Assembly: GCA_025354565.1 (NCBI GenBank)
Contig: JANXMQ010000017.1
Span: forward strand, 1-45,886
Direction of reading: 5' to 3'
Length of the DNA: 45,886 nucleotides
Source of the DNA: Akkermansiaceae bacterium
Lineage (GTDB): Bacteria > Verrucomicrobiota > Verrucomicrobiia > Verrucomicrobiales > Akkermansiaceae
This document shows, one piece after another, positions 1-45,886 of this stretch. Numbering within the stretch: the first letter of the stretch is position 1; every line of letters starts with the position of its first letter. Under the pieces are notes generated by a model. It was not told the DNA's origin, searched no databases, and worked only from the letters and a program-made list of their open reading frames with translations. The translations under genes and the position numbers were made by a program.

Positions 1-192
1 TCTGTATGGCGTCTCTGGGGTCCCGGCTAACAAGCATTGAGGACTGAAACCCGCCGTTTTGATTCAAATATTTGGGGATCTACTACAATCCTAGGATTTC
101 CCCCTCGATTTCCCGGGGCAGCTTCCGGATAATCCGGCCAATGAAGATGAAACCCATTGCCGCCGCCCTCTCCCTGATTTTCGCCCTTGCCA

Positions 193-441
193 TCAGATCA
201 GGACGAATTCACTTTTGTCCTTCGTCTGCTCATCCTCGGTGTAGAGCTGCTGGCCCATCTGGACCTTCGCGTCCACCGCTTGCAGAAGCCGCAGCGCCCT
301 CTGCTCGCCAAACCCATGCGCACATGCGTCGCCGATCCCTACGCCACCGGTCACTTCTTCCGTCTAAACCTGCGCACCCATGACCTTCCCTGGAGCGAAT
401 CCGTAGCCCGCTTACCCGAACTCTGGACCCTGCAAACCTGA
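193..441 (-). pseudogene. Decayed C-terminal remnant of an unrecognised protein
   Basis: Reading the minus strand from about 441 to the TGA at 193-195 gives a protein-like frame with strong G/C third positions, interrupted by an in-frame TAA (near 410) and TAG (364-366). The intact 3' part reads VTGGVGIGDACAHGFGEQRA followed by a helical stretch and ends KSEFVLI. The composition (AHGFGEQRALRLLQAVDAK) looks coding, and no plus-strand frame here is better. I do not recognise the family. The two stops and the lack of a start suggest a dead gene end; position 1 is the window edge, so flanking context is missing. Confidence 0.35.
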
Positions 442-576
442 GAGTTTTCCACATCGATCGATATGACGATGGTTGCGTATTGGCGGCTGGATGCACGTTA
501 TACTTTTTAGCAGTCGTGTCAGCTTGCGGAGCTGGCGGGATGGATGGGCGGGGGGAGAATTTTCGGGGAGTTTTGG

Positions 577-2124
577 ATGCTGGCGGGAATTATCGGCGGG
601 GTGGAGTTGATCCGGCTTGCCCAATGGGCGGTGGCAGGGCATGGAGGGGGGGTGAAGCGTGACTTAGCAGCCAACCCGGCGTGGCAGGAAGAGGATCTGG
701 GCCTGCCCTTGCCGGATTCCGCACACGCGTGCTCGGTGTGCTTGCCGACGTGGGATTCGGTGATCGGCTATGAGGAGGGGCGTGAAAAAGTAGTGAAGCG
801 GATGCGCACGGGCTACCCCCGGTTTTTCAAGCATCCGGCGGTGGAGCGCCTGTTCGCAGCGGCGAAGGCGGAGGTGGCGAGCGAGTCTGAAGAGGTGATC
901 GTTTTGCCGACGCGTGGCTCGGTGCAGAGGGCGCATCGCTGGGTGGAGCGGCGGGCGGAAACGGCGGTGCGGATTACGAGTTTCCATGGCTTGCAGGTGC
1001 TGGTGGTGCCAGCGAAGGCGAAGGCGGAGGCGGATGCCTATTGGCGCTTTGCGGGCGAGGTGGTGAGCAGTCGGCAGGCGCTGGATTTCTTGGAGGGAAA
1101 TCTGCGTGAGGGATCGAAGTCGCATTTAATCGCGCGTTCGGTGGCGAAGTTCACAGGGGCGGCGGCGGCGGATACGTTTATTTTCACGAGCGGGATGGCG
1201 GCGGTGACGGCGGTGTTGCGCGCGCTGCCGGGAATGCTGGAGGGCAAGAAGACGCTGCAGTTGGAATTTCCCTATGTAGATAGCCTTAAAGTGCAGGAAA
1301 TGTTCGGCCATGGCGTGGTCTATCTAAATGAGGCGACGGGTGAGTCCTTCGATGAAGCGCTGATGCGCATCCGCCAGGGCGAGTTTGCTGGAGTTTTCAC
1401 CGAGGTCCCCAGTAATCCCCTGCTGCGGACGGTGGATCTGCATCGCGTGGCGAAGGCCTGCGAGGACAGCCGCACGCCCTTCGTGATCGACGATTCCGCC
1501 GCCGGGCCGCTGAATGTGGAGTCCTTGAAATTCGCCGATGTGGTGACGGGCAGCCTGACGAAATGGATTTCCGGCGAGGGCGACGTGATGGCCGGTGTGG
1601 CCTCCATCCGTGCCGACTCGCCGGTGGCGGACGCGCTGCGAATTTCGTTAGGCGCGGATGCGTCCGAGAGTGCGCCGCTCTACATCGCCGATGCGGAAAT
1701 CCTGCTGTCCAACATGAAGGGCTACTCCGGGCGGATGAAAACGGTGAACGCGAACGGACTGGCCATCGCCGCCTTGCTCGACGCCCACCCCGCCGTCGGC
1801 GCGGTCTGGCATCCGTCGCTGATGAACCGCGAAAACTACGAGGCCGTCATGCGCAAAGGCGGCGGCTACGGCGGGCTGTTGTCCTTCGTTTTAAAAAGCC
1901 CGAAGAAGACTCCTAAGGTCTATGACGCCCTGCGCCTGAGCAAGGGCCCGAGTTTCGGCACGACCTTCTCGCTGGTCTGCCCCTACACCCTGTTAGCCCA
2001 TTATCACGAACTCGAATGGGCGGAGGGCTGCGGGGTTCCTGCGAATCTGTTGCGGGTTTCCTGCGGACTGGAGCCGCTGGAAACGCTGGTCGCCGCCTTC
2101 GAGGAGGCCTTGGCCCACGGTTGA
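577..2124 (+). CDS. PLP-dependent Cys/Met-metabolism (cystathionine gamma-synthase-like) enzyme
   Basis: This is a fold-type I aminotransferase-like enzyme of the Cys/Met metabolism family (cystathionine gamma-synthase, gamma-lyase and relatives). The PLP-binding lysine lies in SLTKWISGEGD (lysine codon near 1561), preceded by the conserved FVIDDSAAGPLN strand that holds the cofactor-binding Asp. The C-terminal part has the family's LRVSCGLEPLETL motif. An N-terminal extension (LPDSAHACSVCLPTWDSV) precedes the catalytic domain and makes the protein longer (about 515 residues) than ordinary cystathionine enzymes (about 390). The start is uncertain. ATG 577 has GGGGAG six bases upstream. GTG 652 lies at the beginning of the well-folded part but has its purine run too close. 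The longer in-frame start at 544 is possible. No sulfur-metabolism genes are nearby, so the exact substrate is open. It converges on the next gene with a 5-bp gap. Confidence 0.85.
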   Translation: MLAGIIGGVELIRLAQWAVAGHGGGVKRDLAANPAWQEEDLGLPLPDSAHACSVCLPTWDSVIGYEEGREKVVKRMRTGYPRFFKHPAVERLFAAAKAEVASESEEVIVLPTRGSVQRAHRWVERRAETAVRITSFHGLQVLVVPAKAKAEADAYWRFAGEVVSSRQALDFLEGNLREGSKSHLIARSVAKFTGAAAADTFIFTSGMAAVTAVLRALPGMLEGKKTLQLEFPYVDSLKVQEMFGHGVVYLNEATGESFDEALMRIRQGEFAGVFTEVPSNPLLRTVDLHRVAKACEDSRTPFVIDDSAAGPLNVESLKFADVVTGSLTKWISGEGDVMAGVASIRADSPVADALRISLGADASESAPLYIADAEILLSNMKGYSGRMKTVNANGLAIAALLDAHPAVGAVWHPSLMNRENYEAVMRKGGGYGGLLSFVLKSPKKTPKVYDALRLSKGPSFGTTFSLVCPYTLLAHYHELEWAEGCGVPANLLRVSCGLEPLETLVAAFEEALAHG

Positions 2125-2129
2125 GATTC

Positions 2130-2660
2130 TCAAAACAGGTCAAAGAATCCCGTATCGTCCGCCGGCCCCTCGAAGTATTTCGCCAGGAAATCCCGCCAGA
2201 TCGCGCGACTTTCCGCACAGAGCCCGGCGGTCATTTTCGTGACGCAGGATTTGCAAACCATCAGCGGCAAAGGACCCGTCACCAATGCCCCGCTGGAATC
2301 AAACAACGCGGAAATGCCGAAGCTCTCCAGATCCTTCCGCGCCGTGCGACAGGCGATGCAGGCCGTGAAGCGCTCCGTTAGCTCATGCGCGAGCATGAAC
2401 TCCTTCATCCGCTCCTCCCAGTCGATTTCCCGCTCCAGGAATTGCCGCACCGCCTCCTTCGATTCACTGGAGAGGCGGTTCGTCACGCCGTCGCGGCACG
2501 GTTGGCAGATCGCGTATTCCAGCACGCACTCGCCACGCAGGTATTCTTTGTTCACCAACCACGGTGCGTCGATTTCCACCAGCGGCACCTTGCAGCAGAG
2601 GCAGTGGGAAAACCGTTTTCCCGTCTCCTCAGATGCCAGCCACTCGTCAATTGTCCGCAT
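2130..2660 (-). CDS. Conserved-looking Cys-rich protein with paired CxxC motifs
   Basis: This 176-residue cytoplasmic protein has no signal or membrane segment. It looks like an internal duplication. Each half carries a cysteine cluster (HCLCC then ICQPCRD in the first half, CIACRT then VCKSCVT in the second) followed by a similar acidic helix (ESKEAVRQFLEREIDW versus ESRAIWRDFLAKYFEG). The paired CxxC spacing suggests two zinc-binding sites, but no enzymatic motif is visible and I do not recognise the family. The start ATG at 2660 is preceded on the minus strand only by a weak purine stretch. It is monocistronic and convergent with the PLP enzyme. Confidence 0.7.
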   Translation of the reverse strand: MRTIDEWLASEETGKRFSHCLCCKVPLVEIDAPWLVNKEYLRGECVLEYAICQPCRDGVTNRLSSESKEAVRQFLEREIDWEERMKEFMLAHELTERFTACIACRTARKDLESFGISALFDSSGALVTGPLPLMVCKSCVTKMTAGLCAESRAIWRDFLAKYFEGPADDTGFFDLF

Positions 2661-3066
2661 GGGTGAAACGTAAAATTACCAAGTCCCCGCCGCCAGCTTG
2701 AAATGTAGATACTGGCACGCATCCAGTTTTGTGATTTTGGCTTGTCGCGGCAAAACCAAGTCCAGACTAACTGGCCTTGACCCTCCTTAAATCCTGATGC
2801 GCGGCCCAAAAACGCCGAATTGGTTACTTGCCTTCCCAGCTCCGATGTCCTCTAAATTGGAGGATTTATGTTAGCAACGGTCATTTCCCCGTCCGATTTA
2901 CCCCTGCGGGCGTACTGCACCCGTGCCCGAACTGCCCCTCATTCGGGACCGAACCACCCCTCAGTCGGGACCGAACCACCCCCCAATTCCCCCCAAAAAC
3001 CTTTTCCAGCAGACCCCTCTGCTCGAAACACAACGCATTGATAAACCAACAACAACAAACACAAGA
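2661..3066. other. Intergenic stretch, no convincing gene
   Basis: About 400 bp precede the remnant that starts near 3069. The only open frame with a good ribosome-binding site is 2868-3041 on the plus strand (GGAGG then ATG, 57 codons). It is proline-rich, covers a tandem repeat and resembles nothing I know, so I do not call it. The minus-strand promoter of the Cys-rich gene must lie at the left end of this stretch. Confidence 0.4.
2943..2982 (+). repeat. Two-copy 22-nt tandem repeat
   Basis: The 18-nt unit TCGGGACCGAACCACCCC occurs at 2943-2960 and again at 2965-2982, separated by TCAG, so the period is 22 nt. Each unit contains the palindrome CGGGACCG-type core. No function is apparent. 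Confidence 0.7.
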
Positions 3067-3068
3067 CC

Positions 3069-3310
3069 CTGTCAAAAAACGACTACATCGCACGTACGGA
3101 CCTGAGCTTTTCCACCCAATTGCTCACCTTCAAAGACAGCATCACCCCGTATGCAACCGACCTCGGGCTCACTCCCGCCTAAGTGACCGCGCAAGCGGCG
3201 GATGCGGATTGCCGGCAGGGGCAGGCTGGCGTGTATCTCCCAGGTGCCTTGGCGAGGAAATTCCGCAGGGCGGTGGATGGTGCCTCCATTAGGGATCATA
3301 ACGGGACGGA
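3069..3310 (+). pseudogene. Remnant of a PVC-type protein with an NDYIxR N-terminus
   Basis: In the frame of position 3078 the sequence reads SKNDYIARTDLSFSTQLLTF, then DSITPYATDLGLTPA, then an in-frame TAA at 3180-3182, then VTAQAADADCRQGQAG. It continues open but loses its character into the inverted repeat near 3332. From memory, Planctomycetes and Verrucomicrobia carry many exported or surface proteins that begin with NDYIPRPD-like or NDYIAR-like sequence followed by LGLTPAEVTAQ. I read this as the 5' end of such a gene with its start codon (now CTG at 3069) and one Glu codon (GAA to TAA) lost, and the 3' body deleted. The family assignment is memory-based inference. Confidence 0.45.
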
Positions 3311-3331
3311 ATTCGCATCGTTGGAGAAATT

Positions 3332-3444
3332 TTTCACCGCCAAGACGCCAAGACGCCAAGAGTTCCAAGTTCAGGAAAAGAAATAGCCGGTTGGCGAAGT
3401 TCCAGCCTCCGAAACTTCTTTTCCTTGGCGTCTTGGCGGTGAAA
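3332..3444. repeat. Perfect 21-bp inverted repeat around a 71-bp centre
   Basis: The left arm at 3332-3352 starts TTTCACCGCCAAGACG and is the exact reverse complement of 3424-3444 (CTTGGCGTCTTGGCGG followed by TGAAA). The left arm is followed by a further ACGCCAAG copy, so GACGCCAA is itself repeated. The centre holds no gene. It could be a non-autonomous mobile or REP-like element; there is no adjacent transposase. Confidence 0.7.
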
Positions 3445-3516
3445 TCGTCTTCAGGAGAGGAGGTTTCAAGGTGAATTTTCCCTAATGGAAGGGTTCTGGA
3501 CGGTGGAATCCTTCGA

Positions 3517-3702
3517 GTGGTTTTGGTTGTTCCCGGTGCAGCAATTGTCAAACGATCTGGAAACGGGAGTGAGGCGGCGGCATCATTTGCAACCCATCTG
3601 GTGGAGAGAGGAACGGACCTGCGGACGATTCAGGATTTGTTGGGTCATGAGGATATCACGACAACGGAAATCTACCTGCATGTGACTTCAAATTCAAAAT
3701 AG
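3517..3702 (+). pseudogene. C-terminal fragment of a tyrosine recombinase (integrase)
   Basis: From about 3583 the frame reads [20 protein letters not shown], then [14 protein letters not shown], and ends at TAG 3702. This is the canonical end of a XerC/D or integron-type tyrosine recombinase: the histidine and Leu-Leu-Gly-His region and the Tyr of IYLHV (nucleophile) are present. The R-H-x-x-R box and all sequence upstream are replaced by unrelated sequence, so it cannot be active. The TTEIYLHV form is one I associate with integron integrases and related enzymes of environmental bacteria. It lies about 5 kb from the attC-like cassettes listed below, with the FtsK operon between. Confidence 0.75.
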
Positions 3703-3739
3703 GTTGGCATGTCCAGCGCTACGGGTTGGCGCGTGGGTA

Positions 3740-6700
3740 TCACGCCGCGCCGGGCGCAGGGAAAATTTCATTCAGCCAATCCGCATCCGGCATGGCGTAC
3801 GGGCGGAAGGTTTCGAGGGTGCCGAGGTGCTCGTTGTGGAAAAGGGCGCGGTGGAGGCCGAGGTGGGTGGCGGCGGGTGAGTCGATGAGGTTGGCGGAAT
3901 CGCCGGCGCTCATTTGGAAGAGGACGCGCATCTCGAAGTCGGCCATTAATTTTCGCGGAATCCAGCGGCTGACGTTGTTCCAGGTATCGGTGGCGGCGAG
4001 GACGTGGATGCCGACGGGGCCGCCCTCGCCTAGCAGATTTGCGAGGGCTTGGGCCGGGGTGACGGCGGCGGGGGTGTCATCCATCGAGAAGCGGAATTCA
4101 TCGTCCGGGCGCAGGGCTTTGAATCGTTGGAGGTCGTGGATGATGAGGAAAATCTCCGGGGCATCGCGGCCGGATGTCGGGCCGCGGGATTCCAACTCGG
4201 CGTTGAGCTCGACCATGTGGGCGGCCACCTCGGCGGGACCACCGAGGCGGATGAAACCGGGGTGACGGGCGGCGAGTTTTTGCCACAAAGCATCCGCGCC
4301 TGAGTCATGGGCGTGGGGATCGAGGATGACGAAGGCGACTTGGCCGGGTGGGTATTGGGCGGCGAGGGCAACGACGGCGATGCCTAACAACGAGAGCGAG
4401 CGCTCGGCGGATTGGCCGACGACTAACAAATGGCTGCCGCTCTGGCGTTGGAAAATGGCTTCGGTGGGGCCTTTGATCGAATTCGGCGCACCGAGCCAAG
4501 CGCGGGCGGTGGCGGGACGGGCGGTGGGCGGCGTGCAGAACAGTGCTTTCAACTCCACGTTGTCGCGGACTTCGGCGGGCGCGTTGCCCTCGAAGATGAT
4601 CGGCGGACGCGGCAATTTCCCCTCGCTTCCGGCGCGGGCGGTGACTTGATCGAGGATGGCATCGCGCTCGTCCTCGGGGAGCCAGACGATTTGGAACGGG
4701 CTGTTAGCGGCGAGCGCACCGGCGTGATCGTTGTAAATCCCCTCGCCGGGCCGGGTGAGCATCCGGGGCGCGGGGTTGTCATCGTCCATGATGAGATGGG
4801 CATCGACCTCGTTGCACTGGAGGGCGATGCGGATGACCATCTGGCCGAGCGTGGCGCGGGCCAGAGTGTAGGCCCCCCCGAGAGTTTGGGAGCCGAGAAT
4901 GACGTGGATGCCGAAGGCGCGGCCTTGCCTAACAATCCGGTCTAGCAGCAGCGAGGCTTCTTGCGCAACGGCGTCGTCCTCGGTGAAAAATTCCTGAAAC
5001 TCGTCGATGAGCAACAAGCTGCGCGGCATCGGTTCGTGGCCGGGACTGCGCTTGTAACTGGCGAGATCCTGTGACCCGGCGCGACGGAACAACTCACCGC
5101 GACGTTTCAATTCCACATCCAGTCGCTGGAGCACGCTGAGCGCAAATTCCCGATCACTCTCGATGGCGATGACGCGGGCGTGCGGCAGCTTCTTGGTGGC
5201 GTAGCACTTGAACTCGACGCCTTTTTTGAAGTCCACCAGATAGAACTCGACCTGTGCCGGACTGCACCAGAGGGCGAGATTGGTGATGATGACATGAAAC
5301 AGGGTGGACTTGCCGGAGCCGGTTTTCCCGGCGACGAGGGCGTGCTGGCGGGTGCCTTTGCCGATGGCGAGCATCTGCAATTTCTTCGCCCCGGTGCGGC
5401 CGATCGGCACACGGAGTTCCTCGGTAGTGTCGAAGCTCCACATTTCATCCGCAGGTGGGGTGATGTGGGAAAATGGCACCTGCACGCGATTCGAGTCGAT
5501 GCTGGCCTTGCCGATACGATGGACCAGCGTGATCGCGTCCTCGGGCGCTGGCGGCGGATCGAAGGTGACTAAATCTGCTCCGGGCATAGCACCTGCTAGA
5601 TGAAACCGCCCGTCGCGCAAAGAGACGCGCAGGCAGGCACGGCGGAGTTCGTCATCGAGCGCAGCATCTAACGGCGGCTGGCGCATGTCCCGCTGGATGA
5701 GCACATGCACCCCGCAGCGCGCACCGCTGGAGGCGATGGAAAGCAGCCGTTTGCAAGCCGTGTCACTGAAGGCGGCGGGGAAACCGGCGATGACGAGAAA
5801 ACGGTATTTTTCCGCGATGATGCCGGCTTGTTCGTTGTATTCCGTGATGTCGGCGAACTCATTGCGCAGATACATCTGGATGACTTTTTCGATGTGCTCG
5901 TTGAGTTCCGCCAACCGTTCCTCGATCTGGGTGCTTTGGGTCCAGATGCGTTGGGTAATGAGCGTTTCCTCATAATCCGCGAGGTGCATGAGGCCCGCAA
6001 AATCCTTGCCGAGGCCGACCGGATCGATGAATACGAACGAGGCTCGCCCCGGCGGTTGTGCAGCTAACAGACGGAGCGCGATTTCACTGAGGGCCTGAGT
6101 CGCGACGCCACCACCTGTGCCGTCGCTCTCGATCATGAGCGAGCCGTGATTCGGAAAATCCAGGGCAAACGGCACGTTGAAATTCGCCTCACCCGGCAAG
6201 GCGAGTCGGCGGTCATGCGGGGTGCCACCCGCGAGTTTCACCAAATCCACCGCGATGTGTCCGAGGCGCACCGCTAGTGGCGCGTCATCAGGCGGGGTCC
6301 AGTTCGCGCAGACATCTGGACTCCAGCCGGGAAATTGGGCGAGCGATGTTGTTTCCAACACGCCGAGAGTGGTGAAATGCGGCAGCACGGTGGACTGCCA
6401 AGGAGTTGTTAGCTGGGCGATGAGCGCATCCGTTTCCGCCTCGATCATGCTGGTGGTTTTCGCGATCCCGGCAGTTGTTAGTGCGGATGCTGCTTGGCCG
6501 TCCGCTTGGGCGAGGACGAGGGCTTGCACGTGGCTGGCGTCGATCCGCGCGAGCTTGCGCTGATAAAGCCGGTCCAAGCGCGCAGGCAGGCGGGCGAACT
6601 GCTGGTCGAGTTTTTTCTGGCCCGCAGCCATGCGGGCTTTCCACTCGCTATCGGATTCGCGGAAAGTCTCGCCGAGGCTCTGACCTTCCACTTCCTGTTC

Positions 6701-7630
6701 GCTACGGACCTCGGCTGCCAAGGCCTCCAAGCGGGCGGCGGATTCCTTTTCGGCAGAAATTTCCAATACCCGCGCGGCTGCTAGAGATTCGGCGGCGCGG
6801 CGAACCGTCGGCATGGCGAGGAACAAACCCAGCGCCCAGACCAGCAGCAGGACGACTTCCGCGATGATGAGCGCGGGCAGGACCGCTGGTAGTCCGTGGC
6901 CACCCGTATGCAATGCCTGCCAGAGAAACGCCCCGGCGATGAGCAGTCCTAACAACCAGAGTGGCACGGTGCGGAAGAACCTCGCCAGGGGTAGGCGGTT
7001 AGCCTCATCCAAGGCCTCGCCAGCAGATGACAGGCGGGCTAACAGCTTCTCGCGCAGCGCGGCGGGCGGGCTGGTGAGATCCAATTCAGGGGCGTCGGTG
7101 CGTTTGCCGTCGTAATGCTTTTCCATCAAGGGGCGATAGGACCGGAAGGCGGAGAGGATCGATTTCCGCAAATCCCGGCGCAGGTTGCGGTCGGCTAGAA
7201 GTTCGGATTGAAACGCTCGGTGTGCTTCCTCCGCGCGGACTAACTCCTGCTTGCGGGTCTCGCGCTTCCGCATGATCGCGCCCTGAACTTGGCCGATTTT
7301 CCGGTCCTTCACGCTCTGCACGCGCTGGGCCATGGCGGCACGACTGGCGTGATAGGCTTGGTGAAATTTGTCACCACGCGCTGCGAACACGGCATCCGTA
7401 TGGGCGATTTCCTCCTGCCGGGCGGTGGCCAGTTCCCGGACTCGGTGGTTCAACACCTCCGCATCCGCCTCTTCCCGGGCAAGCATTTCGCGACGGACGA
7501 CCTGTAGGCGCTCGGCTCGATTTTTGATCAGGTCATGCTCGCTGGAAATAACGGAGGCGACCCCGGATTTCAGGTGTTCGAGCCGTCCCTGCACGGAGCG
7601 GAGATTGATGGATTCAGTCGCAGTCTGCAT
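3740..7630 (-). CDS. Membrane-anchored FtsK/SpoIIIE-type ATPase, type VII secretion (EccC/EssC)-like
   Basis: The protein has 1296 residues. Residues 1-200 are highly charged coiled coil. Two membrane helices follow at about 222-242 (WLLGLLIAGAFLWQAL) and 250-272, then a second coiled coil to about 390. Three FtsK/SpoIIIE-like ATPase domains come next. Domain 1 (from about 495) is degenerate, with SDGTGGGVAT where a P-loop should be. Domain 2 is canonical: Walker A GKTGSGKST near residue 765 and Walker B LLLIDEFQEFF near 875. Domain 3 has lost its P-loop (VVGQSAERS near 1070) but keeps a Walker B-like EIFLIIHD. Two TM helices plus three ATPase domains in one chain is the layout of EccC/EssC, the motor of type VII secretion, rather than of chromosomal FtsK. 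It is the last gene of the operon and its start overlaps the upstream stop by 17 nt. Its role in exporting the two WXG-like partners is inference. Confidence 0.85.
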   Translation of the reverse strand: MQTATESINLRSVQGRLEHLKSGVASVISSEHDLIKNRAERLQVVRREMLAREEADAEVLNHRVRELATARQEEIAHTDAVFAARGDKFHQAYHASRAAMAQRVQSVKDRKIGQVQGAIMRKRETRKQELVRAEEAHRAFQSELLADRNLRRDLRKSILSAFRSYRPLMEKHYDGKRTDAPELDLTSPPAALREKLLARLSSAGEALDEANRLPLARFFRTVPLWLLGLLIAGAFLWQALHTGGHGLPAVLPALIIAEVVLLLVWALGLFLAMPTVRRAAESLAAARVLEISAEKESAARLEALAAEVRSEQEVEGQSLGETFRESDSEWKARMAAGQKKLDQQFARLPARLDRLYQRKLARIDASHVQALVLAQADGQAASALTTAGIAKTTSMIEAETDALIAQLTTPWQSTVLPHFTTLGVLETTSLAQFPGWSPDVCANWTPPDDAPLAVRLGHIAVDLVKLAGGTPHDRRLALPGEANFNVPFALDFPNHGSLMIESDGTGGGVATQALSEIALRLLAAQPPGRASFVFIDPVGLGKDFAGLMHLADYEETLITQRIWTQSTQIEERLAELNEHIEKVIQMYLRNEFADITEYNEQAGIIAEKYRFLVIAGFPAAFSDTACKRLLSIASSGARCGVHVLIQRDMRQPPLDAALDDELRRACLRVSLRDGRFHLAGAMPGADLVTFDPPPAPEDAITLVHRIGKASIDSNRVQVPFSHITPPADEMWSFDTTEELRVPIGRTGAKKLQMLAIGKGTRQHALVAGKTGSGKSTLFHVIITNLALWCSPAQVEFYLVDFKKGVEFKCYATKKLPHARVIAIESDREFALSVLQRLDVELKRRGELFRRAGSQDLASYKRSPGHEPMPRSLLLIDEFQEFFTEDDAVAQEASLLLDRIVRQGRAFGIHVILGSQTLGGAYTLARATLGQMVIRIALQCNEVDAHLIMDDDNPAPRMLTRPGEGIYNDHAGALAANSPFQIVWLPEDERDAILDQVTARAGSEGKLPRPPIIFEGNAPAEVRDNVELKALFCTPPTARPATARAWLGAPNSIKGPTEAIFQRQSGSHLLVVGQSAERSLSLLGIAVVALAAQYPPGQVAFVILDPHAHDSGADALWQKLAARHPGFIRLGGPAEVAAHMVELNAELESRGPTSGRDAPEIFLIIHDLQRFKALRPDDEFRFSMDDTPAAVTPAQALANLLGEGGPVGIHVLAATDTWNNVSRWIPRKLMADFEMRVLFQMSAGDSANLIDSPAATHLGLHRALFHNEHLGTLETFRPYAMPDADWLNEIFPAPGAA

Positions 7631-7826
7631 GAATTTTGTCTAGCAAGTTGTCGAGTTCATCGATGACCCGCAAGGCTGAATTCACGCCATGCATCAGTTC
7701 CGATAGATACATTTCCTCGAATTCCTGGGCCTTGCGATCCCGCCATGCAAACCGCGTTTCTCCCCACCGCGCCTGAAGCTGGCGGGTGGCGAGGGTGAGC
7801 AGGCCCTTGCTGCCGGACATGCTCAT
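7614..7826 (-). CDS. Small WXG100-like protein (second copy)
   Basis: This 70-residue protein is predicted all-helical with no signal peptide. It carries AWRDRKAQEFEEMY with Trp28, Asp30 and Phe36. The same W-[QR]-D-x5-F spacing occurs in the first gene of the operon (Trp50, Asp52, Phe58). The helix-Trp turn-helix layout and short length fit the WXG100/ESAT-6 superfamily, although the Gly of WxG is Asp here. The start ATG overlaps the preceding stop as ATGA (7823-7826), and its own stop overlaps the start of the ATPase gene by 17 nt, so translation is probably coupled. It is likely a partner or substrate of the ATPase. The assignment is based on motif and context only. Confidence 0.65.
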   Translation of the reverse strand: MSMSGSKGLLTLATRQLQARWGETRFAWRDRKAQEFEEMYLSELMHGVNSALRVIDELDNLLDKIHADCD

Positions 7827-8347
7827 GGCTCACCTCCCGGTTCGGGGATTGCGGGCGCGGCGGGCTGTGGCGTTGGGCTTTTCTCGGCGTAGGCTTGCAG
7901 CGCCTTGATCGACTCCCCGAGCGAGTGGACACCCATCGGCAGACGCTGGCCGATGAATTCGAAGAGCGGCCCCAACTGCCGCAGCAAAGGCGTGGTGCGA
8001 GTCTCGAAGGTCTGCCGCCAGTGCTTGACGATTCGCAATTTTTCCTCCGCCTCCTGCACGTGCCGCCGGGCTTTGAGGACCGCCATTTTTTGAAATGCGT
8101 TGCTGGCCTGCGGGCTGGTTAGATTAGCGCTGTAAAGTTCCTGCTCCGCCTGTTGGAGATTTTTCAGGCCCAGTTTCAATTGCCCGGCCCAGTGCAGCGA
8201 GCGGTCCGTATCGAGCCAAGTCTGGGTGCGGCGGACATCGCCCTCCATGTCGTCCAGCGCGACGCGGGCCTTGGAAATGTATTGCAGCAAATCCGCACGA
8301 AAGGCTTCGAGCGCGTCGATGGAGGAAATTTTAACTTGGTCGGACAT
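7823..8347 (-). CDS. Coiled-coil protein of the type VII-like operon
   Basis: This 174-residue soluble protein (MSDQVKISSIDALEAF...) is almost entirely helical and charged, with heptad-like patterns from about residue 15 to 110, and a Pro/Ala-rich tail (PTPQPAAPAIPEPGGEP). It has no signal, membrane helix or catalytic motif. I chose ATG 8347; an in-frame GTG at 8359 would add four residues and begin 6 nt after the upstream stop. It is sandwiched between two WXG-like genes with a 4-nt overlap downstream, which makes it a plausible chaperone, adaptor or structural partner (compare EspG/EsaA-like accessory roles), but I see no homology to those. The function is inferred from position only. Confidence 0.75.
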   Translation of the reverse strand: MSDQVKISSIDALEAFRADLLQYISKARVALDDMEGDVRRTQTWLDTDRSLHWAGQLKLGLKNLQQAEQELYSANLTSPQASNAFQKMAVLKARRHVQEAEEKLRIVKHWRQTFETRTTPLLRQLGPLFEFIGQRLPMGVHSLGESIKALQAYAEKSPTPQPAAPAIPEPGGEP

Positions 8348-8365
8348 CGCGGATGGCACGCTGGT

Positions 8366-8659
8366 TCAGCGCTGATCGAGATACTGCTGGATGCGCTCCG
8401 CCTTGCGTAACAGATAGGGTGTGTGGCGGTCGGAAAGCTCTAGGAACGACTTGAGCGTCTTCATGAGCTGGGTGAACTCGGTGGCGAATTTATCCTGCTC
8501 CTGATCCTGCCAAGTGTCGCCCAAGGCGGTGAAACGGGTCATCAGCGAACCCGTCCGCTCGCGCAGATCGCCATTAAAACGCTTCAACTCCGCTGCAAAT
8601 CGGCGGACCTCCTCTGGGTCGATGATGGCTTGTGACATGGTGCTGGTGGTGGAATTCAT
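8366..8659 (-). CDS. WXG100-family-like protein, first gene of the type VII-like operon
   Basis: The protein has 97 residues, the standard WXG100 length. It is predicted to form two helices separated by a turn carrying Trp50 (ALGDTWQDQEQDKFATEF), preceded by a helix with ERTGSLMTRF and followed by one ending in LRKAERIQQYLDQR. The Trp sits where the WxG turn does in EsxA-type proteins; the Gly is replaced by Asp. The start ATG 8659 has AAGGAAG about 6 nt upstream, a strong site; an internal Met8 is also possible. The stop is 6-18 nt before the next gene. It is the likely secreted or assembly component of the neighbouring FtsK-like ATPase. Confidence 0.7.
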   Translation of the reverse strand: MNSTTSTMSQAIIDPEEVRRFAAELKRFNGDLRERTGSLMTRFTALGDTWQDQEQDKFATEFTQLMKTLKSFLELSDRHTPYLLRKAERIQQYLDQR

Positions 8660-8856
8660 GTTCCACTTCCTTTCATCGGAAGCAAACTCACTTTTCCCGA
8701 TGATGCCAAATTGAATCTCAAATCCAGCGGAAAATTTTCTCGCTCTGGAAAATTAGCCACCACTGCGGGATCTGCCTTTGGGGGCTTTGAAGCTGTTTCA
8801 ATTCATCCTTGCCGGGGAATACTCGGTCGCGCAGTATTCGTGCATGAAACTCGAAA

Positions 8857-8919
8857 AACTAATTTGCTATGCGACGAGTCGTGAAACATCACGACCCGTC
8901 GTCTAATAACACGTTAGGC
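8857..8919 (+). other. attC-like integron recombination site
   Basis: The right simple site is GTCTAAT-AACAC-GTTAGGC (8901-8919), matching the L'-spacer-R' layout of attC with the R' consensus GTTRRRY. Immediately left is a near-perfect stem (GACGAGTCGTGA at 8872-8883 against TCACGACCCGTC at 8889-8900, loop of five). Further left, ACTAAT and TATGCGAC (8858-8874) stand where R'' and L'' should be. Total length is about 63 nt, normal for attC. The recombination point would be G^TTAGGC at 8913. It precedes the first cassette gene by 31 nt. Confidence 0.65.
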
Positions 8920-8950
8920 GCCTCTCCGCACGTCCTTTGAACGAGATCCA

Positions 8951-9310
8951 ATGAATACCCCGAGTTCCACGCCTCCCGCGAGTTCGAGCGCCGTAACACC
9001 GGTTCCGCGCCAAACCGAGATCATCTTTCTCGGCGGCACTTATTTCATCACCGCCATCATTGGCAGTCTTACCATCGCGGCTTGTGGACCAGGCTGTTGC
9101 TTCATTTTCTTCTCCATTCTCGCAGGCGTCTCCGGCTTGCTCATGTTCCGCCAGTCGTTCGCCTCCCGAGTCTTTTGCTTCGTCATGCTTCTGCTTTCAC
9201 TTGTCGGCATGTGGCACGAGAAGGAGGCCAGAGATACATGGGGTCAGCTTGCATTGCGCCATCAGATGCAGCGCCTCCAACCAGAACTCCAGAAGGTTCA
9301 ACCCAAATGA
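8951..9310 (+). CDS. Cassette-encoded small membrane protein
   Basis: This 119-residue protein has a Ser/Pro/Thr-rich N-terminus (PSSTPPASSSAVTPVP) and two or three hydrophobic helices (about residues 25-55 and 57-88, GGTYFITAIIGSLTIAACGP and CCFIFFSILAGVSGLLMF), then a charged amphipathic C-terminal tail. No known family was recognised. It lies just downstream of an attC-like site. Its leader shares TCTcCGCaCGTCC...TGAACGA with the leader of the gene at 9652, and its stop codon is embedded in TGAACGAAGCGCCTAA, the left arm of the next attC-like site. These are the features of an integron cassette gene. Confidence 0.6.
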   Translation: MNTPSSTPPASSSAVTPVPRQTEIIFLGGTYFITAIIGSLTIAACGPGCCFIFFSILAGVSGLLMFRQSFASRVFCFVMLLLSLVGMWHEKEARDTWGQLALRHQMQRLQPELQKVQPK

Positions 9311-9315
9311 ACGAA

Positions 9316-9338
9316 GCGCCTAATGGTCGTTAAGCCAC
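9316..9338 (+). other. Left arm of an attC-like site
   Basis: GCGCCTAAT-GGTC-GTTAAGCCAC directly follows the stop of the 119-residue gene. It has the R''-spacer-L'' layout. Its outer box pairs with GTTAGAC at 9611-9617 and its inner box GTTAAGCCAC pairs at 8 of 10 positions with GTGGCCTAAT at 9596-9605. The two arms are about 280 nt apart, far more than in ordinary attC sites, and enclose a small gene. Confidence 0.5.
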
Positions 9339-9357
9339 ATTGAACACACCCAAAGTT

Positions 9358-9591
9358 ATGATGACATTAAAGCTAAAACTGATACTGACAGCCGCACTCT
9401 TTCTTGTTGCAGCTACCTTGACCTACATGATGTATCAGCATATCGTCGCCACATCTACTAGCTCTGAAAATTTAGATGCCAGATGCGAAGTGATGGGACG
9501 GTTGTGCGGGATGATTATTGGCAGCGGAATGATGCTGATTTGGTTTATGCCATTCTTACGGAAGCTGAGGAAGAGGTTTAGGAAGTCGTGA
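9358..9591 (+). CDS. Small membrane protein nested between attC-like arms
   Basis: This 77-residue protein starts at ATG 9358 (MMTLKLKL); a TTG at 9340 would add six residues. It has two hydrophobic helices (ILTAALFLVAATLTYMMY and CGMIIGSGMMLIWFMPFL) and a basic tail (RKLRKRFRKS). Base composition is more A/T-rich than its neighbours. It is not recognised as any family. It lies between the left arm (9316-9338) and right arm (9596-9617) of an attC-like site. Confidence 0.5.
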   Translation: MMTLKLKLILTAALFLVAATLTYMMYQHIVATSTSSENLDARCEVMGRLCGMIIGSGMMLIWFMPFLRKLRKRFRKS

Positions 9592-9595
9592 CTAT

Positions 9596-9617
9596 GTGGC
9601 CTAATAACATGTTAGAC
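9596..9617 (+). other. Right arm of an attC-like site
   Basis: GTGGCCTAAT-AACAT-GTTAGAC has the same L'-spacer-R' arrangement as the site ending at 8919 (spacers AACAT and AACAC). The expected recombination point is G^TTAGAC at 9611. It precedes the next cassette gene by 34 nt. Confidence 0.6.
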
Positions 9618-9651
9618 TTTTCTGCGCGTCCCCTGTGAACGAAAGGTAAGA

Positions 9652-10035
9652 ATGACCGACACCGACGAACACTCTTTTCTGAAAGACCAACGGTTTTACG
9701 TCGGTTGTTGTGCGAGCATCGCTGTGTTCGTGACTCTCAACGTCGCTACTTACTTCTTTTTCGCCAGCCCGGATGAGGTCGCCAAGTATGGCCTGCCCAA
9801 GTCACACAAAGTCGGACTTCTAAAAACATTTTGGGTCGAGGACAAGATTGGTTTGGTCAACCGAATCAACAACCCGAACCTCCGTTTCAAACCATTTGAA
9901 TCTGAGTTCTACTGGAGCGCGTTTCTCCTCAACATCGCCTTGGCCTCATTTGCTAGTTTTGAGGTAGGTCGCAAGTGCGCCCGGCCAACTAGCCCACCCG
10001 ATAAGGAACAGCCGTCCGCGCCAAATCAGCAATGA
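9652..10035 (+). CDS. Cassette-encoded membrane protein
   Basis: This 127-residue protein has two membrane helices: one near residues 17-38 (VGCCASIAVFVTLNVATYFF) and one near 88-106 (FYWSAFLLNIALASFASFEV). A soluble loop of about 50 residues lies between them, and the C-terminus is hydrophilic and Pro-rich. No family was recognised. The gene starts with ATG after GAAAGGTAAGA. Its stop overlaps TGAACGAAACGCCTAAA (10033-10049), nearly identical to the sequence over the stop of the 119-residue cassette gene, so it is the left arm of a further, right-truncated attC-like site. Context supports an integron cassette gene of unknown function. Confidence 0.6.
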   Translation: MTDTDEHSFLKDQRFYVGCCASIAVFVTLNVATYFFFASPDEVAKYGLPKSHKVGLLKTFWVEDKIGLVNRINNPNLRFKPFESEFYWSAFLLNIALASFASFEVGRKCARPTSPPDKEQPSAPNQQ

Positions 10036-10305
10036 ACGAAACGCCTAAAAATAGAAAGTGCAGCGAAAGACGGCTCCGGCAGTCACGCTGGCGGCTACCG
10101 GCATCCATCTTGCTCTCGAGAGAAATCGTTGGGGAAGTTAGATAATTTGGCTTGCGAGTGAAGGGAGGCGGGTCCGTTTTCCAGTCGGTTTTGGACGATG
10201 GCACCGAGGGCAACACGCGAGAGCACGTGTAATCCCCTTTTGCCGTTGTCGGCTAAAGATCAAAGTCCACCCAATATGATGCGTGACTTGGTGGGGGGCG
10301 AGAAA
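10036..10305. other. Intergenic stretch with a left attC arm and an unassigned frame
   Basis: ACGCCTAAA at 10041-10049 is the left box of an attC-like site; no convincing right half follows, although GTTAGAT occurs at 10137-10143. On the minus strand a 54-codon frame without a start (10259 down to TAG 10095-10097, reading RGLHVLSRVALGAIVQNRLE) looks coding in composition and may be another gene fragment. I cannot assign it. Confidence 0.3.
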
Positions 10306-10590
10306 TTACCGCCGACGACGTAGGAACAGCACCGTGCCGATCAGTCCGAATGCAGCGCTCGCGGGTTCAGGGATGACAGTGAATGTGGCTGTCGGATTGC
10401 CTGCACCTGCTGTAAACCCGAAGATATTGCCCGCAGTATTGGTCCCATTCGTATAAGATTCGGTGTAAATCTGGATGGTGTAGTTGCCGACGCCGAGACC
10501 ATTGAGCAGGTTGGCCGTGCCGTTGGTTACCTGCCAAGTCTTGTTGTTACCAACGTTTGAGATCGGTGTATTCGTTTGAAAGTGCTGAAA
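10306..10590 (-). pseudogene. 5'-truncated PEP-CTERM exported protein
   Basis: The minus strand encodes a Gly/Asn/Thr-rich beta-type domain ending in TVIPEPASAAFGLIGTVLFL and four arginines before TAA (10306-10308). That is a complete PEP-CTERM sorting tail: Pro-Glu-Pro, one hydrophobic helix and a basic end, recognised by exosortase systems. The frame is open upstream only to a TAA at 10591-10593, with no start or signal peptide, and that point coincides with the stop of the next gene. The 5' part has therefore been lost, probably by deletion fusing it to the rluD operon end. No exosortase gene is in the window. Confidence 0.75.
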
Positions 10591-10842
10591 TTATTCCTCC
10601 TCTGCTTCAAGCGGCAGGGCGTCGAGGCTGGCGCGATACGCGGTTTCGTCGAAGGTCCGGTGGGTTCGGAGCATCTGGTCCATCACTGCGCCGAGGCAGA
10701 GAGCGATCTGAGATTTGGCTTCGGCATCCTCGATGCCGAGCTTGATGAGTCGGGCATGGGCACGCGCGACGTAGGGTGTCTGCGGGGAGGTGAGCTGTTG
10801 CTCGACGGCGGCGATCAGGTCGGGAAGGAGGTCGTCATTCAT
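10591..10842 (-). CDS. Small conserved-looking protein coupled to rluD
   Basis: This 83-residue acidic helical protein starts at MNDDLLPDLIAAVEQQLTSP and ends LPLEAEEE. Its ATG (10840-10842) overlaps the 3' end of rluD by 8 nt, so it is translationally coupled. Longer in-frame extensions upstream run antisense-like through rluD and are not credible. There is no signal, membrane segment or recognised domain. It contains YVARAHARLIKLGIEDAEAK, a helix pair possibly of a protein-interaction type. The function is unknown. Confidence 0.65.
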   Translation of the reverse strand: MNDDLLPDLIAAVEQQLTSPQTPYVARAHARLIKLGIEDAEAKSQIALCLGAVMDQMLRTHRTFDETAYRASLDALPLEAEEE

Positions 10843-11767
10843 CACGGAAGAGCGTTGGGGTGAGGTCGGTCCATGGCTTGAATTCCGCGGGGATGGGCGA
10901 CTCGAAACGGACGGGTTTCCCGGTGATCGGATGATCGAAAGCAAGCTTCCAGGCATGCAGCATGAGACGACCGGTTTGCGTAGCAGTTTTGCTGGGCTTG
11001 CCGTAGATCGGATCGCCGACGAGGGGGCAGCCCTTATGCAGGAGGTGAACGCGGATCTGATGGGTACGGCCAGTGTGGAGGTGGCAGTGGACGAGCGCGG
11101 TGCGGCTGGCGGCATCCGTGGCGAGAATTTCGTAATCAGTGATGGCAGTTTTGCCACCGGGGGGATTGATGACAGCCATTTTCTGGCGGTTCACCGGATG
11201 ACGGCCAAGGGAGGTGAAAATCGTGTCTTTGGCGGGTTTTGGAATGCCCTCGGTCACGGCGAGGTAGAGTTTTTCCATGGTGCTGCGCCCGGCGAACTGG
11301 GTGACGAGCGATTGATGAGCGGCGTCGGATTTCGCGACGACGAGGCAGCCAGAGGTGTCCTTGTCGAGACGGTGGACGATGCCGGGACGCTCGACGCCGC
11401 CGATGCCGGAGAGTTTCCCCCGGCAGTGGTGAAGCAGGGCGTTGACCAGGGTGCCGTCGTGATTGCCGGGGGCAGGATGGACGACCATGCCGTGGGCCTT
11501 GTTGATGACGATGAGGTCGTCGTCCTCGAACAGGATTTCCAGCGGAAGATCTTGGGGCGCGTTGTCGAGCGGGACGGCCTCGGGGATGACGATGGTGATT
11601 TTATCGCCGAGTTTCACTGCGTCGCGCGGTTTGGCGGGGTGGCCGTTGATTTGGATGAATTGCTCGCGGATGAGCGTCTGGATGCGCGAGCGGGACAAGT
11701 CCGCAAGGCGGGCGGCGAGAAAGGCGTCGATGCGCGCGCCCGGACTGTCATCGACTTGGATTTCCAC
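10835..11767 (-). CDS. rluD: RluD-family 23S rRNA pseudouridine synthase
   Basis: This 310-residue pseudouridine synthase of the RluA/RluD family isomerises uridine to pseudouridine in large-subunit rRNA. An N-terminal S4 RNA-binding domain spans about residues 11-60 (ARIDAFLAARLADLSRSRIQ). The catalytic motif HRLDKDTSG lies at 132-140 with catalytic Asp135, followed by the conserved GRTHQIRVH motif and LMLHAWKL. Length is normal. The start at 11767 fits the S4 domain beginning. RluD and RluC cannot be fully separated by eye; RluD (U1911/1915/1917) is the more likely because of the S4 domain and the HPAPGNHDGTLVNAL region. It is divergent from the kinase gene. Confidence 0.88.
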   Translation of the reverse strand: MEIQVDDSPGARIDAFLAARLADLSRSRIQTLIREQFIQINGHPAKPRDAVKLGDKITIVIPEAVPLDNAPQDLPLEILFEDDDLIVINKAHGMVVHPAPGNHDGTLVNALLHHCRGKLSGIGGVERPGIVHRLDKDTSGCLVVAKSDAAHQSLVTQFAGRSTMEKLYLAVTEGIPKPAKDTIFTSLGRHPVNRQKMAVINPPGGKTAITDYEILATDAASRTALVHCHLHTGRTHQIRVHLLHKGCPLVGDPIYGKPSKTATQTGRLMLHAWKLAFDHPITGKPVRFESPIPAEFKPWTDLTPTLFRDE

Positions 11768-11797
11768 GGCCAGAGTGTCGCTGTGAGAAAATGTGTC

Positions 11798-11829
11798 GCA
11801 AGTTTCAAGTTTGCAGTTTCAAGTTTGCA
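11798..11829 (+). repeat. Perfect 14-nt tandem duplication between divergent genes
   Basis: AGTTTCAAGTTTGC occurs at 11801-11814 and again at 11815-11828, within an A/T-rich block in a GC-rich region. The 14-nt unit itself contains AAGTTT-like half repeats. It separates rluD (minus) from the kinase gene (plus), so it lies in the shared promoter region. Confidence 0.8.
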
Positions 11830-11852
11830 CTCGGATGCCACGTAGTTAGCCT

Positions 11853-14234
11853 ATGTCCATGCCGGAACGAGCCGAGACCATTGCCTATTGCCACGCGTGC
11901 GGGAGTGCGATGGATGTGTCCGCAGTTGCGCCATTCACCAATGTCGAGTGCCCGGCCTGTGGCAAACACACGCGGGTGAAGCGCGAGTTCGGACCCTACA
12001 CACTGCTGCGCCGCCATGCTCTGGGCGGGATGAGCATGGTGTTCGTCGCTCAAGACAACACGCTGGACCGGGAGGTGGCGTTGAAAATTCTCAGTGAAGA
12101 GTTCTCGGCGGACGAGCGGCGGATCGCGGCCTTCGAGGAGGAGGCGCGGATCACCGCTTCGTTCAGCCATCCGCATGTGGTGCGGGTGCTGCGGACGGGT
12201 CGGGCCTTCGAGCGCTTTTACATCGCCATGGAATTCGTGCCGGGCGGTCATTTCGAGCACCAGATCCGCGAGCGTGGGAAAATCCCCGAACTGGAGCTGC
12301 TGCCGCTCGCCATTCAGGTCGCGCAGGGACTCAAGGCCGCTCATGCGGCGGGTCTGATCCACCGCGACGTGAAGCCGGGAAATATATTGTTAGACGCCGA
12401 GGGCCATGCGAAAATCGTGGATTTCGGACTCGCCCTCGTGACACAGGGTGGCAGCGCTCAGGCAACCGAACTCTGGGCCACGCCGTATTACGTGCCGCCG
12501 GAAACGATCGAAGGTTACCCCGAGGATTTCCGGTCCGACATCTATGCCTTCGGGGCCACACTCTATCATGCACTGGCTGGCAAGCCGTCGTGCGGCGAGG
12601 AAACCATGTCCACCGATGTTTTACGCGAGGTGAAAAAAAAGGTGGTTCCGCTAGGCGTCGCAGATCCCAAGCTCTCGGCGGACGTCTGCCGGATCGTGGA
12701 GCGGGCCATGGCCTATGAACCGAACGACCGGTTCTCGTCTTATGACGAAATGATCGCGCTGTTAGAGATGGCCCTGAAACGTCTCAAATCAGGGACAGCA
12801 GGGACCTCGGGCAGTGCGGCGAAGCGCCGGGCGAAGAAAAAGCGCGGTGAGACATTCAACGTCGTGGCCGCCATCGGCCTCTTGTGTGCGGCGATCGGTG
12901 GCGGCATCTGGTGGGTCAACCGCAAAAACGAGCCATCGCTGGAAATCAAAAAGCCCGGGTTGACCAATAGCACGCCGATCATCCCGGAGGCCACGACTGC
13001 TGACTCGACAGATATTGCCCGCGACTACCGTGAGGCCCGGGCGGCGGTGGAGGCTCATGATTTTACCCGGGCCGCTGAGGATTTCGCGAAACTGCTGGAA
13101 AACCCCAAGGTGCAAGAGCCGACTCGCACATGGGCAGGCGTCGAAGCCGTGGCCGCCAACTATCTGGACGGGCAAGCCGCAGAAGCAAGGAACCAAGCCA
13201 AGGCGACATCCGCCCATCTGGTGACCGTCCCGCTGGATTCGCGCCTTGTGGGCATGGCTACGGTCTTGGAGAAAGTAATGTTGTTGCCCGCTATCCCCGC
13301 CAATGACACGGAAGTTGCGGAGGCCGATGCCACGCATGTCATGACTTGGATGCTGGCCGGTCTGAAAAACTGGGAACAAGGCCTCGCTGAACCTGCAACC
13401 GCGTGTTTTACGGCTGCCGCCACCGCGAAAATTTCAGCAGAGGATTCCTGGCTGACCATCTATCAGAAACTCGCGCAGGACTATCTGGCGGACTATTCCG
13501 CACTCTCCAGTCCCGTATTCGCGGGGTATCCCAAAGATGATGCTGGCTGCAATGCCGCCATTGCCGAGCTCGACACAATTCTCCCCAAGCTGAAAACCCG
13601 TGGCCGCGCCCGCTACGATGTCCGGGCCTGGCAACTCGATTTAGCCAAACATGCGAAACTGTTAGCCACCGCCAAAAGCGGCTCAACCGGGTCATCCCAT
13701 CCCCCCGCCTCCTGGGATTTGGTCGCGATGATGGCGAAACTGGAAAGCTTCACGAAAGACTGCCGATTCATCGAAGCATCGGCTTATCTGAAGTCGCTGG
13801 GGGCAGATACCCAGGGCGCGACCCGGACGTCCCTGATCGCGCTGACAGACTCCGCCGTTATCTTCCTAACCGATTTAGCAAAGGACCTCGCCAAAGAAGC
13901 TGTCAGCGGCGAATTCTCCCTGAAATCCGGGGAAGTCATCCGAAAAATTGCTGCGGATGACGCCGGGATCATCACCACCACCGATGGCAACGGGCAGGTG
14001 CATCACTCGACATGGGCGGATTTATCGTCTGACACACTCATCGAGCTACATCGGATTTTCGTTAAAAATTCACCCAGCGAGCAGGAACGACTTCGCCGCC
14101 ATGAGTGCGCGATTTCCTACGACTGGCTGGCGGGAAATCGTGAACACGCGCTCACCGCTGCCGCTACCCTCTCGCAAACCAGCCCCGCATTCAAACAGCG
14201 TTGGGACAAACTCGCCAGCGGTTTGCCGAAGTGA
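11853..14234 (+). CDS. Membrane serine/threonine protein kinase with N-terminal zinc ribbon
   Basis: The protein has 793 residues. Residues 13-36 form a zinc ribbon (CHACG and CPACG). The Hanks-type kinase domain (about 47-315) has a glycine loop ALGGMSMVF, the ATP-anchoring Lys in VALKIL, catalytic HRDVKPGNILLD (near 168) and metal-binding DFGLA (near 190). A basic juxtamembrane segment (KRRAKKKRG) precedes one membrane helix (about 332-352, VVAAIGLLCAAIGGGIWWV). The C-terminal 430 residues are helical, TPR-like and periplasmic, perhaps a sensor. All catalytic residues are present, so it should be active. Start 11853 has a second in-frame ATG two codons later. No cognate phosphatase or FHA protein is adjacent. 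It lies 3.2 kb from the type VII-like operon, but nothing in sequence links them. Confidence 0.9.
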   Translation: MSMPERAETIAYCHACGSAMDVSAVAPFTNVECPACGKHTRVKREFGPYTLLRRHALGGMSMVFVAQDNTLDREVALKILSEEFSADERRIAAFEEEARITASFSHPHVVRVLRTGRAFERFYIAMEFVPGGHFEHQIRERGKIPELELLPLAIQVAQGLKAAHAAGLIHRDVKPGNILLDAEGHAKIVDFGLALVTQGGSAQATELWATPYYVPPETIEGYPEDFRSDIYAFGATLYHALAGKPSCGEETMSTDVLREVKKKVVPLGVADPKLSADVCRIVERAMAYEPNDRFSSYDEMIALLEMALKRLKSGTAGTSGSAAKRRAKKKRGETFNVVAAIGLLCAAIGGGIWWVNRKNEPSLEIKKPGLTNSTPIIPEATTADSTDIARDYREARAAVEAHDFTRAAEDFAKLLENPKVQEPTRTWAGVEAVAANYLDGQAAEARNQAKATSAHLVTVPLDSRLVGMATVLEKVMLLPAIPANDTEVAEADATHVMTWMLAGLKNWEQGLAEPATACFTAAATAKISAEDSWLTIYQKLAQDYLADYSALSSPVFAGYPKDDAGCNAAIAELDTILPKLKTRGRARYDVRAWQLDLAKHAKLLATAKSGSTGSSHPPASWDLVAMMAKLESFTKDCRFIEASAYLKSLGADTQGATRTSLIALTDSAVIFLTDLAKDLAKEAVSGEFSLKSGEVIRKIAADDAGIITTTDGNGQVHHSTWADLSSDTLIELHRIFVKNSPSEQERLRRHECAISYDWLAGNREHALTAAATLSQTSPAFKQRWDKLASGLPK

Positions 14235-14311
14235 GGCGCGGCCTCGAATGGCACGCTGTTTGGCAGAATTTTAAAGAGAAAGACTCGGAGCAGGATGCTC
14301 AGACAACGGTC

Positions 14312-14328
14312 TGGAGTAAGACACTCCA
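14312..14328. terminator. Small inverted repeat between convergent genes
   Basis: TGGAGT (14312-14317) and ACTCCA (14323-14328) form a 6-bp stem with a 5-nt loop in the 132-bp gap between the kinase and puuD-like genes, which face each other. There is no T-run, so it is only a weak candidate for a shared terminator. Confidence 0.25.
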
Positions 14329-14366
14329 ACCACTTTGCTGAACTACGTGCCACTCGTGCAGCCGCC

Positions 14367-15584
14367 TCATTTCAGCGATTTCACATACGCTACTAACTGG
14401 TCGATCTGCTCGTCGGTAAGCGGCAGCACCGGCATCGCTGCCGCATAGCCTTTCACGATCTGAAGTTGCGGCTGTTTGATAGATTGGCGGAGATAAGCCT
14501 CGTCCGCGATGACTACGGAGCCGTCTGTTAGGATCTGCCGAGAGTTGAACACGCCCTGAAGATTTGGCGCGAGTTGTGACGCTCCAGATTGATGGCAGGC
14601 CGCGCAACCTTGGCTGATGAATAACCTGCTGCCTGCCTGAATCGCCGGATCTGACGTGCTACTTTGTGCCGTTGGAGAGGCAAGCAAACAGCCGATGGCC
14701 GCGCAGGCGGCGATGAAGGTCCCGAAGATCGCGACCAACCATTGGCGGAAATAATACCGCGAGTTCATCAAGAATTTCACCGTGACCAACGAGACGATGA
14801 GCACGCACAGAATCGCAATCCGGTTCCCCGCACTGCTGAGTTGCGGGAAGTGGCCGCTCAACATCAAAAACAACACCGGAAACGTCATGTAGTGGTTGTG
14901 CAGTGAACGCAGCTTCGCCTGCTTGCCGTATTTCAAATCGTGGGGCGATCCGGCTAACAGCGAAACCATGAACTTCCGCTGGTTTTGGATGATGTGAAAA
15001 AACACGTTCGCCGTCATCGCCGAGCCCATCATCGCGCCGATCTGTAGATACAGCGCACGACCATTGAAATGCTGATTGTAAAACCACGCCGCCGCCAGTA
15101 GGAGTACTAAGGTGAGCGGAGCCGCCAGCAGCGGGCGATCCTTCAATTTCGTCCGCCAGAGCAGGTCATAGATCAACCACCAAACCAGAATACCTCCCAC
15201 GCTCAGCCCGATGGCGGCCGGCCCGGAGAGAGTGGTTTTGGCAGCGTCTAGCAGCGCGGCACCCGAGTGCGGATAGAAAGTGACTATCAGCAACAGCACG
15301 CCGCTGATCCAAGTGGTGTAGGATTGCCACATGAACCAATGCAGCGGCAACGGAATCGCCTGGGGCTGGATCAGGCGCTTTTCAAGATGAAAAACGCCGC
15401 CGCCGTGAAGCATGTCGAGATGACCTAGCAAGCCGTTAGATTCTGGCTCATCCGCTGGCTTCGGCGCGATCAGATTCAACTCCATCCAAGTGAACAAGAG
15501 CGAGTTTCCCACCCACATAATCGCCGCAAGAACATGCACGAAGCGGAACACCACTCCCAACCAGCCAGCGATTTCAGATTCCAT
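14367..15584 (-). CDS. PuuD-like membrane protein with C-terminal cytochrome c domain
   Basis: This 405-residue integral membrane protein matches the urate hydroxylase PuuD family as I know it. Eight or so hydrophobic helices contain the family's MLHGGGVFHLEK and MWQSYTTWISG motifs, with conserved histidines probably binding haem. A cytochrome c domain is fused at the C-terminus (CAACH haem site near residue 336, distal Met in AAMPVLPLT). In the type family the enzyme oxidises urate and passes electrons to a cytochrome. No other purine-degradation genes are nearby, so here it may serve another respiratory role. The start MESEIAGWLGVVF gives a first helix with an N-out His and Trp, as expected. 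It is monocistronic and convergent with the kinase gene. Confidence 0.75.
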   Translation of the reverse strand: MESEIAGWLGVVFRFVHVLAAIMWVGNSLLFTWMELNLIAPKPADEPESNGLLGHLDMLHGGGVFHLEKRLIQPQAIPLPLHWFMWQSYTTWISGVLLLIVTFYPHSGAALLDAAKTTLSGPAAIGLSVGGILVWWLIYDLLWRTKLKDRPLLAAPLTLVLLLAAAWFYNQHFNGRALYLQIGAMMGSAMTANVFFHIIQNQRKFMVSLLAGSPHDLKYGKQAKLRSLHNHYMTFPVLFLMLSGHFPQLSSAGNRIAILCVLIVSLVTVKFLMNSRYYFRQWLVAIFGTFIAACAAIGCLLASPTAQSSTSDPAIQAGSRLFISQGCAACHQSGASQLAPNLQGVFNSRQILTDGSVVIADEAYLRQSIKQPQLQIVKGYAAAMPVLPLTDEQIDQLVAYVKSLK

Positions 15585-15641
15585 AAAGCAGACCCTAATA
15601 AGCAGATGACATACCCGCTACCAAGCATTTAACGGCAGCAC

Positions 15642-16337
15642 TCACCTTTGGAAAAACGCGATTTCCTCCGCGTCCAAGGCCCGGCATTGCCCAGACGGCA
15701 GCCGCTCATCGAGCACCAGCGGCCCGATGCGCTCGCGGTGCAAGGCGAGCACTTGATTCCCCACCGCATGAAACATCCGCTTCACCTGATGGTAGCGGCC
15801 CTCGTGCAGAGTGAGCAGGGCCTCGCGTGGGGCGAGGATTTCCAGCACTGCTGGCCGGGTGGTTAGATCTTCGTAGGCGAAATAGATGCCCGCCGCGAAG
15901 ATGGCTGCGGTTTCCCGAGAAATCTCGTCCCGCGTGCTGATGCGATAGACTTTGGAAATTTCCTCGACGGGTTCAGTCACCTGCCGCGACCAGCGTCCGT
16001 CGTTGGTGAGCAGCAACAAGCCAGTACTGGCCCGATCCAGACGGCCAGCGAGATGCAGACTGTCCCGCGCCGGGTGATTCAGCAGCGTCATCACCGTCGG
16101 GTGTTGTCGGTCCGTCGTCGCGCTCAGATAGCCAGCGGGCTTGTGCAGCATCAGATACACCGCCACCTCGGCCTGGAGGATTTCACCCGCCATTTCCACC
16201 CGTGTGAAGCGCCCGATTTCGCGCAAGCCACTGCGTTCCACCGTGCCATCAACCACCAACCCGCCCTCGGCTAACAGTCGTAGAACCTCCTTGCTCGGCA
16301 AGCCGGTGCGGCGGGTGAGGAAGCGGTCAAGTCGCAT
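15642..16337 (-). CDS. rsuA: RsuA-type 16S rRNA pseudouridine synthase
   Basis: This 231-residue pseudouridine synthase of the RsuA/RluB/E/F family has an N-terminal S4 domain (MRLDRFLTRRTGLPSKEVLR). The catalytic motif GRLDRASTGLLLLTNDG carries the catalytic Asp near residue 100. LHEGRYHQVKRM is the C-terminal family signature. The size (231) fits RsuA, which modifies U516 of 16S rRNA, better than the longer RluB/RluF. It lies 57 nt upstream of the puuD-like gene on the same strand, without evident coupling. Confidence 0.85.
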   Translation of the reverse strand: MRLDRFLTRRTGLPSKEVLRLLAEGGLVVDGTVERSGLREIGRFTRVEMAGEILQAEVAVYLMLHKPAGYLSATTDRQHPTVMTLLNHPARDSLHLAGRLDRASTGLLLLTNDGRWSRQVTEPVEEISKVYRISTRDEISRETAAIFAAGIYFAYEDLTTRPAVLEILAPREALLTLHEGRYHQVKRMFHAVGNQVLALHRERIGPLVLDERLPSGQCRALDAEEIAFFQR

Positions 16338-16905
16338 GGGGCTGCGAGTGGAAACGATCCACCGCCGCCGGACAAGTGAAGTTGTTCACGCGAGGCAAAG
16401 AGCCAAGCAACTCCCCTCTCCCACCGCTGCCAGACCAGCGCCCCCTCAAGAAGCCGCCTATGCGCGTCATCTGTTTTACCCAAGGCAGGGGAATGAATAT
16501 AGGACGCTTACGTCTTGTGCGATTTTTACGGCTTGAAGTAGTGGATGGAGGCGCGGATTGATTTGTGGTTCCTGATTCGCGGAATGGTTTAAGTCGCTGG
16601 AGGAGTTAGATCAGTTGCGGAGAGGTGGGGATGAGATTTCCAAGGAAAGGGCCAGGGGCGCTTCATAAAAATCGTGGATTATGACCGCCGACCGTGCAAA
16701 GCGCCCGATATTCAGGCGTGCGGGGCGTTGGATCTCGGGACGATCTAATTTGTTCAAGCCACTGGATTGCAGTGAGTCGCATGGAATCCACAGGCGTTGA
16801 CTGAGAGCAGGCACGGAAGCTGCGGAAGGATTGCTGCGCGGTGAAGCGGCGAATCCTTTGTCCGTTAAACTCGATCTGCGCGAAAATCCACATCCCAACG
16901 AATCC
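16338..16905. other. 568-bp intergenic region, possible gene fragment only
   Basis: I see no complete gene. A short plus-strand stretch ending at TAA 16666-16668 reads EWFKSLEELDQLRRGGDEIS then KERARGAS and looks like a protein C-terminus. It is closed upstream by a TGA about 30 nt before, so it is at most a remnant. The promoter of the following exported-protein gene must lie at the right end. Confidence 0.3.
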
Positions 16906-17646
16906 ATGAAACCAAAATCAATTCTGAAATGGCTCGGCCTCGTCAGCGCCTCGGTGGCGCTGTCCGCCGCCAGCGTGAGCGCTGACCCCGAAAAAGCGGA
17001 CGATGCCAAAAACGGCAAAAACAAGAAGGAACAAGCGGACAAAGGTCAACCCGCGGACCACAAGGCTAACAACCCAAAGCCGGACATGGCCGTTCACAAA
17101 GATAAGTCAAATCAACCCGAGCATAAGGTTGAGCAAAAGCCCGAGCACAAAACCGAGCATAAGGTTGAGCAAAAAGCTGATAACAGAGCCGATAACAGAA
17201 CTGATAACAGAACTGATAACAGAGCCGATAACAGAGCCGATAACAGATCTGACAATAAAGCCGATCAACGGGCGGATCATCAGGCCGAACACAAGGCATT
17301 CAAGCGGGGAGAATTCAAAGGCCGTCTTGAAGACCGCGACCGTGACCGGATCACTGGCTATTTCTCAGGATTTCGCGGCCGCGAGCATGGCCTGCCACCC
17401 GGCATGGTATGGCAAGGTGGCAGACGTTTGCCGTCCGGTTGGCAACAGCGGCTCGTGATCGGCTATGTGATCGGAGACGACTGGTGGGATGCCTTTCGAC
17501 CAGTGCCTTACGATTGGTTTCCGGGAATCGCAGTTGTGCCTGATACCCGTTTGTATTGGTACGGGAACCACATCGTCCGAGTCTATGAACCGACGCGCGA
17601 AGTGGTGGACGTGATTGTCATCCCGACGATCCAAGTTGATCTGTGA
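16906..17646 (+). CDS. Exported repeat-rich protein with RcnB-like C-terminal domain
   Basis: This 246-residue protein starts at ATG 16906. Residues 1-27 are a signal peptide (KPKSILKWLGLVSASVALSA, cleavage after SVSA). Residues 28-130 are extremely hydrophilic, low-complexity and Lys/Asp/Asn/His-rich, including six four-residue repeats of the DNRA/DNRT type and KVEQKPEH/KTEHKVEQ repeats. Residues 140-246 form a compact domain (LPPGMVWQGGRRLPSGWQQR, then a WYGNHIVRVYEPTREVVDVI ending) that resembles the RcnB/anti-virulence regulator-type periplasmic domain, linked in enterics to metal homeostasis; that similarity is from memory. It is probably periplasmic. The disordered His/Asp-rich arm might bind metal. 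A strong hairpin follows the stop. Confidence 0.75.
   Translation: MKPKSILKWLGLVSASVALSAASVSADPEKADDAKNGKNKKEQADKGQPADHKANNPKPDMAVHKDKSNQPEHKVEQKPEHKTEHKVEQKADNRADNRTDNRTDNRADNRADNRSDNKADQRADHQAEHKAFKRGEFKGRLEDRDRDRITGYFSGFRGREHGLPPGMVWQGGRRLPSGWQQRLVIGYVIGDDWWDAFRPVPYDWFPGIAVVPDTRLYWYGNHIVRVYEPTREVVDVIVIPTIQVDL
17179..17262 (+). repeat. 12-nt coding tandem repeat
   Basis: Six consecutive units of GATAACAGAGCC or GATAACAGAACT (the last is GATAACAGATCT) run from 17179 to 17250, with a degenerate seventh (GACAATAAAGCC) to 17262. The frame gives the peptide repeat DNRA/DNRT/DNRS. Unit sequence identity is higher than needed for the protein, which points to recent slippage expansion. Confidence 0.9.
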
Positions 17647-17662
17647 ACTAGCCGCATCTGGT

Positions 17663-17690
17663 AACGCGTGGGCCATTCGGTCTACGCGTT
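17663..17690. terminator. Bidirectional terminator hairpin between convergent genes
   Basis: AACGCGT (17663-17669) pairs perfectly with ACGCGTT (17684-17690). The inner GGCC (17671-17674) pairs with GGTC (17679-17682, one G-U) around the loop ATTC, giving about 12 paired positions. TTTT overlaps its right edge. It lies 16 nt after the stop of the RcnB-like gene and 9 nt before the stop of the lipoprotein gene on the other strand. Confidence 0.6.
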
Positions 17691-17699
17691 TTGCGTGGC

Positions 17700-18509
17700 T
17701 CAGTTCAGCTTTACGGTGACGATTTTCTTGGTCTCCATTTTCATGCCGTCGATGCCTTTGAGCAGTTCCATGGCGGCGGCGGGATTGTCCTTGGGGGCGG
17801 ACTGGAGTTTTTTCAGGGCTTCGGGTTTTTCGAGCAGTTTGCCCATATTGAGATCCATGAGCGTGATGGTGTTGGCATCGTGGTAGGTGGCATCGGTGCT
17901 GGCGATGCCGGGCTCAGCGACGAGTTTGATAGAAATTTTCATATCACCTAACATTTGCTTCATCATCGCTTCGGCCTGCGGATTGTCGGCGGCCTCGGCA
18001 GGGGCTTGATCGGCCACCGGGGCGGCGGCGGGTTGCTCGGGCATGGTCATGGTGAGGGTGCCACCGGTGTAGGCGAAGACGACGGGCTTGGATTTCGCAG
18101 TGGGCGGAGCAGCATCGCCCATGGGCGAGACACTTTTCATGGCATTTTCAGGGGAAATCTGGAGCTTATTGATGTCTGCGAAATGGTAGGTGGTGCGGGC
18201 ACCTTTGCTGCCTGCGGCCATGAGCGGTTCGATTTTCTCGAAGGTCACGCCCTCGCCAAGGGTGGTGGCCTTGGCCTTGGCTTTTTCTGACGAGAACATC
18301 TCGGAGAGCGGGTCTTTCTTACCGGCATCTGGACCGCCGATGGCGGACATTTGCTCGATCATGCCGAGCATTTGGGCCCCGAGGGTGGTTTGCTCGACGA
18401 GGGTGCCGGAGCCGTCCTTGTTGAGGTGGATGGTGGTCTCGCTTTGGAGGCAACCGGGAAGAACGAGGGCGGTGATGAGACTGGCGGTGACGAGGCGAAT
18501 GCGGTTCAT
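17700..18509 (-). CDS. Lipoprotein of unknown function
   Basis: This 269-residue protein starts at ATG 18509. The N-terminus MNRIRLVTASLITALVLPGC is a lipoprotein signal with lipobox LPGC (Cys20), so it should be lipid-anchored. A longer start at 18560 would put 17 Pro-rich residues before the signal and is unlikely. The mature part begins with a beta hairpin typical of this lipoprotein type (SETTIHLNKDGSGTLVEQTT), then Met/Ala-rich helices and an Ala/Pro-rich linker near the middle (EQPAAAPVADQAPAEAADNP). No enzymatic motif is visible. Verrucomicrobial genomes carry similar TTIHLNKDGSG lipoproteins as far as I recall; the function is unknown. Confidence 0.75.
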   Translation of the reverse strand: MNRIRLVTASLITALVLPGCLQSETTIHLNKDGSGTLVEQTTLGAQMLGMIEQMSAIGGPDAGKKDPLSEMFSSEKAKAKATTLGEGVTFEKIEPLMAAGSKGARTTYHFADINKLQISPENAMKSVSPMGDAAPPTAKSKPVVFAYTGGTLTMTMPEQPAAAPVADQAPAEAADNPQAEAMMKQMLGDMKISIKLVAEPGIASTDATYHDANTITLMDLNMGKLLEKPEALKKLQSAPKDNPAAAMELLKGIDGMKMETKKIVTVKLN

Positions 18510-18823
18510 GACGTTTTTTGGAGTTGGTGAAGGTAAGGGCATGGCAGCGGGGCTTGGCAAGAGTGGAAATCAAACTGCTAGGAAAGGCCGTCTGGCCGGA
18601 GACGCGATGCGTGCGCACAACCACAGCGAGGCGGAACGCGTCATCGCGGTTCTCGGCTACAATTGGGTGGATTGAATGGGATCCTTGGATTTAAATGATT
18701 TTTGTTAGATGACTTTATCCCGCTGTCACGAGGTCGCAGGAAAGTGTGCGGTCTGGCAGGATTGGAAATTGCACAAATTTGCCCGTTGCCAGCGGTGCAA
18801 TGGTATTGAAGATGTGTCTGCCG
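18510..18823. other. Promoter-bearing intergenic region without a gene
   Basis: This 314-bp gap separates the divergent lipoprotein gene and ABC exporter operon. Frames that extend the ABC gene upstream (start at 18746) encode an unlikely leader. No hairpin or operator stands out. Confidence 0.4.
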
Positions 18824-19690
18824 ATGGCCGAAACAATCCCTGCTGTAGAAATCGTGAATCTGGTGAAGGACTTCAAGACGTCCTTCAAGGCGCAACTGCT
18901 GCGGGCGGTGGACGGGGTGTCGATCCGGATCATGCCGGGCGAGGTTTACGGGTTGATCGGGCCGAACGGTTCGGGGAAATCGACGACGATGAAGGCGCTG
19001 CTGGGGCTGGTGGCCCCGACGGCGGGCACGTGCGCGATTTTCGGCAAGGATTCGCTCAAAGTGGACTCGCGGAATGACGTGGGCTTTTTGCCGGAAAATC
19101 CTTATTTTTACAAGCATCTGAGCGGGGCAGAGACGCTGCGGTTTTATGGGAAATTGTGCGGATTGAAGGGGCGAGATCTGGAGGACCGAGTGGGCGAATT
19201 GCTGGCGTTGGTGGATCTGGAGGGCGCGCGCGACCGACGGATCGGCGGGTATTCTAAGGGGATGCTGCAACGGATCGGGCTGGCGCAGGCGCTGGTGCAG
19301 GAGCCGCGGCTGGTGATTCTGGACGAGCCGACGGCGGGGGTGGATCCGGTGGGTTCACGGCAGATCCGGGATTTGATCCTGAAGCTGCGGGAGCAGGGCA
19401 TCACGGTATTCCTGTGCTCGCACCTGCTGGAACAGGTGCAGGAGGTGTGCGACCATGTGGGGATAATTTTCAAAGGCAAGATGGTGAAGGCTGGAAGGTT
19501 GGAGGACTTGATCGCCATCGAGGACCAGACCGAGATTATTTTAAAAGATGCGGACGCAGAGTTGGTGGCGCAGATCATGGCGCTGGTCCGTCGCTCGCCG
19601 GGAGCCTCTCTGGTGCGGACGGGTAAGCCACGAACGACTTTGGAGCGGCTGTTTCTGCGGGAAACCACGAACCGGGAGGATGGAGTATGA
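18824..19690 (+). CDS. ABC transporter ATP-binding protein (ABC-2 exporter type)
   Basis: This 288-residue cytoplasmic ATPase has Walker A GPNGSGKST at residues 46-54, Q-loop region FLPENPYFYKHLSG near 88-101, signature YSKGMLQR at 143-150, Walker B LVILDEP at 163-169 and the H-loop in LCSHLLEQ. The FLPENP Q-loop and LSGAETLRFYG are typical of ABC-2 exporters (NatA/CcmA-like). I chose ATG 18824 (MAETIPAVEIVNLVK) because upstream Mets add sequence with no domain match. Its stop overlaps the permease start as ATGA, so the pair is translationally coupled. The substrate is unknown. Confidence 0.92.
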   Translation: MAETIPAVEIVNLVKDFKTSFKAQLLRAVDGVSIRIMPGEVYGLIGPNGSGKSTTMKALLGLVAPTAGTCAIFGKDSLKVDSRNDVGFLPENPYFYKHLSGAETLRFYGKLCGLKGRDLEDRVGELLALVDLEGARDRRIGGYSKGMLQRIGLAQALVQEPRLVILDEPTAGVDPVGSRQIRDLILKLREQGITVFLCSHLLEQVQEVCDHVGIIFKGKMVKAGRLEDLIAIEDQTEIILKDADAELVAQIMALVRRSPGASLVRTGKPRTTLERLFLRETTNREDGV

Positions 19691-20610
19691 GTAAAACAAA
19701 CGCAGTGGCACGGGGCTCGCATGTGGGCCGGATCTGGGTGATCGCCCGTCACGCTTTCACGCAGTTGGTGCGGATGAAGGTGTTCTATTTTCTGGCGGTG
19801 TTTGCCGTGATCGCCATCGCCAGCAATTTCTTCGATCTACCCCAACACGAGGGCCCTGAATCGCTGGGGGTGAATGTGCTGCACTCGATCAAGAGCTGGT
19901 CGCTGGGGACGATGACGCTGTTTTCCGTGGTGCTCTCGATCGTGGCCACGGCGCTGCTGCTGCCGAAGGATGTGGAGGACCGGACGCTATATACAATTCT
20001 GGCGAAGCCCGTGCCGCGGATCGACTATCTGGCGGGGAAATTGCTGGGCGTGCTGCTGTTAGTATTCGTCTCGCTGGCGCTGATGGACGCACTGATGACG
20101 GCGGTGTTGCAGATCCGGACCACAGTGGTGCTGGGTCAACAACTCGGGATGGCGCAGGCGCAGGGTTGGCCGGCGGACACGGTCGAGTCGCTGCGGCGGG
20201 ACACGCTGCTGAACGGGCCGACCTGGTCATTGCAAGGGGCGGTGTTCGCGGTGTTTTTGCGGGCGTCGATCATGGCGTCGCTGGCCTTGTTGATTTCCAC
20301 TTTTTCGACCAGCACGTTGTTCACAGCGATCATCAGTTTCATGGTCTATTTCATCGGCCACTTCCAAGCCGACGCGCGGGCGGTCTATCTGCACGCTGGC
20401 CACTCGGGCGAGAGTCTCGCCGGCCGGATGGGGGCGCTGTTGTTCTCGCTGGTGCTGCCGGATTTCCAGAATTTCAACGTGATCGACGCAGTGATCGAGG
20501 GCCAGACGATGCCGCTGATGGTACTCGGGAAATTGACCTTGGTTGGGCTGTATTACGCCGTGTTTTTCACGGCGGCGTCGTGGCTGGTGTTTGCGGAAAA
20601 GGAATTCTAA
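19687..20610 (+). CDS. ABC-2 type transporter permease
   Basis: This 307-residue integral membrane protein has about six hydrophobic helices: MKVFYFLAVFAVIAIAS near 29-45, LFSVVLSIVATALLLP near 78-93, LLGVLLLVFVSLALMDAL near 118-135, a pair near 190-225 (SIMASLALLISTF, LFTAIISFMVYFIG) and a last helix near 280-302. The motif LPKDVEDRTLYTILAKPVPR after the second helix is characteristic of ABC-2 permeases. A long non-membrane loop (about 140-180) lies between helices 3 and 4. It forms the exporter with the preceding ATPase. Confidence 0.88.
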   Translation: MSKTNAVARGSHVGRIWVIARHAFTQLVRMKVFYFLAVFAVIAIASNFFDLPQHEGPESLGVNVLHSIKSWSLGTMTLFSVVLSIVATALLLPKDVEDRTLYTILAKPVPRIDYLAGKLLGVLLLVFVSLALMDALMTAVLQIRTTVVLGQQLGMAQAQGWPADTVESLRRDTLLNGPTWSLQGAVFAVFLRASIMASLALLISTFSTSTLFTAIISFMVYFIGHFQADARAVYLHAGHSGESLAGRMGALLFSLVLPDFQNFNVIDAVIEGQTMPLMVLGKLTLVGLYYAVFFTAASWLVFAEKEF

Positions 20611-20611
20611 C

Positions 20612-21589
20612 GTGAAAATCTGGCAACGAAATGGAATGCTTACCTTAGCGCTGCTGGCCTTCGGGGCGGCGAGGATGCCCTTCGAGGCAGGGTTAGCAGA
20701 AGACATACAGGCTGCCGGGTTGATGCCGCCGAAAATGGAAATCGGTACGCGGGATAAGATCGGCCAGACCAGTTCGGCGGTAGCGCTGGGTGGCTTGCGG
20801 ACGCTGGTGGCGACCTTCCTGAACCTGCGCGCCTTCGGTTTTTTCGAGGAGCAACGCTGGAATGACGTTTCGGAAACCTACGGCACCATCGTGGATCTCG
20901 CCCCGCGGACACGCTACTATTGGGAAACCGGTTCCTGGCACTCGGCATACAACGCGGCATCCTATTATTTAAATGATTCGAAGCTACCGGCGCTGCGTCG
21001 GCGCGAGGCATGGCGGGCGGCGATTTTTCAGGGCCGGGCGTTTCTGGAGCGCGGCATCCGCAACAATCCCAACGACTGGAACCTACTGAGCAGCCTCGGT
21101 TTCTTGCTTGCGGACGCCAATAAATTTCCGGCCTTCCGTGACCCAAATGCAAGTTTCGCCCGTGCGGCGGAGACATACCACCGGGCTTGGGAAACGGGCA
21201 AGGCCCCGGGATATGTGCGCAGGAACGAGTTCTACGCGCTGGCCCGGGTGACTGGAAAAGAATCCGAAGCGCTGAGCCTCGCCCACGAACTCTACACCGA
21301 GCAACGCAACCATGTGCCGACCGTGATGATCCTGCTACTGGTGCTCGAGTCTCATGAAAATCCCGAACTGGACGTCACCGCACGGGCGGTCGAAATTTTC
21401 GGCACCCCGGAAAAAGCCTACGAAGCGCTGGCCAGCCACTGGCAACATACACGCGAGCATTTTCCGATATACGGAGTGGCTGGTGCCTTGAAATCGTTGG
21501 AAAAATCCTTGGCCGTGTCGCCGGATAAAAGCATTTTCAACAAACTTTTGCAGTCACCCGCCGGACCTGACGAGTGGTTCTCCCATTAG
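20612..21589 (+). CDS. Helical (TPR-like) protein of the ABC exporter operon
   Basis: This 325-residue protein starts at GTG 20612, with GGAA nine bases upstream and one base after the permease stop; the ATG at 20543 inside the permease gene is unlikely. A short hydrophobic N-terminus (MLTLALLAFGAARMPF) may be a signal or anchor. The rest is helical, with tetratricopeptide-like spacing (FGFFEEQRWNDVSETYGTIV, AIFQGRAFLERGIRNNPNDW, SFARAAETYHRAWETGK). The AARMP...GLRTLVATFLNLRAFGFFEEQRW pattern recurs in my memory of Verrucomicrobia ABC operons. It is possibly a periplasmic or membrane-associated partner of the exporter. No catalytic residues were seen. Confidence 0.75.
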   Translation: MKIWQRNGMLTLALLAFGAARMPFEAGLAEDIQAAGLMPPKMEIGTRDKIGQTSSAVALGGLRTLVATFLNLRAFGFFEEQRWNDVSETYGTIVDLAPRTRYYWETGSWHSAYNAASYYLNDSKLPALRRREAWRAAIFQGRAFLERGIRNNPNDWNLLSSLGFLLADANKFPAFRDPNASFARAAETYHRAWETGKAPGYVRRNEFYALARVTGKESEALSLAHELYTEQRNHVPTVMILLLVLESHENPELDVTARAVEIFGTPEKAYEALASHWQHTREHFPIYGVAGALKSLEKSLAVSPDKSIFNKLLQSPAGPDEWFSH

Positions 21590-21658
21590 AGCTTCCGGTT
21601 TCGTCTCGACAGACCGCCCACAAGCGCCAAACTTGCCGCCCCATTCCTTGACCACTCC

Positions 21659-22381
21659 ATGCGGATCGCTCTTTTCGGTGACATTCATGCCAATTTAGAA
21701 GCTCTCGAGGCTGTCCTCGCAGACGCTTCGGAACAGGGCGTGACCGACTATGTCTGTATGGGCGACGTCGTCGGTTACAACGCCGATCCGGCCGCTTGTT
21801 TAGAAATCGTCCGGGCCATGGACTGCCCGACCGTGAAGGGAAATCACGATGAGGATGCCTCGGGCAACCATTCTCTGGACAGCATGAATCCAGTGGCCGC
21901 AGCGGCGCTGGAGTGGACCCGCCACCAGCTTACCGACGAGCAGCGCCAGTGGCTGACCCGCCTCCGGATGGTCCGCCAAGTCTCGGACTTCACGGTCGTT
22001 CACAGCACCCTCGACCAGCCAGCGCATTGGAACTATGTGACCAACCGCTTCGATGCGATGTCAAATTTCTCCTATCAATTCACGCAGGTCTGCTTCCATG
22101 GCCACACTCATGTGCCGCGGGTTTACGTGAAATCTGATCGGGTCCGCGAGGTGCCCGCCGAGTCCGTGGCGGTTGAGGACGGGTCCAAGTATTTCATCAA
22201 CATCGGCTCCGTCGGCCAGCCGCGCGATGGCGACAACCGGGCTTGCTACGTGATTTACGATCTCGATCACAATGTCATCGTCTTTCGCCGAGTCGAGTAT
22301 GACATCGAGAAAACCCAAGCGAAAATCCTCGCCGCCGGGCTGCCAGAGATGCTGGCAGAGCGGATTATGGAAGGCCGCTAA
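21659..22381 (+). CDS. Metallophosphoesterase (YfcE/MJ0936-like)
   Basis: This 240-residue calcineurin-like phosphoesterase has all metal-binding motifs in order: GDIHAN (residues 7-12), GDVVGYNADP (about 37-46), GNHDED (about 61-66), H of VVHSTLD, and GHTHVPRV (near 145-152). ARYAL-type linkers are absent, as in the small YfcE class. The first residues MRIALFGDIH fix the start at 21659. It is probably a cytosolic phosphodiesterase. The exact substrate (cyclic dinucleotide, bis(p-nitrophenyl)-type or nucleotide) cannot be told. Confidence 0.88.
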   Translation: MRIALFGDIHANLEALEAVLADASEQGVTDYVCMGDVVGYNADPAACLEIVRAMDCPTVKGNHDEDASGNHSLDSMNPVAAAALEWTRHQLTDEQRQWLTRLRMVRQVSDFTVVHSTLDQPAHWNYVTNRFDAMSNFSYQFTQVCFHGHTHVPRVYVKSDRVREVPAESVAVEDGSKYFINIGSVGQPRDGDNRACYVIYDLDHNVIVFRRVEYDIEKTQAKILAAGLPEMLAERIMEGR

Positions 22382-22452
22382 TTTTTTACGGAAAATTGAT
22401 CCGAATCATTTTTCTTGTTGCAAATCAGTCTCAATTAGCGATCTTCGCGCAG

Positions 22453-22707
22453 ATGTCACACGCCCATGCCGCCGATTTGGAAATCGACAGTGCAATAACC
22501 TTGAATCAAGCCAAGGTCGGCTGTGACATGCGGATTCGATTTTTAAGCGGCCCCGGCTGTGATCGGCTGCGTGACTTGGGCTTTTGTGAACAATTACAGG
22601 TCCGAAAAATCGCGGATGGCAGAAATCTGATTTGCTCGATCTGCGGCACTCGCATGGCCATCAGCCGCGAGCTAGCAGAACAGGTGATCGTTGCTCCGGT
22701 CGGATGA
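22453..22707 (+). CDS. feoA: FeoA, ferrous iron transport protein A
   Basis: This 84-residue protein with an SH3-like FeoA domain supports ferrous iron uptake through FeoB. The family pattern is clear: a Leu-rich opening, LSGPGCDRLRDLGFCEQLQV (canonical GG...RL..MGL.PG..V), then ICSICGTRMAISRELAEQVI (canonical ..VRG.R.ALR...A..I.V). I chose ATG 22453 (MSHAHAADLEIDSAITLNQ); the upstream TTG at 22396 would add an unrelated leader. The stop is 19 nt before feoB. Confidence 0.85.
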   Translation: MSHAHAADLEIDSAITLNQAKVGCDMRIRFLSGPGCDRLRDLGFCEQLQVRKIADGRNLICSICGTRMAISRELAEQVIVAPVG

Positions 22708-22726
22708 AATTTGCCGGGAGTTTTTC

Positions 22727-24619
22727 ATGTCCAACGCTTCGGAAGCACCTTCGATAATCGCTCTGATCGGCAATCCCAACGCCGGCAAAACCACGCTTTT
22801 CAACGCCCTCACCGGCGCTAACCAACGCGTCGGCAACTACTCGGGCGTCACGGTGGAGGTTAAATCCGGCGAAACCTTCACGCCCCATGGCCGCAAGTTA
22901 CGCGTGCTCGACCTGCCCGGCTGTTACTCGCTCCGGGCGAGTTCTCCCGATGAAAAAGTCGCCCTCGATGCACTAAACGGCCTGCTCCCCGGAGAGTCGA
23001 TCCCGGACCTTGTGGTTTGCGTGGTGGACGCCTCGAACCTCGAACGCCACCTCCAGCTCACCCTTCAGGTCATCGAGCTCGGCCTGCCCTGCGTGCTCGC
23101 CTTGAACATGGTCGATGTCGCCGAGCGCACCGGATTGCGGCTCGATCCCGCAAAATTATCGGAAGAACTCGGCATCCCGGTGGTGCCCATGCAGGCGAAT
23201 GCACGGCGCGGCATCGTCGAGCTAAAGCAAGCGCTGCGCTTTCCCCGCCCGCATGCCTCCGAGGCCGATTGGAGCCATGAGACTAGCGATCTGGAAACGA
23301 GCCGACGCGCATTCATAGCCCGCCTTTGCGAACTCGCCGCCCGCCGCCCGGAAGCGCACCAGCAGACTCTATCGGATAAAATCGATGCGGTGCTGCTCCA
23401 TCCGCTCTATGGCTGGATCGCCATGATGCTCATTTTTTTCACGGTGTTCTGGGCGATTTTTTCCTTCGCGCAAATCCCAATGGGCTGGATCAAATCCGGC
23501 CAAGACGCACTGAGCACCTGGATCGGCTCAATACTGCAGGAAGGCGACCTGCGTTCGCTACTCGCGGATGGAGTCGTCACCGGAGTCGGTGGGGTGGTGA
23601 CGTTCCTGCCGCAGATCATCCTGTTATTCCTGTTCATTGGATTGTTAGAAAGTTCCGGCTACATGGCCCGTGCCGCCTATCTGATGGACGCCGTGATGGC
23701 CAAGGCCGGCCTCAGCGGAAAATCGTTCTTGCCGCTCTTCAGTTCCTTCGCCTGCGCGATTCCCGGCGTGATGGCCACCCGCACCATCGACTCCGCGAAG
23801 GATCGGTTAGTCACAATTTTCATCGCCCCATGGATGAGCTGCTCGGCACGGCTGCCGGTGTATTTCCTGATCGTCCCACTGCTGCTCCAATCGAAAGAAG
23901 GCACTTGGAAACAAGCCCTGGTGCTGTTTGGCATCTACGCCCTCGGCACGCTCAGTGCCTTCGTCGTCGCGCGTGTTTTGCGCGGTCGGCTGGGTGAAGA
24001 TATCACGCCCGGCCATTTCCTGCTAGAATTGCCGCCCTATCGGAAACCGCAATGGAGTTACATTTTCCGCCACGTATTTGACCGCGCGATGGCCTTTGTG
24101 AAAAAGGCCGGCACCGTCATTCTCGGCCTTTCCATCCTGCTGTGGGCTCTCAAAACTTATCCGAAAACGCCGAGTGCCGACAAGGCGGACGCCCTTGCTA
24201 ACAGCGCCATTGGCCACATCGGCATCGTGATCGAGCCGGTGGTCAAGCCACTTGGTTTCGATGGCCGGATGGGCACTGCTATTCTAACGGCCTTCGCCGC
24301 ACGCGAGGTGTTTGTTTCCTCGATGTCAATTCTCTATCGGGTCGAGGAGTCGGACAACGAGGAGCAGGATCGTAGTATCCTTCGGGATCGTCTGATCGAA
24401 TCGAAGTGGCCAGACGGTCGCCCGATATTCACCCCATTGTCACTGATTTCCCTCCTGCTGTTTTTCATGTATGCCATGCAATGCGCGGCCACCACCGCCG
24501 TCGTCGCCCGTGAATCCGGTTCTTGGAAATGGGCGTTCTGGCAATTTGTGTTTATGACCGGATTCGCCTACCTTGTGTCACTCCTCGTCTTCCAAGGCGG
24601 TAAACTTCTGGGATTCTAA
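22727..24619 (+). CDS. feoB: FeoB, GTP-dependent ferrous iron transporter
   Basis: This 630-residue inner membrane Fe(II) transporter has an N-terminal G domain with G1 GNPNAGKTTLFN (near 16), G2 region VGNYSGVTVE, G3 DLPGCYSL and G4 NMVD. The membrane domain holds the paired gate motifs (VVTFLPQIILLFLFIGLLES then SGYMARAAYLMD, and SCSARLPVY) and about eight helices. ATG 22727 has GGGAG six bases upstream and begins just before the G1 strand, so the 22691 start is rejected. The length is short relative to E. coli FeoB (773), mostly in the spacer between G domain and membrane domain. It is operonic with feoA and the small protein that follows. Confidence 0.93.
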   Translation: MSNASEAPSIIALIGNPNAGKTTLFNALTGANQRVGNYSGVTVEVKSGETFTPHGRKLRVLDLPGCYSLRASSPDEKVALDALNGLLPGESIPDLVVCVVDASNLERHLQLTLQVIELGLPCVLALNMVDVAERTGLRLDPAKLSEELGIPVVPMQANARRGIVELKQALRFPRPHASEADWSHETSDLETSRRAFIARLCELAARRPEAHQQTLSDKIDAVLLHPLYGWIAMMLIFFTVFWAIFSFAQIPMGWIKSGQDALSTWIGSILQEGDLRSLLADGVVTGVGGVVTFLPQIILLFLFIGLLESSGYMARAAYLMDAVMAKAGLSGKSFLPLFSSFACAIPGVMATRTIDSAKDRLVTIFIAPWMSCSARLPVYFLIVPLLLQSKEGTWKQALVLFGIYALGTLSAFVVARVLRGRLGEDITPGHFLLELPPYRKPQWSYIFRHVFDRAMAFVKKAGTVILGLSILLWALKTYPKTPSADKADALANSAIGHIGIVIEPVVKPLGFDGRMGTAILTAFAAREVFVSSMSILYRVEESDNEEQDRSILRDRLIESKWPDGRPIFTPLSLISLLLFFMYAMQCAATTAVVARESGSWKWAFWQFVFMTGFAYLVSLLVFQGGKLLGF

Positions 24620-24620
24620 C

Positions 24621-24749
24621 ATGAATAGCGACTGGCAGACTTTTCTAGCAGCAGCCGTGGTGGTCTCCACGCTGGTGGTTTTCGCGGTCCGCCTCGCCCG
24701 CCCGAAAAAAAAATCCGGGTGTAGGAAAAACTGCGGTTGCGGCAAGTGA
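24621..24749 (+). CDS. FeoB-associated Cys-rich membrane protein
   Basis: This 42-residue protein starts one base after the feoB stop (ATG 24621). It consists of one membrane helix (FLAAAVVVSTLVVFAVRLA, residues 8-26), a basic stretch (RPKKK) and a cysteine tail (SGCRKNCGCGK). This is the shape of the FeoB-associated Cys-rich protein family found after feoB in several phyla, thought to play a FeoC-like supporting role. The assignment rests on position, length and the CxxxCxC tail. Confidence 0.75.
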   Translation: MNSDWQTFLAAAVVVSTLVVFAVRLARPKKKSGCRKNCGCGK

Positions 24750-24801
24750 GGAACGCCCCGCGCTTGCCAAGCTTGCCGAACAGCCTCTTGCCCGTTATCG
24801 C

Positions 24802-25743
24802 ATGGCCGTGCTGATTCGTAAACACCTCGAAGACCTACCCGCACTCGGCGTGCCTCTGCATCTCGCGCTCGGGGTTTTCGACGGCGTCCACGTTGGACAC
24901 CAGCAGGTGATCTCCCGTGCTGTGCAAGCCGCCAAGCGCGAGGGTGGACTGGCGGGATTGCTCACCTTTGATCCCCATCCGATCCGCGTAATCGCTCCCG
25001 GCAAGGCTCCCACTGCCTTGCTGCAAACGCTCGCTCACAAGGCCCAAGTCTGCGAAGGTCTCGGTATTGGCTTGTTCATCCCACTGCATTTCGATCTGGA
25101 ATTCGCCCGCATGGAGGCATCCGAATTCATCGCCAGGCTCATGGCGGCACCAGTTCGAACGCTGGCCTTGGGTGAGGATTGGCGTTTCGGCCATCGCCGC
25201 AGCGGCGACGTGCCCTTTCTCGAAAATGAGGCGGCCCGTTATGGTTTCAAGCTGGAATCCGTCGCACCGATCATGCACGATGGTGAGCGAATCAGCAGCA
25301 CCCGCATCCGCCAAGCCATCCGCGATGGCAATCTCGTGGTGGCGGAACAAATGCTCGGCAGACCCTACATGGTCGGCGGCGCCGTGATGGAAGGGAAAAA
25401 ACTGGGACGGACACTCGGTTTTCCCACTGCGAATCTCGCCACCGGCGATGCGCAACTCCCGCCCGACGGGGTCTGGGCCGTACGAGCGTCCCTCGCGGAC
25501 ACCCGCCAATTCCCCGCCGTCGCCAACCTTGGTATCCGCCCAACTGTCGATGGCCAAACCCACTTGCTGGAGGTTCACCTGCTCGATTTTTCGGCTGACC
25601 TCTACGGCCAGGAAATAGAAATCCGCTTCGAAAAACACCTTAGGCCCGAGTTCAAATTTCCGTCCATCGACGCTCTCCGCCTTCAAATTCAACAAGATGC
25701 GAAAGCGGCGAGGGAATTCTTGAAAAATATTCAGGCAATGTGA
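24802..25743 (+). CDS. ribF: Bifunctional riboflavin kinase/FAD synthetase
   Basis: This 313-residue RibF makes FMN from riboflavin and then FAD. The N-terminal nucleotidyltransferase domain has LALGVFDGVHVGHQQVI (residues 20-36, HxGH nucleotide-binding motif), LTFDPHP, and ISSTRIRQAIRDG at about 170-182. The C-terminal flavokinase domain has GRTLGFPTANL near 207 and GIRPTVDG near 241. Length and both domains are complete. It starts 52 nt after the FeoB-associated gene and may be cotranscribed. Confidence 0.93.
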   Translation: MAVLIRKHLEDLPALGVPLHLALGVFDGVHVGHQQVISRAVQAAKREGGLAGLLTFDPHPIRVIAPGKAPTALLQTLAHKAQVCEGLGIGLFIPLHFDLEFARMEASEFIARLMAAPVRTLALGEDWRFGHRRSGDVPFLENEAARYGFKLESVAPIMHDGERISSTRIRQAIRDGNLVVAEQMLGRPYMVGGAVMEGKKLGRTLGFPTANLATGDAQLPPDGVWAVRASLADTRQFPAVANLGIRPTVDGQTHLLEVHLLDFSADLYGQEIEIRFEKHLRPEFKFPSIDALRLQIQQDAKAAREFLKNIQAM

Positions 25744-25753
25744 AATCAAATTC

Positions 25754-25782
25754 TTGACATTTAAACAGTTCTTGTGAACACT
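25754..25782 (+). promoter_or_regulatory. Candidate sigma-70 promoter
   Basis: A perfect TTGACA (25754-25759) is followed 17 nt later by AACACT (25777-25782), a weak -10. It sits right after ribF and upstream of the secretin gene. If real, transcription would start near the GTG at 25789, giving a nearly leaderless message for the tiny frame below and a roughly 200-nt leader for the secretin gene. Confidence 0.35.
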
Positions 25783-25788
25783 CTTCGC

Positions 25789-25926
25789 GTGAACAGCAAA
25801 TCACCCATCTACACTAAAGTCTTACGCCTCCTCGAAACCCGACTCGCACCCTACCTCCGGCTGAAACCCCTCCGGCGGCGGCAGATCGCCGTGCAACTGG
25901 AATTCCCCTGGCATCCAAAAAGATGA
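25789..25926 (+). CDS. Possible small basic protein
   Basis: This 45-codon frame from GTG 25789 to TGA 25926 (in-frame alternative GTG at 25774) encodes a basic peptide, including KVLRLLETRLAPYLRLKPLR and ending LEFPWHPKR. The third positions are G/C-rich and the amphipathic helix is well formed, which favours coding. No ribosome-binding site is visible, and GTGAACA is duplicated at both candidate starts. No family was recognised. Confidence 0.35.
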   Translation: MNSKSPIYTKVLRLLETRLAPYLRLKPLRRRQIAVQLEFPWHPKR

Positions 25927-25990
25927 AATTCGCGGATTTTGCGCTTACCCTCGCCGATCAAGCTCTCTATATGTCGCTTCGACAAGTCAC

Positions 25991-28432
25991 ATGGAGACAT
26001 TCAAACCCACCAACTTTTCTCATAGTCGCGCAAGTCTGTTAGCTGCCGCGTGCCTGATTGTATCTCTCCAAGGCGGCGAAATCCGAGGCGCAGCGAACAC
26101 TGCCGCAACAGAAACCGCACGCCGTAGTGCCGCAATCGACGAAGCACAGGAACTCCTGAAGAAAGGCGATGAAGCCTACACCGCAGGCCGTTACGCCGAG
26201 GCGGTCGAAGCTTACGCCGGTGCCCGCGAGTTGATTCCAAACGCTCCCGTTTCCGCCGAACTACGCACCGCTGCCACCGAACGCTATGCCCAAGCCGCCG
26301 TCGAGCAGGCACATTTCCTCTCGCGCAAGGGTGATGTTGCCGCGGCCAAATCCGTGGTGGACAAGGTCCTCATTGAATCCGTGGCCCCGAACAACCCAGG
26401 TGCCCTCGCCTGCCGCGCCCAGCTCGACGATCCAATCCGCACCAATCCCGCGCTCACCGCCGGATACGCCAAGGATGTGGATGCCGTGCGCCGCCTGCTC
26501 TACACTGCACAAGGAGCCTACGATCTCGGGAAATTCGACGAGGCGAAAACGACCTATCAAAAGATTCTCCAGATAGACCCTACCAACTCCGCCGCCCGCC
26601 GTGGCATGGAACGGCTGGCAGCCACAAAGAGCCAATATTACAAGTCCGCCGCTGACCAGACCCGTGCGGAGATGCTCGCACAACTCGATAGCCAATGGGA
26701 ACTCACCGCATCTAACTCAGATCTCGTCGCACCGCCCATGCTGGCTCCCGGCGGCAGAGACTCTACCTCGGAGCCTGCCTTGGTCAGGTACAAACTCGAC
26801 CGCATTATCATCCCTAAAATCGCTTTGGATCAAACCTCGCTGGAGGAGGCTCTCGATTTACTGCGGATTCGTGCCAGCGAAAACGATACCACCGAACTGG
26901 ACCCCGCCCGCAAAGGGGTAAATTTCACCGTGAATCTTGGTGCTGCGGACTCCCCAGTCGCGACCCGAGTCCGCAAGCAGCGCTTTGATCTCCAGCTCAG
27001 CAACGTCCCACTCCGGCAGGTTCTCAAATACATCACGGAAATCACCCAGACCACTTTTACAACCGACGATTTCGCGGTAATCATTTCTGCTGCGGGTTCC
27101 GCCTCCGCCGATTTGGTGTCCCGCAGTTACCGGGTTCCGCCGGATTTCATCAGCAGTATCAGCAGCGGTGCCACCGAGGCCCCCGCCGCCGATCCCTTCG
27201 CGACTGCGGCCCCATCAGGAGGTTTACTCGCCAAGCGTCTCGGGGCTCAGGAAGCGCTCGAAAAACAAGGCGTGGTATTTCCTGAAGGCGCGAGCGCGAC
27301 TTACCTGCCGGCCATCAATACCCTCCGCGTTGTCAATACCGCTCTCAATCAGGACAATATTTCCCAAATCATCGATACTCTGACCAAAACCGAACCCATC
27401 ATGGTATCGGTCAAAGTGACCATGATCAAGGTGCAAGAAACCGACCTCGAAGAACTTGGCTATGACTGGGTCTTGAACAACTTCGGCTTCGGCGGGCCGA
27501 GCTGGGTGGGGGGCGCTGACAAATACAATCTATCCGGTGGCACCCAAGGCAACGGCAGTGACTTGAGCGATATTCCCTTACCCCTCGGTCAGTTCAATCA
27601 GCACCCCGTCACCTCCGGCAACCGCAGCGGCGACGGGGCCATAGCAGGCGACAGCATCGACAACCTGATCGCCAATCCGGCCGGTCGCCAAGCCAGCAAC
27701 CGCGCTCCCGGTGTCCTCAGAGTCTTCGGCCAAATTAACGATACCAACTTCCAAATGATGATGCGCGGACTCGCCCAGAAAAAAGGCGTCGATGTCATGG
27801 CCCAACCCGCCACCGTGACCCGCAGCGGACAATCCTCCACCATTTCAGTGATCCGTGAATTCATCTATCCGAGTGAATACGAACCGCCTAAACTCCCAAA
27901 TAATGTCGGAAACGGGGCGAACGGCGGAAACGCAGTGGGCGGGGGCGGAGGAAATGTTCAAGCTGTTACGCCTTCCAACCCCTCGGCCTTCAAGAAGCGC
28001 GATGTCGGCATGACTCTGGAGGTTCTCCCCGTGGCAGATCCAGACAAGCAATATGTTAGCATCACCCTAACTCCTACATTTACCGATTTCGATGGCTTTG
28101 TGAACTATGGAAGTCCGATTCTAGCGCCTCAAAACGGACTTTTAGGTAATACCTCCACGCTCGTCACGAAGAATGAAATTCTCATGCCGGTTTTTAGTAA
28201 ACAATCCCTCACCTCCAGCGTTAACGTGGCTGATGGCACCACTGTGATGGTGGGTGGCCTCATCAAGCAAACCGTCCAAAATGTCGATGATCACACGCCG
28301 ATTCTGGGTGAAATCCCTATTATCGGCAGGTTATTCCAGTCCAAGTCGAGCCACACGCAAAAAAATGTAGTGATGTTCCTCGTTAATGTGGAAATCGTAG
28401 ACCCAACTGGCCACCGCTACCGCGACCGCTGA
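25991..28432 (+). CDS. Type IV pilus/type II secretion-type secretin (Amuc_1098-like)
   Basis: This 813-residue outer membrane secretin starts with a signal peptide (about 1-33, SLLAAACLIVSLQGG). Two TPR-like segments follow (AQELLKKGDEAYTAGRYAEA near 53 and DLGKFDEAKTTYQKILQIDP near 180), then N-domain-like ring segments (about 270-480, including LPAINTLRVVNTALNQDNIS) and the C-terminal secretin gate and barrel (about 480-800). The secretin signature is VNVADGTTVMVGGLI followed by PILGEIPIIGRLFQ. The segment VSVKVTMIKVQETDLEELGY is typical of the Verrucomicrobia family named after Akkermansia Amuc_1098. A Gly/Asn-rich insert lies near residue 640. Unlike Akkermansia, the other pilus genes do not follow; an AsmA-like gene does. 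The family assignment is strong, the exact machine (T4P or T2SS) is inferred. Confidence 0.88.
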   Translation: METFKPTNFSHSRASLLAAACLIVSLQGGEIRGAANTAATETARRSAAIDEAQELLKKGDEAYTAGRYAEAVEAYAGARELIPNAPVSAELRTAATERYAQAAVEQAHFLSRKGDVAAAKSVVDKVLIESVAPNNPGALACRAQLDDPIRTNPALTAGYAKDVDAVRRLLYTAQGAYDLGKFDEAKTTYQKILQIDPTNSAARRGMERLAATKSQYYKSAADQTRAEMLAQLDSQWELTASNSDLVAPPMLAPGGRDSTSEPALVRYKLDRIIIPKIALDQTSLEEALDLLRIRASENDTTELDPARKGVNFTVNLGAADSPVATRVRKQRFDLQLSNVPLRQVLKYITEITQTTFTTDDFAVIISAAGSASADLVSRSYRVPPDFISSISSGATEAPAADPFATAAPSGGLLAKRLGAQEALEKQGVVFPEGASATYLPAINTLRVVNTALNQDNISQIIDTLTKTEPIMVSVKVTMIKVQETDLEELGYDWVLNNFGFGGPSWVGGADKYNLSGGTQGNGSDLSDIPLPLGQFNQHPVTSGNRSGDGAIAGDSIDNLIANPAGRQASNRAPGVLRVFGQINDTNFQMMMRGLAQKKGVDVMAQPATVTRSGQSSTISVIREFIYPSEYEPPKLPNNVGNGANGGNAVGGGGGNVQAVTPSNPSAFKKRDVGMTLEVLPVADPDKQYVSITLTPTFTDFDGFVNYGSPILAPQNGLLGNTSTLVTKNEILMPVFSKQSLTSSVNVADGTTVMVGGLIKQTVQNVDDHTPILGEIPIIGRLFQSKSSHTQKNVVMFLVNVEIVDPTGHRYRDR

Positions 28433-28475
28433 ATCTGCGCTAGCCACTATTCTACCTATTTCCTAACGATTCCAA

Positions 28476-30008
28476 ATGTCCAGCGCCCCAAGCGATCCCG
28501 AAAAATACTCGATCAACGAGATCATGGATCGGCTGAAGCACTCCCCTGACGCCCACGGTGAGGGGGAATTGGTTACTCGCGCGGATGGCAGCCCGTCGAT
28601 ACGGGTCCGCAAAAGGAAGCGCCGCACCGTCCAACCACACAAGGAGGATAACCTCCGTTCGCAGCGCTCACGGATATTCCAAGTAACCGCCGCCTTGGTG
28701 ATAATTTTTATCGCCACCTTCATCATCGGCGCAGCCATTATTTACGCCAATAGCAGCTCGTTTCGCAACAGCCTGATTCAAAAAATAGCCAGCGCCAGCG
28801 GAGCAGCCGTCGAGTTGGAACAATTCCGGATGAACCCGGTAACCGCGAACGCTCAAAAAATTACCCTCCAGTGGCCCGATGGCAATGTCCTGAAAAATTT
28901 CGAACTCGGCAACATCCAAGCGGAAATCTCCCCATCCAGTTTCCTTGGCAAATCCATGAGCGGTGAGGAGGTTATTGTCTCCGTGGGCAGCCTCGTCCTG
29001 CAAATTCCAAAACCCGATCAAGCCATTCTGGCCAATGGCACGGATGATGAGGATCTTGCCATCCACTTCAATCGCTACCGCATCCCACAGTTAGACATTA
29101 CCTTGGGCGATACCAGTGCTCCGTTGATCAAACTTACAAAGTCCGAAGGATCGCTGAATCCTGAAAATGTAAATGGCCGACCACAGCTTAGCCTATACAA
29201 GGGCACGCTTGTCATCAATGGCTGGCCCAAGCTCAGGTTGGATCACGCCCTCATTGATTTCCGTGGCAAGGATGCCGACATCATCGGCTTGCGGATGCTA
29301 CATGAAACGGATGACCGGGGCGTCATTGAGTTTTCCGGCAGCGTTGCGCCCTATCAGAGCGATCACCTCTCCACCCTCGCAGTGCGCATGGATTCCTTCG
29401 AACTCGCGGGCGTCACGGGTCCCGCGCTAGGACGTCTCTTTTCCGGTCGCATTGATTCCTTACCGACCACGAAGTCGAACTACTTTTCCTTCCTCCCGGC
29501 CGCCGAGCCATCACCCGTCCTCGACATCTCTTTCCACACGACCCCGGCCTCACGCATCGTCGTTCAGGGCTTCCCCTGCCTCTTCGCCCTTGCCCAGATT
29601 TTGGACGACCAATGGTTCGAGCATCCGGTGTTCGAGAGTGATGTCGCCGGCGTCTTTCACCGGGAAAATGGCGTCGTCTCCCTGCGCGATTTGAATTTCG
29701 AGAGCAAGGGCCGCATCGCGCTCCGTGGCGAAATCTCGCTCGCCCCAAATCAAACCTTATCCGGCAATCTCCAGGTCGGCTTGGCCGAGGCCATGATCAC
29801 CGCCTCGAAAAACCCACGCCTGAACTCTCTCTTCGGCCCCATCACCGATGGTTTTCGCTGGTTGACGCTGAAAATCGGCGGTCCCGCCACCACCCCAACG
29901 GACAATTTCAAAGAACTTTTCCTCTCCACCGCAGTCACACCGCCAGCACCCGCTGTTCCTGCCGAGCATGAAGGCTCGACCTTCGAGGAACTCACTCGGC
30001 CCAAGTAG
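28476..30008 (+). CDS. Inner membrane protein with AsmA-like periplasmic part
   Basis: This 510-residue protein has a cytoplasmic N-terminus of about 65 residues that is highly charged (VRKRKRRTVQPHKEDNLRSQ). One membrane helix follows at about 69-90 (VTAALVIIFIATFIIGAAII), then a long beta-rich periplasmic region with repeating strand patterns (SASGAAVELEQFRMNPVTAN; GRIALRGEISLAPNQTLSGN) like AsmA/YhdP/TamB-type lipid-transport-related proteins. No catalytic motif was seen. It starts 43 nt after the secretin stop, so it is probably cotranscribed, which hints at a role in envelope assembly or secretin function. Confidence 0.7.
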   Translation: MSSAPSDPEKYSINEIMDRLKHSPDAHGEGELVTRADGSPSIRVRKRKRRTVQPHKEDNLRSQRSRIFQVTAALVIIFIATFIIGAAIIYANSSSFRNSLIQKIASASGAAVELEQFRMNPVTANAQKITLQWPDGNVLKNFELGNIQAEISPSSFLGKSMSGEEVIVSVGSLVLQIPKPDQAILANGTDDEDLAIHFNRYRIPQLDITLGDTSAPLIKLTKSEGSLNPENVNGRPQLSLYKGTLVINGWPKLRLDHALIDFRGKDADIIGLRMLHETDDRGVIEFSGSVAPYQSDHLSTLAVRMDSFELAGVTGPALGRLFSGRIDSLPTTKSNYFSFLPAAEPSPVLDISFHTTPASRIVVQGFPCLFALAQILDDQWFEHPVFESDVAGVFHRENGVVSLRDLNFESKGRIALRGEISLAPNQTLSGNLQVGLAEAMITASKNPRLNSLFGPITDGFRWLTLKIGGPATTPTDNFKELFLSTAVTPPAPAVPAEHEGSTFEELTRPK

Positions 30009-30178
30009 AGCGAGTGACGACTCTGGGAAAATGCGCCCGCCTCACAAGCCACGGCAAATTATGCGTGATTTTCCCCAAAAAGAGCATGGCGCTCCCGATA
30101 ATTTTGGTTCATGGTTATCAACGGATAAGGCCGTTAGAACGGCCGTCCACTCACCCCAAATAACCAACCAATACGAAC

Positions 30179-30766
30179 ATGCAAACCGCCAACGTCAATC
30201 TGCCGATCACCGTCACCGTCCGGCACGAACACGTCACTGATGCCCTCCGCGATCATGCGCATAAAAAAATCGAGAGCCTCCACCTCGACTACCCGCGTAT
30301 CATCGAGGCCAAGGCCATTCTCGACGTCCAAAAAAACCGGCATATTGCCGAAATCATCCTCTTCTGCGCCAACCACATCACCATCGAGGCCCACACCGAG
30401 GGCAAGGACATGTATGCCGCCCTTGATGAAACTATCGAAAAAATCGCCCGCCGGATGCGCAAGCACAAGACGCGGCTCCTCAAAAAACACCGTCCGCATC
30501 GCAATGAGTCGATCCGCTACCTCGATGAGCGCTTCTTCACGGAGGATGTCCTTGATCACCCGGAAGGCTCAGACATTGATCCCATTCCCTTCATCGTACA
30601 TCCCGAAAATTATTCGATCCGCACCATGTATAAGGAAGATGCCATCATGCAACTCGAACTCTCGGACCGCCCATTTGTTCTCTACAAGAGCGCACGCCGC
30701 GATTGCCTGACCATTGTCTATCGCCGCAAGGATGGCGAGTATGCCGCGCTCGACATCAAAGACTAA
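30179..30766 (+). CDS. hpf: Long-form ribosome hibernation promoting factor
   Basis: This 195-residue protein has an N-terminal RaiA/YfiA domain (residues 1-100; ITVTVRHEHVTDALRDHAHK opening, EGKDMYAALDETIEKIARRM closing) that binds in the 30S decoding channel. The C-terminal domain (about 140-195; IVHPENYSIRTMYKEDAIMQ to LTIVYRRKDGEYAALDI) dimerises ribosomes into 100S particles in long HPF. The linker is short. The start at ATG 30179 has a poor ribosome-binding site. A 7-bp palindrome (GGCCGTT/AACGGCC, 30129-30144) lies 35 nt upstream. Confidence 0.9.
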   Translation: MQTANVNLPITVTVRHEHVTDALRDHAHKKIESLHLDYPRIIEAKAILDVQKNRHIAEIILFCANHITIEAHTEGKDMYAALDETIEKIARRMRKHKTRLLKKHRPHRNESIRYLDERFFTEDVLDHPEGSDIDPIPFIVHPENYSIRTMYKEDAIMQLELSDRPFVLYKSARRDCLTIVYRRKDGEYAALDIKD

Positions 30767-30826
30767 CGGCTGCGAAGCCCGCTAGGAGTTGGTTCAAAAA
30801 ACTCTCTGATGCACCGGCCCAGCGTT

Positions 30827-30873
30827 GTTCGGAGTTCATGCCTGTCCTGATGAGGACACCCAGAACTCCGGAC
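30827..30873 (+). other. Long structured hairpin downstream of hpf
   Basis: GTTCGGAGTTC (30827-30837) pairs with GAACTCCGGAC (30863-30873) over 11 positions (one G-U). Inside it TGTCCT (30843-30848) pairs with AGGACA (30853-30858) around the loop GATG. There is no T-run, so it is not an ordinary terminator. It may be an RNA element in the 270-nt gap before the oxidoreductase gene. Confidence 0.5.
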
Positions 30874-31036
30874 ATTTCGGCGGGGCGGGCTGGTTCAGTG
30901 AGAAAAAAAGTTTGCCCCGCGAATCCGGTTTGGCTTTATTTGGAAAACTCACCTGCCTTCCGCTGTATAGGTATCTTCACGCGCGGCTGGCTAAAATTAC
31001 TACGAGTTCGCCCGAAAATCCAACCCAACTATACCC

Positions 31037-32473
31037 ATGAAACATCAGCAATACTCATTCTCCCCCTCGCAACTCCAGCGTCGCCAATTCATCGGCGGGA
31101 TGCTTGGTGCGGGTGCTTTCTCACTCGCCTCCTCCGCCCGGCTCTTTGGGGCCGCAGCACGCAATGTTCCCGCTAGCGAAAAGGTCAATCTCGCCTGCTG
31201 TGGCATCGGCAACCGCGGCGGTGAAATTATCAAAGCCCTTTATGCCACTGGCCTCTGCAACATCGTCGCCCTCTGCGATACCGACATGGGTGCCCCGCAC
31301 ACTGAAGCCGTCCTAAAGATGTTTCCCAACGTGCCGCGCTTCCAAGATTTCCGCAAGATGTTTGATAAAATGGGCAAGGACATCGATGCCGTGACTGCCG
31401 GTGTCCCGGATTTCTCCCATTTCCCCATTGCCATGCTCGCCATGTCCTTGGGCAAACATGTCTATGTGGAAAAACCCATGGCCCACACCTTCAACGAGGT
31501 GGATCTGATGATGGCCGCTGAGAAAAAATACAAGGTCGCCGCACAGATGGGCAATCAGGGGCACTCGGAAGCCAACTATTTCCAGTTCAAGGCCTGGACC
31601 GAAGCCGGGATCATCAAGAACGTCACGAAAATCACCGCCTTCATGAACAACAGCCGCCGCTGGCACGGCATGAAAGTTGACGGAATCCTCGAGGGCCAAC
31701 CGGTCCCCGCCTCCCTCGACTGGGATACCTGGCTGACCACCTCACAACCCCGGCCATATAACAAAGGCTACATCAACGGCGACTGGCGCTCATGGTTCGA
31801 GTTCGGCAATGGCGCCCTCGGTGACTGGGGAGCACACATCTTCGACACCGCCCATCAATTCCTCAACCTCGGTATTCCCGAAGAAGTGGATTCAGTGCGG
31901 GCGGATGGTCACAGCCCGCTCATTTTCCCCCAAGCCTCCACGCTTGCCTTCAAGTTCCCGAAACGCGGTGATATGCCACCTGTCGAACTCACTTGGTATG
32001 ACGGCGTGGCCAACTTACCTCCGCTGCCCAATAATTTCGGCGAAGCTGTGGTGGACCCTAACATCCCGCCGCCATCCAAGGGAGCGGCCAAATCCAAGGG
32101 CACACCACCCGGCAAGGTCATCTACGGTGAAGGCCTGACCTTCAAGGGCGGCACGCATGGCGCGACCTTGAAAATCATCCCTGAGGAGAAGGCGAAGGAA
32201 ATGGCCTCGAAACTTCCCGAGGTACCAAAAAGTCCGTCCGACCACTTCGCCAATTTCCTGCTCGCTTGCAAGGGTCATGAAAAATGCCGGTCTTCCTTCG
32301 ATATCGCCGGCCCTTTGAGCCAAACCATGGCCCTCGGCGTCATCGCCCAGCGCCTGAATAGCAAGCTGGTTTTCGACCGTGAAACCCGCCAAATCACCAA
32401 CGACAAGATTGCCAACGCACTGCTGGTTGGTCCACCGCCACGGCAAGGCTGGGAACAGTATTACAAGCTGTGA
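31037..32473 (+). CDS. Tat-exported Gfo/Idh/MocA family oxidoreductase
   Basis: This 478-residue protein starts with a twin-arginine signal (QRRQFIGGMLGAGAFSLASS, residues about 14-33), so it folds with NAD(P) in the cytoplasm and is exported. The Rossmann domain starts at VNLACCGIGNRGGEIIKALY (about 50-70). The conserved EKPMAHTFNEVDLM (Lys of EKP near 151) is the family's catalytic and cofactor motif. The C-terminal beta domain carries GNGALGDWGAHIFD and AVVDPNIPPP. This class is abundant in Verrucomicrobia and Planctomycetes and acts on sugars or sugar derivatives; the substrate cannot be named. It appears monocistronic. Confidence 0.9.
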   Translation: MKHQQYSFSPSQLQRRQFIGGMLGAGAFSLASSARLFGAAARNVPASEKVNLACCGIGNRGGEIIKALYATGLCNIVALCDTDMGAPHTEAVLKMFPNVPRFQDFRKMFDKMGKDIDAVTAGVPDFSHFPIAMLAMSLGKHVYVEKPMAHTFNEVDLMMAAEKKYKVAAQMGNQGHSEANYFQFKAWTEAGIIKNVTKITAFMNNSRRWHGMKVDGILEGQPVPASLDWDTWLTTSQPRPYNKGYINGDWRSWFEFGNGALGDWGAHIFDTAHQFLNLGIPEEVDSVRADGHSPLIFPQASTLAFKFPKRGDMPPVELTWYDGVANLPPLPNNFGEAVVDPNIPPPSKGAAKSKGTPPGKVIYGEGLTFKGGTHGATLKIIPEEKAKEMASKLPEVPKSPSDHFANFLLACKGHEKCRSSFDIAGPLSQTMALGVIAQRLNSKLVFDRETRQITNDKIANALLVGPPPRQGWEQYYKL

Positions 32474-32531
32474 CCACTCTGGATGCGCGATTCCTGCAAG
32501 CTCCGCGCATGGCAATAACACCCACGTCCGT

Positions 32532-32554
32532 CCCTTCCGGCCTGTTCCGAAGGG
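32532..32554 (+). terminator. Candidate terminator after the oxidoreductase gene
   Basis: CCCTTC (32532-32537) and GAAGGG (32549-32554) form a 6-bp stem, extended by an imperfect inner pairing, and TTGTTTTATT begins 8 nt later. It lies 59 nt after the stop. It is a weak rho-independent candidate because the T-run is displaced. Confidence 0.35.
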
Positions 32555-32669
32555 GCCATACTTGTTTTATTAATCCATCTTGCTATGAGTCTTGCGCTGA
32601 CGGCATATTGTTAGATTCAGTCCGCTTGTGGTGGTCGGTGGACCAATAGCCCGTGGACCACGTTTCCCC

Positions 32670-33776
32670 ATGCCCACCCGATTCCTCATCGCCCCGGATA
32701 AATTCAAGGGATCGCTATCTGCATCAGATGCGGCGACAGCGATCGCGGCAGGCATCCACTGCAAATATCCTGACGCTGTGTGCGACCTCTGCCCAATTGC
32801 GGATGGTGGCGAAGGGTTTATGACAACCCTGAAACTGCCGCTTCAAGGGAAATGGATCTCCTGCCCCGCTGTCGATGCTCTCGGTCGCTCTATCACCAGT
32901 CGCTATGTTCTAGCGGATACCCCGCAAGGCCCGACAGCCATTCTCGAAATGGCGGAAACCGCAGGACTGTGGCGGCTGGCAGCCAGCGATTACGATCCCC
33001 TCCGCGCAACGACCCGAGGCCCGGGAATGCAGATCGCCGACGCCATTTCCCAGCACGCCGTTTCACGCATCATTCTCGGCATCGGCGGCAGTGCAACCAA
33101 CGACGCCGGCTGCGGCATGGCAGCGGCGCTTGGCATCCTTTTCCTCGATGAAAATGGGAAGAATGTCGATCCAATCCCGGCAAATCTAATCGCAGTTAGA
33201 GAAATTATTCCTAACTCATCCCTAACTCTGCCGGAAATCATCGCCGCCTGTGACGTGGACAATCCGCTACTCGGCCCACGCGGGGCCACCGCAGTTTTCT
33301 CCACTCAAAAAGGTGCCAGCGCCGAAGCTCAAATCACTCTGGAAGCCGCGCTTGCCCACCTCGTCGCTGTTAGCGGTGGCCGGGCGGCCGCACTCGTTCC
33401 TGGCTCGGGTGCCGCAGGTGGCCTCGGCTTCGGGCTGCTGCATTTCGCAAAGGCGAAGCTACTCCCCGGATTCGATCTGTTAGCCAAACTGCTGGGCTTG
33501 AAATCCCGGATTCTCGCCGCCGATCATGTCATCACCGGGGAGGGGTCGCTCGACCACCAAAGCCTCGCCGGCAAAGGCCCAGTCGCGCTCGCCCGCCTCG
33601 CCCGGAGTCTGGCCGTTCCCGTGACCGCCTTCTGTGGCCACGCCGATGCAGAGGCCCGCCAAAGTCGTATTTTCCAAGGCCTCCACGCACTAACAGACAC
33701 CGGCCTGCCTCTGGCAAACTTACTCGCCCGTGCTGGGCCGCTGCTCACCGAAATGGTCGCGAATTCCAATTTATGA
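32670..33776 (+). CDS. glxK: Glycerate kinase (GlxK/GarK type)
   Basis: This 368-residue glycerate 2-kinase of the GarK/GlxK family phosphorylates D-glycerate in glycerate/glyoxylate metabolism. Signatures are FLIAPDKFKGSLSASDAATA (residues 4-23), CPIADGGEGFMTTL near 44-57, LGIGGSATNDAGCGMAAALG near 138-157, and ITGEGSLDHQSLAGKGPVAL near 289-308. The ATG at 32670 begins directly at the domain; the 32628 start adds 14 unrelated residues. The stop overlaps the cupin gene start as ATGA. The glxK versus garK symbol is conventional here. Confidence 0.9.
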   Translation: MPTRFLIAPDKFKGSLSASDAATAIAAGIHCKYPDAVCDLCPIADGGEGFMTTLKLPLQGKWISCPAVDALGRSITSRYVLADTPQGPTAILEMAETAGLWRLAASDYDPLRATTRGPGMQIADAISQHAVSRIILGIGGSATNDAGCGMAAALGILFLDENGKNVDPIPANLIAVREIIPNSSLTLPEIIAACDVDNPLLGPRGATAVFSTQKGASAEAQITLEAALAHLVAVSGGRAAALVPGSGAAGGLGFGLLHFAKAKLLPGFDLLAKLLGLKSRILAADHVITGEGSLDHQSLAGKGPVALARLARSLAVPVTAFCGHADAEARQSRIFQGLHALTDTGLPLANLLARAGPLLTEMVANSNL

Positions 33777-34174
33777 AAACCCCATTCATCACCGAAACCG
33801 AGGCGATGTTGGAAGACTTCAAGGGCCGCACAAACTACTGGCTGTGCCGTCCGGAAATCACCAACGCCAAAGACCTCCAAATCTGCCGCGCCGTGCTGCC
33901 CGCCGGCGAGGGGCATAATTTCCACCATCACCCCGAGTTGGAAGAAGCGATCTATGTCCTCGCAGGCGAGGTGGAACAATGGGTCGGCACTGAAGTGCGA
34001 AAGCTCAAGGTCGGCGAGGTCGCGCACATGGCCCCCGGCGTGATACACGCCACCTTCAACACCAGCGACCAAGACGCGGTGATCCTCGCCATCCTCTCGC
34101 CCGGCACCGCGACCGGTCCCTTTCTGATCGACGTGAGTAACGAGGAGCCTTGGGCGTCCCTGCGGCGTATCTGA
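33773..34174 (+). CDS. Single-domain cupin protein
   Basis: This 133-residue cytoplasmic protein has one cupin barrel. Motif 1 is GHNFHHHPELEEAIYVLAGE (three His and a Glu ligand, residues about 47-66) and motif 2 is HMAPGVIHATFN (His near 88). The metal ligands are intact, so it probably binds Fe, Mn or Zn. It is coupled by a 4-nt overlap to glycerate kinase, suggesting a role with a small hydroxy-acid or sugar substrate (isomerase or dioxygenase-like), but this is inference. Confidence 0.8.
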   Translation: MKTPFITETEAMLEDFKGRTNYWLCRPEITNAKDLQICRAVLPAGEGHNFHHHPELEEAIYVLAGEVEQWVGTEVRKLKVGEVAHMAPGVIHATFNTSDQDAVILAILSPGTATGPFLIDVSNEEPWASLRRI

Positions 34175-34259
34175 TCAAGCAAGCGCGGCGGATTTCCGGC
34201 ATTCAGGCCCATTCCGCTTGCCCTCACGGCCCGGCGTCCTAGCATCCACCGTTTGCCCC

Positions 34260-37200
34260 ATGAATCGCATTTTCGTCGAAAAAAAAGCCGGACACCAAGC
34301 CGAGTCCCGCCATTTATTGCATGCTCTCCATGAGTCGCTCTCGCTAACCGGCCTCACTGGCGTGCGGATTGTCCAGCGCTATGACATCGATGGGCTAACA
34401 GACACAAAGTTCGCTGCTGCCGTCCACCTGATCCTATCCGAGTCACAAGTCGATGCCATTTCCCAGACCCTCTCGATCAGTGCAAATGAAACCGCATTCG
34501 CTGTCGAGTTTCTACCCGGCCAGTTCGACCAGCGAGCCGACTCTGCCGCCCAATGCGTCCAAATCCTCACCGGCAAGGAGCGTCCGCAGGTATCTTCCGC
34601 GAAGGTCATCGTGCTTACCGGAAATCTAACATTCGATGAACTCCAACGGGTGAAATCCTACGTCATTAACGCCGTCGATTCCCACGAAGTCCCCGTAGCG
34701 GCGGTTTCCAACCGCCAAGCCCCCTCCACCCCGCCCGATGTTCAAATTCTTACCGGTTTCGCATCCGAAAATCCCACGGAAATCCGCGCCCGCCTCGGCC
34801 TCGCCATGTCCGAGGCCGATGTCGCCTTCTGCCAAACCTATTTCCGCGATGAGGAAAAACGCGCCCCCAGTCTCACCGAAATCCGTATGTTGGACACTTA
34901 CTGGTCCGATCACTGCCGTCACACCACTTTCCTAACAGCCATCGAGGACGTCACCTTCGACGCCGGCACCGAACCCGTCCAACGCGCTTGGCAAACCTAT
35001 CTCGCCACCCGTGAAAAACTCGACCGCAACGACAAACCCATCACCCTGATGGACATCGCCCTCATCGGCATGCGCGAACTCCGCGCCTCTGGCGAACTCG
35101 ACAACCTCGAAGTCTCCGAGGAAGTCAACGCTGCCTCCATCGTTGTCCCCGTTGAAATATTCCAACCATCAACCCTCAACTCTCAACCATCAACATCTTC
35201 TGAAGAGTGGCTCGTTATGTTCAAGAACGAGACCCACAACCACCCCACCGAGATCGAACCCTTCGGCGGGGCCGCCACCTGCCTCGGCGGTTGCATCCGG
35301 GATCCTCTATCAGGCCGTTCTTACGTCTATCAGGCCATGCGCGTCACCGGTGCTGGCAATCCTCTAACACCATTTTCCGCAACCCTCCCTGGCAAACTCC
35401 CGCAGAAAAAAATCTGCCAGGTCGCCGCCAAAGGCTACGCGTCTTATGGCAACCAAATCGGCCTCGCCACCGGCCAAGTCGCGGAAATCTATCACCCGGG
35501 CTACGTCGCCAAGCGCCTTGAAATCGGAGCTGTCGTGGCCGCCGCCCCGCGCGCTCAAGTGTTTCGCGGCACCCCCGCCCCCGGCGATGTGATCCTACTG
35601 ATCGGCGGCCGCACCGGTCGCGACGGCGTCGGCGGCGCCACCGGCTCCTCCAAGGAACACACCGACACCGCCCTCGAAAACTCCGCCGAGGTCCAAAAAG
35701 GCGACGCCCCCACCGAGCGCAAGATCCAGCGCCTTTTCCGCAATCCAGAACTCACCCGCAAAATCAAAATTTGCAACGACTTCGGTGCCGGCGGCATCTC
35801 CGTCGCCATTGGCGAAATCGCGCCCTCGTTAGAAATCAACCTCGATGCTGTTGCCAAGAAATACGACGGCCTCGACGGCACGGAACTCGCGATTTCCGAA
35901 TCCCAGGAACGCATGGCCGTCTGTGTTGACGCCTCAGAAATCGCGTGGTTCATCGCCGAGGCCGACAAGGAAAACCTCGAGTGCAATCACGTCGCCAACG
36001 TCACCGACACAGGCCGCCTGATCATGACCTGGCGTGGCAAAACCATCGTCAATTTATCCCGCGCCTTCCTCGACACCAACGGCGTCCAGCAAAGCGCTAA
36101 AGTCCACGTCGCCGCTTCTGCTCTTGCTCCCAGTGCTTGCGCCTCACGCCTCACGGATCACCTGTCCTCCCTCAACATCTGCTCCCAAAAAGGCCTCGGC
36201 GAAATCTTCGACGGCTCGGTCGGCGCGGGCACCGTCCTCTGGCCCTTCGGCGGAGAAAAGCAGCTCACCCCGCCCGATGCGATGGTCGCGAAGCTACCGT
36301 TGCTAGCAGGCGAAACCGACACCTGCACCTATATGAGCTGGGGCTTCGATCCCTATCTATCCGAAAAATCCCCCTTCCACGGTGCCGTTTATGCCGTCAC
36401 CGAAGCCGTCTGCAAGGCCGTTGCCGCGGGTGCCCGGCTCACCGACATTCGTCTGACGCTTCAGGAATATTTCCCAAGACTCGGTAACGACCCGAAACGC
36501 TGGGGCCTGCCCTTCGCGGCACTGTTAGGAGCCTTTCACGCCCAACACGCGCTGCGCCTCGCCGCCATTGGCGGCAAGGATTCCATGTCCGGCTCCTTCA
36601 ACGAACTCGACGTCCCGCCGACTCTCGTTGCCTTCGCCCTCGCCCCCGGAAAAGCCAGCCTCGCACTCTCACCGGAGTTTAAAAAATCCGGCTCGACCAT
36701 CTCCCTGATAGAAATTCCACGCGATGCCGACCAGCTCCCGGATTTTGAAAAACTCAAACAAGTCGCCGCCGATCTCCACGCCCTCAACCAATCTGGCAAA
36801 CTCCTCTCGCTCCACCACATCGGCCAAGCCGGCCTCGCCGCAGCCCTCGCGAAAATGGCCTTCGGCAATCACCTCGGATTCTTCCCCTCTTCCTCTGGAT
36901 TCTGGACTCTCGGTTCTGAACTCTTCCAAGAACGCTACTTCAATTTCCTCATCGAACACACCGAAGATCTCCCCTCATCTCTCGACGCAAAAATCATCGG
37001 CCAAACCACCACCGCCCCGACACTCACCCTCAATGGCGAGTCACATTCCCTAACCGATCTCTATCAGGCATGGTCCGGGACCCTCGAATCGATCTACCCA
37101 ACCAAGCCCGAGGATTGCCAATTGGAGATTGATGATTGTCAATTGCAAGAGCCAGCCATCCCGACAGTCTCCCCAATCACAAATCGCAAATCCTCAATCG

Positions 37201-38000
37201 CAAATCCCAAAATCCTCATCCCCGCCTTCCCCGGCACCAACAGCGAATACGACTCCGCCAAAGCCTTCCGCGAGGCCGGAGCCGATGCCGAGATTCTGGT
37301 GTTTAGAAATCTAACGTCAAAGCACATCGAGGAATCCCTAACACTGCTAGCCGCACAAATCCGCAGCTCGCAGATTTTAATGTTCCCCGGTGGTTTCAGC
37401 GCGGGCGACGAACCCGATGGCTCCGCGAAATTCATTGCCACCATTATTCGCAGCCCCCGCGTTGCCGATGCCATCATGGATCTCCTGAAAAACCGCGACG
37501 GACTCATCCTCGGCATTTGCAACGGCTTCCAAGCTCTCGTCAAAACCGGCCTCGTGCCTTACGGCGAAATCCGTGACGCCACCGCCGATGCCCCCACGCT
37601 CGTCCACAACGCCATCGGCCGCCACATTTCCTGCTACGCCCGCACCCGCATCGTCAGCACACTCTCGCCATGGTTTGCTAACAGCGAAATCGGCGAAATC
37701 CACCGCATCCCGGTTTCACACGGTGAGGGGAAATTTCACGCCTCCGCCGCAGTCATTGCGGAACTCGCCGCCAGCGGCCAGATCGCCACCCAGTATTGCG
37801 ACGAAAATGGTGTCCCCTCCATGGACATCACCATCAACCCGAATGGCTCACTCGCCGCCATCGAAGGCATCACCAGCCCCTGTGGTCGCATTTTCGGAAA
37901 AATGGCCCACACCGAGCGCGCTGGCAAACTCGTCGCCAAAAACATTCCCGGCAATCAACATCAGCCGATCTTTGCCGCGGGGGTTTCGTATTTCAAATGA
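34260..38000 (+). CDS. purL: Phosphoribosylformylglycinamidine synthase, large single-chain form
   Basis: This 1246-residue enzyme makes FGAM from FGAR, glutamine and ATP in purine synthesis. An N-terminal PurS-like part (1-150) precedes the linker and two tandem AIRS-like domains (LDTYWSDHCRHTTF near 217; FKNETHNHPTEIEPFGGAAT near 322; GGRTGRDGVGGATGSS near 446; GGKDSMSGSFNEL near 777). The C-terminal class I glutaminase has Cys1087 in LGICNGFQALVKTG and a His in SHGEGKFHA. The start ATG 34260 (MNRIFVEKKAG) is chosen over 34218, which adds a Pro-rich leader. Two in-frame low-complexity insertions (see repeats) sit in surface loops. It is monocistronic. Confidence 0.95.
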   Translation: MNRIFVEKKAGHQAESRHLLHALHESLSLTGLTGVRIVQRYDIDGLTDTKFAAAVHLILSESQVDAISQTLSISANETAFAVEFLPGQFDQRADSAAQCVQILTGKERPQVSSAKVIVLTGNLTFDELQRVKSYVINAVDSHEVPVAAVSNRQAPSTPPDVQILTGFASENPTEIRARLGLAMSEADVAFCQTYFRDEEKRAPSLTEIRMLDTYWSDHCRHTTFLTAIEDVTFDAGTEPVQRAWQTYLATREKLDRNDKPITLMDIALIGMRELRASGELDNLEVSEEVNAASIVVPVEIFQPSTLNSQPSTSSEEWLVMFKNETHNHPTEIEPFGGAATCLGGCIRDPLSGRSYVYQAMRVTGAGNPLTPFSATLPGKLPQKKICQVAAKGYASYGNQIGLATGQVAEIYHPGYVAKRLEIGAVVAAAPRAQVFRGTPAPGDVILLIGGRTGRDGVGGATGSSKEHTDTALENSAEVQKGDAPTERKIQRLFRNPELTRKIKICNDFGAGGISVAIGEIAPSLEINLDAVAKKYDGLDGTELAISESQERMAVCVDASEIAWFIAEADKENLECNHVANVTDTGRLIMTWRGKTIVNLSRAFLDTNGVQQSAKVHVAASALAPSACASRLTDHLSSLNICSQKGLGEIFDGSVGAGTVLWPFGGEKQLTPPDAMVAKLPLLAGETDTCTYMSWGFDPYLSEKSPFHGAVYAVTEAVCKAVAAGARLTDIRLTLQEYFPRLGNDPKRWGLPFAALLGAFHAQHALRLAAIGGKDSMSGSFNELDVPPTLVAFALAPGKASLALSPEFKKSGSTISLIEIPRDADQLPDFEKLKQVAADLHALNQSGKLLSLHHIGQAGLAAALAKMAFGNHLGFFPSSSGFWTLGSELFQERYFNFLIEHTEDLPSSLDAKIIGQTTTAPTLTLNGESHSLTDLYQAWSGTLESIYPTKPEDCQLEIDDCQLQEPAIPTVSPITNRKSSIANPKILIPAFPGTNSEYDSAKAFREAGADAEILVFRNLTSKHIEESLTLLAAQIRSSQILMFPGGFSAGDEPDGSAKFIATIIRSPRVADAIMDLLKNRDGLILGICNGFQALVKTGLVPYGEIRDATADAPTLVHNAIGRHISCYARTRIVSTLSPWFANSEIGEIHRIPVSHGEGKFHASAAVIAELAASGQIATQYCDENGVPSMDITINPNGSLAAIEGITSPCGRIFGKMAHTERAGKLVAKNIPGNQHQPIFAAGVSYFK
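35163..35197 (+). repeat. In-frame short repeat insertion in purL (site 1)
   Basis: CAACCATCAACCCTCAACTC followed by TCAACCATCAACATC is a (C)TCAAC-type repeat giving the peptide QPSTLNSQPSTS. It interrupts purL just before the highly conserved EEWLVMFKNETHNHP. The A/T content and repeat character differ from the surrounding codons. Confidence 0.6.
37113..37207 (+). repeat. In-frame repeat insertion in purL (site 2)
   Basis: GATTGCCAATTG (37113) recurs as GATTGTCAATTG (37134), and AATCGCAAATCC occurs at 37182-37193 and 37196-37207 (period 14). The left half is GATTG-rich and the right half CAATC-rich, so the element is palindrome-like overall. It encodes about 32 residues in the linker between the synthetase and glutaminase domains of PurL. 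Confidence 0.7.
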
Positions 38001-38074
38001 ACGTTGACGGTTTTGATTGCCAGCGGGACGGACTCCCGAAAGAGTTCCCCAGCCTTGAATCCGAATAGACCCAC

Positions 38075-38869
38075 ATGATCGTCGTCGCCATCGCCAATCA
38101 AAAAGGCGGCGTGGGTAAAACCACCACCGCCCTCAACCTCTCCGCCGCGCTCGCGCTGCGGGGCCAGCGTGTGCTGCTGATCGATCTGGACCCGCAGGCG
38201 AACTGCACCAGCGGCCTCGGTATCGAAGCCCCGGATGGCAGCAGCATGTATCCGGTGTTGATGAATGAGGCGACCGTGCATCAGCAAATTTTACCCACCG
38301 GTCGGGAAAATCTGTCCTTGGTCCCCTCGGAAATGGACCTTGCCGGAGTGGAAATCGAGCTTGCCCGCAGTGACGACCACCTGACGCGGCTGCGGAAAAT
38401 CCTCCAGGGTCTCAAGCCCAACGACCTTTTTGAATACTGCATTCTCGACACCCCACCCTCGCTGGGAGTGCTGATGACCTCGGCGCTGGCGGCGGCGGAT
38501 GAAATCCTGATCCCGCTCCAGTGCGAGTGGTTCGGACTGGAGGGTTTGGCGAAAATCGTGCATATCATCGACCAAATCCGTGGCTCGGATGCAAATCCCG
38601 GGATCAAGCTGGAGGGGATTCTGATGACGATGTATGATGGCCGGACCCTGCTCTCGCGGCAGGTGGTGGACGAGGTGGCAAAGTTTTTCCCAGACCAAAT
38701 GTACACGACGATGATTCCGCGGACCATCCGCCTCGGCGAAGCACCCAGCTACGGGAAGTCGATTTTCGAGCACGACGGCACCGGACTAGGGGCTCAGGCT
38801 TACGGTGCGATGGCGGATGAATTCCTCACGCGCCATGCGGCGGTCGGGCCATTGCTCGCGACACATTGA
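38075..38869 (+). CDS. parA: ParA/Soj chromosome partitioning ATPase
   Basis: This 264-residue Walker-type ATPase has the deviant P-loop ANQKGGVGKTTTALNL at residues 7-22 (both signature lysines present), LLIDLDPQANCTSGLG (Walker A' Asp near 40) and the Walker B region CILDTPPSLGVL. Length matches Soj-type chromosomal ParA, which works with ParB and parS. ParB is not in the window, which is unusual since the two are often adjacent. It starts 74 nt after purL and may have its own promoter. Confidence 0.92.
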   Translation: MIVVAIANQKGGVGKTTTALNLSAALALRGQRVLLIDLDPQANCTSGLGIEAPDGSSMYPVLMNEATVHQQILPTGRENLSLVPSEMDLAGVEIELARSDDHLTRLRKILQGLKPNDLFEYCILDTPPSLGVLMTSALAAADEILIPLQCEWFGLEGLAKIVHIIDQIRGSDANPGIKLEGILMTMYDGRTLLSRQVVDEVAKFFPDQMYTTMIPRTIRLGEAPSYGKSIFEHDGTGLGAQAYGAMADEFLTRHAAVGPLLATH

Positions 38870-39080
38870 TTCTGACTGCGTGGAACAGCGGAGGTGACAG
38901 CGAGGAACACAGATTCCCGCTTGACCTTGAGGCGGCGAATGATGACTTTCACCCATTCTCTAGCTACCGCCCGCCGTCCGTTCCATTTCCATCGGGATTT
39001 CCCGTCTGGAAAATTTCGGCGTCTAGCAGCCAGAGAGACTCGCAATTTTCCCACTTACTCTTTTATTTTCAACACCATCC

Positions 39081-40109
<1,029 letters not shown>

Positions 40110-40121
40110 GCCACCCCGGCC

Positions 40122-40934
40122 ATGAAGCCGCTCAATCTCATCGCCCTGCTGCTCTTCCTCGGAGGTGCCGTCTGGGCGTTTACGCAAAGTGAACGAGGCG
40201 TCCGCGAAATGCAGGGTCTGTATTACTCCGCGATGGGGCCGTTTTTGAAATCTGGCTCAAAAATGGAAACCGAAGCCCGCGCATTTCTAACGGAAACTCG
40301 GCACTCGAAAGAACTCGAGGTCGAACTCAGTGCCGTCCAAGGCGAACTCGGCCGCCTGCGCATCATTGGCTCGCGGGTCCGGGACTTGGAAAACGAAAAC
40401 GACCGGCTGCGTCATGCGTTGGATTATAAAAAGGCCACCCACTTCGATGTGGTTCCCGCCCAAGTGATCCGCCGCCAACCGACGACCTGGTGGCAGACGG
40501 TGGACATCGACGCTGGCGAGGAGCGTGGCATCGGTACCCAGCTCGCGGTGCTTTCCAGCGATGGCTTGGTCGGCAAAATCGATCGGATTTACAAGGACCA
40601 GAACCGCTCGTCCGTGCTTCTTCTAACCGACGAGAAATGCCAAGTCTCCGCGCGGGTCGAGGGCTCTCCGGAAGTCGGCATCCTGAGCGGTCAGCGCGGA
40701 CGTTTTGATGGCAACCCGTTGTTAAGATTGAGATTTTTATCCACCGAGGCCACGCTCCGCCCTGGGCTGCGCGTGTTCACCACCGGCCGCGGCGGCATCT
40801 TCCAAGCGAACATTTTACTTGGAGAAATCGTCTCCGTCGAAAAAGGCGCACTGGATTCCGAAGCTCTCGTCAAACCGTCGGTGAACTTCGCGGATCTGGG
40901 TACGGTATTTGTCGTACTCTCCGCAGATCCCTGA
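40122..40934 (+). CDS. mreC: MreC, rod-shape determining protein
   Basis: This 270-residue bitopic inner membrane protein has a membrane helix at residues 5-20 (IALLLFLGGAVWAF), a coiled coil at about 62-98 (ELEVELSAVQGELGRLRIIG), and two beta barrel domains with the family signature DIDAGEERGIGTQLAVLSSD near 126-145 and GLRVFTTGRGGIF near 220. It is the periplasmic scaffold of the elongasome. It starts 12 nt after mreB. Confidence 0.9.
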   Translation: MKPLNLIALLLFLGGAVWAFTQSERGVREMQGLYYSAMGPFLKSGSKMETEARAFLTETRHSKELEVELSAVQGELGRLRIIGSRVRDLENENDRLRHALDYKKATHFDVVPAQVIRRQPTTWWQTVDIDAGEERGIGTQLAVLSSDGLVGKIDRIYKDQNRSSVLLLTDEKCQVSARVEGSPEVGILSGQRGRFDGNPLLRLRFLSTEATLRPGLRVFTTGRGGIFQANILLGEIVSVEKGALDSEALVKPSVNFADLGTVFVVLSADP

Positions 40935-40940
40935 CCACCC

Positions 40941-41525
40941 GTGATCCGATACTCGTTCATCACCATTCTGCTGCTGCTGGCGTCCTTCGTGATCCAGCAG
41001 TTCCTGCCCGCTTTCACCGGGATGCACCAGTCTCGTATTCTGTTAGTCCAATTGGTCTTCCTGTGTTCGGCGGTCACGGTGGAGCAACCGACCATGCTAC
41101 TGTTAGCCTTCGTCGGCGGTTTTTTCTGGGATGCCCATTGTGCCCTCGGCCCGCATGGTGGCGACCCGGAAGTTTATTCCCAACAGGTCGAGTCGCTGCG
41201 CTTCGGCTATTCGATCTTCTTGTTTGCCGCCATGGGCTTTCTCATGCAAGGCATCCAGCCACTTTTTAAACAGGGGAAATGGCACTTCTCCGCGCTGCTC
41301 TCCGGCATCTCGATTTTTCTCTATCTGGCAGCCGAGTATGCCATCATCAACTTCGTGCGCGGGGATTTCGTATTTTCGAAAGCCACCTTCATGCAGATGG
41401 TCTTCACCTCGTTCCTGACCATGTTGTTTTCCCCACTGGTATTCTGGCTGTTGTTCCGCCTCGCCAGCGCCTGCGACCATTCAATTTATCCCGAAGCCGG
41501 CCGCAAGCGCCAGCGGGCATTCTGA
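40941..41525 (+). CDS. mreD: MreD-like rod-shape membrane protein
   Basis: This 194-residue polytopic membrane protein has about five helices: TILLLLASFVIQQFLPA near 8-24, VQLVFLCSAVTVEQPTMLLLAFVGGFFWD near 35-63, IFLFAAMGFLMQGI near 92-105, FSALLSGISIFLYLAAEYAI near 115-134, and MVFTSFLTMLFSPLVFWLLF near 152-171. The start is GTG 40941, 6 nt after mreC. MreD sequences are poorly conserved; assignment relies on topology, length and position between mreC and mrdA. Confidence 0.82.
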   Translation: MIRYSFITILLLLASFVIQQFLPAFTGMHQSRILLVQLVFLCSAVTVEQPTMLLLAFVGGFFWDAHCALGPHGGDPEVYSQQVESLRFGYSIFLFAAMGFLMQGIQPLFKQGKWHFSALLSGISIFLYLAAEYAIINFVRGDFVFSKATFMQMVFTSFLTMLFSPLVFWLLFRLASACDHSIYPEAGRKRQRAF

Positions 41526-41528
41526 CCC

Positions 41529-43745
41529 ATGGAACCCAGCTATCGTCTCCGACTCTACCTGCTAACGGCCCTCGTGCTCGTCGGTTTCGGCACGCTGCTT
41601 TCCCGCCTCCATGAGTTTCAAATCGTCCGCCGCGACGAGTTTATCCATCTCGTTCCGGGCAACCATCCCGTCACCATTCGCGAGCCCGGCATCCGTGGTG
41701 AAATCACCGACCGTAACGGCATCACACTCGCCCGCAATCTCCGCAACTACGAGGTCTCCTTCAACCTCGATGAAATCCGCCAGGCCTATCTCTCGCAGCA
41801 CGTCGATGATCCACACTTCGACCGTGTGACTAAGGAAAATGGTTTACCACGCAAGCGGACGGAAAAGGATATAGTTGCGATCGTCAAGGAAAGCACCCTC
41901 AGCGTTCTCTCCGCGCCCAATATCAATCTATTCAAACCTTACAAAGCCAGTGATCTCCGTACCCATTATCTCACCCACGGCGGCTTGATTCCCTTCAGTT
42001 ACCGCAAGGATATAACCTATAATGAGTTTTCGAAATTCGCGGAACACAATCTCGATCTACCTGGAGTCAATCTAGGTGTTAGCCCACAGCGTCAGTATCC
42101 TTACGGTGCCTTGGCCAGCCATGTTCTCGGGTATTTGAAGCAATGGGAAAAAGGCGACATTCCTGATAGTGCCGCGCGCAAGTTCGACCACTACGTTGGC
42201 GATGACAAAGGGATCGCCGGCATCGAAGCGTCGATGAATGAAATCCTCTGCGGTCCCGAGGGCCAGAAAACCATCATCAAGGATGAAAAAGGCCACACCA
42301 TCCGCATGTCCGACTACACTAAGCCCGGCATCGGCGCAAAAGTCCGACTCACCATCGACGGCCCCGTCCAATACCTGCTAGAGAACACCCTGCGGCTTGC
42401 CGGTCGCGCGGCTGGCGTCGTCATGGATGTGAACACCGGCGAGGTCCTCGCGATGGCCTCCGTGCCGGACTACAATCCTAACGATTTCATTCCCAGCATC
42501 ACCCAGAAAAGCTGGGACTCCTATCGCGCCAACCAGCAACTCGCGCCCTTCACCAATCGCGCCATCTCCGAGTTCACCCCCGGCTCGACCATGAAAATCC
42601 CGACCGCCATCGCTGGTGCCCTGGCTGGCATGGCGAACCGCCAGTTTTCCTGCGACGGCTATGTCACATACGGCAACCAGAAAGTCGGCTGCTGGTTCTG
42701 GAATTTCCACGGTGGCACCCACGGCCTGGAAAACCTCCCCCAAGGCATCAAGAATTCCTGCAATCCCTATTTCAACAAACTCGCCAACACCATCGGCTGG
42801 AAGGCGATGGTCGATGGCTGCCAACTCGTCGGCATCGGCAAACGCACCGGCATTGAGCTGCCCAAGGAGGACGCCGGAATCCTGCCCGGCAGCCGGGCCT
42901 GGCGCAGCGCCAATCCCAATCTCGTAATGACTCCCGCCCTAACGGCCTTCCTCTCCATCGGCCAAGGCGATTCGATGGCGACTCCACTCCAGATCTGCGC
43001 CGTCGCCGCCTGCGTGGCCAATGGCGGGAAATATTACAAACCCCGCATCGTCAAAAAAGCCGTTAGCGAGGACGGCAAGATCCTCATCGGCGATGTCCCG
43101 AATCTGGTAGTTGACCTCACCAAATCCGGTATCAAGCCCAGCGACATCGAGTTAGTCCGCAAGGGCATGTGGATGTCCACCAACGAGGCCGGAGGAACCT
43201 CGGGCAAAGTCAGATCCCCTAACATTCTAGCCGCCTCGAAAAGCGGCACCGCCCAGACCACGGACAATGGTAAAAAATCCAACAACTCCTGGGTCATGAG
43301 TTTCACCCCATTCGAAAATCCCAAATACGCCATCTGCGTGCTCGTCCAGAACGGCGGCTCCGGCGGCGGCGTCTGCGGGCCGCTGGTCAATCTCATGTAT
43401 CGCGGCCTCTACGCCCGCGACCACAATGGCATCAGACTGCCACTCAGGCCGCTCGAAAAAGTACTTGGAAATACCGACCGCATCGAGAAATCCCTGGAGG
43501 TCCCTGCGGAAATGATCGCCGCCGTCGAAGCGGGCGATACCTCACCCGCCCCGCAGGCCATCACCTCAGCCAATCACGGCCCGGCGGAAGAGGTCACGGG
43601 AGAAACCGGCGAGGAAGCCGGCGATGTCGCATCCGGCGTGAAACCCATGCCCTCCACCACCATCACCCCCACCCCCACCATCACCCCTGAGGTCGATGCC
43701 GAGGGCTCTGTCATCCCGAAGGCCATCCCCGTCCAAGAACACTGA
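41529..43745 (+). CDS. mrdA: Penicillin-binding protein 2 (elongasome transpeptidase)
   Basis: This 738-residue class B PBP cross-links peptidoglycan during elongation. An N-terminal membrane helix lies at residues 7-25 (LRLYLLTALVLVGFGTLLSR). The PBP dimer domain contains PGIRGEITDRNGITLARN near 55-72. The transpeptidase domain has the active site Ser353-Thr-Met-Lys356, Ser410-Cys-Asn412 (SxN) and Lys571-Ser-Gly-Thr574 (KTG-type). The C-terminal tail from about 660 is Pro/Thr/Glu-rich and disordered (ITPTPTITPEVDAEGS). It starts 3 nt after mreD; all catalytic residues are present. No rodA is adjacent. Confidence 0.95.
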   Translation: MEPSYRLRLYLLTALVLVGFGTLLSRLHEFQIVRRDEFIHLVPGNHPVTIREPGIRGEITDRNGITLARNLRNYEVSFNLDEIRQAYLSQHVDDPHFDRVTKENGLPRKRTEKDIVAIVKESTLSVLSAPNINLFKPYKASDLRTHYLTHGGLIPFSYRKDITYNEFSKFAEHNLDLPGVNLGVSPQRQYPYGALASHVLGYLKQWEKGDIPDSAARKFDHYVGDDKGIAGIEASMNEILCGPEGQKTIIKDEKGHTIRMSDYTKPGIGAKVRLTIDGPVQYLLENTLRLAGRAAGVVMDVNTGEVLAMASVPDYNPNDFIPSITQKSWDSYRANQQLAPFTNRAISEFTPGSTMKIPTAIAGALAGMANRQFSCDGYVTYGNQKVGCWFWNFHGGTHGLENLPQGIKNSCNPYFNKLANTIGWKAMVDGCQLVGIGKRTGIELPKEDAGILPGSRAWRSANPNLVMTPALTAFLSIGQGDSMATPLQICAVAACVANGGKYYKPRIVKKAVSEDGKILIGDVPNLVVDLTKSGIKPSDIELVRKGMWMSTNEAGGTSGKVRSPNILAASKSGTAQTTDNGKKSNNSWVMSFTPFENPKYAICVLVQNGGSGGGVCGPLVNLMYRGLYARDHNGIRLPLRPLEKVLGNTDRIEKSLEVPAEMIAAVEAGDTSPAPQAITSANHGPAEEVTGETGEEAGDVASGVKPMPSTTITPTPTITPEVDAEGSVIPKAIPVQEH

Positions 43746-43795
43746 TCTTTTCACCAACCACCACCTACACCACTCACATTTTTAATCCCATCAAC

Positions 43796-45385
43796 ATGAT
43801 CCAACATATCAAAAGACTCCTCGGCATCGGCAAACCCAACCCCGCCCGTGGCAACAGCATCGTCGTCAACGTGGAGAAACTCGAACGCCGCGTCGCCCTG
43901 CTAGAGGACGGCGTCCTTGAGGAATACACCGTCGAGCGCGAGGGCGACCAAAACATCGTCGGCGGCATCTTCAAGGGCCGCGTCAAAAACATCGAAGGCG
44001 GCCTCAAGGCCATGTTCGTGGACATCGGCCTCGACAAGAACGCCTTCCTCCACTTCTGGGATGCCATCCCCGCCGCGCTCGATGGCGGCCTGGAGGAAAT
44101 CCAGCGCGAGGGCAAAAAGAAGCAGCAGAAAAAAATCACCTCCAAGGACATCCCGGACATCTATCCCATCGGCTCGGAAATCGTCATCCAGGTCTCCAAG
44201 GGCCCCATCGGCACCAAGGGGCCGCGCGTCACCACCAATATTTCCCTCGCCGGCCGCTACCTTGTCCTCATGCCATTCACCGAGCAATTCGGGATCTCCC
44301 GCAAGATCGAGGACCCCAAGGAGCGCGCCCGTCTGCGCAAGATCGTCCAGAAACTCGCCGTCCCCGAGGGCATGGGCATCATCATGCGCACCATCGCCCA
44401 AGGCACCCGCGCCCGCCACTTCGTCCGCGATCTCCACATGCTGCTCGAACAATGGGATGAGATCGAAGCCCGCCGCGCCAACAATCCCGCCCCGGCCTGC
44501 ATCTTCCAAGAACCCGGCCTCATTGAGCGCACCGCCCGCGATTTCCTGACTGACGAGATCGACCAAGTGATGTGCGACGACGCCGAGACCACCGAAATGA
44601 TCCGCACCATCGCCGGTAAAATCTCCCGCCGCGCCAAGCGCCGCATCCACCACATGCCGTCCTCCGTCGGCCAGCCCATCTTCGAGCGCGTCGGCATTCA
44701 GAAACAAATCGACGAGGCCTTCTCCCGCCAAGTCTGGCTGCCCTGCGGCGGCTACATCGTCATCGACGAGACCGAAGCCCTCATCGCCATCGACGTCAAC
44801 ACCGGGCGCAACCGCGGCTCCAAGGACGTGGATAAAATGATCCTCGAAACCAACGTCGAGGCCGCCCAGGAAGTCGCCCGCCAACTCCGCCTCCGCAACA
44901 TCGGCGGGCTGGTCGTCATCGACCTCATCGACATGCGCCACCGCAAGGACCAGCAGACGGTTTACAAGGCCATTAAGGACCGGCTCAAGAAAGACAAGGC
45001 CAAGACCCAGGTCCTCCAGATTTCCCCCGTCGGCCTCATGGAAATGACCCGCCAGCGCCTCAACGAATCCCTGCGGGACTCCATGTACGAACCCTGCCCC
45101 TATTGCCAAGGCCGCGCCCGCGTGAAGACCCCCATGACCATGTCCGTCGAGATCCAGCGCCGTCTCAATACCGTCATCCAGAAACATCGCGACGCCGTCG
45201 GCGACATCGTCGTCATCGTCAATTCGGATGTCCTCAACCGCTTCAAAAGCGAGGACTCCAAGCTGTTGATGGAACTCGAGCGCTCACACTCCGGTCGCCT
45301 CATTTTCCGCTCGGACCCCACCCTCAACCGTGAGCGCTTCTCTATCATCGACGCCACCACCGAGAAGATCATCGATCAGGGATAA
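43796..45385 (+). CDS. rng: Ribonuclease E/G family endoribonuclease
   Basis: This 529-residue enzyme cleaves single-stranded RNA in mRNA decay and rRNA or tRNA processing. An S1 domain lies at about 40-130 (GGIFKGRVKNIEGGLKAMFV), then the RNase H-like and DNase I-like catalytic core with catalytic Asp333 (AIDVNTG) and Asp376 (VIDLIDMRHRKDQ), then the zinc-link CPYC at Cys434 and Cys437 that holds the tetramer. The C-terminal acidic or Arg-rich scaffold of RNase E is absent, so the length suits RNase G. It is the last gene of the mre operon (50 nt after mrdA). Its C-terminus may continue slightly differently from E. coli; the stop is TAA 45383-45385. Confidence 0.93.
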   Translation: MIQHIKRLLGIGKPNPARGNSIVVNVEKLERRVALLEDGVLEEYTVEREGDQNIVGGIFKGRVKNIEGGLKAMFVDIGLDKNAFLHFWDAIPAALDGGLEEIQREGKKKQQKKITSKDIPDIYPIGSEIVIQVSKGPIGTKGPRVTTNISLAGRYLVLMPFTEQFGISRKIEDPKERARLRKIVQKLAVPEGMGIIMRTIAQGTRARHFVRDLHMLLEQWDEIEARRANNPAPACIFQEPGLIERTARDFLTDEIDQVMCDDAETTEMIRTIAGKISRRAKRRIHHMPSSVGQPIFERVGIQKQIDEAFSRQVWLPCGGYIVIDETEALIAIDVNTGRNRGSKDVDKMILETNVEAAQEVARQLRLRNIGGLVVIDLIDMRHRKDQQTVYKAIKDRLKKDKAKTQVLQISPVGLMEMTRQRLNESLRDSMYEPCPYCQGRARVKTPMTMSVEIQRRLNTVIQKHRDAVGDIVVIVNSDVLNRFKSEDSKLLMELERSHSGRLIFRSDPTLNRERFSIIDATTEKIIDQG

Positions 45386-45527
45386 TCCTCAGCCAATCGC
45401 TGTGCGACCCAACGTCGCCTTCAAAAATGGGGGTGGCGCGCACGGCGGCTTTGTAGGTGGCGTCCATCCAGCGGTAAGCGGTGGCGCTTGATTCCTATTT
45501 CGGAGAGCGCACCGTCGAACCCTTTTT

Positions 45528-45551
45528 CCAAGTCCCCACGCGGGGACTTGG
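45528..45551. repeat. Perfect 10-bp hairpin
   Basis: CCAAGTCCCC (45528-45537) pairs perfectly with GGGGACTTGG (45542-45551) around a 4-nt loop. No T-run follows on either strand, so it is not an ordinary terminator. It interrupts the decayed minus-strand gene, which suggests a small palindromic insertion. Confidence 0.85.
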
Positions 45552-45606
45552 TTCAGATGGAGCGTTTTCCTCCATGCCCCTCATGGGAGGTATTGCCAGA
45601 TGAGGC

Positions 45607-45625
45607 GCACTCCAGTGAGGAGTGC
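45607..45625. repeat. 7-bp hairpin
   Basis: GCACTCC (45607-45613) pairs with GGAGTGC (45619-45625) around AGTGA. It lies within the coding part of the same remnant gene. Confidence 0.6.
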
Positions 45626-45731
45626 GGATTCACAGCTTTTGCGCAGGGCTGCTTGAGTGGCGCTGAAGTGCGTTTTTGCTTCGGCGATGACGGCGGACCC
45701 GGTGGTGTTAGGTGCTTTTTTCATGAACGTG

Positions 45732-45886
45732 TTAGTCGGGTTTTATCGGGCTGTGGAGTGCCTTATCGACTACTTCTAAAAATAATCTGAAAAACCGATC
45801 TCCGACGGAAGCCGGAGCTTCTTCCGTGTAGTAACTCATAATCCCGCTCATGTCGCGTTGGACGAGCCTATGAAAAATCACCTTCG
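45732..45886 (-). pseudogene. ParE/RelE-type toxin fragment, cut by the window edge
   Basis: The minus-strand frame entering at the right edge reads KVIFHRLVQRDMSGIMSYYT, then EEAPASVGDRFFRLFLEVVD, and ends KALHSPIKPD at TAA 45732-45734. This is the N-terminal half of a ParE/RelE superfamily toxin (beta strand, then two helices with the QRD...YY pattern, then the ALHSP turn). The C-terminal strands with the catalytic or DNA-gyrase-binding part are missing; a frame change near 45747 (SPDKT in the next frame) suggests decay. The start codon and any antitoxin lie beyond the window. Confidence 0.6.

What the first reader, a model, noticed from the sequence alone, without database searches (positions are those of the whole stretch)
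3740..8659. Minimal type VII secretion-like operon in a diderm bacterium
Four genes are packed with overlaps (6-18, 4 and 17 nt): a 97-residue WXG100-like protein, a 174-residue coiled-coil protein, a 70-residue WXG-like protein, and a 1296-residue two-TM ATPase with three FtsK/SpoIIIE-like domains. WXG100 plus EccC/EssC-type ATPase is the defining pair of type VII secretion, established in Gram-positives. Here no other ESX/Ess component (EccB, EccD, EsaA, EssB, mycosin) is present. Either a reduced machine or a different use of the same motor is likely, and how a substrate would cross an outer membrane is unknown.
Basis: partly seen in the sequence, partly recalled or inferred. Interest (0 to 1): 0.82.

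Follow-up and report, generated by a model that had tools for sequence, protein, structure and literature searches.

The report
Minimal EccC-type operon in Verrucomicrobiota
A four-gene unit that recurs in a phylum of two-membraned bacteria pairs a small hairpin protein with a membrane-anchored motor related to the type VII secretion motor; it is probably a stripped-down protein exporter of a kind already sketched in the literature, in a form I did not find described.

Summary
Minus strand: a WXG100 protein, a coiled-coil protein, a 70-residue protein and a 1296-residue FtsK-type ATPase. All four occur in this order in 71 of 81 loci (80 best relatives plus window). Long ATPase matches and WXG100 go together: 27 of 28 genomes against 0 of 31; 20 of 20 against 1 of 367 phylum-wide, the exception a PPE/EccD contig. 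The ATPase is EccC-like in fold, has a membrane hairpin, and only its middle domain keeps Walker A (80 of 80). YukC/EssB and YukD were absent from 8 of 8 genomes searched. The kind is known: a 2012 footnote (PMC3482391) names Verrucomicrobia among lineages with solo WXG domains and a three-domain ATPase active only in the middle; H. pylori HP0062/HP0066 and CoCoNuT modules are relatives. This form, membrane-anchored and without an effector domain, I did not find described. Best reading: a minimal inner-membrane export motor for helical-hairpin proteins. Secretion is not shown, and WXG kinship of the 70-residue protein is only suggestive: my first comparison held a wrong row.

The parts
8366..8659 (-). 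WXG100-family protein (97 aa as an ORF; conserved start at 8638 gives 90 aa), W-x-D at the turn
   Evidence: PF06013 38.1 bits; best solved relative H. pylori HP0062, 3fx7, E 9.3e-9; most conserved of the four, mean pairwise identity 70% over 68 loci
7823..8347 (-). Coiled-coil protein, 174 aa: long two-helix hairpin with a proline-rich tail; it lies between the WXG gene and the ATPase, where some relatives encode a nuclease protein
   Evidence: AlphaFold2 pLDDT 91.9, helices 2-76 and 82-155 of a 173-residue model that begins at residue 2; one match in each of 10 genomes searched
7614..7826 (-). 70-aa protein, possibly a short-armed WXG-like protein
   Evidence: invariant W21, W28, D30, F36 in 22 aligned rows; WxD in 79 of 79; profile evidence for WXG kinship mixed: 75.4 and 4.4; overlaps the ATPase gene by 17 nt
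3740..7630 (-). 1296-aa membrane-anchored EccC/EssC-like FtsK-type ATPase
   Evidence: FtsK_SpoIIIE 110.5 bits, three stretches at E up to 1; Foldseek best match EccC 4nh0, E 2.6e-30; matches of 590 bits or more in 28 of 59 genomes, own included, some cut by contig ends
6986..7630 (-). N-terminal charged, probably coiled-coil region of the ATPase, about residues 1-215
   Evidence: read by eye from the sequence; not modelled; a long N-terminal coiled coil is described for CoCoNuT EssC homologues (PMC11090510)
6818..6979 (-). Two-helix membrane hairpin of the ATPase, about residues 218-271
   Evidence: hydropathy scan: two segments in 61, one in 15, three in 4 of 80 family members; none in L113, L114, L122, L124; one weak one each in L112, L115, L116
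5495..6373 (-). First ATPase-like domain, degenerate, about residues 420-712
   Evidence: Walker A 0 of 80; model aligns with the EccC5 DUF domain (8rin, Z 14.9, rmsd 3.9, 223 aligned) and, with all three domains, with EccC 4nh0 (Z 22.4, rmsd 15.7, 727 aligned)
4661..5494 (-). Middle, catalytically intact ATPase domain, about residues 713-990; Walker A at 5306-5329
   Evidence: Walker A 80 of 80 and D[ED] 80 of 80; family profile scores EccC/EssC D1 77-83 bits, D2 39-63, D3 12-24 where found
3743..4573 (-). Third ATPase-like domain, degenerate, about residues 1020-1296
   Evidence: Walker A 0 of 80; fold match to EccCb1-D2 (9jv8, Z 22.1, rmsd 2.9, 235 aligned) and other EccC chains

Best explanation
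It is a minimal, EccC-type protein translocation module of the inner membrane. The ATPase probably forms a hexamer whose membrane hairpins sit at or form the pore, and the middle domain burns ATP (inferred from EccC/FtsK relatives). The WXG100 protein, the long coiled-coil hairpin and probably the 70-aa protein form one helical complex in the cytoplasm, much as an LXG toxin does with its two WXG-like partners (Lap1, Lap2) in T7SSb; the motor engages that complex and moves part of it, most likely the coiled-coil protein, to the periplasm. In a relative the gene between WXG and ATPase is a nuclease with a neighbouring immunity-type gene, so this lineage may keep the delivery part without a recognisable toxin. 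Shown: gene set, order, co-occurrence, fold, the one intact ATPase site, hydrophobic hairpin, no other recurrent neighbour. Inferred: hexamer, complex, translocation, substrate. Unknown: outer-membrane passage. (Odds lowered from 0.50 after a faulty row was removed from the 70-aa comparison.)
For: Pairing of ATPase and WXG100 (27 of 28 vs 0 of 31; 20 of 20 vs 1 of 367). Four genes in order in 71 of 81 loci; WXG to coiled-coil within 30 nt in 64 of 71, coiled-coil to 70-aa gene abutting or overlapping in 57 of 71. No gene outside the four recurs in more than 5 of 55 gene-called sources. EccC is the top Foldseek match, E 2.6e-30, ahead of FtsK 1.6e-12. Hydrophobic hairpin upstream of an EccC-DUF-like domain. 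Helicobacter plasmid L116 has WXG (below Pfam's cut-off), a protein with WHH/colicin-DNase domains, a SUKH-1 protein, a 77-aa protein, then the ATPase. The WXG protein is closest to HP0062, also W-x-D. The coiled-coil protein is a hairpin of two 74-75-residue helices; LXG effectors use two WXG-like partners (PMC9600955, passages).
Against: No secretion data. No Pfam domain in the coiled-coil protein, which ends in a variable tail, and no further homologue of it in 10 genomes. YxxxD/E absent in 76 of 76 WXG proteins and in the last 30 residues of 79 of 79 70-aa proteins. WXG100 is the most conserved part (70% against 39-49%), which suits a fixed machine part better than a released substrate. 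The coiled-coil match to the Rhodococcus protein is weak (57.6, no control run) and there is none to the Helicobacter or Caballeronia proteins; their 77- and 76-aa proteins do not match the 70-aa family either (0.4, 0.6). Kinship of the 70-aa protein to WXG is unproven. Membrane-free relatives exist, so the motor family is not tied to a membrane.
Confidence: 0.46

Rival explanations
1. A non-secretory, membrane-bound conflict or stress module: the hairpin proteins regulate the ATPase, which remodels a protein or nucleoprotein complex inside the cell.
For: Related modules sit beside CARF, vWA, PP2C and kinase genes (Caballeronia L113; genome G265) and inside CoCoNuT operons (PMC11090510, passages), without membrane segments. 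The hairpin proteins lack a known export signal. WXG100 is the most conserved part.
Against: The form here has a conserved hydrophobic hairpin, no recurrent vWA, CARF or nuclease neighbour, and its tree clusters by taxonomic order, unlike typical defence islands.
Confidence: 0.28
2. A secretion motor serving effectors encoded elsewhere in the genome, with the WXG100 protein as a general partner.
For: EccC-type motor and WXG100 pairing; T7SSb effectors can be unlinked (recalled).
Against: One WXG100 per genome in 27 of 27 carriers and one coiled-coil homologue in each of 10 genomes, so no recognisable unlinked substrate carries either part; diverged hairpins would be missed.
Confidence: 0.15
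3. A DNA translocase of the FtsK/SpoIIIE or HerA kind that has recruited hairpin proteins.
For: Same ATPase superfamily; FtsK and TcpA chains lead the VIA-align list (Z 23.5 and 23.2), tied with EccC (22.7, 22.4); the middle-domain profile gives three FtsK proteins 52-53 bits plus a second piece of 16-17.
Against: Foldseek ranks EccC, then EssC, then FtsK; curated models give 115.9/114.0/88.2 bits for EccC/EssC against 23.9 for FtsK and 9.5 for HerA; WXG100 pairing.
Confidence: 0.09

Closest known systems
Solo WXG with YueA-like ATPase, 'mobile versions of T7SS' (Zhang et al. 2012, PMC3482391, table footnote; passages seen)
   Same: Verrucomicrobia named; one WXG; three FtsK/HerA domains, only the middle active (80 of 80 here)
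   Different: The passage gives no gene list, membrane anchor, coiled-coil or 70-aa protein; the tree here clusters by order, which looks less mobile
H. pylori 'WXG100 secretion system' with HP0062 and HP0066 (PMC4978471, PMC3397514; passages)
   Same: HP0062 is the best solved relative of the WXG protein and also has W-x-D; an FtsK-type ATPase gene goes with it
   Different: An HNH nuclease gene belongs to that cluster; the related Helicobacter plasmid ATPase is 823 aa with one weak hydrophobic stretch
CoCoNuT type III-A EssC-like extension (PMC11090510, passages)
   Same: Three ATPase domains with only the central one active, long N-terminal coiled coil, two WXG100-like proteins (the second here only possibly so), a coiled-coil protein
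   Different: There no transmembrane helices, a coiled coil fused to a D-ExK nuclease and vWA flanks; here a hydrophobic hairpin, no recognised nuclease, no such recurrent flank
T7SSa/T7SSb (ESX, Ess)
   Same: WXG100 plus EccC/EssC-like ATPase with a membrane hairpin
   Different: No YukC/EssB or YukD in 8 genomes, no YxxxD/E on the WXG family, one intact ATPase domain, N-terminal coiled coil
LXG-Lap1-Lap2 presecretion complex of T7SSb (PMC9600955, passages)
   Same: A long helical protein encoded with two small proteins
   Different: No toxin domain here; no sequence relation tested; analogy only

Membership tests
T7SS (ESX/Ess) | WXG100-family protein | tested here: met
   PF06013 38.1 bits over the 27.3 cut-off; NCBIfam WXG100_ESAT6 28.7 bits is under its 44.85 cut-off
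T7SS (ESX/Ess) | EccC/EssC ATPase at the curated family cut-off | tested here: not met
   EccC_b 115.9 vs 346.55, EccC_a 114 vs 509.15, EssC 88.2 vs 778.4 bits; Foldseek match to EccC is strong
T7SS (ESX/Ess) | YukC/EssB and YukD/EsaB components (T7SSb) | tested here: not met
   0 of 8 genomes each, control rang in B. subtilis
T7SS (ESX/Ess) | EccB component (T7SSa) | tested here: inconclusive
   0 of 8 genomes but no control rang
T7SS (ESX/Ess) | EccD membrane part, EccE, EssA, EsaA, mycosin | not tested
   No whole-genome search made; only no recurrent neighbour in 55 gene-called sources
T7SS (ESX/Ess) | YxxxD/E export motif on a hairpin partner | tested here: not met
   WXG 0 of 76; 70-aa family 0 of 79 in the last 30 residues (5 of 79 have one anywhere); coiled-coil 1 of 80 in the last 30, 14 of 80 anywhere
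T7SS (ESX/Ess) | ATPase-dependent secretion | not testable with these tools
   needs a culture experiment
Solo WXG + middle-active YueA-like ATPase (PMC3482391) | Three FtsK/HerA domains, only the middle active | tested here: met
   Walker A 0/80, 80/80, 0/80; three folds in the model
Solo WXG + middle-active YueA-like ATPase (PMC3482391) | A solo WXG100 | tested here: met
   27 of 27 carriers have one Pfam WXG100; phylum sample: 18 of 20 ATPase carriers have one, G265 has two (two systems), G368 a second hit below cut-off
Solo WXG + middle-active YueA-like ATPase (PMC3482391) | Mobility | tested here: inconclusive
   Tree labels of the two larger orders clustered, 0 of 500 shuffles as low, yet 6 and 3 changes; flanks not recurrent; an integrase remnant lies downstream
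CoCoNuT III-A EssC-like extension | No transmembrane helices; nuclease-fused coiled coil; vWA flanks | tested here: not met
   Hydrophobic hairpin in the family; no Pfam domain in the coiled-coil protein; no such recurrent neighbour
FtsK/HerA DNA translocase | Closest relatives are DNA translocases | tested here: inconclusive
   EccC/EssC lead; but single FtsK and TcpA domains tie with EccC by Z, and on the middle-domain profile FtsK reaches 52-53 (+16-17) bits and two other plasmid FtsK-like proteins 81-95, against 77-83 for EccC/EssC D1

The most novel reading that the evidence does not exclude
A one-motor protein exporter of diderm bacteria: an EccC homologue whose own membrane hairpins make the inner-membrane pore, with no other membrane subunit, moving a toxin-free bundle of helical hairpins by a signal other than YxxxD/E.
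Probability: 0.23. Interest if true: 0.78.

Novelty: new variant of a known kind. Interest (0 to 1): 0.5.

Why it matters
Type VII secretion is usually described as a Gram-positive and mycobacterial machine with several membrane subunits. A module that recurs in a diderm phylum with only the motor, a WXG100 protein and two further small helical proteins would be a natural test of what the EccC motor can do alone, and of how hairpin substrates are recognised without the known signal. Records that look like isolates rather than bins carry all four genes (Verrucomicrobium sp. BvORR034, Haloferula luteola YC6886), so it could be tested.

Tried and rejected
A result of mine withdrawn: one search gave the WXG and 70-aa families a profile match of 96.5. 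One row of the 70-aa set (L092) was in fact a WXG gene. Without it the match is 4.4, within the 0.1-7.4 of 20 column-shuffled controls; the separate alignments A2 and A3, which do not hold that row, give 75.4, and the cleaned family gives 70-72 against two W-x-D proteins of relatives. An iterative search in a small database reached one WXG gene at the second round (E 7.5e-4) and most at the third. I treat the kinship as suggestive.

HerA or conjugation origin of the ATPase: not favoured by full-length ranking, with the ties told above.

Which EccC domain the active one matches: D1 by family profile (77-83 against 39-63 bits) and against EccC5 (63.9 against 29.1 bits), with the first domain aligning to the EccC DUF domain; but the EccC_b model (115.9 bits), the three-domain alignment to 4nh0 and PMC11090510 use the other register. 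Left open.

Fold search of the coiled-coil protein: 0 of 754 matches (E up to 10) reach E 0.001, generic hairpins among the 50 shown. The 70-aa profile found no solved structure better than E 0.31; the coiled-coil profile none better than 0.0032, a prolyl hydroxylase. The coiled-coil family also gave 51.4 against the Caballeronia WXG protein but 3.7 against our own WXG family: not used. PADLOC gave SspH 105.3 and mads_8 74.2 bits on the ATPase domain only; PHROGs FtsK-like 149.6.

Plasmid and phage searches with the ATPase found 0 records with one place covering 80% of it. Papers: no report of the four-gene verrucomicrobial form in the listings; the library holds open-licence papers only. Two papers sought by id, Anantharaman 2012 and Iyer 2004, are not held; the first is known here only through citing papers.

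Rows dropped: six ATPase fragments of the 81 loci were left out of the 80-row counts, to which five genome-fetch loci were added. Only the best 80 of 388 relatives were returned. The profile contained a Helicobacter row, so the single-sequence search is the fair one. Gene clusters of 14, 10, 8 and 6 loci all overlap the four genes and are artefact frames. In the phylum sample three further genomes without the ATPase (G109, G191, G275) have WXG100 hits at E 5e-4 to 8e-4, under the cut-off, and one of the 20 carriers, G250, has only the membrane-free type. In one search, G024 has two short fragments only and counts as a non-carrier.
Full report
What is there. Four genes lie on the minus strand: WXG100 (8366-8659), coiled-coil (7823-8347 from its conserved ATG), 70-aa protein (7614-7826) and ATPase (3740-7630). 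The last two junctions overlap by 4 and 17 nt; the first is a short gap. The nearest named relatives of the ATPase are Akkermansiaceae and Verrucomicrobiaceae assemblies.

The WXG100 protein passes the Pfam cut-off (38.1 against 27.3 bits) but not NCBIfam's (28.7 against 44.85). It is the only PF06013 hit in its genome. Its closest solved relative is HP0062 of H. pylori (3fx7, E 9.3e-9), ahead of EsxB and EsxA chains. It has W-x-D in place of W-x-G in 76 of 76 family members; HP0062 has WRD (PMC3397514, passages). It is the most conserved of the four (mean pairwise identity 70%, against 39% coiled-coil, 42% 70-aa, 49% ATPase; 68-69 loci).

The 70-aa protein has no Pfam family over its cut-off (one match far below). 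Both it and the WXG family carry an invariant W-x-D-x5-F. Profile comparison is mixed: 75.4 for the alignments A2 and A3, 4.4 for the larger cleaned families, with 20 shuffled controls at 0.1-7.4; an earlier 96.5 was due to a wrong row and is withdrawn. So 'second WXG-like protein' is a plausible guess, in line with CoCoNuT modules where two WXG100 proteins are reported (PMC11090510, passages).

The coiled-coil protein is predicted as two helices of 75 and 74 residues and a low-confidence proline-rich tail (mean pLDDT 91.9). It has no Pfam domain, no specific fold match, lengths of 94-200 aa in 80 rows and one match in each of 10 genomes searched.

The ATPase has about 215 charged N-terminal residues, a hydrophobic hairpin, a stretch that looks helical by eye, and three FtsK-type folds. 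In 80 family members Walker A is present in the middle domain in 80, in the others in 0; the middle D[ED] is in 80 of 80. A hydropathy scan gives two segments in 61, one in 15 and three in 4 of 80. A model of residues 420-1296 (mean pLDDT 81.1) has T. curvata EccC as its best Foldseek match (E 2.6e-30), then EssC, then FtsK (1.6e-12); by VIA-align Z, single FtsK and TcpA domains (23.5, 23.2) tie with EccC (22.7, 22.4). Its first domain aligns with the EccC5 DUF domain (8rin, Z 14.9, rmsd 3.9, 223 aligned), and the middle one scores highest against EccC/EssC D1 among EccC domains. This favours a TM-stalk-DUF-D1-D2 reading with D3 lost; the EccC_b model, the 4nh0 alignment and the published reading favour D1-D2-D3, so the register stays open.

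How general it is. All four genes occur in order in 71 of 81 loci, the 80 best relatives and the window. Of the ten others, five contigs begin inside the ATPase gene and two begin just upstream (L058, L064); L062, L072 and L099 lack an adjacent WXG gene with room for it. L062 has the length of contig C94 of G055, whose WXG gene lies on contig C90. In 59 genomes, own included, 28 have an ATPase match of 590 bits or more and 27 have WXG100, one each, all among those 28; the one without, G020, is 59% complete and its ATPase is cut by a contig end. In 387 genomes drawn from the phylum 20 have the ATPase at E up to 1e-50, G250 with only the membrane-free type; all 20 have WXG100 over the cut-off, 21 genomes do, and three more have hits under it. 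In at least G062 and G143 the two lie on different contigs. The odd one, G430, carries EccD (101.1 bits), PPE (56.1) and a PE-like gene under its cut-off (20.2 against 22) beside a WXG100 pair, which looks like mycobacterial-type contamination (inference). Fisher tests give 1.5e-32 and 5.8e-16, but shared descent makes these too small. YukC and YukD are absent from 8 of 8 genomes; EccB was also not found, but its control was silent.

Descent. In an 87-row quick tree, rooted on the plasmid and TerY-P types, the 80 sequences of this form stand apart with support 85, not firm, and several outgroup branches are very long. Verrucomicrobiales (34 rows) and Limisphaerales (9) are clustered, 0 of 500 shuffles as low, though with 6 and 3 changes; 41 rows have no order label. 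No gene outside the four recurs in more than 5 of 55 gene-called sources; the crude gene caller missed many small genes. This suggests a module kept largely by descent, often lost, at varying places.

Relatives and the effector slot. Plasmid relatives are the best clue to function. Helicobacter sp. NHP19-012: WXG (24 bits, below cut-off), a 340-aa protein with WHH and colicin-DNase domains, a SUKH-1 protein, 77 aa, ATPase. Caballeronia sp. SBC2: vWA, WXG100, 436 aa, 113 aa, 76 aa, ATPase, CARF, vWA, PP2C, kinase; a genome of our phylum (G265) has a similar layout as a second system. The C-terminus of the 436/442-aa proteins looks to me like a D-ExK nuclease, as PMC11090510 describes, but Pfam found nothing in the 436-aa one. 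Deinococcus and Rhodococcus plasmids have other orders, with small genes after the ATPase. Rhodococcus L112 has a 314-aa protein whose N-terminus aligns weakly with the coiled-coil family (57.6, no control run); the Helicobacter and Caballeronia proteins give under 1. So position, not sequence, links the coiled-coil protein to effectors.

How it most likely works. I read it as an inner-membrane export motor that handles a complex of helical hairpins, by analogy with the LXG-Lap1-Lap2 complex (PMC9600955, passages). The absence of YxxxD/E and the possible loss of the EccC third domain, which binds that signal in T. curvata EccC (recalled; the title of 4n1a names ATPases 2 and 3 with a signal peptide), would go together. 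Every step of transport is inference. Against it stand the lack of an effector domain, the high conservation of WXG100, the unproven kinship of the 70-aa protein, and membrane-free relatives in defence operons.

What is known. A footnote in PMC3482391 (passages) already names Verrucomicrobia among lineages with solo WXG domains and a YueA-like ATPase with three FtsK/HerA domains, only the middle active, which 'appear to be mobile versions of T7SS'. PMC11090510 and PMC4978471 (passages) describe relatives. A 2024 paper on T7SS variants covers Actinomycetota and Bacillota and has no occurrence of Verrucomicrobia (passages); a 2014 WXG100 survey reports almost only Actinobacteria and Firmicutes with a few Chloroflexi (passage). 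The listings show no report of this four-gene form. So: a new variant of a known kind.

Noticed in passing
window 3517-3702 (+): Remnant of a tyrosine recombinase: its end matches Phage_integrase (44.7 bits, profile 135-170 of 172), about 40 nt beyond the ATPase stop on the other strand. It may mark past mobility of the site.
   Followed up: partly
window 11853-14234 (+): 793-aa protein with a Ser/Thr kinase domain (148.7 bits), about 3 kb from the operon; a kinase accompanies the TerY-P type relatives but none is a recurrent neighbour here.
   Followed up: partly
window 14367-15584 (-): Urate oxidase N-terminal domain followed by cytochrome c.
   Followed up: no
L122 4666-15345 (genome G265): Second, membrane-free system: vWA-like protein, WXG100, 442-aa coiled-coil protein, ATPase, Card1-like CARF protein (endonuclease domain 43.9 bits), vWA-like, then proteins that look like PP2C and kinase (only the CARF protein and the 125-aa protein were scanned).
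   Followed up: partly
L128 (genome G430, contig 115): WXG100 pair, EccD, PPE and a PE-like gene in a verrucomicrobial bin: an ESX-type locus, probably contamination.
   Followed up: yes
genomes of the window's genus: Carriers have larger genomes than non-carriers (15 against 22 genomes, Mann-Whitney p 1.4e-5); sizes rounded, completeness differs, shared descent not removed.
   Followed up: partly
L130 1691-6210 (Streptomyces plasmid): WXG100 and EccCa genes side by side with no other T7SS gene annotated in the 7 kb shown (the table is incomplete by design).
   Followed up: no
L117 3672-5606 (phage-labelled contig, human faeces): A 26% match over half of the ATPase on an unannotated 10.4-kb record.
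   Followed up: no
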